Assembly (NCBI GenBank): GCA_945870455.1
Contig: CAMBSL010000012.1
Location: 1-46,062 of the forward strand
Origin: Pirellula staleyi DSM 6068
Lineage (GTDB): Bacteria > Planctomycetota > Planctomycetia > Pirellulales > Pirellulaceae
Length of the DNA: 46,062 nucleotides
Direction of reading: 5' to 3'
Below are positions 1-46,062 of this stretch, piece by piece. The translations under genes and the position numbers were made by a program. A model generated the notes under the pieces. That model had not been told where the DNA came from. It ran no database searches and was given only the letters and a program-made list of their open reading frames with translations. Position 1 is the stretch's first letter; each line of letters starts with the position of its first letter.

Positions 1-1101
1 GGCTGGCTGCGTTGAGCCGTTGTTTGGCGAACTTGAATAAGTGGGTGGGCCAATGGGAGTCACCGAGGTCGCGCCAGGAACATAAGGTGGTTGCATAGGA
101 GCCGCGATCGGATTGCAGTTGCCATTGGGGCAAGCATTTCCAGTAGGCGACCAAGCTGCCGTAGGAACGACACCCGACCCAACGCTTTGATTGGACCAAT
201 TCATGGCTGGAAGGCTGGTCGCGTAGCCTGGATTCTGAACAACGGAACCGTTGTAGTTTGGCTGCGAGGGGTAAATCGGTAGGCCAGGCGATTGCGGATT
301 GTAGTTCATTGTGGTTGTGGGCGGCGATGTTGCAGGCATGCCTAACGAACTACCAGATGAACCCATCGGCGCGAACGCATTTGGCTGACCATTCATGGGC
401 ATACCAACAGTTGGCACGTTCTGAAAGGGTTGTGCAACAGGAGCATACGCGTTGTTGACAGCTAAACCGGTTGGATTGTATCCTGGGCTAGTGATGGCAG
501 GCCAATTGTTTGCTTGCGATCCATACGTGCCTTGTAACGGTCGCGGGGCGATGACCGGCACCCGTTGAGCTTGATACTGATAAGATGTGCAGGGCTGGAG
601 GCTTGTAACCGTCGTGCCGTACCGCGGATCAAATGCGGTCACTGGTCGGTAGTAGGTCACAGGCGTCCGAGACCATTGGGTATCATAAGCTGCTGTCGGC
701 AGAGAACCCGCAACGGTTTGAGGAAAGCCTGGAGCGACCGAAGGGGCGTTGTTGGTTGGCGGCATCGCCCCAGCATAGTTGCCATACCCAAGTGTTTGGT
801 TTGTCGCTTGTGCAGGGTACTGGGGGGCATAGTTGGGGTATTGAGCAACATAGGAGGGAGGGCTGTAGGCGGGCAGTTGACTGCCGGCATTGGCTGCATA
901 GCTCGGTGGTACATACCCGGCGCTTGGCATAAGAGCGGTTCGCCCGTTGACTGGCACTGGCGGCCCAACAGGAACCGCTTGAGCGGGACTCCCCCACAAG
1001 CAGGAATCGCCCCATGGGCTTGCTTGGCTGGATTGAGCGTTGGCAGACGCAAAGCTTGCGGTTACGCTGATCGCCAGCAGGCGTTTAATGGATGGCTTCA
1101 T
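1..1101 (-). CDS. Secreted Pro/Tyr/Asn/Gln-rich low-complexity protein (partial, C-terminus beyond window)
   Basis: Manual reverse translation from CAT at 1099-1101 gives MKPSIKRLLAISVTASFASANAQSSQASPWGDSCLWGSPAQAVPVGPPVPVNGRTALMPSAGYVPPSY..., open for 367 codons to the window edge with no stop. N-terminal signal peptide. Absent from the ORF track because it has no stop in the window. Confidence 0.8.
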   Translation of the reverse strand, partial: MKPSIKRLLAISVTASFASANAQSSQASPWGDSCLWGSPAQAVPVGPPVPVNGRTALMPSAGYVPPSYAANAGSQLPAYSPPSYVAQYPNYAPQYPAQATNQTLGYGNYAGAMPPTNNAPSVAPGFPQTVAGSLPTAAYDTQWSRTPVTYYRPVTAFDPRYGTTVTSLQPCTSYQYQAQRVPVIAPRPLQGTYGSQANNWPAITSPGYNPTGLAVNNAYAPVAQPFQNVPTVGMPMNGQPNAFAPMGSSGSSLGMPATSPPTTTMNYNPQSPGLPIYPSQPNYNGSVVQNPGYATSLPAMNWSNQSVGSGVVPTAAWSPTGNACPNGNCNPIAAPMQPPYVPGATSVTPIGPPTYSSSPNNGSTQPA

Positions 1102-1195
1102 GGCGGACGAATTCCTAGTTGTGGACTAGATGGCTTCACCAAACCGAGTTGCAGGGGATGGAGCTCATGACAAAGGTGCATCCATTTGATGCCAT

Positions 1196-2263
1196 ATGCC
1201 CGGCAGAGGTCAACCTAAACTTGACTCTATTTTTCGTAATTGGTCTTTAGAAAATCATTCCGATTCCGTTCGTATCGATCCTAACCATTGCAACGAGACC
1301 CAAATGGGCAAGCCCTCTTTACAAAAAGTTGCGATTCCGAGGCACAATCCAAAGTGGGACATCTGGTCATATCGGATAGGCTGCCCAGTTTGGGGATGTC
1401 GCAATTGGGGCGAAATCATCTACCCAAACGGCACTCCATCCGAGGACTATTTGCGTTGGTACACTCGCTTATTTCCAACGGTGGAAGGAAACAGCACATT
1501 TTATGCCGTGCCACCGAAAACAACATTTGAAAAATGGCGTGACGCGTCCGCAGATACGTTTCAGTTCAGCTTCAAGTTCCCGCGGAAAATCTCGCATGAA
1601 CTCAAGCTAACGCGATGCGACGACGAGCTGAAGCAATGGCTTGATTGCTTATCTGTATTGTATGAGAGCGGACGACTTGGCCCGACGTTCCTCCAGCTCG
1701 CCCCGTCATTTTCTTTCGCCCATTGCTCCCAGCTTGAACTTTTTTTGAAGCAGTTGCCGCGTGGATGGCCCTGGGCTGTTGAAGTGCGACACCAAGATTG
1801 GTTTGATAACGGAGTATGCGAAGCCAGACTAGATGATTTGCTGAGACAGCATCGCATTGACCGCGTACTTTTCGACTCTCGCCCACTCAATTCAAATTCC
1901 GCATCGGACGAAACGGAGCAAGCGTCACAAAGCAGAAAACCCAAGAGCCCGTTTCGAATTACGGTCACCGGCAAACGGCCTATGGTTCGACTGATAGGAC
2001 GCAACAAAGCCGCCGAAGTAACGAATTACTGGGAATCCTGGGCCGAGCAGATTGCAGAGTGGATATGCGATGGTTACCAACCGTGGATATTCACCCATGC
2101 GCCGGACGACAAGTTCGCTCCAGGTTTGGCGAGATTGCTTCACGAGTTCGTAAGGTTGCGTCTGCCCGATTTGGCTGAGTTGCCGGGATTAAACTCGATC
2201 GATCTGGCGGGCATCGTCGGCACGAACGAAGAACCAAAAATGAGACAACTGCCGTTGTTTTGA
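1196..2263 (+). CDS. DUF72 (YecE-like) domain protein
   Basis: ORF 355 aa with IGCPVWGCRNWGEIIYP...YLRWYTRLFPTVEGNSTFYAVPPKTTFEKWRDAS...FQFSFKFPRKISHEL, typical of DUF72. Exact start uncertain. Confidence 0.85.
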   Translation: MPGRGQPKLDSIFRNWSLENHSDSVRIDPNHCNETQMGKPSLQKVAIPRHNPKWDIWSYRIGCPVWGCRNWGEIIYPNGTPSEDYLRWYTRLFPTVEGNSTFYAVPPKTTFEKWRDASADTFQFSFKFPRKISHELKLTRCDDELKQWLDCLSVLYESGRLGPTFLQLAPSFSFAHCSQLELFLKQLPRGWPWAVEVRHQDWFDNGVCEARLDDLLRQHRIDRVLFDSRPLNSNSASDETEQASQSRKPKSPFRITVTGKRPMVRLIGRNKAAEVTNYWESWAEQIAEWICDGYQPWIFTHAPDDKFAPGLARLLHEFVRLRLPDLAELPGLNSIDLAGIVGTNEEPKMRQLPLF

Positions 2264-2309
2264 AGGCTGTCACGGCCATTCGATTCAAGTCTCTGGCTCG
2301 ATAACCGCG

Positions 2310-2849
2310 TTAGCCTGCGCAGAATGTGGTTGTCGATTTGACGATCGAGCAATCATCAGGGAACGTGTGGAAAGCCTGTATCGATAGCTGACGGTCCATT
2401 TCTTCCACGTGCATGAAGCTGACAGCACCAAATGCAATTCGTCCGCTCGAATCAAATGAGTGCACCAGTTCATTTTCGCACTGGCTGGATTGGAGTTGAT
2501 TGTGCACCATCCAAAACATGTCCGTTGAAACATGCTCTAGCTCATACTGAGCGTGATACGAGACACCGAGTTTACCTTCGATCTGCTCCAGCCCTTTACC
2601 CTTGAGATTCGCTCCGACGATTCGGCGTTTTTGAGGCAATAGTTGGTGAGCTGAACAAACAACCTCAGTCATGACTACCGATCGACTATTGAACGTGACC
2701 ATGTGGCCATCGCTTGTGATGTCGATTTTTGCCGAGTACTTGCTTCGCTCAATGGTTCGACTTCGATGGATACTGAATAGCTCAGGATGAATCGATCTTC
2801 CAAAAACGTAGAAAGCATGTTCGGCAACAGTCGGTCGAATCGATATCAC
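2310..2849 (-). CDS. DUF2617-like protein
   Basis: 179 aa; IRPTVAEHAFYVFGRSIHPELFSIHRSRTIER...VSYHAQYELEHVS...LVHSFDSSGRIAFGAVSFMHVE...QAFHTFPDDCSIVKS resembles DUF2617 from memory. Confidence 0.7.
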   Translation of the reverse strand: MISIRPTVAEHAFYVFGRSIHPELFSIHRSRTIERSKYSAKIDITSDGHMVTFNSRSVVMTEVVCSAHQLLPQKRRIVGANLKGKGLEQIEGKLGVSYHAQYELEHVSTDMFWMVHNQLQSSQCENELVHSFDSSGRIAFGAVSFMHVEEMDRQLSIQAFHTFPDDCSIVKSTTTFCAG

Positions 2850-3020
2850 GAGAGGTAACCTTGCTTTGTGGGATTAGAGGTTGGATGAGGGGGCGGGATT
2901 ATAGTCCCAGAATTATGTCTTAACCAAGATCAACTTTGCAACTTTTTCAAATAGTTTCTTTTTCCACAAACTCTGGGGAGTGGTGTTGACATGCGCGTTG
3001 AGATCGCTTTTTGTCGAGCA

Positions 3021-3062
3021 GCAGACTTGGTTATGCAGACTTGGTTATGCAGACTTGTTTAT
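3021..3062. repeat. 14-bp tandem repeat, 3 copies (gcagacttggttat)
   Basis: gcagacttggttat gcagacttggttat gcagacttgtttat read directly. Confidence 0.9.
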
Positions 3063-3256
3063 ACTGGTCGGGAGAGGCTCCAGTCGAACCAACGCCAAGT
3101 GGGGATGGAGCCTCGCGCCTCGCACTCTCAATGGAAACGACATGATGCTTGTTTGAAACCATCCGCCTGAGTGATCGGATCGAATTGAATCTGGTATCAT
3201 CCTAGGGTTAGGCAAAACCCTACCACGAAGAACTCCAACTACGAAGATGACAAACC

Positions 3257-4747
3257 ATGAATGTGGTGATGGCTGCAGCGGAAGCGATTCCATTTGCAAA
3301 AACCGGTGGGCTTGCGGACGTATGCGGTTCGCTACCAATCAAACTCGCGGAGCAAGGACATCGTTGCAGTCTTTTTATACCCGCGTACAAACGTGCGCTT
3401 CACAGCGGTTTACCAATCTCGGATACGCATGTTTCGTTTGTCGTGGATTTAGCTGGCAAGCTAATGTCGGCTCGCATCCTGAAGACAACTCTCGGAAACG
3501 GCACCGTCGATGTCTACTTGGTGGACCAACCGCTGTACTTTGACCGAGAACAACTCTACGGAGATGAACATGGTGACTTCCGCGACAACTCCGAACGATT
3601 CAGCTTTTTTTCAAGATGTGTTGTCGAATCGATTGAACGATTGCGGTTGCCTGTGGATATCATCCATTGTCACGACTGGCAAGCGGGTCTGATTCCCGCA
3701 TACCACAAAACCAATTTTGGAAATCTCCAATGGTATGGCAACGCGGCCTCAGTGATGACCATTCACAACATGGCATACCAAGGTCGCTTCTGGCAGTACG
3801 ACATGAATCTAACGGGATTGGATTGGCGGTACTTTAATTGGCAGCAAATGGAGTTTTTTGGCGACTTGAATATGCTCAAAACAGGAATTGCGTTCGCAGA
3901 TGTCGTTACGACCGTGAGCCCTTCCTATGCCAAGGAAATTCAAATGCCAGCCCATGGGTGCGGACTGGACGGTGCCCTCAGAGCCAAAGGAAATCGATTA
4001 TCGGGGATCGTTAACGGCGTCGACTACAATGTATGGGATCCACGGATTGACAAGAACGTCGCGAAGAACTTCGGCCAAGAAAACTGGAGAGAAGGAAAAA
4101 TCGCCTGCAAACAAGATCTGCAACGCGAGTTCAGATTGCCCGACCGAGCCGACGTGCCGCTTGTCGGTCTGATCGGGCGACTCGCGGAACAAAAAGGCTG
4201 GGATCTTGTCAAACCATTGCTCGAAGCAATCGTGGACACGGCGGACATCCAGTGGGTTATTTTGGGAAATGGTGAAGCGCGTTTTGCAGACGCGCTCATG
4301 GAATTGGCGCGAAGACGTCCCGACAGAGTGGGGGTGCGGTTGGAGTTTTCGGATTCATTGGCCCACAAAATCGAAGCCGGAAGCGATATGTTTCTTATGC
4401 CGAGTCGATACGAACCTTGCGGCTTGAATCAGTTGTACTCATTGCGATACGGAACAGTCCCCATAGTCCATGCTACTGGAGGTCTAATCGATACTGTCAA
4501 CAACTACAGCGATGCAAGCGCTGCCGTGGGTGTTGAGAACGGGTTTTCGTTTCAGAATTACGATCTTGATTCGCTCAAACAATGTGTCCTGAGAGCCGTT
4601 GATATTTACTCGCGTGAACCTCATGTTTGGGATAAACTAGTCGGAACAGGTATGTCGCAGGATTGGTCATGGACCAACAGCGCTACCGCTTACGAATCCG
4701 CGTACCGACGTGCTCGCGAGCTAGCAGCAATCGATGGTAGGCTCTAA
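3257..4747 (+). CDS. glgA: Glycogen synthase (ADP-glucose type, GT5)
   Basis: MNVVMAAAEAIPFAKTGGLADVCGSLPIKLAEQGH (KTGGL motif), GLIGRLAEQKGWDL, PSRYEPCGLNQLYSLRYGTVPIVHATGGL. Confidence 0.95.
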   Translation: MNVVMAAAEAIPFAKTGGLADVCGSLPIKLAEQGHRCSLFIPAYKRALHSGLPISDTHVSFVVDLAGKLMSARILKTTLGNGTVDVYLVDQPLYFDREQLYGDEHGDFRDNSERFSFFSRCVVESIERLRLPVDIIHCHDWQAGLIPAYHKTNFGNLQWYGNAASVMTIHNMAYQGRFWQYDMNLTGLDWRYFNWQQMEFFGDLNMLKTGIAFADVVTTVSPSYAKEIQMPAHGCGLDGALRAKGNRLSGIVNGVDYNVWDPRIDKNVAKNFGQENWREGKIACKQDLQREFRLPDRADVPLVGLIGRLAEQKGWDLVKPLLEAIVDTADIQWVILGNGEARFADALMELARRRPDRVGVRLEFSDSLAHKIEAGSDMFLMPSRYEPCGLNQLYSLRYGTVPIVHATGGLIDTVNNYSDASAAVGVENGFSFQNYDLDSLKQCVLRAVDIYSREPHVWDKLVGTGMSQDWSWTNSATAYESAYRRARELAAIDGRL

Positions 4748-5915
4748 AGAACCGACGATTGTCATGAATGAAACTCGATACGACTGGTTGTCTGATAGAT
4801 GGGTAATCTTCGCTCCCAATCGTGACGAACGCCCCAATGAGTTTGGTCCGACGAAAAAAGCTTTACCAAAAGAACATTTGGCATGTCCATTCTGTTCTGG
4901 CTCCGAGCACGAAACCCCCGAGCCAACGCTTGTTTTGCCGGAAATCGATTTCGACGAAACCTCTATGAATCGCAAGGCCGACCCAGGCAAACGGATCGCA
5001 CCGGCTTGGCAAGTCAGGGTTGTTCCAAACAAGTTTCCAGCGATACCTCGTTTCTCAAACGAGCATGTTGATGGCGTTCGCGAGATGTCTTCCATCGGCG
5101 AAGCATATCACGGCGAAATGTCCGCGAACGGCACGATGCGTAATCGGCAACAGTATCCACCACGCCAATCGCAGATGCTGGCAGCCGATCACTTGTTCCA
5201 AAAGCACATGCCGAGCGGAGCCCACGAAGTCATTATTGAGTCCCCAACGCACATTGACAGCATTACCTCGTTACCGGCTGATCATATCGCGATCATCTTC
5301 GAAGCGTACCGACGACGTCTGAATCATTGGCGAGCCCAACGCGATCTCAAATACGCGTTGATATTCAAGAACTATGGAGCGGATGCTGGCGCGTCACTTT
5401 ATCATTCCCACAGCCAGCTTATCAGTCTGGACTTTGTCCCGTGCGACATCGAGCGGACAAACGACCGAATGACTTTGTACCATCAACGATTTGGGAGCTG
5501 CTATATTTGTCATCTTGTGGCGGAGGAGGACGAACGCCAAGAACGGATTTTGTATTCTTCTGAGAATTTCGTAGCGATGTGCCCGTTTGCATCTCGGTTT
5601 CCTTACAGCTTCTCGATTATTCCTCGAATGCACCGAAGCCGATATGAGGAGATTGGGCAGGGCGAACTTCACGAACTCTCCTTGGCCGTGAAAGCTACAC
5701 TCTCCGCCTTGGAATCAGCTCACCCATCCGCAGCGTATAACTTCGTTTTGCAAACGAGTCCGTTCCAAGGTGGAAATGAAGAGTCCTTTCACTGGCGATT
5801 GCGAGTCATTCCAAGGCTGAGCAAGATTGCAGGATTCGAATGGGGTTCCGCTTGCTTCATCAATACAGTCACTCCAGAATACGCAGCGCGTGTGCTCCGC
5901 GATCATTTGGAATGA
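4734..5915 (+). CDS. galT: Galactose-1-phosphate uridylyltransferase-like (HIT superfamily)
   Basis: TRYDWLSDRWVIFAPNRDERPNEF, CPFCSGSE, RVVPNKFPA, GASLYHSHSQLISLDFVP. ORF overlaps glgA by 14 nt; alternative ATG at 4764. Confidence 0.85.
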   Translation: MVGSKEPTIVMNETRYDWLSDRWVIFAPNRDERPNEFGPTKKALPKEHLACPFCSGSEHETPEPTLVLPEIDFDETSMNRKADPGKRIAPAWQVRVVPNKFPAIPRFSNEHVDGVREMSSIGEAYHGEMSANGTMRNRQQYPPRQSQMLAADHLFQKHMPSGAHEVIIESPTHIDSITSLPADHIAIIFEAYRRRLNHWRAQRDLKYALIFKNYGADAGASLYHSHSQLISLDFVPCDIERTNDRMTLYHQRFGSCYICHLVAEEDERQERILYSSENFVAMCPFASRFPYSFSIIPRMHRSRYEEIGQGELHELSLAVKATLSALESAHPSAAYNFVLQTSPFQGGNEESFHWRLRVIPRLSKIAGFEWGSACFINTVTPEYAARVLRDHLE

Positions 5916-5919
5916 AGCC

Positions 5920-7251
5920 ATGAAGTGGGACTGGTCTATTGATGGATGGATCATCGTGGCGGGCGCCCTGTGTGCGATCGCTGCGTCGTTGCTTGGGAAC
6001 TTTCTAGTTCTTCGACGTCTTAGTCTGATGGGAGATGCGATCAGCCATTCGGTTTTGCCGGGGATTGCAGCCGCTTTTCTTTTCACGGGACATCGCGGTT
6101 CTTGGGTGGTTTTGATGGGCGCCGCTGTCATGGGACTCGTCACCGTATGGCTTACGGAATTCGTTCGCAAGGTTGGCAAAGTCGAAGAGAGCGCGTCGAT
6201 CGGCGTTGTCTTTACGTCGTTGTTCGCTATCGGCTTAGTGATGATGGTTCGGGGAGGAGACAAGACCGACTTGGACCCTTCATGCGTTCTCTACGGAAAC
6301 CTTGAAACGATTATTCTCGATACGGTCGCCACTCCGCTGGGAAACGTTCCACGCGTGGTTTTGACACTGATGGGAATTTGCGTACTCAATGCAACCGCCA
6401 TTGTCGGGCTTTACAAGCAATGGCAGCTCTCGACCTTCGACCCGCTTTTGTCGCAAGCGCAGGGCATTCACCCAACGTTGTTTCATTATATTCTGGCATC
6501 CTTGGTAGCCATCACATGCATTGCAAGCTTCGAAGCCGTCGGCAATATTTTGGTGGTTGCGATGTTGGTCGTGCCCGCCGCCACGGCCTTTTTATTGTGC
6601 AAAAGACTGAGTTCGATGATCGTAACCAGCGCGTTGGTCGGCGCCGTTTCGGCAGTCGCTGGCCATTTGCTAGCGATATCGGTGCCGGTTGCATTTGGAT
6701 TGCGATCGGTCAATTCGGCTGCCATGATTGCAGTAGCTTGCGGTTTTTTTCTTGTCTTGGCAGTCTGCGTTAGCCCCAAAGCGGGAGTCCTTAGTCGATG
6801 GATCTCAAGTGGCCGCATTGCCCGCAAGATATTGGGGGATGATGTGTTGGCGCTGTTATATCGCCGAGCGGAAACATGGCCATCCTCTAGTTTCCAGGGA
6901 ACGACCGGGCCGGAGTTTTCGCTTTCGGAAACTGCCCTCAAACTTGGAGTTTCTCGTAAAAAGATGCGTTCGGTCGCGAATGAATTGGTACGACTCGGTT
7001 GGCTCAATTCGTCGTCATCCACGATTGCCTTGACCGATGATGGTCGGCGTGTCGCGCAAAATTTGGTTCGTTCCCATCGGCTTTGGGAGCAATACATGTC
7101 GGTCGAAATGAATGTGAGCGATTCACGCTTGCATGCACAAGCGGAGTCGTTGGAGCACTTTACAAGTCCGTCGATGCGTGGCAAGCTAGATGCCGAAACC
7201 GGGCAATCGGCGTTAGACCCGCACGGACGAAGTATACCACCCGAAGGCTAG
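5920..7251 (+). CDS. Metal (Zn/Mn/Fe) ABC transporter permease fused to C-terminal DtxR/MntR-like regulator domain
   Basis: N-terminal ABC-3 permease (LLGNFLVLRRLSLMGDAISHSVLPGIAAAFL). C-terminal wHTH plus LVRSHRLWEQYM...LHAQAESLEHF...DPHGRSIPPEG typical of DtxR. The ORF track extends to a TTG at 5827; ATG at 5920 follows the galT stop. Confidence 0.85.
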   Translation: MKWDWSIDGWIIVAGALCAIAASLLGNFLVLRRLSLMGDAISHSVLPGIAAAFLFTGHRGSWVVLMGAAVMGLVTVWLTEFVRKVGKVEESASIGVVFTSLFAIGLVMMVRGGDKTDLDPSCVLYGNLETIILDTVATPLGNVPRVVLTLMGICVLNATAIVGLYKQWQLSTFDPLLSQAQGIHPTLFHYILASLVAITCIASFEAVGNILVVAMLVVPAATAFLLCKRLSSMIVTSALVGAVSAVAGHLLAISVPVAFGLRSVNSAAMIAVACGFFLVLAVCVSPKAGVLSRWISSGRIARKILGDDVLALLYRRAETWPSSSFQGTTGPEFSLSETALKLGVSRKKMRSVANELVRLGWLNSSSSTIALTDDGRRVAQNLVRSHRLWEQYMSVEMNVSDSRLHAQAESLEHFTSPSMRGKLDAETGQSALDPHGRSIPPEG

Positions 7252-7262
7252 CGAATCGTTGA

Positions 7263-8345
7263 ATGGTTGACTCACTTACCAAAATCAAGTGGCTTGGGAG
7301 AATTGTTTTTGCCGTCCTATTTGGCCTGGTCCCCTCGTGCCCGCATTTGCAAGCGCAGACGGCCCAAAAGGACGAGGACAATGAATCCGATCAAGAAGGG
7401 TACGATTTGAAAAAAGACGCCAAACCATGGAATATCCAACTCGCCACGCTTGGAGGCAAACAATTCTGGACGGATCACCGTTGGTGGAATGGATATCGCG
7501 TTCAATTCAATAGCACGCTCGACCACTGGCGACTTCTCGACCCTAAGTCGGTTCGAAGAGCTTGGGGTGGACAGCAGGCCATGCTAGAAGAATTGGATCG
7601 CATCGTTAAGACCACGACGCCATCGACGGAGACTACGGAAGTTGTTTTGCTTGTGCACGGATTGATGCGCTCGGCGGAAAGCATGAAGCCGATCGAGACA
7701 GAGTTACGCCGGGTAGATGCGCAAGCCAATACGATTGACCCAACAAACCTAGTGCATCGAACGGCGATACTCTTTTCGTACGCAAGCACACGCGATCCAA
7801 TATCGACTCATGCTGCGGCCTTGCGTGAATTGGTGGAAAATCTGCCCGGCAAGCCTCGCATCAGTTTTGTTGGGCATAGTTTGGGAAATATTGTTTTTCG
7901 TCATGCGATTGGTGACTGGCAAAGGAATGGAGACCCGTGTCAAGTTCTCGCGAGACTCAATCGCGCAGTGATGCTTGGGCCACCCAACCAGGGTTCGGCA
8001 TTTGCCAAGAGTCTTTCGCGTTTAGGCCTTTTCAAAATCATCACGGGTAATTCGGGCATGCAGCTTGGTCCAGCATGGGAAGACTTTGGTCATGCACTCG
8101 GCACCCCCCCATGCCCGTTTGCGATCGTGGCTGGAAATATATCGAAGAGCCCTATTCAGAACCCGCTTTTAACTGGAGCAAGTGACGGAGTCGTTACCCT
8201 AGAGGAAGCGACATTGGACGGGATGGCCGAGATCGTACAGGTTCCCGTGCTTCATTCCTTTCTTATGAGTGACACAACGGTCGTGAAAGCAGCCGTATCA
8301 TTTCTCTCCGGTACGGGGCTGAATGTGGCGCTCGAACGAAAATAA
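7263..8345 (+). CDS. Secreted alpha/beta hydrolase (lipase-like)
   Basis: Signal peptide; VVLLVHGLMRSAESM and ISFVGHSLGNIVFRHA (GxSxG), C-terminal catalytic His region plausible. Confidence 0.8.
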   Translation: MVDSLTKIKWLGRIVFAVLFGLVPSCPHLQAQTAQKDEDNESDQEGYDLKKDAKPWNIQLATLGGKQFWTDHRWWNGYRVQFNSTLDHWRLLDPKSVRRAWGGQQAMLEELDRIVKTTTPSTETTEVVLLVHGLMRSAESMKPIETELRRVDAQANTIDPTNLVHRTAILFSYASTRDPISTHAAALRELVENLPGKPRISFVGHSLGNIVFRHAIGDWQRNGDPCQVLARLNRAVMLGPPNQGSAFAKSLSRLGLFKIITGNSGMQLGPAWEDFGHALGTPPCPFAIVAGNISKSPIQNPLLTGASDGVVTLEEATLDGMAEIVQVPVLHSFLMSDTTVVKAAVSFLSGTGLNVALERK

Positions 8346-8397
8346 TCGGATTCGAGTTGCCCCGCGACTCACACACAATAAAAAAAGAACGACTGCT

Positions 8398-8697
8398 ATG
8401 AAAACAAAATGGATGGAGCACGAGGATGCGAGCAACAAGGACATTCGAGACGAAATCCTCCGAATGTTGCTGATGATGAAGGGGGGAGAGAGTATCTGCC
8501 CATCGGATGCGGTCCGCGGGTTTAGTCAACGCTGGCGTGAGATGATGCCAGCTGTTCGCGAGGTGGCAGCGGACATGGTCCGAGACGGCTCCATCGAGAT
8601 CATTCAGAAAGGTGAAGTCGTCGACATCGAAGAACGAAATATTGAATCGATTAAAGGCCCTATTCGATTGCGGTTGGTCAAGCGAACTGTCGAATAG
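8398..8697 (+). CDS. DUF3253-like protein
   Basis: MKTKWMEHEDASNKDIRDEILRMLLMMKGGESICPSDAVRGFSQRWREMMPAVREVAADMVRDGSIEIIQKGEVVD...GPIRLRLV matches the DUF3253 pattern. In-frame ATG inside the ORF that starts at 8323. Confidence 0.75.
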   Translation: MKTKWMEHEDASNKDIRDEILRMLLMMKGGESICPSDAVRGFSQRWREMMPAVREVAADMVRDGSIEIIQKGEVVDIEERNIESIKGPIRLRLVKRTVE

Positions 8698-8764
8698 TTA
8701 GGTCCAACTGAGTGGCATAAGCCTCTAAGCACATCGGTATGAGTCTTCGAGTGAAACAAACTGA

Positions 8765-8839
8765 TAGCCGAAGGGCGATAGCCCCGGTTCTCGACGAATA
8801 TCGAGCAATTGGAAAACCGGGGCTATCGCCCAACGGCTA
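8765..8839. repeat. 25-bp inverted repeat (23/25 paired) in convergent spacer, with nested CTCGA/TCGAG
   Basis: Left tagccgaagggcgatagccccggtt (8765-8789), right aaccggggctatcgcccaacggcta (8815-8839); inner ctcga 8790-8794 / tcgag 8801-8805. Confidence 0.9.
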
Positions 8840-8925
8840 ATTGGGTTGAAAAACAGTTGCGGATGTGTTTAGCTTGCGAGGAATAATCACCGATGGCAAG
8901 TGCGGAAGCTTACCCCACCTCAATG

Positions 8926-9435
8926 CTACAAATGCATGCCGACGAATCCGCCTCGGGAGTCCAACGCCTTTTCCATCTCCTGCAATCTCTTTTTGGTTTG
9001 CTCCGGATCGCCGACGCCAATGTATCGATTGAATTCCACCAGCACCGCTTGCGTCACACTCTCTTCGAACCACTTCACCACATGCTGCTCAAGCCACGAG
9101 CAGGTTTCTTTTTCCAAATTGACCTTCAATGACGCTTGTCTGGCTCGGCTATCGGTTTCATCGGTAAAAACCACTCCTTCGAACCTAAACGCGATCATGC
9201 CATTGTTTGGATCGTTGGTGACGAAGAAACGACAGATTGCATTGTGTAGGAAATACGTGTTGTAGTTTCCGTGTTCGGCAATTGCAGCTTTGATCCTATC
9301 GTACTTTGCAGCCAGCGCAGGTGATGCATCCAGTGGCGGATCGAGCCTCGCCATGCTTCTAAGCGGCATGCAATCAAACGATATGTCCACGGGACGCAAT
9401 TTGTTTGCGTTTGTATCTGCTTTCGTATTGCTCAT
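8926..9435 (-). CDS. Hypothetical protein
   Basis: 169-aa ORF, 11-nt spacer to sucA stop, same strand; no family recognised. Confidence 0.65.
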   Translation of the reverse strand: MSNTKADTNANKLRPVDISFDCMPLRSMARLDPPLDASPALAAKYDRIKAAIAEHGNYNTYFLHNAICRFFVTNDPNNGMIAFRFEGVVFTDETDSRARQASLKVNLEKETCSWLEQHVVKWFEESVTQAVLVEFNRYIGVGDPEQTKKRLQEMEKALDSRGGFVGMHL

Positions 9436-9446
9436 ATTTTATTTTG

Positions 9447-12206
9447 CTAACTTGCAAACACAGTGTTGAGCAGTTCACGCTCCTCCAACTGATGCGCTCT
9501 CAACGAACCGGTAGAGGGACTGGCCGATTCGACTCGCGAAATTCGCTCCAATTTAAACCGACAGGCAAGCTCATCTCCCCAACGCAGTTTGACGAATTGC
9601 CAAGCGCCCATGTTGGTCGGTTCGTCCTGGTACCAATACAAGGGCGTGCCAGCCGCATATCCACTGACAGCTTCGAGTACTTTGCTTGGTTCTAACGGAT
9701 AAAACTGTTCGATGCGAATGAGCGCAACGTCTTCTCGGCCTAATTTCGTTCGTTCGGCAAGCAAATCATAGTAAGCCTTGCCTGTGCACATCACGATTCG
9801 AGAGGTGGGAGTACCGATCGGCCGATCGTCGGGCAAAATCTTTTGGAAATGACCTTGTTCAATTTCGTCTAGAGTCGAAACACAGATTTTGTTTCTCAAA
9901 AGACTCTTGGGAGTCAAAACGATCAGCGGCTTGCTCCACTTGGACTTTGCTTGTCGTCGCAATAGGTGAAAATACTGGGCCGGTGTGGATGGCTGAGTTA
10001 CTTGCACGTTGTGTTCTGCCGTGAGCAACAGGAAACGTTCCAGGCGAGCGCTGCAATGCTCAGGCCCTTGGCCTTCAAATCCGTGAGGCAACAGCATTAC
10101 CAATCGACTCAATCTGCGCCACTTGTCTTCAGCGCTAGTGATGAACTGATCCACCACGCATTGGGCTACGTTCCAAAAATCGCCGAATTGCGCTTCCCAC
10201 AGAATGAGCCCCTCTGGGCAATCGAGACTATATCCATATTCGAAACCCAAAACAGCAGCTTCGGAAAGAGGACTGTTAATAACTTCGATCCGGGCTTGAT
10301 TCGTAGCGAGATTCGCAAGCGGCAAATACTTCTTGTTATTTTCGACGTCTCGAACGACGGCATGTCTATGCGAAAAAGTTCCACGCTCACAATCTTGACC
10401 CGACAATCGCACCGAATGTCCCTCGACCAACACCGAAGCAAAGGCGAGCGATTCCGCTGCCGCCCAATCCAACGGTTGTTTGCCAGTTGACATATCGCGT
10501 CGGTCATCGAATTGCTTCACTAACTTCTTATGCAGGTTGAATCCTTGTGGGACCGTACAAGCCTTCGCAATCAAGTCGCTCGCAATCTTTTTTGGAATCG
10601 CAGTCGCGACTTGACCCTCAAGTGGTTCGGTGCCGCCGAAGTATCCTGACCAATAACCTGTTAAACTCTGAAGATCGTGAACAAACGGTTCGGTTTTTGC
10701 CAACTCGAATTCTCTCGACAAGCGGCTGTGGCGAACGTCAGCAATGGCGTCCGCTTCTTGGCGGGTCAGTTCGTTCATGCTGAGCAAATGCTCAAGGTAA
10801 CTCTCGCGAACATTCTTTCGCTTATCAATCGCAGCATACATCAGCGGTTGCGTATAGCGTGGCTCGTCACCCTCGTTGTGTCCCAACCGGCGATAAGCGT
10901 ACATATCGATGACGACATCTTTTTCAAACTCCTTGCGGAAGTCCATCGCCAAGTTCACAACCTGAGCAACGGCCTCTGGGTCCTCGCCGTTGACATGGAA
11001 GATTGGAATTTGAAGCATTTTGGCAATGTCGGTTGCGTACGTACAGCTGCGGGCTTCGTCTGGCTCAGTCGTAAAACCAATTTGGTTGTTGAGAACAATA
11101 TGCAACGTGCCACCCGTTCGATAACCGGGCAACTCGCTCAAATTCAGTGTTTCTTGCACAACCCCTTCACCGATAAAGGCTGCATCACCATGAATCAGGA
11201 TGGTCATGTTGTCGGTTCGGTGGATGTCGCCATCGCGATCTTGCTTGGCTCGGCATCGTCCGAGCGCAACCGGATTCACAAACTCAAGGTGACTTGGGTT
11301 GAAACAAAGCGAGATATGAACTTTTTGGCCCGTACTTGTCGTCCAGTCACCGCTGTAACCCATGTGATACTTGACGTCGCCACCACCTCGAAACAACTCT
11401 GGTTTTGGATCATCGAACGACCAGAAAATGCTTTGAGCGCGTTTGCCCATAATGTTGGCAAGAACATTGAGTCGCCCTCGATGTGCCATCGCTAAAACCA
11501 CACCGCTCGTTCCATGCTGCCCAGCCTTTTCCAATGCCCGATCTAGTAACGGAATCAGACTCTCGGCACCTTCGAGCGAAAAGGTCTTGGCCGTTGCGTA
11601 CTTCTTTCGGACGAACTCTTCAAAAATCGTTGCATCCGCCAGTTTCGTATAGATTCGGGTTTGCACCTCGTGAGACAACGACAAGCGATTTTCCGTCGAC
11701 TCCATACGCCGTTGCAACCAATCGCGGATATTGCGATTATCGATGTGCATGAACTGTGCACCGATGCTTCGGCAATACGTGTTTCTTAGTTTTTCAATGA
11801 TGTCGGCAAGAGTTCGACCGTTTGCATACTCCGAAGAAGGGGAGGCAAACGGACGGCGCAAGTCCTCTTCGGTTAGGCCGTGCGACTGTGGGTCCAACTC
11901 GGGCGGGCCTTTGCGTGCCAAGCCAAGTGGATCGATCTTGGCCATCAGATGCCCTCGCACTCGATACTCGCGAACGAGTTGGTCGACTCGCTCTTGCATG
12001 CGTGCAAGCCAGAGGGCGTCAGGCGATCCCAAAGCAACCGAAGCGTTGTTAGAACGCGCGCCTGGTTGATCCGCAAAAGATCCTTCCGATTGAGCCGTTA
12101 GGGAGAACTCCTCGAAGTATCGCTTCCAAACGTCGGACACACTGTTGGGATCTTGGATGTAACGTACATATAAGTCGTCGATGTAATCGAGACTGTAAGT
12201 ATTCAT
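9447..12206 (-). CDS. sucA: 2-oxoglutarate dehydrogenase E1 component
   Basis: 919 aa; LDYIDDLYVRYIQDPNSVSDVWKRYFEEF, MAHRGRLNVLANIMGK, HGDAAFIGEGVVQETLNLSELPGYRTGGTLHIVLNNQIGFTT, YQDEPTNMGAW. Confidence 0.96.
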   Translation of the reverse strand: MNTYSLDYIDDLYVRYIQDPNSVSDVWKRYFEEFSLTAQSEGSFADQPGARSNNASVALGSPDALWLARMQERVDQLVREYRVRGHLMAKIDPLGLARKGPPELDPQSHGLTEEDLRRPFASPSSEYANGRTLADIIEKLRNTYCRSIGAQFMHIDNRNIRDWLQRRMESTENRLSLSHEVQTRIYTKLADATIFEEFVRKKYATAKTFSLEGAESLIPLLDRALEKAGQHGTSGVVLAMAHRGRLNVLANIMGKRAQSIFWSFDDPKPELFRGGGDVKYHMGYSGDWTTSTGQKVHISLCFNPSHLEFVNPVALGRCRAKQDRDGDIHRTDNMTILIHGDAAFIGEGVVQETLNLSELPGYRTGGTLHIVLNNQIGFTTEPDEARSCTYATDIAKMLQIPIFHVNGEDPEAVAQVVNLAMDFRKEFEKDVVIDMYAYRRLGHNEGDEPRYTQPLMYAAIDKRKNVRESYLEHLLSMNELTRQEADAIADVRHSRLSREFELAKTEPFVHDLQSLTGYWSGYFGGTEPLEGQVATAIPKKIASDLIAKACTVPQGFNLHKKLVKQFDDRRDMSTGKQPLDWAAAESLAFASVLVEGHSVRLSGQDCERGTFSHRHAVVRDVENNKKYLPLANLATNQARIEVINSPLSEAAVLGFEYGYSLDCPEGLILWEAQFGDFWNVAQCVVDQFITSAEDKWRRLSRLVMLLPHGFEGQGPEHCSARLERFLLLTAEHNVQVTQPSTPAQYFHLLRRQAKSKWSKPLIVLTPKSLLRNKICVSTLDEIEQGHFQKILPDDRPIGTPTSRIVMCTGKAYYDLLAERTKLGREDVALIRIEQFYPLEPSKVLEAVSGYAAGTPLYWYQDEPTNMGAWQFVKLRWGDELACRFKLERISRVESASPSTGSLRAHQLEERELLNTVFAS

Positions 12207-12565
12207 TTCGTTGTCGCTTGCTCAAAAGTTGTAAACCCAACCGACGGATGAAACGATTGTTGTTTCATTCGGTGGATGACGGAACAGCACGCATTGGGGC
12301 TCATGATCGGGAGTGGTTGTGTAAGCAATCCGCTAACGGAAATCAATGCCAAGGTTGCTAATTCCAACCACAATCGAGAGATGAGGAGCCAAATCCTGCC
12401 GCTTTTTAATGGGGCGAGGGTTCCCATTGTTACCGCCTCAGGTCTTGGGCGCACGCATTATACATTGGCAACCAAAAGTGGAAACAGTGGAACATATACT
12501 CGTCGAAGTAATTTCGGGAGAAAACAGGAATTAGCCAAGGATGAACGGTTGCCCGCCAGCGGACG

Positions 12566-13183
12566 CTATGAGGCTAGTTGTTTGGTATACAAGTACGGGT
12601 TCAGCGTCGGGTCGTTGTACATCTTCATTTGTCGATACGTTCGGTGCCGTTTCGCACCCCGATAGATGTCGTCCAGCAACTCCTTGAGCGACTGGGACAA
12701 GTCATGCCGTTGAAGGCGACAGATCGCTAAGCGAGTGTTTACTTTTTCCATATGCGATTCGTCGACATCGACGCGGGATAACTGCTCCTCCAGATGATAA
12801 ATGCGAAGCGACATGATCGACAATCGATCCATCGAACTGCCAGGTGTTTCCGTATTGAGTTTTGCACCTTCCACGCTCTGGATTGAGTGCCGCGACAAGT
12901 CCTCGGTTATCCAATCGTCGATGCGTTCGATCCAATCGTTTCTAGACTGGTTGAATCGATCGATATTGCGTTTCACGGTTGCGATTTGCGAATCGGTGAC
13001 TTCGCGGCTTCTCGCAATGTCCTCCTCGTGCCAAAGCAAGTAGTTGAACTGATGCTGTTGACAGACCGTAGCTGCTAAACTTGACATCGAACCGTCGACG
13101 TCAAATGGATTATCGATAGGCTCAACGTGCCATCGCTTAACGCACTCAATTTGCATCGATCCAATCTCGTCAACTTCAATCAT
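12566..13183 (-). CDS. DUF4254 domain protein
   Basis: 205 aa; FNYLLWHEEDIARSREVTDSQIATVKRNIDRFNQSRNDWIERIDDWI is DUF4254-like. Confidence 0.75.
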   Translation of the reverse strand: MIEVDEIGSMQIECVKRWHVEPIDNPFDVDGSMSSLAATVCQQHQFNYLLWHEEDIARSREVTDSQIATVKRNIDRFNQSRNDWIERIDDWITEDLSRHSIQSVEGAKLNTETPGSSMDRLSIMSLRIYHLEEQLSRVDVDESHMEKVNTRLAICRLQRHDLSQSLKELLDDIYRGAKRHRTYRQMKMYNDPTLNPYLYTKQLAS

Positions 13184-13198
13184 GATCGCCTCGCTTGT

Positions 13199-16100
13199 TT
13201 ACGCAGCCCGAATCGCACGGCAGTTTTGAGACCATTGTATCCAATCGGAGACTTCAGTCAGATCAGGAGCGGCAGAACCTCGCAAGATTCGGACCCCGGC
13301 CTTGCTGTTCGCAAAGCGAACCACTCTTTCAAACAAGACCGAAGCGTCCGCTGCCGCAACTTGTTCCGCTGTCTCGAAGCCAGAACCGACCAATAACTGC
13401 GAGTCATGTCCTCTAAGGTTGGGAATGCGACAAACGAGCAAGGCTTGCTGTTGCCATTGCTCTACATTCTCGGCGTTCACATTGCGATCCGCCAACTTTG
13501 CCGCAATATCCTTGGCATCCGATGCGATGAGGTCTCCGACAGAGTTAACATTTAAGGGCAACAATCGTTCGGCCATCCGCGGTCCGATGCTCGGAGCATC
13601 GATAACGGGACTATCGATATCAAGAAAGAATTTCCATTGAGAGTTTGGCGCACTTTTTGATGGCGAGGCGGATCGGGTTGTCGCAGAGCGTACTTGGGTC
13701 GGTGTCGAACGGGGCTGTGTCGAACGGGGCTGTGACGATCGGTCTGTCGTCTTGCGGGCTGTGGAATTGTCCGGTTCGTGATCGAGCTCGGCTGTCCTCG
13801 CGATACGCGGTCGAATTTGGCCATCGTGTGATTGGCGAGGTTCGTTTCGAACTGCTTGTTCTCGATCTCGACGCGCTGGGGAATTTGCTTGGTTGTCGCT
13901 CGTTCGAGAACTGCGTTCCAGCGATCGCTTCACGTTCGCGAGCCAGCCTTGGATTCGAGAGACTTCGTAGGGACTAGCCAATTGAACGAGATCTTGCCCA
14001 GCGGTGCTAATCATGAAAGACTCGACCCTGTGAACGAGAGCCGAGGCTGGCATTTCTCGTAACGCGATGGATCGACTGATTCCACATCCAACCAACACTT
14101 GAGCATCGAAAGCCCGCAACTGTGGAGTGCCGCACATGAGGTCCGCAACTTGCTGGACATGTTCAAGCACATTCGTATCGACTCGGATTGCATTTCCAAG
14201 CTTCGATGCAGGTGCTTGCAATAGATCACCCACGCGATAAATACCGATGGAATGAAAGCGGCGCGACAATTCGGTATCAACACCCGGTGCCTCGTGAACA
14301 GGGCTGTCAACGGACAGGTAGTAACGCTTGTTTTCGGATGCAACTGGAGGTTCGATGAATTGAGGTTGATGTTGCCGTGGAGTTTGTTCAGCGTGCGACC
14401 AAGAATAGGATGCTTGTTCGTTGGCCAAGCCACTTAATTGGCGGTTAAGTTCACCGAAACCAACGCTCGGACTGTCGATTCCAATAACTCGGAATGGTCG
14501 TATTTCTTGAGTCGGCTCATGAAATGCAGATTGTTCTAAAGATGGATGCAAGCCGGCGTCGACTTGGCCGTCCAAAATGAAATTGGGCCGAGCATAACGC
14601 ATGATTTCTTGCATGCGAGACACGGTCCCACCGTGTGCACCGATTCGCCGAGCAGTGTATTCATCGCTGGTGGATACAAGCAGTTGCCGACCGTCGCGAG
14701 CAAAGGTTGCCAACACGTGAAGGATTTGTTCCAGCGATTCGCCTCGGAAATTCTTGATAGAGTCGTCCAGCAGCAGCGGAATACGACCGATGCGATTCAC
14801 GGACGCCTCGGCAATCGCAAGTCGAATTGCCAAATCCACGAGCTTGCGTTGACGGGTACTCGCCGCAGGCACGGATCGATCCAAGTACTCTGTCTGGTTG
14901 ACCTCGGTCGCCACATCGGATGCGTCTCGAAATTGATCTTTCGGATTGAGGTAGGAAGCTTCTAACGCCCAAGGTGGTAGTTGTCGAGCTGCCCCGGAGG
15001 TCAATTCGCGTAGGAATTTCTCAGCGGCTGGAATGAGCGACCCGTCCATCGTGCGACGGTATGGCGAACGAGTCCGCAGGTGGGATTGCACTTCTGCAAG
15101 CCGACGGTTGGACTGGGCTCGTCGATCCCACCGTTTTAGCATTTCCTCGGCGTTTGCATGCTGCTGCCTGAGCTGCGAATCGTCCCATCGCTTCACAGGT
15201 TCAGAAATTGCAACCGCAGACGGTGGAGCATTTCGCAACTGAATTTCAACGCTCGCTTGTTCCGCAAGCAGGTGCTCGATCTTCAACTGAAGCCGTTGCC
15301 TATCACCAGAGAAATCAACGCGGCTTGAGGCGTTTCGAGGCGAACCGTAGTTCGACGGATGAAACGACATATTGCTGAAATTCATGCGATGATCTTCGCG
15401 ACGATAGCCATCGAGCTTGGTGTTGGCTTCATGGATACCAAGTTCTTGGAGATCCGAACGAAGCTTTGATATTTCGATTTGGATGGATACCAATCGCTCG
15501 CGAAGCGCTACGACCGCCAGCGAGTCCGATTGAACTTGCACTGGAATAACATTTTGCGTGTTGACTTGCTGCATATGAGTCAGTTCGGCGGCAAGGCGAT
15601 CGCGTTCGATGGACCACCAAGCCCGATCGTGATCCACGTTTTCAACATGCCGCAATCGATCGAGCAAATCTCGCTCTTCGGCTTTGAGTCGTTGGTAGCC
15701 CTCGTCCACTTCGGAACGGGAGCTGGCATGCACCCCTAGCCGGTTAGCAGCCCACCACAGCTTTTCGGGCGGAACACTTCCAAGCGGACTGCAAAAAATC
15801 ATCCCAAGAATGTCGCTACGAAGGTCGTCCCAGCGACCGTCTTGCTCGTCACCTTCGCCAAAAGTGTTGCCGAGACCTCGAACGTAGGTGCGATCCTCCG
15901 CGTGGATGGGGCGTTCGGAGGGGTGCAAGGGCGAATGAACGAATCTCGTTGGCATTTGAAATGCGCCGCCCGCGTAGGACATCATACGGATGTGTCCCGA
16001 TGCGTCGACCCATTGAAGCGAGCCGTCCGTCATCTCGTTAAACTCGTCGTGGTTCGCGTCAGTCGATGCGAAACTGCGGAACAGCAAACCTCGAACGAAT

Positions 16101-16225
16101 CGAGCCAAAGTGTCGCTGCCGCAAGGGACAACCGCGTAGATGGCGTTTAAACCGCTACCAAGCGGTCCAACCTGGAGATGTTCGGCCGAATTCTTTCGGT
16201 CGATGTCCAATCGAATAATATGCAT
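13199..16225 (-). CDS. SMC/YhaN-like coiled-coil protein with degenerate P-loop and two DUF4332 (HhH-like) domains
   Basis: 1008 aa. N-terminal GSGLNAIYAVVPCGSDTLARF, central coiled coil, RQRKLVDLAIRLAIAEASVNRIGRIPLLLDDSIKNFRGESLEQILHVLATFARDGRQLLVSTSDE, then two D(S)P-V..AP.../DSQLLVG-type repeats. Confidence 0.75.
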   Translation of the reverse strand: MHIIRLDIDRKNSAEHLQVGPLGSGLNAIYAVVPCGSDTLARFVRGLLFRSFASTDANHDEFNEMTDGSLQWVDASGHIRMMSYAGGAFQMPTRFVHSPLHPSERPIHAEDRTYVRGLGNTFGEGDEQDGRWDDLRSDILGMIFCSPLGSVPPEKLWWAANRLGVHASSRSEVDEGYQRLKAEERDLLDRLRHVENVDHDRAWWSIERDRLAAELTHMQQVNTQNVIPVQVQSDSLAVVALRERLVSIQIEISKLRSDLQELGIHEANTKLDGYRREDHRMNFSNMSFHPSNYGSPRNASSRVDFSGDRQRLQLKIEHLLAEQASVEIQLRNAPPSAVAISEPVKRWDDSQLRQQHANAEEMLKRWDRRAQSNRRLAEVQSHLRTRSPYRRTMDGSLIPAAEKFLRELTSGAARQLPPWALEASYLNPKDQFRDASDVATEVNQTEYLDRSVPAASTRQRKLVDLAIRLAIAEASVNRIGRIPLLLDDSIKNFRGESLEQILHVLATFARDGRQLLVSTSDEYTARRIGAHGGTVSRMQEIMRYARPNFILDGQVDAGLHPSLEQSAFHEPTQEIRPFRVIGIDSPSVGFGELNRQLSGLANEQASYSWSHAEQTPRQHQPQFIEPPVASENKRYYLSVDSPVHEAPGVDTELSRRFHSIGIYRVGDLLQAPASKLGNAIRVDTNVLEHVQQVADLMCGTPQLRAFDAQVLVGCGISRSIALREMPASALVHRVESFMISTAGQDLVQLASPYEVSRIQGWLANVKRSLERSSRTSDNQANSPARRDREQAVRNEPRQSHDGQIRPRIARTAELDHEPDNSTARKTTDRSSQPRSTQPRSTPTQVRSATTRSASPSKSAPNSQWKFFLDIDSPVIDAPSIGPRMAERLLPLNVNSVGDLIASDAKDIAAKLADRNVNAENVEQWQQQALLVCRIPNLRGHDSQLLVGSGFETAEQVAAADASVLFERVVRFANSKAGVRILRGSAAPDLTEVSDWIQWSQNCRAIRAA
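13703..13732. repeat. 15-bp exact tandem duplication inside coding sequence (tgtcgaacggggctg x2)
   Basis: Read directly; encodes a QPRST repeat in the linker between the two DUF4332-like domains. Confidence 0.9.
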
Positions 16226-16357
16226 TCTTAGGGTTCCTCCCTCACCAAAATCCTTTTGCTAAGCGATCTATCCATAAGATTCGCCCTGGGTCACTGAGCA
16301 GCCTAGCACAGCGGCGCAGACTAGGTAAATAGCATTTCGGCTATCGTGTTTTCAGCC

Positions 16358-16801
16358 TCAAAGGCAATCATCCAAAATTTTGGGGCATGCAGCTTCGAGC
16401 ATGTCCAGCACGTAAGCAAATCCAGCATCGCTGCCGTAATACGGGTCCGGCACATCGCGCGGCCAGGTCTCGTCCAAGTAATCACTGAGCAAGCGAACGT
16501 TTTGCGAATCCTGTTTGCACAGTCGTCGAATGTTATTTAGGTTCTCCCGATCCATTGCCAGAACAAGTTCCCGGCTAGCAACATGCTCTGCAGTGATAGC
16601 TTTCGCCAAACTCGTAAGTTTGAACCCTCGTTTGGCACCGGCCGCTATCATTCGAGAATCTGGCAATTTGCCGAGGTGATAGCTGGCTGTTCCAGCCGAA
16701 TCGATCTCGAACCGGTCTGCTACTTTTCTAACTTCAACTAACGCTTGCATAACCGCTTGTGCCGCCGGAGATCGGCAAATATTGCCCAAGCAGACAAACA
16801 T
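16358..16801 (-). CDS. Low-molecular-weight protein-tyrosine phosphatase
   Basis: MFVCLGNICRSPAAQAVMQAL (CX5R) ... DPYYGSDAGFAYVLDMLEAACPKIL (DP acid loop). Start set at the canonical MFVCLGN; alternatives at 16837 and 16903. Confidence 0.92.
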   Translation of the reverse strand: MFVCLGNICRSPAAQAVMQALVEVRKVADRFEIDSAGTASYHLGKLPDSRMIAAGAKRGFKLTSLAKAITAEHVASRELVLAMDRENLNNIRRLCKQDSQNVRLLSDYLDETWPRDVPDPYYGSDAGFAYVLDMLEAACPKILDDCL

Positions 16802-16835
16802 TAAGCGAAACGGTTTCGGTGAATTAGGCACGAGC

Positions 16836-17387
16836 ATGACTCCAATTGGCGAAACAATCAAAAAAATCGATACTTTTCTCGCGAATTCCCCAGACATCCT
16901 CAAAGGTGCCCTGGATTCCAGACGATTTACAAGAAAGAATAAGCAAGGTCAAACGAGTTTCCAAGCCAATCACCCAAGTGGCCTGTTTCTGCCGCTTTTG
17001 GAAATACACTCGGAGAAACGGAAGATTGCAATTGCGAATGAGGAACTGCCTTTGATGATCGGCACTTTTAGTCCCAACGATTGGGTTGTATACACTCGCG
17101 AAAAACACAGTTTGTCGCCCGGCCGAAGGGCTAAAAATATTTCGCCATCACCTCATGGTGAAATGTACTCTTACGAAGTCGATAAATATTGGATTGTTCG
17201 GCAAGTTCATGAAGACAAGGTTGTTCTTGAAACGCGTCGTGGGAAAATGCACACTCTTCCAGCTGAAGATTTTCGATTACGAAAAGCCAACTTTTGGGAA
17301 CGAACTTTTCTCTCTCAGAATTTCCCACCGAAGACTCCACGTGGGCAATCCGATTTCACTCACGGAACACCCAACGTTAGCCATTGA
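16836..17387 (+). CDS. Hypothetical protein
   Basis: In-frame ATG MTPIGETIKKIDTFLANSPDILKGALDSRRF; 4-nt TTGA overlap with the next gene. Confidence 0.65.
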   Translation: MTPIGETIKKIDTFLANSPDILKGALDSRRFTRKNKQGQTSFQANHPSGLFLPLLEIHSEKRKIAIANEELPLMIGTFSPNDWVVYTREKHSLSPGRRAKNISPSPHGEMYSYEVDKYWIVRQVHEDKVVLETRRGKMHTLPAEDFRLRKANFWERTFLSQNFPPKTPRGQSDFTHGTPNVSH

Positions 17388-18370
17388 AGACACAACGCTT
17401 TTCTAGCTCGGATTTAGAAAAAGCGGCGCAGCTTCTCAGAATCGGCGAGCTAGTCGCTTTTCCAACCGAGACAGTTTATGGTCTAGGCGCCAATGCGATG
17501 GATTCTGCAGCCGTGGACAAAATCTTCCTGGCCAAGGGGCGCCCCGCCGACAACCCCCTCATCGTCCATCTTGCATGCTCCACGGACGTGTCGAGAGTCG
17601 CACGCGAGGTTCCGGTCCTCGCTCGTGAGCTGATGCAACGGTTTTGGCCCGGTCCGCTGACGCTGGTGTTGCCGAAACAAAAGGATGTTCCAAATCAAGT
17701 GACGGCAGGCTTGGATACAGTCGCCGTTCGCGTTCCAAATCACTCCGTTGCACTCGAACTGATTCGCCTCGCAGGTGTTCCTATCGCTGCACCAAGTGCC
17801 AATCGATCTGGACGCCCTAGCGCCACAACTTGGCAAGCGGTTGCAGAGGATTTAGAGGATCGAATCGCGGGCATTGTGTGCGGTCCACCCACGTGTCTAG
17901 GTTTGGAAAGTACGGTGGTTGATATGACGAGCACGCCTCCTCGTGTACTGCGCCCTGGGGGCCTTTCCATCGAAGAAATGCATTCGCTCATACCAAGCAT
18001 CCAACCCTATTCCGCACGCCCAGAACTTAGTCGCGAATCACTCGTTAACTCGCCCGGGCTAAAACACCGACACTATCAACCTCGAGCGAGCGTGATGGTC
18101 CTAGATGCGGAAACCTTAAAGCAAAGTGATTTTGTGTTAAACTCCAAATCCCGTCGCTCACACTACATTGGCCTAACGCATCCCGGAAATTCGCAAGCGT
18201 TCCAAACAGTTTTGGTATGCCATGACGCCGAGGAATACGCATCAAGAGTCTTCGACTTTTTTAGGCAGGCGGATTTGTCAAAAGCGGACCTGGTGTGCTG
18301 CGAATGCGTCCCAGAGGTCGGGATAGGCGTCGCACTTATGGATCGCTTGCGACGCGCGAGTCATTCTTAG
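17384..18370 (+). CDS. tsaC: L-threonylcarbamoyladenylate synthase (Sua5/YciO/YrdC) with C-terminal Sua5 domain
   Basis: GELVAFPTETVYGLGANAMDSAAVDKIFLAKGRPADNPLIVHL...SPGLKHRHYQPRA. TTG start overlapping the upstream stop. Confidence 0.92.
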   Translation: MKTQRFSSSDLEKAAQLLRIGELVAFPTETVYGLGANAMDSAAVDKIFLAKGRPADNPLIVHLACSTDVSRVAREVPVLARELMQRFWPGPLTLVLPKQKDVPNQVTAGLDTVAVRVPNHSVALELIRLAGVPIAAPSANRSGRPSATTWQAVAEDLEDRIAGIVCGPPTCLGLESTVVDMTSTPPRVLRPGGLSIEEMHSLIPSIQPYSARPELSRESLVNSPGLKHRHYQPRASVMVLDAETLKQSDFVLNSKSRRSHYIGLTHPGNSQAFQTVLVCHDAEEYASRVFDFFRQADLSKADLVCCECVPEVGIGVALMDRLRRASHS

Positions 18371-18435
18371 GAATCGTCCCGGAATAACTTCCGTAAATCG
18401 CCTTAGACACCCCATCCGAGCGACACGCCTGGGAA

Positions 18436-20196
<1,761 letters not shown>

Positions 20197-20502
20197 CTCG
20201 CTTTTCATCGCCGTCCCCTTGTTGATTGTCTGTCTGTTCCCAAATTCCGCGCAAAGCGAGCAATGCAAGCGGCAAACCCGGCAAACGAAACAAAACTGTG
20301 GAAATTGCATGCTAAGGCGAGCATCTGAGATAGAATTGAGGTCGGGACAACTCCATTTCCGTGTAGCTCAACTCGCCCTGGGTTTCGGTCTGTTTGGAAC
20401 CGAAAGTCCTGACGCCGTTCGCTACATTGCTAAACCTAATCATTGGCCGTTACAAAACACGATAGGTTTTTCGGTTTTTCACTGCGTCCGAAATCATTTT
20501 CC

Positions 20503-23097
20503 ATGCCGAAGTCTGGTTCAACCGAGTCCATGTTCGAAAAGTTGCCACAGTGTAGCGACGTGCCGGATGACGCGCGCAAAGCCCCCGAGAAAACCGACTC
20601 CGAGAAAACAGTCATCCGACAGGGCGAATTAATCGATATCAGCCTTTCTCAAGCTGACCAAGTTGACAACCGGCCTGAAGGCGTTGGGAAAATTCCTGAT
20701 CGGAGCGGAGTCCAAAACACGGCGGAGTCCTTGATTGGTCAACAACTGGATCATTTTCTCATCGAGTCCTTAGTAGGAACCGGAGGCATGGGCGCCGTGT
20801 TTCGCGGACGCGATCTGCGTCTTGATCGCGTTGTAGCCATCAAAGTTGTTCCGGTTGGCGACCGTGGTGCCGAGGCGATGCGACGATTTCGCTTTGAAGC
20901 GCAAAGCGCTGCGAAATTGGACCATCCCAATATCGCACGCGTCTACTACGTCGGCGAGACGCACGAATGGAGCTATATTGTGTTCGAGTTTGTCGAAGGG
21001 ACGAATCTTCGGGAACTCGTGTTAAAGCAAGGCTTGCTTTCCATTGATGAAGCAGTTTGTTTGACCCGTCAAGTTGCGGAAGCCTTGCAGCATGCAAGCG
21101 AGCGCAAAGTCGTTCACCGCGATATCAAGCCATCGAATATTTTGGTCACTCAAGCTGGGCAAGCCAAGCTCGTCGACATGGGACTAGCAAGGACCACGGA
21201 ACTCGATAGGTCGACCAACGATCTGACTGCCAGCGGAGTGACGTTAGGTACATTCGACTATATTTCTCCCGAGCAAGCGCATGATCCTCGCGGAGCAGAT
21301 GTTCGAAGCGATATGTATTCGCTCGGCTGTACCCTTTATTTCTTGCTCACGGGACAACCGCCATTTCCTGATGGTACAGCCCTACAGAAACTACTATTGC
21401 ATGGAACGAAACTACCGGAAGACCCGCGTTTCTTTCGGTCTGATATCAGCGACTCTATGATCGCGATCTTGAGAAAAATGATGGCCAAAAAGCCAAGCGA
21501 TCGCTATCAAGAGCCGAACGACTTGATCCAAGACCTACGCACTCTTGCCGATATGGAAGAGCTGGTTTGGGCTAAGTCTTCGGACAATACGGCAATTTTG
21601 CCGACCACTTCTCAACGTACTTGGCTTGAGGCGTCTCTGCCAATTCTCGTTTCGATGGTGGCCGTATTTGGAATTGCGTTGTGGCTACACAGCATCAGCG
21701 CAGCCTTTCCCATTCCCCGCGAGGTGATTCTCGATGCGGACAACGCTGTCTCGGCCAAAGAATCCAACGCTGGCGGAATCATTCCACCCCTGCTCTCAGA
21801 CAAATCAATGCAGACCACGGAACCCGGAAGCCAAGCAAACACCATGCCAACCAGGTCCGACTCAAAGGTGTCCTCGGCAGGTTTGGCAGAGGAAGATACG
21901 ATAACGGTCAGTACCAACGCCGTGCTAGAAAGAGAAAAAAGCCAAACGAATGTCCGAACGATTGACCAAGCTCTGGAGCTTGCAATGAACCAGCCTCAGA
22001 TCAAGCGTATCGTGATCCATTCTCCAACAGTGACCACATCGTTGAGTGCATTAAAAGGAACAGTTCGCTTCCAATCCAATCTAACGATCCAGGCGGAAAA
22101 CGGTCAACGGTGCAAGTGGATCGTTGATGGTTCGGAGTTGTCCACTGAACGAATCGATTCAACAGCGTGTTTCGAATGCGTCCACGATCAAGTTGTGCTT
22201 CAGAATGTCGATATTGTGTGGCGGGTCAACGCAATGTCACGACGGCGTTCGCTGTTCTCCATCAATGCGGGCGCATGGCTGCTATGCAAGAATAGCTCTG
22301 TAACCGTACAGGATGAGCTTGGTCCATTTAGCGGGTCGACATTTGAACCGACGTTTATGTCGATGGTGGCTTCGTTGCCATCCGTGTTTCTCGTGGAGGA
22401 ATCAACACAAGAGGCTTTACGAGAAGTGACAAGTGTTAAATCGCAGCGACTAGTAGCCCGTATCGGCGGAAGCGATTTTTTCGTGCGAGGCCAATGTGAT
22501 TGGTTGCGGTTGAAGTCGCCGGTACGAACCGAAGTTGAACTGGAAAATGGATGGATGGCGATCGCGGGATCGATGATCGAAGCGAATGGTAGCCGAGTCG
22601 CGAGCCGGTCAGGTGTTCCACTGCGGATCGATATGCGCAACGTAACAGCCTGCGTTTTGCGAGCTTGGATGCGATGCAACCTGTCCAACTTGCAACCATA
22701 CCCGATCCCAACGGTTCGAATCGCGAATGAATGTGTATTCACGGGTTGCAAGTCGCTGATCGAATGGAATGCAGTCGATTGTCAGGATTGGAACCTTTGG
22801 GATCAGTCGGAAGAAGGCAAGAAGCTGACAAAATGGATCGATCTGAGGGGCATGGACAACACCTATGACGATCTATCGCTAGCCAACTATTTCTCGCTCA
22901 AAATGAGCAATGGTTTTTCTCATTATATTCCACTGGATCCGGACGCCGATGTCGTCGGCGATGAGCGGGGTCTCGAAACGGCTGCCGCATGGAAGAATCG
23001 GCCTTTACTGGAAGCGACTCGACTGCACGAAGCGACGTTTGAGTCTTTGGAGTGGACGTCTCGCTCCTTCCAACCTGGCTATCAATCCCAGCCTTAG
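20503..23097 (+). CDS. Ser/Thr protein kinase, single TM, C-terminal repetitive beta-rich region
   Basis: LDHFLIESLVGTGGMGAVFRGRDLRLDRVVAIKVV, VVHRDIKPSNILV, VDMGLAR, GTFDYISPEQAHDPRGADVRSDMYSLGCTLYFLLTG; TM LPILVSMVAVFGIALWL; about 440-aa C-terminal region. The ORF track starts at 20443. Confidence 0.9.
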   Translation: MPKSGSTESMFEKLPQCSDVPDDARKAPEKTDSEKTVIRQGELIDISLSQADQVDNRPEGVGKIPDRSGVQNTAESLIGQQLDHFLIESLVGTGGMGAVFRGRDLRLDRVVAIKVVPVGDRGAEAMRRFRFEAQSAAKLDHPNIARVYYVGETHEWSYIVFEFVEGTNLRELVLKQGLLSIDEAVCLTRQVAEALQHASERKVVHRDIKPSNILVTQAGQAKLVDMGLARTTELDRSTNDLTASGVTLGTFDYISPEQAHDPRGADVRSDMYSLGCTLYFLLTGQPPFPDGTALQKLLLHGTKLPEDPRFFRSDISDSMIAILRKMMAKKPSDRYQEPNDLIQDLRTLADMEELVWAKSSDNTAILPTTSQRTWLEASLPILVSMVAVFGIALWLHSISAAFPIPREVILDADNAVSAKESNAGGIIPPLLSDKSMQTTEPGSQANTMPTRSDSKVSSAGLAEEDTITVSTNAVLEREKSQTNVRTIDQALELAMNQPQIKRIVIHSPTVTTSLSALKGTVRFQSNLTIQAENGQRCKWIVDGSELSTERIDSTACFECVHDQVVLQNVDIVWRVNAMSRRRSLFSINAGAWLLCKNSSVTVQDELGPFSGSTFEPTFMSMVASLPSVFLVEESTQEALREVTSVKSQRLVARIGGSDFFVRGQCDWLRLKSPVRTEVELENGWMAIAGSMIEANGSRVASRSGVPLRIDMRNVTACVLRAWMRCNLSNLQPYPIPTVRIANECVFTGCKSLIEWNAVDCQDWNLWDQSEEGKKLTKWIDLRGMDNTYDDLSLANYFSLKMSNGFSHYIPLDPDADVVGDERGLETAAAWKNRPLLEATRLHEATFESLEWTSRSFQPGYQSQP

Positions 23098-23162
23098 CAG
23101 CTCGCCCTGGTTTGTGCGATATTGAGCAATTCCAGAGTTCTTTGGACATGCTCTTTACGCAT

Positions 23163-24026
23163 TCATTGTTCGCTTCGGATAGCAAATCTCCTCAACATGC
23201 ATAAACCTCTTAGCACTAAATGCTCGACAAACTCGGCTGGTTTGACAATGTGTGGGAGCAATAGACTGCCATCTCCTCCTGTAACAACCACCTTTACATT
23301 AGGTCCGTTTGGACTTTGATCTCGATAGCGTTGCACAAGATGCGATGCCCCCCCGACCAATGCTGCATTGACTCCCGCCGAGATCGCTTGAACGGTATTT
23401 TTGCCGGGCAACTCGGGCAAAATATCCACAAAATGATTACCTAGCCAGGGCAACTGGTCCGTTCCTGCGGCCAACAGTTGCAGGGATAAACCTAACCCAG
23501 GCATGATCGCACCACCGCAGAATACGCCTTCACTATTGACGAAGTCGACCGTGACAGCAGTACCCGCTTGAATCACGATGATCGGGCCGTTGGGTTGGTT
23601 TTGCGCGTAGGTATAATTATACGCCGCCCAAGCCGCCAACAGTCGATCGATGCCTGTTTTAGCTGGCTCATCGACGTCGAGTTTCATGGATAAATCCGAA
23701 TGGACCACAACCTTGGCCATGTCCCGAAATCCGTGCTTAACCAAACTTCGGTTTAACTCATCGAGCGCCGTTCGTTGAACGCAGGAAATAAGCCAATTCT
23801 CGTTAGGGCTGCCGTTGAATTGCGAGACCAGCCAGTCAAATGCGCTATGATCTCGGAGCTCACACCAAAGTTGGTTCGGTGCAGACTCTTGATCTGGAGA
23901 CGGATTGTGGTGCGACGCGACGGCGGCGGACCAGGATAATCTGTAAACATTCTGGTCGGTAAACAGTTCTTGATCTGTAACCTGGGTTGCACGTAAGCCA
24001 CTATTGCCAATGTCGACCAAAATCAT
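23163..24026 (-). CDS. coaX: Type III pantothenate kinase
   Basis: MILVDIGNSGLRA, GIDRLLAAWAAYN, VIQAGTAVTVDFVNSEGVFCGGAIMPGLGLSLQLLAAGTDQLP. Confidence 0.9.
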   Translation of the reverse strand: MILVDIGNSGLRATQVTDQELFTDQNVYRLSWSAAVASHHNPSPDQESAPNQLWCELRDHSAFDWLVSQFNGSPNENWLISCVQRTALDELNRSLVKHGFRDMAKVVVHSDLSMKLDVDEPAKTGIDRLLAAWAAYNYTYAQNQPNGPIIVIQAGTAVTVDFVNSEGVFCGGAIMPGLGLSLQLLAAGTDQLPWLGNHFVDILPELPGKNTVQAISAGVNAALVGGASHLVQRYRDQSPNGPNVKVVVTGGDGSLLLPHIVKPAEFVEHLVLRGLCMLRRFAIRSEQ

Positions 24027-25045
24027 TATTTGACAGCGGCAAGCTCCGCATGATTTTGCTCAGCAAGCAAAGATGCAATCTTGGTTACGAGTTGATTGAG
24101 GCCTAAGCCCGTTACCGCGCTGATAAGAAACACATCGCTGCGTCCGAGATTTTCGCACATCATTTGATGAATCATTTTGGCATCAGGAAGCTCCGCTTTG
24201 GTGATTGCCAGAATCTCAGGTCGTTCTGCAAGCTCGCTGCTGTAATCCCCAAGTTCTTTTCGAATTGTATGATAGTTTTCGATCGGATCGGTTTGATCCA
24301 TCGGCATCGGCTCAACCAAATGCACAAGAATACCTGCTCGCATGATGTGTCGCAAAAAATCATGGCCAAGCCCGAGTCCCTGAGCCGCTCCTTCGATCAA
24401 ACCGGGAATATCTGCCAATACAAAGTTCCTATCCAGGTCGACTGATACCAAGCCAAGATTTGGAAACTTGGTCGTGAATGGATAGTCGGCAATCTCGGGT
24501 CGGGCTCGAGAAAGTCTGCTCAGAAGAGTGCTCTTACCAGCGTTGGGCATTCCGATAAGACCAACGTCCGCAATTGTCTTTAACTCAAAAATCAACCGGC
24601 GTTGTTCACCCATACCGCCCATGGTGGTGTCTCTCGGTGCTTGATTTGTCGATGATTTAAAATGGAGGTTTCCCCAGCCACCTCGACCGCCGCGGGCGGC
24701 TACGATTTCGTCACCTGGGTTGACTAGATCCCTCAAAATCATGCCGGATTCTTTGTCGAGCAATACCGTTCCGGGAGGAACGTCGAGAACAAGATCCTGC
24801 CCCATTTTCCCATGACAATTTGAACCGAGGCCGGGCGAGCCACATTCGGCTCGCCAATGTCTTTGATGCGCGAAAGCGACAAGTGAGTTCACACCCGATT
24901 TAGCCCGTACGATGACACTGCCGCCGTTTCCGCCATCACCGCCGCACGGGCCACCGCGCGGAACGTGCTTTTCGCGACGAAACGCCATGCAGCCGTTGCC
25001 GCCTCGACCTGCGATGGCTTCTATCTCGACCCGGTCGACGAACAT
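24026..25045 (-). CDS. obgE: GTPase Obg
   Basis: MFVDRVEIEAIAGRGGNGCMAFRREKHVPRGGPCGGDGGNGGSV..., VGLIGMPNAGKSTLLSRLSRARPEIADYPFTT, ADIPGLIEGAAQGLGLGHDFLRHI. Confidence 0.97.
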   Translation of the reverse strand: MFVDRVEIEAIAGRGGNGCMAFRREKHVPRGGPCGGDGGNGGSVIVRAKSGVNSLVAFAHQRHWRAECGSPGLGSNCHGKMGQDLVLDVPPGTVLLDKESGMILRDLVNPGDEIVAARGGRGGWGNLHFKSSTNQAPRDTTMGGMGEQRRLIFELKTIADVGLIGMPNAGKSTLLSRLSRARPEIADYPFTTKFPNLGLVSVDLDRNFVLADIPGLIEGAAQGLGLGHDFLRHIMRAGILVHLVEPMPMDQTDPIENYHTIRKELGDYSSELAERPEILAITKAELPDAKMIHQMMCENLGRSDVFLISAVTGLGLNQLVTKIASLLAEQNHAELAAVK

Positions 25046-25083
25046 GGTAGGCGTTCAAATCTTGGTTGAATTATCGAGAGTGC

Positions 25084-25347
25084 TTACGCTGATAAAGCTT
25101 CAGCGATAGGTCGGACGTTAATACGTCGGCCTTCTCGGTCGAAGTAAACATTGCCTTCGATCAAGGAGAAGATAGTGTAGTCTTTACCCATTCCCACATT
25201 GCGGCCCGGATGCCACTTGGTGCCTACTTGGCGAATCAGGATGTTCCCAGAGATGACCTTTTCACCTCCAAATTTCTTGACTCCGCGACGTTGTGCATTG
25301 GAGTCGCGACCGTTTCGCGTGGACCCCTGACCTTTTTTGTGTGCCAT
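25084..25347 (-). CDS. rpmA: 50S ribosomal protein bL27
   Basis: [69 protein letters not shown]. Confidence 0.97.
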
Positions 25348-25418
25348 TGAGCAATCTACCTGTACCGAGTCAGACTATCAAAAAACTAAAAAATTCCGCA
25401 GATCGCGGGTCGATTAGT

Positions 25419-26489
25419 TTAGCGGTAAATCCACTCATAATCAAGTCGTTCTTTCAGGTTAAACTGCTGTAGAAGGTAGTCCATCCTCGCGCGGTTTTCC
25501 AAAGCGGGTAGCCCAAGATAGATTCGATCCTTCGCAACGTCGATCACATCCCCGGGTCGCCAAAAATAGATTCGGAGCGTTTTGCGGTCGAAGTTCTTCT
25601 TGCCCGACTCGTCGATTCGGATCCTATATGCGTTGGTTAACCCGCGAACGTCGATTGCGAAAAAGTCAAGACGTGGATCGACATCGGTCCAAGTGGCAAT
25701 CCCCCAAAACGAATTGTCAGCGTCAAGGCTACTTATTGGAATATCGCGTTTTCCAATCTCGATATGGTCGTAAAGCGGCTTGCCAACTCGCTCCCGGGCT
25801 GCGATTGCGGACTTCGCGGTAGGCAAGATTTGAGCGTCCATGCTCAGTTTTCGCTCTTTGCTAACGAGTACGAAATACGGCAAGAACCGGACCGAATCGA
25901 AATTTACTTTTGAGGGAAACTCTGGGATTTCGCTCTCGTTCTCCACTTTCGGAGCTAAATCCTGGCCTGTATAGCGAACCTTGTAAAGCAAATACCAAAC
26001 GACTTTTTTCTGCGTTCCTCCGCTTGCAATTGGAATGTCGACTTCGATGAGGCGTGCGGGCTTAAAAGAAAACTCCAACCCCCAGATTTCATGTCGAAGA
26101 GTCACGTTTCGGGACAAAGCCAGCAACGTTTGACTCGGGGAAGCGAAGTAGGGCTTGTTCTCGGGGAAATCAGGAGCCGTCCACTCAAGTTCCGGATGTT
26201 TCGCAACGAAATCCAAATCAAAAGGGCCGATCGCAGTGTCCTCGGCATTCTGATCTGGCGACACAACCGTTAACGGAATCGTGTTGCGACCCAGATTTCC
26301 ACTGGCGGACGACGAGCCGAGCGACTCGCTAGGCGACCCGTTCTGAGCAAGGGAAATACTGGCGTGAGTCACCGAGCAAATAGCGACGACAAAACAATGC
26401 AAAATCCTGTTTTTCACAATGTAACATTCCACAAGGTGATACTCACGAGGCGAAGGCAAACTCAGGCTGCAGGCTGAGCTCCAAATCAA
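25419..26489 (-). CDS. Hypothetical secreted protein
   Basis: 356-aa ORF with a signal-like segment (NRILHCFVVAICSVTHASISLAQ). An internal GTG at 26417 (VKNRILHCF) is a plausible real start. Confidence 0.7.
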   Translation of the reverse strand: MIWSSACSLSLPSPREYHLVECYIVKNRILHCFVVAICSVTHASISLAQNGSPSESLGSSSASGNLGRNTIPLTVVSPDQNAEDTAIGPFDLDFVAKHPELEWTAPDFPENKPYFASPSQTLLALSRNVTLRHEIWGLEFSFKPARLIEVDIPIASGGTQKKVVWYLLYKVRYTGQDLAPKVENESEIPEFPSKVNFDSVRFLPYFVLVSKERKLSMDAQILPTAKSAIAARERVGKPLYDHIEIGKRDIPISSLDADNSFWGIATWTDVDPRLDFFAIDVRGLTNAYRIRIDESGKKNFDRKTLRIYFWRPGDVIDVAKDRIYLGLPALENRARMDYLLQQFNLKERLDYEWIYR

Positions 26490-26612
26490 AAAACATTACC
26501 GGAGTATAATTCGTTGCGGCGACTCGCGCAATCGAAAACTTCGGGATAGTGTATTTTTTGGGAATGGTAGGGACAGGTTGAAAGGATTCGTACAAACCCA
26601 ACAGATAAACCC

Positions 26613-26806
26613 TACCGCCTAAGCCCTGCAGCCTCGCCGAATGAGCCCCGAAGCCTTGCCGAATGAGCCCCGAAGCCTCGCCGAATGAGCCCCGAAGCCT
26701 CGCCGAATAAGCTCTGCAGCCCTGACAAATAAGGTCTGCAGCCCTGACAAATAAGGTCTGCCAAATAAGGTCTGCCAAATAAGGTCTGCCAAATAAGCTC
26801 TACCAG
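26613..26806. repeat. Minisatellite: about six 22-bp units turning into 14-bp units
   Basis: 22-bp units from 26613, including cgccgaatgagccccgaagcct at 26635/26657/26679; then tgacaaataaggtctgcagccc at 26723; then ccaaataaggtctg 14-mers at 26761, 26775 and (diverged) 26789. Confidence 0.9.
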
Positions 26807-26835
26807 AAAAAACCTGCCCGGCAGACGCCGGTCGA

Positions 26836-26925
26836 CTATTTCTTGCGATGCCTAATTCGGGCTCGCATACGTCTTTTCTTACGACCAATCTTTCGACGAC
26901 CCCGACCTGTTTTCTTTACACCCAC
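26836..26925 (-). CDS. 29-aa very basic microprotein, AURKAIP1/COX24 (bS22-like) candidate
   Basis: GTG start at 26925 preceded by AGGAG with 9-nt spacing. Translation: (M)GVKKTGRGRRKIGRKKRRMRARIRHRKK*. Below the ORF-track length cutoff. Family assignment from memory of composition/motif only. Confidence 0.65.
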   Translation of the reverse strand: MGVKKTGRGRRKIGRKKRRMRARIRHRKK

Positions 26926-27146
26926 GAACCCACGCTCCTAATCAATTGCAAAAAACCCCATGTTTTCGCCACGCAGTGGCAAAACAATTAAAGTAAACGC
27001 TCAAAAATAAAAGTTCAACACGTCTACCAAGTTGCGTAGCGTAACATAAGACTACGTATTCCGACAAGTCCATGGAGTCAGAATAAGAACGCCAAATCTC
27101 GATCGGAACTGAGCGTTATTACCCTTTAACCCTTGACACGCAAATC

Positions 27147-27818
27147 ATGCTATTCGATGCCGTTATCTTCGATTTGGACGGAACATTGCTCGATTCTCTA
27201 GAGGACATTGCCACGGCGGCCAACCGGGTTCTCGACGATTTGGGCAAGCCAACTTACGCGATTTCCGACTACAAGTACTTGGTTGGCGACGGAGTGGCCA
27301 TGCTTTTTCAGCGGGCGCTACCGGAATGCGAAGGCCAGCCCGATGTCAAAGCAGACTGCATGCAACGCTTTGAAGTTGCCTATTCAGCAATCTGGAATAA
27401 TCGATCGAAACCCTACGCGGGTATCTTGCCGATGCTGGAATCCCTGAGTCGACAATCCCTGAATTTGTCGGTTCTGTCGAACAAACCGGAGAGTTTTACG
27501 AAAATTTGCGTCGATCATTTCTTTGGGAATGTCAGGTTTGACCACGTTTTAGGGCATTCCGAACGTTTTCCGCGTAAGCCTGACCCCTCAAGCGCTAAAT
27601 GGATAGCCAATCAACTCGGAGTCGCTAACGATCGTATCGCTTATGTGGGTGATACGAACACCGACATGAAAACTGCGATTGGAGCGGGACTTCGTGCGAT
27701 TGGAGTTACATGGGGATTTCGTCCCGAGAGCGAACTGCTCGCCAGTGGTGCGCAGATCATCTGCAACGACGTCGATCAATTGACCAATTGGTTGCTGAGC
27801 TCTCGAACGAATCCTTAA
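27147..27818 (+). CDS. gph: HAD hydrolase, phosphoglycolate phosphatase-like
   Basis: MLFDAVIFDLDGTLLDSLEDIATAANRVL, LSNKPESFTK, AYVGDTNTDMKTAIGAGLRAIGVTWGFR. Confidence 0.85.
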   Translation: MLFDAVIFDLDGTLLDSLEDIATAANRVLDDLGKPTYAISDYKYLVGDGVAMLFQRALPECEGQPDVKADCMQRFEVAYSAIWNNRSKPYAGILPMLESLSRQSLNLSVLSNKPESFTKICVDHFFGNVRFDHVLGHSERFPRKPDPSSAKWIANQLGVANDRIAYVGDTNTDMKTAIGAGLRAIGVTWGFRPESELLASGAQIICNDVDQLTNWLLSSRTNP

Positions 27819-27866
27819 AAACGATTTTGATTCGAGTGATGGAACGAGCTCAGGACCCAATAAGTC

Positions 27867-29189
27867 ATGAAAACAGTCAATCCAAATCCGCGATCGACAG
27901 AGCAATCCAAGCAGGAAGAATTTGAAGTCATCAAACGTCGCATACACAAGCGGCTCATCGACAAGCTTGACCTTTCGCGGGTCATTGATCTCAAAGGAGA
28001 ATCGTTTCGACGCGAAATTCGTGCGGTAGTTGAGCACCTTTGCGATAGCGAAAACACGTTCCTCAACCGCTCCGAACGCGACAAGATTGTGGATGAGGTC
28101 CTCGACGAAACGCTGGGGCTCGGGCCTTTGGAGTTTTTGCTCAAGGATCCGTCCATCAGTGATATCTTAATCAACGGCCCAAAAAACATCTTCGTTGAGC
28201 GAAGTGGTCAACTGGTGAAGACCAACGTTGAATTTCGCGACAATGCGCACTTGATGCAAATCATCGATCGAATTGTGTCCAAGGTTGGGCGGCGTGTGGA
28301 TGAAACCTGCCCAATGGTGGACGCTCGGTTGGAAGATGGTTCTCGGGTCAATGCGATCATTCCTCCGTTGGCTCTCGATGGAGCATGCGTTTCCATTCGA
28401 CGATTCGGTTCGAATCCGCTCAAGCTAGAAGGGCTCCTCAACTATAAGTCGTTCACGCCCGAAATGGTGATGCTACTTGAGGGCTGCATTAAAGCGAGGC
28501 TCAATATCGTCATCAGTGGTGGAACAGGCTCAGGCAAGACAACACTGCTCAACACTTTGAGCAGTTTCATTCAAAATGATCAGCGAATCGTTACGATCGA
28601 AGACGCAGCCGAGTTGCAGTTGCAGCAAGAGCACGTTGTAAGACTCGAAACACGGCCTTCGAACATTGAAGGAACGGGTGCCATTTCTGCGACGGATTTA
28701 GTTCGCAATGCGTTGCGAATGCGACCCGAACGGATCATCATCGGTGAGTGCCGGGGAGGTGAAACGCTTGACATGTTGCAAGCCATGAATACCGGGCACG
28801 ATGGTTCGATGACGACCGTCCACTCCAACTCGCCTCGCGATGCGATCGCTCGGCTTGAAACGCTGGTCATGATGGCGGGATACGACCTGCCTGTGAAAGC
28901 GATTCGGCAGCAGATTTCGGGTGCGGTCGATGTCATCATTCAGACCAATCGATTGCAGGGAGGACCTCGACGCGTCTTGAACATCACGGAAGTGCAAGGC
29001 ATGGAACAAGACACGGTCATTTTGCAGGACATTTATCGTTTTATTCAAGATGGGGTCGGAGACGACGGGAAAGCACACGGCTATTTCGAATCAACCGGAG
29101 TGCGACCTTCCTTTATGCCGAGGTTGGAGTCGGCCGGCATCAGGTTGCCAGCCAGCGCTTTCCGCCAGCGGATTATGATGCGAGCCTAA
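27867..29189 (+). CDS. cpaF: CpaF/TadA family secretion ATPase
   Basis: GPLEFLLKDPSISDILINGPKNIFVERSGQL, ISGGTGSGKTTLLNTLS, TIEDAAELQLQQEHVVRLETRP, RPERIIIGECRGGETLDMLQAMNTGHDGSMTTVHSNSPRDA. Confidence 0.96.
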   Translation: MKTVNPNPRSTEQSKQEEFEVIKRRIHKRLIDKLDLSRVIDLKGESFRREIRAVVEHLCDSENTFLNRSERDKIVDEVLDETLGLGPLEFLLKDPSISDILINGPKNIFVERSGQLVKTNVEFRDNAHLMQIIDRIVSKVGRRVDETCPMVDARLEDGSRVNAIIPPLALDGACVSIRRFGSNPLKLEGLLNYKSFTPEMVMLLEGCIKARLNIVISGGTGSGKTTLLNTLSSFIQNDQRIVTIEDAAELQLQQEHVVRLETRPSNIEGTGAISATDLVRNALRMRPERIIIGECRGGETLDMLQAMNTGHDGSMTTVHSNSPRDAIARLETLVMMAGYDLPVKAIRQQISGAVDVIIQTNRLQGGPRRVLNITEVQGMEQDTVILQDIYRFIQDGVGDDGKAHGYFESTGVRPSFMPRLESAGIRLPASAFRQRIMMRA

Positions 29190-29194
29190 CCAAC

Positions 29195-30160
29195 ATGATA
29201 GTACTAATCATCGCGGCCTCGGCGGGACTATGCGTTGCTGCCGTCGTAGGCTTAGTTGCAACCATGGTGCGAGGAGATGAAGCGTCGGTCGCCGAAGATC
29301 GTTTGTCCACTTTGACCGACATGGGACGCCGTGATTTGGTGGGCAAAGCGGACGATGTGCTTATGTTGCGCAATTCAACTGAAGGAACAACGAATTTCCT
29401 AGAGGACTGGATGGCCCGCAAGTTCAACATGAACGTTGCACTTGAACAGGCGGACATAAAGCTTCCTCTGAGCAAGTTTGGACTAATGTGCGTGGGGTTG
29501 GCGGGCACTGGCGCAGCCGCTGGTTTGTTCGCACCCATGCCATACCTGACCGCACCGTTGGCCGGGGTGTCGTTGTTTTTCTTGCCGTTCTTATGGGTTC
29601 TCATGAAACGGAAAGAAAGGATCAATAAATTCAACGCCCAATTGCCCGAGGCGCTTGAAATGCTGAGTCGATCCCTTCGCGCAGGACACTCGCTAGGCGC
29701 GGGTTTTGGATTGATTTCAGATGAGATGCAGGACCCTTTGGCCCGCGAGTTCGGGCGTTGCTTCGATGAGCAGAATTTAGGTGTTCCGCTGGAAAAATCG
29801 ATCGAAGCAATGACACTTCGCATCCCAAATCTTGACTTGCGTTTCTTTGCAACGGCGGTGAGTCTCCAGCGTCAAACGGGCGGTGACCTAGCGGAGATTT
29901 TGGATAAAATCGGCCGTCTTGTTCGTGCTCGCTATCGACTCGCTGGACAGATCCAAGCGCTCACGGGTGAAGGGCGATTGTCGGGTATCGTTCTCCTCGC
30001 CCTGCCGCCAGGACTGTTCATCATGATGCTCGTCTTGAACAAAGAGTATGTCATGAAACTCTTTACCGACCCGATGGGGCAATGGATGCTCGGTGGTGCC
30101 ATCGTAATGCAATTGCTTGGTGCACTCGTCATCAAAAAAATTATCGACATCAAGGTTTGA
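29195..30160 (+). CDS. tadB: TadB-like type II secretion F-domain protein
   Basis: Multi-TM; QLPEALEMLSRSLRAGHSLGAGFGLISDEMQDPLAREF...TGGDLAEILDKIGRLVRARYRL. Confidence 0.9.
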   Translation: MIVLIIAASAGLCVAAVVGLVATMVRGDEASVAEDRLSTLTDMGRRDLVGKADDVLMLRNSTEGTTNFLEDWMARKFNMNVALEQADIKLPLSKFGLMCVGLAGTGAAAGLFAPMPYLTAPLAGVSLFFLPFLWVLMKRKERINKFNAQLPEALEMLSRSLRAGHSLGAGFGLISDEMQDPLAREFGRCFDEQNLGVPLEKSIEAMTLRIPNLDLRFFATAVSLQRQTGGDLAEILDKIGRLVRARYRLAGQIQALTGEGRLSGIVLLALPPGLFIMMLVLNKEYVMKLFTDPMGQWMLGGAIVMQLLGALVIKKIIDIKV

Positions 30161-30215
30161 ACGCGAGTCGTACACCACTTGGCGTTTGCAAGCTACAAAG
30201 GTAGGAATAAAAATC

Positions 30216-31193
30216 ATGTTGATTCTTGCTGCTATTAGTACCAGCGCGCTAAGTGTGCTTATGATTGTGAGCATTTTTTTGGCTGCTGGCTCGCTCGCTT
30301 GGTTTGCAATGGACTTTTTCGGCAAAGATGCGCAAGGTGCGGCTGAAGACCGATTGGACATGCTCAACCTCTCCATGCGAAAGGAAGCTGGTGTTAAACG
30401 GACGAACGTTGAAAAGCTAACGAAGGCGTTGGAGCAAGCTTCGCCAGCCATTTCCAAACATATGGTGGCAAAGACCGAAGCAGAGCGCAATAAGTTGAAA
30501 ATGCGATTGACCGAAGCAGGATTTCGATTTGATTCAGCGACGGCGGTCTTTCTCACTATCAAGGTGTTCGCGGGGTTGGGGGGGCTCGTACTGGGTGGCG
30601 GAATTACCGCGCTTACGATGGGATTTGGGAACGCAGTCCTCTTGCGGGCCGTCATCGGAGGCGGGATCGCCTTCTTCCTGCCGGAGTTGATCCTCGATTT
30701 GTTGAGGAGTAGGAGAAAGAAGCAAATTACCCTCGGACTTCCGGATGCCCTGGACCTATTGGTCGTGAGCGTCGAATCAGGACTCGGACTTGATCTAGGT
30801 ATTCGGAAGGTGGCAGAGGAAATGCGCTCGTCCTACCGAATACTTTCCGATGAACTTCAGCTCTGTACTTTGCAGTTGCAAATGGGCCGTATTCGTGCCA
30901 GCGTACTTCAAGAACTCGGCAGCCGTACGGGTGTTGATGACTTGCGATCACTGGCCTCGCTATTGATTCAAGCCGAGAAATTCGGTTCAGGAGTTGCTCA
31001 AGCTTTAAGAGTACAAAGCGAGTCGATGCGGATCAAACGACATCAGATTGCCGAAGAGAAGGCAGCCAAGACTGCTGTCAAGCTCATTTTCCCTCTCGTC
31101 ATCTTCATTTTCCCAGGAGTCTTCGTGGTTCTGGTCGGGCCAGCCGCCATTCAGATGGCCCGGGAAATGTTTCCAGCCATGCAGGGAAAGTAG
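30216..31193 (+). CDS. tadC: TadC-like type II secretion F-domain protein
   Basis: LGLPDALDLLVVSVESGLGLDLGIRKVAEEM...GSGVAQALRVQSESMRIKRHQIAEEKAAKTAVKLIFPLVIFIFPGVFVVLVGPA. In-frame ATG at 30216 inside the tracked ORF. Confidence 0.9.
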   Translation: MLILAAISTSALSVLMIVSIFLAAGSLAWFAMDFFGKDAQGAAEDRLDMLNLSMRKEAGVKRTNVEKLTKALEQASPAISKHMVAKTEAERNKLKMRLTEAGFRFDSATAVFLTIKVFAGLGGLVLGGGITALTMGFGNAVLLRAVIGGGIAFFLPELILDLLRSRRKKQITLGLPDALDLLVVSVESGLGLDLGIRKVAEEMRSSYRILSDELQLCTLQLQMGRIRASVLQELGSRTGVDDLRSLASLLIQAEKFGSGVAQALRVQSESMRIKRHQIAEEKAAKTAVKLIFPLVIFIFPGVFVVLVGPAAIQMAREMFPAMQGK

Positions 31194-31326
31194 AGATGGC
31201 TATCCACCTAGCTTTCACGCCGTTAATTTCGTGTTTATGCGGACTTATTGCGTTGACCCGTTAGGCGTAGGCATCGCGCAGACGTCTTTGGTCTATCGGA
31301 ATGCCAATGGAGCCACAACACGACCG

Positions 31327-31366
31327 GCCTCAGACGACATCATCCTGCCTCAAACGACATCATCCA
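31327..31366. repeat. 20-bp direct tandem duplication spanning a stop codon
   Basis: gcctcagacgacatcatcct / gcctcaaacgacatcatcca (18/20 identical). Confidence 0.85.
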
Positions 31367-31676
31367 ATTTGTCCTTCAACTGTTGATGTAATGCTTGGAT
31401 GGCTTTTTTCAGTTGGTGCCATTGAATAAACGCCATGTGGGTATCGATCTGTTCACAGTCATTGCGATCGAAGCCTCGTTCGCTAATGCGAATTGCATCG
31501 TCCAGTGCAAACATTCCAACATCGGCAATTTCTTGTTCGCATACGGATTCGCAGACCTCTGCCTTTCCGTCAACTTGGAGCATAACGAGATTAACGGCCC
31601 AAACAGCGGCACATTCGGAATCATAGCAATCGACAATTCCACGAACCGAACCACTTTGAACATAGAACTTGGCCAT
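31350..31676 (-). CDS. Hypothetical protein (108 aa)
   Basis: MAKFYVQSGSVRGIVDCYDSECAAVWAVNLVMLQ...; no family recognised. Confidence 0.6.
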   Translation of the reverse strand: MAKFYVQSGSVRGIVDCYDSECAAVWAVNLVMLQVDGKAEVCESVCEQEIADVGMFALDDAIRISERGFDRNDCEQIDTHMAFIQWHQLKKAIQALHQQLKDKLDDVV

Positions 31677-32000
31677 TTAATGCTTATCCCTTTGGAAACT
31701 CGGAAGCAATTTGAAAGGTGACAAAGCACACAACCACTTGCGTCTGCCTGATATCGTGCGAGCAAGTGGTCGTTGCTTAGACAATCGAGTTATCGCCGAC
31801 CGCGTTGACACGACCGGTCACATCGAACGCTGTTTTCGAATAGTCGGGCGAATTTTTCGGGGAAAACACCAGTTCCTTCGGTAAGAAGTGCATTGCATTG
31901 TTGAGTTTCTTCTGCCGTGGCCCGTATACTAGAGGTGCTTCGCGTCGCCTATCGAGTGCCGCCTGTTTCCAATCTTTCGGAACTTGGATTTACCAACGCA

Positions 32001-35000
32001 ATGAGTATGACCCAGCCCAAGCAAAAGATCGCCATTCCTGATTCGCTCGTCAGGCAGTTGCACGACTTTCGCGTCCAAGTCTGGACGATCAAGATGCTAG
32101 AAGCATTTGGAATCGCATGCCTTTCCGTTTTTTTTGGTTTTCTGGCCGTGTTTGCTTTGGATCGTTTGTACGATTCGCCAGCATGGATCCGTGCCGCTGT
32201 TCTATTGCTTGCGACTGCTGGAGTCGCTTCGATTCCCGTATGGTTTCAAAGATGGGTGATTCGAATCCGGTCCGCCGAATCGGTTGCAAAACTGCTTGGT
32301 AAGCGAATGCCGGCAGTCGGTGACTCATTGCTTGGCGCGATCGAGCTTTCCCATAGCGATTCGGAACAATCTCGCTCGCCCGCCTTGTGCCAAGCTGCAT
32401 TGCAACAAGTAGCGAATGATTCCGCCAAAAGGAATCTATTGGACGCAACACCGAGTTCTCAGCATCGTACATACGGTTCGCTTGCCGCTATGGGACTGGC
32501 GGTCGCAATGGGACTGTGGATCATGTACCCGGCAGCGGCCTCCAACGCTTGGGCGAGATTCGCTGCTCCACTCTCCAATGTGCAGCGTTTTACATTCGCC
32601 GCTCTCGATTCCGTTCCATCGAAGGTTATCGTGCCACACGGTGAAACATTCCCAATCTCAGTTAAGCTCTCTGAGGATTCCGAGTGGTCGCCTAGCAAAG
32701 CGTCCGCCACAATCGGTAAGCAGACTCAGTTAGAGAGCCAATTGATCAATCGCTCGTACGAATTTGAATTACCACCACAAATCAACTCGGGCACACTCTT
32801 GCTCTCCATCGGAGATGCATCGCCGAGTATTCATATCGAGCCAAAGCTTCGGCCGGAACTGGAAAGCATTGTTGCTAATATCAAGCTTCCCCATTATTTG
32901 AATCGTCCAGAGGCCATCAGCAAAGATGTTCGAGGCGGCGGTCTATCGGTCGTGAGAGGCTCCGAAATCGGTTTTGACGCGACCGCCACGAGTGCCCTGG
33001 CTTCCGCGTCCATCGGACAGACTGCTCTAACGGTCACAGAACGGACGTTTCGCCCCGACGCAGGGCTGATCGAAGAATCCAACAAATTCGAATTGCAGTG
33101 GACGGACACCGATGGACTTTCCGCCAAGTCCCCATTCTCAATCAATGTTTCGGTACGCGACGACGAAGCCCCATCGGTGTTCTGTGATGGACTTCCTCGA
33201 TCCCGCGTATTGTTGGATTCAGAGCAGATCCAGTTCACGGTTCGCTCCCTCGATGATTTTGGTGTGAAGCACGTTGGGATGGAATGGAAGACCGCAGAAG
33301 GATTTCAGTCGAGCAAACCTCTGACTGGAGAATCGATGCTGGCGGCTGGCCACGCCAATGCGGAGTCACTCGATGCAATGGCTACATTCCAAGCGACATC
33401 TCTAAAAATCCCTCCTCAACCACTCGAAGTTCGGATGTTCGTCGAAGACTACTTCCCCGATCGCGGTCGAGTCTATTCGTCCCCCCATTTGCTCTATGTT
33501 CTTAATCCGGATGAACACGCGCATTGGATCCTTGACCAAATGAGCAAGTGGCAACGCGAGTCGCTGGAAGTTCGGGACCGCGAACTGCAACTGCTGGCCA
33601 CCAACAAGAAAATCCGCGATCTGCCCGAGGAGGAGCTCGACCAAGACGACACACGTCGCAAAATCGAGCAACAAGCTTCCGCCGAGCAAGCCAACGGACG
33701 CCGCCTGAACAACTTGACGGGTCGCGGAGAAGATTTGCTGCGCCAAGCGGCGAGGAACTCAGAGATCGGTGTCGGGCATCTTGAGAAGTGGGCTGAGGTT
33801 CAGCAAATTCTAAAAGACATCGCAGCCAATCGCATGCCCAATGTGGCGGATTTGCTCAAGCAAGCCAAAGAAGAAAAGAGACTTGCCAAAGCGAGCTCAA
33901 GTAATAGCGAAAAATCAGGTCCCATAGCTGGCGTAAACAAAGACAATCGAAGCAACCCGTCAGCTGCCGATCCAGAAGCCACCCCAACGCCTCCGGGCCC
34001 GGTGGTACCCATGATTGCGGATCGAGAATCCTCGCAACAACCGCCGATCGAGTCCGATGATCCTCAACAAAAGTCGAAAAACGGCCCCCCACCCGCGCTG
34101 CGTTTGCCAACGACCACCGTGATGGGTAAACCTCAACCAAAAAAACCGGGCGAAGAGGAAAACGAGACGGACAGTAAAATCGAACAGGCTGTTCGCAAAC
34201 AAGAAGAGCTGTTGGCAGAGTTCGACAAAATCGCCGACGAGCTCAACAAACTGATGGCGAATCTCGAAGGTAGCACTTTGGTGAAGCGACTCAAAGCAGC
34301 ATCACGCGAGCAAATCCAGATTGCGGATGCAACCTCAACGGAAATCGATAATGCATTTGGATCAAGGCTTCAGCGGCTCAAGCAAGATCAGCAAAAACGG
34401 ATCGAGCAACTCAAGGGTCGCGAAGAAAACGCCCTTAACACCGTCAGTGTGATCATCGATGATTTGGAAGCTTTTCATCAACGTCGTCCTCTAGTGAAGT
34501 TTCAAAGTGTTCTCGATGAAATGAAAGCAGAAGATGTCCTCGGGGGAATTCGCGTTTTGTCAGACCGCATCCTTGAATCGCAGGGGCTCGCCATCGCCGA
34601 GGCTGAATACTGGTCTGATACCATGGACCGCTGGGCTGAAGACCTCGTCGATCCAGCCTGCAAAGGTGAGTGCAAAGGGAGCAAATCCAAAAGTTCACTC
34701 CCCCCGTCGATCATCCTCGAAGTCATGCAGATTCTTGAAGCGGAAATCAATCTTCGCGACCGAACTCGCGTTGCAGAGCAATCCAAGGCGGTTTCCGAGA
34801 AAGCGAAGTATCTTGAATCTGCCTCCGAACTCGCCGCAAATCAAATGGATCTGGAGGAGCGAATCGCCATCGTGCGGACCAAAATATTGGAGCTACCGGA
34901 TGCGCAAGCTGAGTTTGCAAAAGAGATTGAGTTGATGCAGCAAGTGGACTTGGTCATGATTGATGCGGCAAAAATATTGGAACGACCCGAGACGGGCAAG

Positions 35001-35285
35001 CTGGCCATTGCAGCCGAGACAGAAGCGATCGAACTACTGCTGAAAAGCAAACGTATCAATCCAAAGAGCGGTGGAGGTGGCGGTGCCAGTCCCGGTGGCG
35101 GCGGTGGCGGGGATACGCAGGATGCAGCTATTGCCATGTTGGGACCTGGGATCAACGAGAAAGAAGCTCGCGAGGACCATGGCGTCCAACAGGCGACGGG
35201 CTCGTCGGGAACCAGTTTTCCAGAAGAATACCGACAGGGTCTGGACGAATACTTCCAAAGACTCGAACGCAAATCACTGCCTTAA
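32001..35285 (+). CDS. Large membrane-anchored coiled-coil protein, DUF4175-like (planctomycete type)
   Basis: Two N-terminal TMs, another near SLAAMGLAVAMGLWIMYPAAA, long coiled-coil/Glu-rich region, Gly-rich patch near C-terminus. ATG 32001 preferred over the 31917 ORF start. Confidence 0.7.
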   Translation: MSMTQPKQKIAIPDSLVRQLHDFRVQVWTIKMLEAFGIACLSVFFGFLAVFALDRLYDSPAWIRAAVLLLATAGVASIPVWFQRWVIRIRSAESVAKLLGKRMPAVGDSLLGAIELSHSDSEQSRSPALCQAALQQVANDSAKRNLLDATPSSQHRTYGSLAAMGLAVAMGLWIMYPAAASNAWARFAAPLSNVQRFTFAALDSVPSKVIVPHGETFPISVKLSEDSEWSPSKASATIGKQTQLESQLINRSYEFELPPQINSGTLLLSIGDASPSIHIEPKLRPELESIVANIKLPHYLNRPEAISKDVRGGGLSVVRGSEIGFDATATSALASASIGQTALTVTERTFRPDAGLIEESNKFELQWTDTDGLSAKSPFSINVSVRDDEAPSVFCDGLPRSRVLLDSEQIQFTVRSLDDFGVKHVGMEWKTAEGFQSSKPLTGESMLAAGHANAESLDAMATFQATSLKIPPQPLEVRMFVEDYFPDRGRVYSSPHLLYVLNPDEHAHWILDQMSKWQRESLEVRDRELQLLATNKKIRDLPEEELDQDDTRRKIEQQASAEQANGRRLNNLTGRGEDLLRQAARNSEIGVGHLEKWAEVQQILKDIAANRMPNVADLLKQAKEEKRLAKASSSNSEKSGPIAGVNKDNRSNPSAADPEATPTPPGPVVPMIADRESSQQPPIESDDPQQKSKNGPPPALRLPTTTVMGKPQPKKPGEEENETDSKIEQAVRKQEELLAEFDKIADELNKLMANLEGSTLVKRLKAASREQIQIADATSTEIDNAFGSRLQRLKQDQQKRIEQLKGREENALNTVSVIIDDLEAFHQRRPLVKFQSVLDEMKAEDVLGGIRVLSDRILESQGLAIAEAEYWSDTMDRWAEDLVDPACKGECKGSKSKSSLPPSIILEVMQILEAEINLRDRTRVAEQSKAVSEKAKYLESASELAANQMDLEERIAIVRTKILELPDAQAEFAKEIELMQQVDLVMIDAAKILERPETGKLAIAAETEAIELLLKSKRINPKSGGGGGASPGGGGGGDTQDAAIAMLGPGINEKEAREDHGVQQATGSSGTSFPEEYRQGLDEYFQRLERKSLP

Positions 35286-35295
35286 GACTCTCAAA

Positions 35296-36225
35296 ATGCA
35301 TCCGTGTGTATTCAATCGATTGGCGATGGCCGCCCTCTTTTCATTTTGTTTCTTCGAGCCTAACGAAACTCATGCGCAGGGAGAGTTGTTGCTAGGCCAA
35401 GAAGTTCGAGTGCAAATCAATGGCGTGGAAGTCAATGCCGCAAACGGCCAGGTGTTAAAAGGTTTGCGGATGCAAGCGGCCGACAAAGTCGTTGTACCTG
35501 TGATGCCTCCGGACGCTGAGCTATCCAAGCGGCAGTTATTTATGTTGATGCGTGGGCTAATCCAAAACGAACTCTCCGTCGTGGATTCCGTCTGTCAACT
35601 CAATAATAAGCAACGGCAAGCCATTGTCGACCTAGCGGAGCAGGAATGGACTGTTAAGACCAGCGCTGCGGTTTTGAAATGCCTACAGCAGCATGTTTTC
35701 GGAACCACCGATCTCGACAGTTTGGCCGAACGAACCGTCAGGAGTTGGCTGGTGACATCTGTATCCACCGAATCCGTAGCCAACTACGACCAAGAATTAG
35801 CAGATCGTATGGAGTACAGGAAGCACGCTTTGATCAGCGTGATGCTCGACTCGTTGGTCGTAAAACTCAACTTAAGTTCGACCCAGATGGAACAAATTGA
35901 AGCGATCCTAGACGAAAAATGGAGAGACCGTTGGTTTCGTTCTCTCGAAGCGACCTTTAGCAATGTGTCTTTGTTCCCCGAAATTAAGCCCTCGTGGATT
36001 TCATCCATTCTCACAGATGCACAGCAAGCCGCCCTCGTCACACGCGAGTCACAACAGTTTTTTGGTTCGCACCAAGTCACACAAGATTCGCCAAGCTTGG
36101 CTCTCGACGCCCGATTCGTCATTGGATCGATCGCAAGCTCGAATGCAATAGCGTTGGCGATGGGAAGCAAAAAAGAAGACAAAGCCTCAAAGAGCGAGGA
36201 ACAAAATGATGCGACAAAGCGTTAG
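35296..36225 (+). CDS. Secreted hypothetical protein, paralogue A
   Basis: MHPCVFNRLAMAALFSFCFFEPNETHAQG signal; in-frame ATG 11 nt after the previous stop. Confidence 0.75.
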   Translation: MHPCVFNRLAMAALFSFCFFEPNETHAQGELLLGQEVRVQINGVEVNAANGQVLKGLRMQAADKVVVPVMPPDAELSKRQLFMLMRGLIQNELSVVDSVCQLNNKQRQAIVDLAEQEWTVKTSAAVLKCLQQHVFGTTDLDSLAERTVRSWLVTSVSTESVANYDQELADRMEYRKHALISVMLDSLVVKLNLSSTQMEQIEAILDEKWRDRWFRSLEATFSNVSLFPEIKPSWISSILTDAQQAALVTRESQQFFGSHQVTQDSPSLALDARFVIGSIASSNAIALAMGSKKEDKASKSEEQNDATKR

Positions 36226-37183
36226 AAGTTCTGGAGCGCAAACGAGAAGTCTGCTCTGTTTGTTCGGTTTCGTTCGTCCTGCGATCTTCTTAACCGCGAT
36301 CTTCGTAACGTTGGCAGCCTGTTCGTGTGCATTCGCTCAACAACAGGCAGTTCCACTGCCGGCTCAAGCTATACAGATTCAACAGCAACGCATGCTACAA
36401 AATCTAAAAGAGCGTGTGCAACCACGTGTTATTCTAGATGAGGATGTTGACGATGAGGATGCGGTTATTTGGGGACAGGGCGCTTTTCCGCAGATGGACC
36501 GCCAAACGATGCGGGAGTCCATGTTCGGTGCCTTGGGAGGATCCGAAGCAGCCTTCCAAAAACTCAAGCGAGAAAGCATCCAACGCGAATTGGACCGTAT
36601 CAACGTCATTTGCTCACTGACCAATGCCCAACAGGAAAAGTTAAACGAGGCCATCGAAATCGATATTCAACATGTCCATGCCAAAATCGAGACCGCTCTG
36701 AGCAAATTTGACTCGAAAATGACAGTGCAGCAATTTCAACAAATTCAACAAGAAATTCATATAGTCACCGGCACACTCAACGCCGGTTCACAGCAAGATG
36801 GAGAAATCTGGCGAAAAGTCCTTCGCTCTCAACTCACCGCAGAACAATCTGCAAGAATCGAGGAGGACAAGCAGAAAGTGGAAGCGAACCAATCGCGAAC
36901 GCAGCGGCTCAAAATCCTTTTACGCTTGCAACGAAAACTGGGACTGACGGGAAAGCAAAGGAATGCGTTGAGTGAATGGATCAAGGAGAAAAAGCAGACC
37001 CAATTTGATTTTGCTACCATTTGGAAATTGTTGGCTTCCGTCGACGACAACCAGATTCCATTCACAGCCACCCAGCGCAAGTTGCTCGAACAACCTCTCG
37101 GTCCGGCCGATATCGCAAATATGCCGACGGGCGAGTTCCCCCAATTTAATGTGGTTCCTATGATTCAGATTCGCCAACGATGA
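36206..37183 (+). CDS. Secreted hypothetical protein, paralogue B
   Basis: Signal (PAIFLTAIFVTLAACSCAFAQQQ); ORF overlaps upstream gene by 20 nt. Confidence 0.75.
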   Translation: MMRQSVRSSGAQTRSLLCLFGFVRPAIFLTAIFVTLAACSCAFAQQQAVPLPAQAIQIQQQRMLQNLKERVQPRVILDEDVDDEDAVIWGQGAFPQMDRQTMRESMFGALGGSEAAFQKLKRESIQRELDRINVICSLTNAQQEKLNEAIEIDIQHVHAKIETALSKFDSKMTVQQFQQIQQEIHIVTGTLNAGSQQDGEIWRKVLRSQLTAEQSARIEEDKQKVEANQSRTQRLKILLRLQRKLGLTGKQRNALSEWIKEKKQTQFDFATIWKLLASVDDNQIPFTATQRKLLEQPLGPADIANMPTGEFPQFNVVPMIQIRQR

Positions 37184-38304
37184 TTAAGCTTGAGATGAAC
37201 TACCAAAGTGCCTTTTTTCGTTCGCAGACCTGTAGGGCTCCCAATGGGCTCCTGCTCTTGGTTGGATTCCTCTGCGTGGTTACGCAAGTTACAGGCGCTC
37301 GGGCGCAGGCGAAAATTGGCCGAGACGGCAATGCAGTCCAGGGTCAAACCGTTCCGCGAGACGTTCGAGAGATTTACGATCGTGGATTGCTTTGGCTTGA
37401 AAATACGCAAGATGAGAGCGGTGGATGGAGCAAGACGGGAGGGATGTCCGGAGGAGGTGTTTCCGGATTGGCTCTCATGGCGTTCCTTGCGTCCGGCGAG
37501 GACCCAAATTTCGGCAAATACAGCATACCGGTTCGCAAATCGATTCAGTCCATCATTCGAGGGCAGAATCCAAACACCGGTTATCTAGGCGATAGCATGT
37601 ACCAACATGGGTTCGCGACTCTTGCGCTGGCGGAGGCGTATGGCGCGATTGATGAGCGAAATTTTTGGCCGGCCGATGCGGATAGCAAACGCACTCGATC
37701 GATAGGTCAGGCATTGGAACTGGCGATTCGAACATCGGTAACTAGCCAGGACAAGAACACCTTTGGCGGCTGGCGATATTCGCCCGATGCGAGCGACTCG
37801 GATACATCGGTTGCCGGCGCCATTCTGATGTCGCTTTTGGCGGCTCGCAACGCTGGGATCGAAGTTCCGGACAAGAATATTGACCGAGCCATCAAGTACT
37901 TTACAAGCATGACGTCCAGCAGTGGACAAGTCGCCTATGCAGGTGGCATGGGTGGTTTTGATAATTCACCGGCGAGAGTCTCCATAGCCACCTTGGTCTA
38001 CGCCATTGCCGGGAGAAAAGACCTCAAGGAATTCAAGGCTACCTCTTCGTTTCTAAAGTCGTCGGATTCGAACGAGGTGAACGATCATTATGGCGAGTAC
38101 ACGGCTTACTACAAAGCCCAGGCGCTCTTCCAGACGGATTTGCCTACTTGGGAGAAATGGAACAAGAATCTCATTCTAGAACTCAAGAAGAAGCAGAAAT
38201 CGGACGGCCATTTTGACGGCAATTTTGGACCTGCAGTCGCAACGTCGATGAACCTCTTGGCTCTCGCTCTTAATTTTCGCTTTTTACCCATTTACGAACG
38301 ATAG
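37180..38304 (+). CDS. Prenyltransferase/squalene-oxidase repeat (alpha/alpha toroid) protein, secreted
   Basis: GLLWLENTQDESGGWSKTGGMSGGGVSGLALMAFLASGEDP..., GLGDSMYQHGFATLALAEAYG-like repeats, TFGGWRYSPDASDSDTSVAGAILMSLLAARNAG. Confidence 0.85.
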   Translation: MIKLEMNYQSAFFRSQTCRAPNGLLLLVGFLCVVTQVTGARAQAKIGRDGNAVQGQTVPRDVREIYDRGLLWLENTQDESGGWSKTGGMSGGGVSGLALMAFLASGEDPNFGKYSIPVRKSIQSIIRGQNPNTGYLGDSMYQHGFATLALAEAYGAIDERNFWPADADSKRTRSIGQALELAIRTSVTSQDKNTFGGWRYSPDASDSDTSVAGAILMSLLAARNAGIEVPDKNIDRAIKYFTSMTSSSGQVAYAGGMGGFDNSPARVSIATLVYAIAGRKDLKEFKATSSFLKSSDSNEVNDHYGEYTAYYKAQALFQTDLPTWEKWNKNLILELKKKQKSDGHFDGNFGPAVATSMNLLALALNFRFLPIYER

Positions 38305-38312
38305 AACATCGA

Positions 38313-41231
38313 TTGGCCAATATGCATTTCACAAAAACAATCGTGTTGATCCTTTGTCATTTTGCTGTACTGCAATGGGCGAACATTCAAGCTGCCGACC
38401 CCAAACCTGCAATTCCACCGAAGATTGACAAGTCGGTAGGAACGCTCCATTTGATTGGTGGAGATGTCTACAGAGGAGAGATCGCTAGCGGCTCCAATCA
38501 AGAAGCCAACGGTGCTCTGATCTGGCGGTGCCCTGCATTCGCTTCGGACTTGATCGTCCCATGGAACGCCATCGACCGATTGACACAGCCCATCTTAGAA
38601 GCTCCGCAACCAGAACCTCAGTCTACGGACTCCAATGCGGAAATGTTTGTGTTCGAACTGCAATCCGGCGAAACCGTATCCGGACGATTTGCAAACATGA
38701 TGGATCCGTGGATTGAAGTGGATAGTCCGTTGGCGGGGAAACATAAACTGCCTATTGAATCCATTCGAAGCATCTTGCGTATAAGGCCATCGATGGTTGC
38801 CCAGGGCGGCTCGCTTGCCATCTCGGACTGGAAACAAGTTGCGCCACCCATCAAGGCAGGGGGCCGAAGCAAGTGGTTCGAACGGACGGGTTCCTACGAT
38901 ACGGAAACGGCAGGGACAGCCATCACGCAGCAAGTCTCGGTTCCAGACTTGGTTGCCATCGATATCGAAGTCGCTTGGGAGCAAGCCAGCCCGAATTGGA
39001 TGTTAACGCTCGGGGAACCGCGTCGCATGGAGTTGCATTTCCGAAAGCTTGAAACGCGAAACATGATCTCGATCACGATTCTTGTCGATGATGAACTTTC
39101 AGCAGATATTGAAACGGTTCAGATTCCAAGCGATGGATTGAGCTCGATATCTCTGAGGATGCTGTGCGATTCCAATCGAGGTCGCTTTGTGTTATTGCAG
39201 AACGGAATTCCTATCGCACAATTGCGTTTGACGAAGTCGATGCGTTTGACCGGTCGGCATAGCCTGACATTCACCAATATCGCGCAAGGCAAGGTCTCTC
39301 TCCGCGAACTGAGAGTCTATCCATCGGTTTTCACTGCCCCATTCATGAAACCCAAGGGAACGCCTAACGCAAATCCAGATGAGGCTCGCGTGACCGAAAC
39401 ACTATTGCGCAACGGAGAAACCTTTGTGGGCCGGCCAAGCCAATTCGACGCCGCCTCGCGATCCTTCGGATTTGCGGATGGAAACACCAACCTTGGCCGC
39501 GTTTCGATTGAGCAAGTCGAGAGAATCGAGTTTCCGCCTAGCGATATAACAACAACATCCAACGAGAGCAAACCCTTTTTTGTGGCGGAACTCAAGTCGG
39601 GAGCCACGTACTTCGGGCAAGCTGCCAAAATGCAAGGGGACAAAATCCTCTTGACCATTGATTCCATAAAGACCACGGTGCAAATTCCTGTTCAAGACCT
39701 GCAATCGATTGGGCTGAGCGTTTCGCGAGCAAGCAATCCCAAAACCATGGAACCAATCGCCTTGGCGCAAATGATGAAGTTTGTGTCACCGTGGACAACA
39801 TCGACGGGAAGGATCGATCGAGTCGCGGCAATTGCGGCTAAGGGAAATGGTGCAGACAATCGTCCAAAACTATTCTGGAAACCATTCGCAACGAACTCCG
39901 TTGCACTGGCTCGAGATGCGACAGGCACAATCGAGCCCCTTTTGATTGGACCGGCAAAGTCCGCTATCCGTTTGACGGATGCCCGAAACGTGAACCCAAA
40001 GACCGGGCAAAAGCCGACCGTGCCAGATTATGGCCGACCTTTGAAAGCCGATGAGCCATCGCTGTTCCTAAAGAGCGGCGACTGTTTCCCCGCCGTGGTG
40101 GACATCCTTGATGAAACACAAATGAAATTCAAGTCTGAGATTTTCGAGGCGGGCCAAATTGAGAATGAGTACGTGCGAGGCATCCGAGTACTTGCCGATA
40201 CTGGCACCGACATCAATGAAAAAGGAGTCCGAAAAAGACTGCTCACTTTACCTCGCTCGCAGCGAAGCAATCCTCCTTCTCATTTGATTGTTTCCAGAGA
40301 AGGAGATGCCATTCGCGGCCATTTGAAAGGGCTGACACCGGATATCGCGACCATAGAGGTCCGCGGATCGGAGTGTGCAATCATGATGAAGACGGTAGCT
40401 GAAATCATTTGGTTGCTCGACGCGCCCGAAATCGTTCCGCTCGGAAAGGAGCTCGAGAAAAAATCGACTCCCAAAATCGAACCGAAGTCAAACGGTTCCG
40501 ATTCGAATCGCGAGCTTGAGTGTCAAGCGTTGTTCAGTTCGGGCACTCGCATCAGCGTTGTACCTGACCGCATTGAGAACGGCATCCTATACGGCCAACA
40601 TCCTCAATTAGGTAATTGCCAAATCGATCTTTCTAAGATTGCTCGATTGGTGCTTGGGGATGCGATTATGGAGGAAGCGGAAAGGAACCGATTTGGAAAA
40701 TGGCGACTTGAAAACGCCATCGATCCCAAGTTCGTCAATGATTTGGATTCGCCCGAAGAAGGTGGGGCAGCCAACAATCCGAATTCCGTGTTTGCGAAAA
40801 TGATAGGTGAGGCGGCACCCGAATTTGAACTTAAGAAGATGGACGGGGCCTTGTTGCGATTATCCGACCTACGAGGGAAAATTGTCGTACTTGATTTCTG
40901 GGCAACATGGTGCGGCCCATGCATTGCATCGTTGCCAAAGTTGACTGAGATTTCGCAAGAGTACAAAGGCGCAGGCGTTGAGTTGGTCACGATCAATATC
41001 GAACAGAAACCGGCCGAGATTCAAGCCATGTTGAGCAGGCTGGAGATCAATCCAACGGTCGTCTTGGACTCGGACGGTGCGATCGCGAGGGCTTATCGAG
41101 CACAGGCGATTCCGCAAACAGTCGTAATTGATCGAATGGGAAATGTTTCTCAAGTCATCGTTGGTGCCGGAGATTCATCGGAGAAAAAAGTCCGCGAAAC
41201 ACTCGACATGATGCTTAACACCAAGCTCTAA
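38313..41231 (+). CDS. Secreted multi-repeat protein with C-terminal TlpA-like thioredoxin domain
   Basis: Signal (TKTIVLILCHFAVLQWANIQA); seven approximate L-SGE-x-G repeats; C-terminal APEFELKKMDGALLRLSDLRGKIVVLDFWATWCGPCIASLPKL...IPQTVVIDRMG. Alternative ATG 38322. Confidence 0.85.
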   Translation: MANMHFTKTIVLILCHFAVLQWANIQAADPKPAIPPKIDKSVGTLHLIGGDVYRGEIASGSNQEANGALIWRCPAFASDLIVPWNAIDRLTQPILEAPQPEPQSTDSNAEMFVFELQSGETVSGRFANMMDPWIEVDSPLAGKHKLPIESIRSILRIRPSMVAQGGSLAISDWKQVAPPIKAGGRSKWFERTGSYDTETAGTAITQQVSVPDLVAIDIEVAWEQASPNWMLTLGEPRRMELHFRKLETRNMISITILVDDELSADIETVQIPSDGLSSISLRMLCDSNRGRFVLLQNGIPIAQLRLTKSMRLTGRHSLTFTNIAQGKVSLRELRVYPSVFTAPFMKPKGTPNANPDEARVTETLLRNGETFVGRPSQFDAASRSFGFADGNTNLGRVSIEQVERIEFPPSDITTTSNESKPFFVAELKSGATYFGQAAKMQGDKILLTIDSIKTTVQIPVQDLQSIGLSVSRASNPKTMEPIALAQMMKFVSPWTTSTGRIDRVAAIAAKGNGADNRPKLFWKPFATNSVALARDATGTIEPLLIGPAKSAIRLTDARNVNPKTGQKPTVPDYGRPLKADEPSLFLKSGDCFPAVVDILDETQMKFKSEIFEAGQIENEYVRGIRVLADTGTDINEKGVRKRLLTLPRSQRSNPPSHLIVSREGDAIRGHLKGLTPDIATIEVRGSECAIMMKTVAEIIWLLDAPEIVPLGKELEKKSTPKIEPKSNGSDSNRELECQALFSSGTRISVVPDRIENGILYGQHPQLGNCQIDLSKIARLVLGDAIMEEAERNRFGKWRLENAIDPKFVNDLDSPEEGGAANNPNSVFAKMIGEAAPEFELKKMDGALLRLSDLRGKIVVLDFWATWCGPCIASLPKLTEISQEYKGAGVELVTINIEQKPAEIQAMLSRLEINPTVVLDSDGAIARAYRAQAIPQTVVIDRMGNVSQVIVGAGDSSEKKVRETLDMMLNTKL

Positions 41232-41414
41232 GGCGATCGGCAGATTGCAGTATCCCAACCCGAAGCTTAACGGCTCGTTGCTTTGATGGATTGTGAGACG
41301 GGGTGTTCGAAAGTGGCATGGCCGTCTCGCCCATGGATTCGCGAGCGAGCGAACTCGTGCCACGCGATGGTAACCCGTACCCGTAAGCAAGGAGCCGACT
41401 GCAATCCCTCGCGT

Positions 41415-41535
41415 GACGGCTTGTTGCTTCAATGGTAAGACGGACTTCCTAGTCCGTCGAATTCCCCATTGACGGACTTGGAAGTCCGTCTTATCGCCCG
41501 TACCCAATAACGACATCACTAAAAGCAACAAGCCG
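41415..41535. repeat. Nested inverted-repeat element in convergent spacer
   Basis: Inner arms taagacggacttcctagtccgtc (41436-41458) / gacggacttggaagtccgtctta (41471-41493), 22/23 paired; outer arms cggcttgttgctt (41417-41429) / aagcaacaagccg (41523-41535), perfect. Confidence 0.9.
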
Positions 41536-41666
41536 GTGAGTATCGGGTTATGATCGGTAGTTTTCAGTCTGCGGCTCGCCTAAGGCGACTGACCGCTGAA
41601 ATGGCGTAAGCCGCCAGTGGGATGAGTCACGGATGGCATGCTGATAGCTTACCTACCAAGCTGAAA

Positions 41667-44627
41667 CTATTTTAGACCTTCCAAATACGCAAGCAGATCG
41701 GCCGCTTGCTGTTGGGTTAGATTGGATAGTAGCTCGACCGGCATGAGCGATTGAGTCGACCGTTTTTCCATTTCAATACTGTCGATAGCAATTGTGATTG
41801 GTTCGCCTGTACCAGGTTGCAACGTAAGTTCCTCATCCGTACGTTTGAGTACTCGGCCGATGGTCGTAGAGCCATCGCTCGTTAAGACGATGATGGCTTG
41901 ATACGCTTCCTCGATGGACTCATCCGGTTTGATGATCTGATCTAGAAGTTTTTCTCGGGGATACTTCTTACCGATTTTGCTTAGATCCGGACCGGTCGAT
42001 TTCGCCTGCCCGTCCACCCGATGGCATTGATTGCACTGACCTACCCCTCTTTCAAACAGCTTCTTTCCTGAATCGCTTTTGCCATCTACGGCGAGGAGTG
42101 TGGCAGATGACCAACCGCTTCCTAGTCGCTCAATCCGCTGATCCGGTCTCGCCAATGGCTCGATAGCATCACGAATGACATCCTCGCTTTCAAGTGCTCG
42201 AAGGATGATTGAATCGCGGAACGCTTTAGGGACGCTGCCACTTCGTATCGCGTGAACGAGAAACATACCGCTGGTCGAATCTGCTAAGAGTCGCTCACAC
42301 GCCTCCATTCGTTCCTTGTCGTTCACCTGCCCAACAGGAGCGGTAACCCGATCGAGCGCACCTCGAATCGACTCCTCCTTGGGAAGTTGGAGGATCCAAT
42401 CGTGGATCAACTGCACTCCTTTTTCGTCAACAGAGTGGGCACCGATATGAGGCATTCGTCCCGTACCAGACTTCGCCATGCGATAAAGGATCAATGACTG
42501 GGCCGGTGAACCGGGTGCGATTAACTTAGCATCGCGAAATCCATAGTCACCCTTCATCGGTGGCATATCAACCGACTTGGTGTCGGCTAGCGATTTGGCA
42601 AAGGGCATGTCAAGGTTCGACGATCCCACCGCTCCAAACATATGGCAGTGCGCGCAATTGACGTGGAGATACGATCGCGCTCGGACGTTGAGTGAGGCTG
42701 CCGCATTTTCCGAAGATGCCATGCAAGTGAAACGTTCGTCGCTGGCAGGTTGCTTTTCCTTGCCGAGTGCGGCGAATCCTTGTCGAATCAGGGTTCGCCA
42801 GCTATCCGACTTTTCGTTTGGCTTTCGCAGTTGAGCTTCCAACATGCCAAGCGATTCACCCGCCCATGTTGTGTGGCAAGTTCTGCATTGGCTTCGAGAT
42901 GGGAAATTCCATGTCATTTTTTGGTTAGGTTGTTGCGGATCATCTGAGTCAAGGGCAACGGATCTTTGCCCCCCATCGGCTGGAACGAGAGTGGCATCGG
43001 ATTGGTCATCATTCCATCGGTAGCTGTAGTAGCGCCAATCCGCGACTGCGTTCAAGTGAGCAATCTGAGTTTCTAACGCGATACGGCTTGATTCATCCCC
43101 AGGGCGTACTTGAATCGTATAGGTCTTGGCTAGTACGGTACCCGGCGGATATTTTACTTTGGTTTTGAACCAGTCAATGGTTGGTTGTTCGTCTTGGTAA
43201 AAGGTCGCTTGCCCATCGCCTGGGATCGCCAACAAATATTCGGCTTGGGCGCCATCGGCCCACATCGAGGTATTGAGTTCATATGTCGCGACGCCTGGCG
43301 CTGGCTTACGAGTCTTGATATCAGACCACAGTCCGGAGCGCGAGAGTGCGAAAGGGAATTGCTTCTTCTGCTGGCTGGGCTCTTGCTTTGCTTCCGGGTT
43401 CTCCTTGAAACGGTACAACCCTGCCTTTTGTTGATCGTTCGAATAGTCGCAAACCAACAGATCTCCATCGTGATCGATCGCAAAGCAAATCGGCTTGACG
43501 TTGCTGGCTGCGATTTCGATCGGCAACGCCACCTTTTCCTTGTCGAATCCAACGGACCAGAATCGTTTCGTAATCCAATCGCCAAAAATGTATTTGCCTT
43601 GCAATCCGGTACGTTGCGCCCCGCGATAGACGATACCGCCTGTGACCGAGGCGGCGTCTGCATGGCTAAGTACAACATCTGCAGGGAGGATGGGCGTTGG
43701 CCCGACTTTGCCATGAATGTTGACGTCACCTGGCCCCTCTTTGATGGACCATCCGTAGTTGCCGCCCGATCGAACGCGATAGACCATTTCGTACATTTCC
43801 CATCCAACATCGCCCACCCATAGATCGCCCGTGGCCCTGTCAAAGCTCATCCGCCACGGATTGCGAAATCCGAATGCATAGACCTCATGTTTGACACCTG
43901 AAAGATGAACGAATGGATTGTCTTTTGGAATCGAATATGCTCTGTCTGTGTCGGGATGATCCACATCGATTCGCAAGATCGAAGCGTAGAGATCCGTGAT
44001 GTCTTGACCCGTGCTCAGCCTATCTGGAGGCGAAGGAACTTCGAGGTCACCTATCGAAATGTAGAGATAACCATCGGGTCCGAAAAGGAGTGTGCAGCCA
44101 TTGTGACCACCGCCTCCGCAGGTCAATATGGTTACTTCGCTTGTGAGATCGATAGTGGGTTCCGGTTCCTCCGTAACTCGAAAGCGTGCGATGTGAGTTC
44201 CGTTGGGGTCCTTGGGGCTAGTTGGATTGACGATATAGCAAACGTACGCAAATCGGTTTTCCAAGAAGTTTGGATGAAACACGATGCTGTAGACGTCGAT
44301 CCGCTTTTTGGCAGGTAAGATCGATTGCAAATCGCACATTAGACTCGGCTGAAGATCGGGATGGGATTCCGAAAATGAGACCACTTTGCCCTTCTGCTCA
44401 ACGACGACCAGCCGATCCGTTCCTGGCAGGGGGACCATAGCAACTGGCCCGGTGAATTCTTGCTTTGGATATGCCCGCTCCAGGACAAAGGGCAAGGGAG
44501 GGTCGGGGGTTCCAACAAACATGGAATCGTTCCATGGAACCCTTGTTGCGGACTCTTGTGCGAAACTATCGCATGTCGTGGCCACCAAGCAGGCAGCAAC
44601 CCAAAAAAGCAAAGGCGGGTTGTTCAT
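41667..44627 (-). CDS. PQQ-dependent sugar dehydrogenase-like beta-propeller fused to three CXXCH cytochrome c motifs
   Basis: FVLERAYPKQEFTGPVAMVPLPGTDRLVVVEQKGKV..., GNYGWSIKEGPG, CRTCH, CAHCH, CNQCH; signal at MNNPPLLFWVAACLVATTCDSFAQ. ORF track start 44660. Confidence 0.88.
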   Translation of the reverse strand: MNNPPLLFWVAACLVATTCDSFAQESATRVPWNDSMFVGTPDPPLPFVLERAYPKQEFTGPVAMVPLPGTDRLVVVEQKGKVVSFSESHPDLQPSLMCDLQSILPAKKRIDVYSIVFHPNFLENRFAYVCYIVNPTSPKDPNGTHIARFRVTEEPEPTIDLTSEVTILTCGGGGHNGCTLLFGPDGYLYISIGDLEVPSPPDRLSTGQDITDLYASILRIDVDHPDTDRAYSIPKDNPFVHLSGVKHEVYAFGFRNPWRMSFDRATGDLWVGDVGWEMYEMVYRVRSGGNYGWSIKEGPGDVNIHGKVGPTPILPADVVLSHADAASVTGGIVYRGAQRTGLQGKYIFGDWITKRFWSVGFDKEKVALPIEIAASNVKPICFAIDHDGDLLVCDYSNDQQKAGLYRFKENPEAKQEPSQQKKQFPFALSRSGLWSDIKTRKPAPGVATYELNTSMWADGAQAEYLLAIPGDGQATFYQDEQPTIDWFKTKVKYPPGTVLAKTYTIQVRPGDESSRIALETQIAHLNAVADWRYYSYRWNDDQSDATLVPADGGQRSVALDSDDPQQPNQKMTWNFPSRSQCRTCHTTWAGESLGMLEAQLRKPNEKSDSWRTLIRQGFAALGKEKQPASDERFTCMASSENAAASLNVRARSYLHVNCAHCHMFGAVGSSNLDMPFAKSLADTKSVDMPPMKGDYGFRDAKLIAPGSPAQSLILYRMAKSGTGRMPHIGAHSVDEKGVQLIHDWILQLPKEESIRGALDRVTAPVGQVNDKERMEACERLLADSTSGMFLVHAIRSGSVPKAFRDSIILRALESEDVIRDAIEPLARPDQRIERLGSGWSSATLLAVDGKSDSGKKLFERGVGQCNQCHRVDGQAKSTGPDLSKIGKKYPREKLLDQIIKPDESIEEAYQAIIVLTSDGSTTIGRVLKRTDEELTLQPGTGEPITIAIDSIEMEKRSTQSLMPVELLSNLTQQQAADLLAYLEGLK

Positions 44628-44689
44628 AGAATTGGCGGTCGATCGGCGTTGAATGTGCATGGCGGTAGGATCCTACTTCTCAAATTTGC

Positions 44690-45625
44690 CTATAATTTGC
44701 TTATAAGTTTTCTCGCCAACTTCGATTGCTCATCATCTAAGACTTGCCAGCAAGCGAGCCCATTTCCAACGAGCTCATATTGGTCAAATTTCCAGCCAAC
44801 CTTCATCTGCCGATCGATTTCGAATATTTGGGGATTCTCTGGGCCGGCATGGCAATTGCCAACCACGATGTTGCCGTTCGGCAGTTCCTCAAGGCAGGTG
44901 GTCCATTTCAAATCGATGTTCGTACCCGGAACTCGATTCTTAATCTCCCAGACAATTTTTTTGTCGGGCGATACTTCGACAACACTATTGCCACTCCCGG
45001 ATGCGATCAACGTGTTTCCGTTTCGGAGTCGGATGGCGCCATAGACCCGCGTACCGATCGGGTAGTCCCAAATGACTTCACCAGCTCGGTTGTATTCGGC
45101 GACGATCCCCGGTTGTTCCGAGCAAACAAGGTAGGTCTCTTGCGGCGTGATGCGCATCAGCCGAGTGGATTGCATTCCTCCCTGTTTCAGCGGAATCTCG
45201 TGGACAATCGTCCCGTTGGAATCGACCTCGATGATTCGACCGACGCCACTCTCGGCAATCACAGTGTGACCGTTCGGCAACCGGGCGAACGCGTGAACGT
45301 CAACCTTCTTTCCAGCGTTCCCGTTCATCGTCGCTGAGTCGTAGCTCCAAACGACTTTGTTTTCGAGTGATATCTCGTTGAGTTGGGTCCAATTGTCGTG
45401 GAAGAGGATATTACCGTTGGGCAGGAACTGCACGTCGTGATGCCCTGCGTGCCCTTGTGCCGGTCCGGCTGTCTTGTGGGACCATAAAACTTTGCCTTCG
45501 GTATCGCATATCGCGACAATGTTTTTGCCGTACGAAGCGCTTACCAGCACCAGCCGTTCCGCGCGTGAGTTTCCAACAAAGAAAAGAGTTGCTACAAGTG
45601 CAAAGAGCAGGACACCGGGTTTCAT
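44690..45625 (-). CDS. Secreted beta-propeller (PQQ-like repeat) protein
   Basis: MKPGVLLFALVATLFFVGNSRAE signal; repeats such as FLPNGNILFHDNWTQLNEISLENKVVWSY, RLPNGHTVIAESGVGRIIEVDSNGTIVHEI, RLRNGNTLIASGSGNSVVEVSPDKKIVWEI. Confidence 0.8.
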   Translation of the reverse strand: MKPGVLLFALVATLFFVGNSRAERLVLVSASYGKNIVAICDTEGKVLWSHKTAGPAQGHAGHHDVQFLPNGNILFHDNWTQLNEISLENKVVWSYDSATMNGNAGKKVDVHAFARLPNGHTVIAESGVGRIIEVDSNGTIVHEIPLKQGGMQSTRLMRITPQETYLVCSEQPGIVAEYNRAGEVIWDYPIGTRVYGAIRLRNGNTLIASGSGNSVVEVSPDKKIVWEIKNRVPGTNIDLKWTTCLEELPNGNIVVGNCHAGPENPQIFEIDRQMKVGWKFDQYELVGNGLACWQVLDDEQSKLARKLISKL

Positions 45626-45779
45626 GGTTGCGTTCGTTTCAGCAAAGGGAGAGTTGCGAGGGTCTAAATCCTGGACCAATCATTGTAGACCATCATGCAT
45701 GGGCGTGCAGCGTCGCCCTTTGCACTTGCTCCCTACGGACAGAACACGACGGACAGAACACAAGGTATGACGCGTTCGT

Positions 45780-46062
45780 TCAACCTAGGATTTCGCGCTT
45801 CTTCTCGACGTAGTCCCAGAGAACAAACCGATCCAAATCGTTACCGGCTGTAAAAAATACGCGGCCTTTGGTCTGTTCCGCCAATCGGTAGGCAAACCGA
45901 ATGTCTTCTTCCGACTGCGACCAGCTTGGCACCAGGAACAAATTGATCACGATACCTTCCTTTGCGCATTTCAACGCTTCGCGCATCGTCTCCTTTTCCG
46001 TTCTAGGATCAGGTGGATATAAAAGAAACAGCGTTTCGTCTTCGAAGTGAGCTGTGGGGAGC
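45780..46062 (-). CDS. VWA-domain protein, C-terminal fragment (partial)
   Basis: Open to window end: ...LPTAHFEDETLFLLYPPDPRTEKETMREALKCAKEGIVINLFLVPSWSQSEEDIRFAYRLAEQTKGRVFFTAGNDLDRFVLWDYVEKKREILG. The ORF track lists only the piece after an internal Met. Confidence 0.7.
   Translation of the reverse strand, partial: LPTAHFEDETLFLLYPPDPRTEKETMREALKCAKEGIVINLFLVPSWSQSEEDIRFAYRLAEQTKGRVFFTAGNDLDRFVLWDYVEKKREILG

Follow-up and report, generated by a model that had tools for sequence, protein, structure and literature searches.

A planctomycete Bat/MoxR-type operon with a candidate Sec/Cys redox protein and a covarying thioredoxin

Related systems

Operons of the Bat (Bacteroides aerotolerance) type, which combine MoxR, DUF58 and VWA genes and whose products are membrane-bound and directed to the envelope, are widespread, and their biochemical role is an open question. 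The name refers to aerotolerance, and in Leptospira biflexa no oxidative-stress phenotype followed from the deletion of bat genes (PMC3557215). The planctomycete operon described here also has membrane-bound, envelope-directed products, and in relatives it is led by a MoxR AAA_3 ATPase, a DUF58 protein and a VWA protein with a BatA N-terminal domain. What sets it apart from the Bat/MoxR operons is a group of additional genes, which encode a protein with a putative Sec/Cys centre, a pair of helical proteins that are secreted, a protein of the toroid type and one with a thioredoxin domain, and also the location of the Bat genes of this genome at other loci. The most fitting description is a Bat/MoxR operon variant that carries a predicted Sec/Cys family, new within the sources searched.

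Three further families invite comparison. DUF4175 (PF13779), which accompanies MoxR/DUF58 genes in other bacteria, combines membrane helices with a coiled coil, as does the first protein of the operon, although the latter has no match to the DUF4175 profile at E≤1. The TlpA/ResA/DsbE thiol-disulfide oxidoreductases, whose TlpA/DsbE-like domains often have several clients, are resembled by the last protein of the operon, which is secreted and has a C-terminal domain with a WCxxC motif. In contrast to them, this domain is fused to a repeat protein of ~800 residues, is linked to the redox motif of the first protein and scores under the NCBIfam equivalog cut-offs. Finally, as in bacterial selenoprotein families with Cys homologues (PMC13188914), relatives of the first protein have UGA for a conserved Cys, a patchy exchange of Sec and Cys, a local stem-loop with a G opening its apical loop, and Sec machinery in the genome, whereas the Sec would lie in a loop within the coiled coil of a membrane protein and not in a thioredoxin-like fold.

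The five-gene operon

The window, that is, the whole stretch of 46,062 nucleotides that was analysed (Pirellula staleyi DSM 6068, contig CAMBSL010000012.1), carries the following genes and motifs:

g1, 32001..35285, + strand: inner-membrane protein of 1094 residues with two TM helices, a cytosolic loop, a third TM helix, Ig-like beta domains and a long coiled coil; Cys form of the putative Sec/Cys family
g1 redox motif C887-KGE-C891, 34659..34673, + strand: TGC AAA GGT GAG TGC
g2, 35296..36225, + strand: secreted helical protein, 309 residues, fast-evolving
g3, 36206..37183, + strand: secreted all-helical protein, 325 residues, fast-evolving
g4, 37180..38304, + strand: secreted alpha/alpha-toroid-like protein, 374 residues
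g5, 38313..41231, + strand: secreted protein of 972 residues with repeats and a C-terminal TlpA/ResA-like thioredoxin domain
g5 WCGPC active site, 40908..40922, + strand: both Cys encoded by TGC

The preliminary description had proposed a five-gene layout at 32001–41231 with tight junctions, which is borne out by the reading frames: 10 nt separate g1 from g2, g2 and g3 overlap by 20 nt, g3 and g4 by 4 nt, and g4 and g5 are 8 nt apart. The mechanically called frames of g1 and g2 begin further upstream; position 32001 matches the start of the g1 orthologues. That all five products are exported or membrane-bound agrees with the predicted signals: g1 has two to three TM helices, and g3, g4 and g5 each have a hydrophobic segment at the N-terminus, that of g2 being weaker. 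A single transcription unit spanning 32001–41231 is plausible, since a convergent gene follows g5 and 800 nt separate g1 from the Tad-type secretion gene upstream; promoter and terminator scans of the window stayed at chance level and were uninformative.

Upstream of the operon, positions 27867–31193 hold Tad/T2SS-type genes, which encode a T2SSE ATPase and two T2SSF membrane proteins. Between these and g1 lies a probable small gene on the minus strand (31350–31676, 108 residues, MAKFYVQSGSVRGIVDCYD...) with no Pfam match. The convergent gene after g5 (41667–44660, minus strand) encodes GSDH (glucose/sorbosone dehydrogenase) and cytochrome c domains.

The label "DUF4175-like" initially given to g1 was rejected, as a search of 15 orthologues gave no PF13779 match even at E≤1, whereas DUF4175 matches that are weak and under the family cut-off occur for other proteins of the window genome. 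The same 15 orthologues gave no Pfam, NCBIfam or PDB match, and a fold search returned generic Ig-like domains only. Hydropathy places TM helices near residues 27–56, 62–80 and 161–179 and none later, so the rest of the protein is most likely periplasmic. In the AlphaFold model of the orthologue from genome G116 (mean pLDDT 71), Ig-like strands (residues 209–502) are followed by long helices (504–1009), and residues 876–892, where the redox site lies, form a disordered loop linking two helices. The CxxxC of the window protein (C887/C891) falls within a predicted exposed, probably periplasmic loop.

For g2 and g3, described as secreted paralogues, a distant signal at the family level stands, the g2 family HMM scoring ~30 bits on the g3 frame, whereas pairwise comparison detects no likeness (BLASTP E 32). 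A comparison of g3 with Spy/CpxP/CnrX-like periplasmic helical proteins gave no significant fold match (best CnrX, probability 0.18, E above 1). The assignment of g4 to the alpha/alpha-toroids retains a weak likeness: the squalene cyclase model TIGR01787 matches at E 7.7e-5, far under its cut-off, and one orthologue matches DUF6288 above the cut-off.

Conservation of the gene order

When g4 was used as a query against 118 genomes of the order, the matches split cleanly into orthologues in 23 genomes, whose 50–64% identity across families marks g4 as the slowest-evolving secreted partner, and paralogues of ~35% identity everywhere. Around the orthologues the tightly spaced order BatA–c1–g1–g2–g3–g4–g5 is found, and with longer loci most of the complete ones read MoxR(AAA_3)–DUF58–BatA–c1–g1–g2–g3–g4–g5, with BatA, DUF58 and MoxR identified by Pfam profiles. 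The same order occurs in dozens of genomes from several families, far beyond chance. The gene order is thus conserved well outside this genome, and the suggestion of an under-described, conserved multi-protein envelope system holds, as the order recurs across Planctomycetota.

A relation to Bat-like MoxR/DUF58/VWA genes, not adjacent in the window, had also been suggested and is now evident: MoxR AAA_3, DUF58 and BatA (PF07584) head the operon that they share with these genes in relatives (e.g., loci L157 and L033) and lie elsewhere in the window genome, where contig C228 ends with MoxR–DUF58 and the first part of BatA, C373 carries the remainder of BatA and C7 carries c1. In the genus to which this genome belongs, the Bat genes and c1 occupy other loci and g1–g5 are still together; in a complete genome of this genus (G123), c1 and g1 are ~3.6 Mb apart by coordinate, and g1 is present in all 24 same-genus genomes examined besides the window's. 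Judged from these arrangements, the ancestral operon is fragmented in the window's genus, with g1–g5 kept intact, and that the five genes stayed together while the ancestral operon broke is good evidence for a functional unit.

Predicted selenocysteine forms and cysteine forms of g1

In g1 orthologues from several families, an in-frame TGA takes the place of the second Cys of the DPACKGEC motif of the window, as in DPAGGGT-U-PGGKSRGSLPPS. Among 397 genomes of the order, g1 is present in 111 and has internal stops in 12, all of them TGA; ten lie at the second Cys and one (G284) at the first, and g1 of G328 has two, at or next to both Cys positions. Two more UGA genes were found outside the order (G661, with GGAU, and G425, with GPGU), and a scan of named genomes gave UGA in 23 of 80 g1 loci. 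With six loci common to the named and order sets, these amount to 31 distinct UGA loci, among which neither TAA nor TAG occurs at the Cys codon positions. At all 31, the UGA stands where homologues have Cys and is framed by conserved flanks, as in bacterial selenoproteins; the window copy is the Cys form. It is almost certain that g1 is a Sec/Cys family. A C-terminal Cys of the Sec forms in alignment A1 was an artefact of a terminal TGA read as U, and some of the UGA calls in family f8 (G238, G182 and G251) proved to be terminal stops and were left out.

Table S9 of PMC4807772 (2016) aside, the selenoprotein family is undescribed in NCBIfam (June 2026), in the catalogue of the 2026 review PMC13188914 as covered by a term search, in deep-Sep (PMC12013277) and in the open-access literature. 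With the same exception, g1 is a predicted Sec/Cys redox family missing from the catalogues searched, and would extend the current lists of selenoprotein families, which seem to lack it.

The main UGA class has a frozen stem-loop after the UGA, with one covarying pair (GGCAGUUUGCC) and the loop 22 nt downstream. In all 12 UGA genes of the order, the Gly-Ser-Leu-Pro downstream of the UGA is encoded by GGC-AGU-UUG-CC, which gives the hairpin GGCA-GUU-UGCC with GUU as its loop. Ser-Leu is written as AGU-UUG in 12 of 12 UGA genes versus 7 of 51 non-UGA genes (p 2e-8), the background in these genes being 10% AGU among Ser codons and 28% UUG among Leu codons. The 33 sequences with standard spacing reduce to 23 distinct elements, every one with a 5-bp stem whose fifth pair, C-G, G-C, U-G or U-A, is always paired by way of third codon positions. 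The same hairpin is located at 37 nt in G284 and at 34/19 nt in G328, and the element of G425 is less regular. A SECIS-like stem-loop with a G in the apical loop is found just past the UGA. The overall folding energy of the region downstream of the UGA, set against synonymous shuffles, did not separate Sec from Cys genes (p 0.37, with three rows misassigned).

The Sec machinery is present, as selB, as a strong tRNA-Sec match or as both, in each of the 14 UGA genomes tested, with selB only in G003 and tRNA-Sec only in G185 (the tRNA-Sec search covered the set except G661 and G425), and none of 25 genomes without selB has UGA in g1. The association is significant (Fisher ~1e-5) with G114, whose g1 was unrecovered, taken as non-UGA; its omission strengthens the result. 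Ten genomes have the machinery and no UGA in g1, as is expected under Sec/Cys exchange. Within one genus, G116 has the UGA and the machinery, and G104 has Cys and no selB. The Cys form of G104 (locus L047) retains a Sec-type hairpin (GGCAGCUUGCC) as well as an extra upstream Cys, and by these traces G104 is a recent Sec-to-Cys reversion.

In Sec forms of the GGTU type, the first Cys of the CxxxC is lost, and nearly all of them have a new Cys, usually in "-CP-", ~160 residues upstream, where a disordered linker ends. This distant Cys is present in 28 of the 31 Sec forms and in three non-Sec loci, the recent Sec-loser G104 being among these few. In the order set it occurs in 11 of 12 Sec forms versus 1 of 68 others, and in the named set in 22 of 23 versus 2 of 57 (p 1e-11 and 2e-16, respectively, for two overlapping samples with relatedness ignored). 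On the tree, Sec and the distant Cys undergo six changes each, and differing pairs change in the same direction or are neutral, never opposite. The combination would be the pattern expected of a selenenylsulfide pair.

The thioredoxin domain of g5 and its likely coupling to g1

The description of g5 as a repeat protein with thioredoxin proved apt: several LxLxxGxxxxGxxx units precede a C-terminal WCGPC domain (residues ~831–960) that is TlpA/ResA-like (PF00578, 1.5e-25). It is an AhpC-TSA/Redoxin domain with CxxC, an assignment that holds at the domain level and not as a ResA equivalog.

A live CxxC in g5 was found in 42 of 45 scorable loci with a Cys/Sec motif in g1, versus 3 of 28 without it, so that the two features agree at 67 of the 73 loci (42+25), with p 4e-13 when relatedness is left out of account. 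At two loci with a Cys-less g1 (L165 in G203 and L191 in G338), the thioredoxin domain is retained in a dead form, with WSAAS and WSAPS, respectively. The exceptions are G123, G142 and G397, with a Cys-less g1 and a live g5 CxxC, and G101, G206 and G214, with Cys in g1 and no g5 thioredoxin. On the tree, the 25 concordant losses of the g5 thioredoxin and the g1 motif include ~5 independent events; because these are so few, a tree-aware sign test falls short of 0.05 (p 0.06–0.12), with all losses concordant or neutral. A functional link between g5 and the g1 centre is likely.

Proposed mechanism and alternatives

The conservation of the operon, the exchange of Sec and Cys together with a recoding element and machinery, and the co-loss with the g5 active site are seen in the genomes themselves. 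Taken together, the family, the operon and the g1–g5 coupling have, with reasonable probability, their best explanation in the following model. Within a MoxR/Bat-type operon of planctomycetes, the genes g1–g5 would form the half concerned with the envelope, in which the coiled-coil domain of g1, predicted to be periplasmic, bears a two-residue redox centre, Cys-Cys in the window genome and, if Sec is made as predicted, Sec and the distant Cys in many relatives. This thiol/selenol centre would swing outside the membrane, carried by a flexible loop, in or next to an assembly of MoxR, DUF58, BatA and c1. The g5 thioredoxin would be its dedicated partner and, most likely as a reductant, would reset the (seleno)disulfide of g1, and the redox state of g1 would probably tune a membrane assembly of MoxR, DUF58, BatA, c1 and g1 that acts on envelope proteins and has g2–g4 as secreted partners. 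That g5 is the reductant and that the centre regulates the Bat/MoxR assembly is a tentative proposal, somewhat on the unlikely side. Direct control of the MoxR/Bat assembly by a selenium-based switch that lies in the g1 domain thought probably periplasmic, and that the g5 thioredoxin reads and resets, is rather doubtful; if true, a selenoprotein would regulate an AAA+ envelope chaperone system.

Among the alternatives, it is very improbable that the UGA codons reflect errors of sequencing, frameshifts or pseudogenes, or that they are true stops that divide g1 into two polypeptides. Most UGA g1 genes do come from metagenome assemblies, and mechanical ORF calling splits them into two ORFs with a 24-nt gap (annotations at this locus are probably wrong in UGA genomes for this reason), but the codon holds the same position in 31 genomes, is only ever TGA, has strong conservation on both sides and a frozen synonymous hairpin, and is accompanied by the machinery in all UGA genomes tested. 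The usual presence of Sec at catalytic positions and the location of the TxU/CxxxC centre in an exposed loop would fit a stand-alone Sec/Cys enzyme, thiol peroxidase-like or an oxidase, served by g5 as one of several interchangeable thioredoxins. This is unlikely, as the Sec site, in the structural model, lies without an enzyme fold in a disordered loop amid coiled-coil helices, and the loss of the centre together with the g5 active site speaks for a dedicated partner.

The joint loss of the g1 motif and the g5 CxxC also argues against a broad role of g5 in donating or isomerising the disulfides of many envelope proteins, in which g1 would simply be one substrate or would have a structural disulfide. 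Such a role would suit a large, multi-domain, secreted protein and, from general knowledge, the multi-client habit of its domain type, yet it is improbable, and Sec in g1, by comparison with known selenoproteins, would argue for redox catalysis or cycling over a structural disulfide. For the g1 centre itself, a redox switch or sensor is preferred to a catalytic oxidoreductase, given that some lineages lack the centre and retain the complex and that the site lies outside a redox-enzyme fold. Since whole lineages live without the centre, it is not essential to the complex. A Sec/Cys centre with a covarying thioredoxin would give one branch of the Bat/MoxR operons a concrete, testable redox chemistry.

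Variant and paralogous loci

Several loci depart from the common arrangement. In L050 and L162 (G004), g3-like genes are tandemly expanded into several ORFs of 250–1300 residues between g1 and g4. In family f8 (L049, L053, L197, L198 and L199), g4 stands ahead of the g2/g3 genes, the g5 thioredoxin is absent, and a Gly-rich stretch is mostly found in place of the g1 redox motif. A second, paralogous Bat-type operon is present at L056, L057 and L058, where BatA and c1 are followed by a different membrane protein of ~1200 residues, a small protein, a g4 paralogue and a last gene, which in L058 encodes an NPCBM-domain protein and in L056 and L057 a homologue of it. This paralogous operon occurs with or without the g1 operon, and G019 has both.
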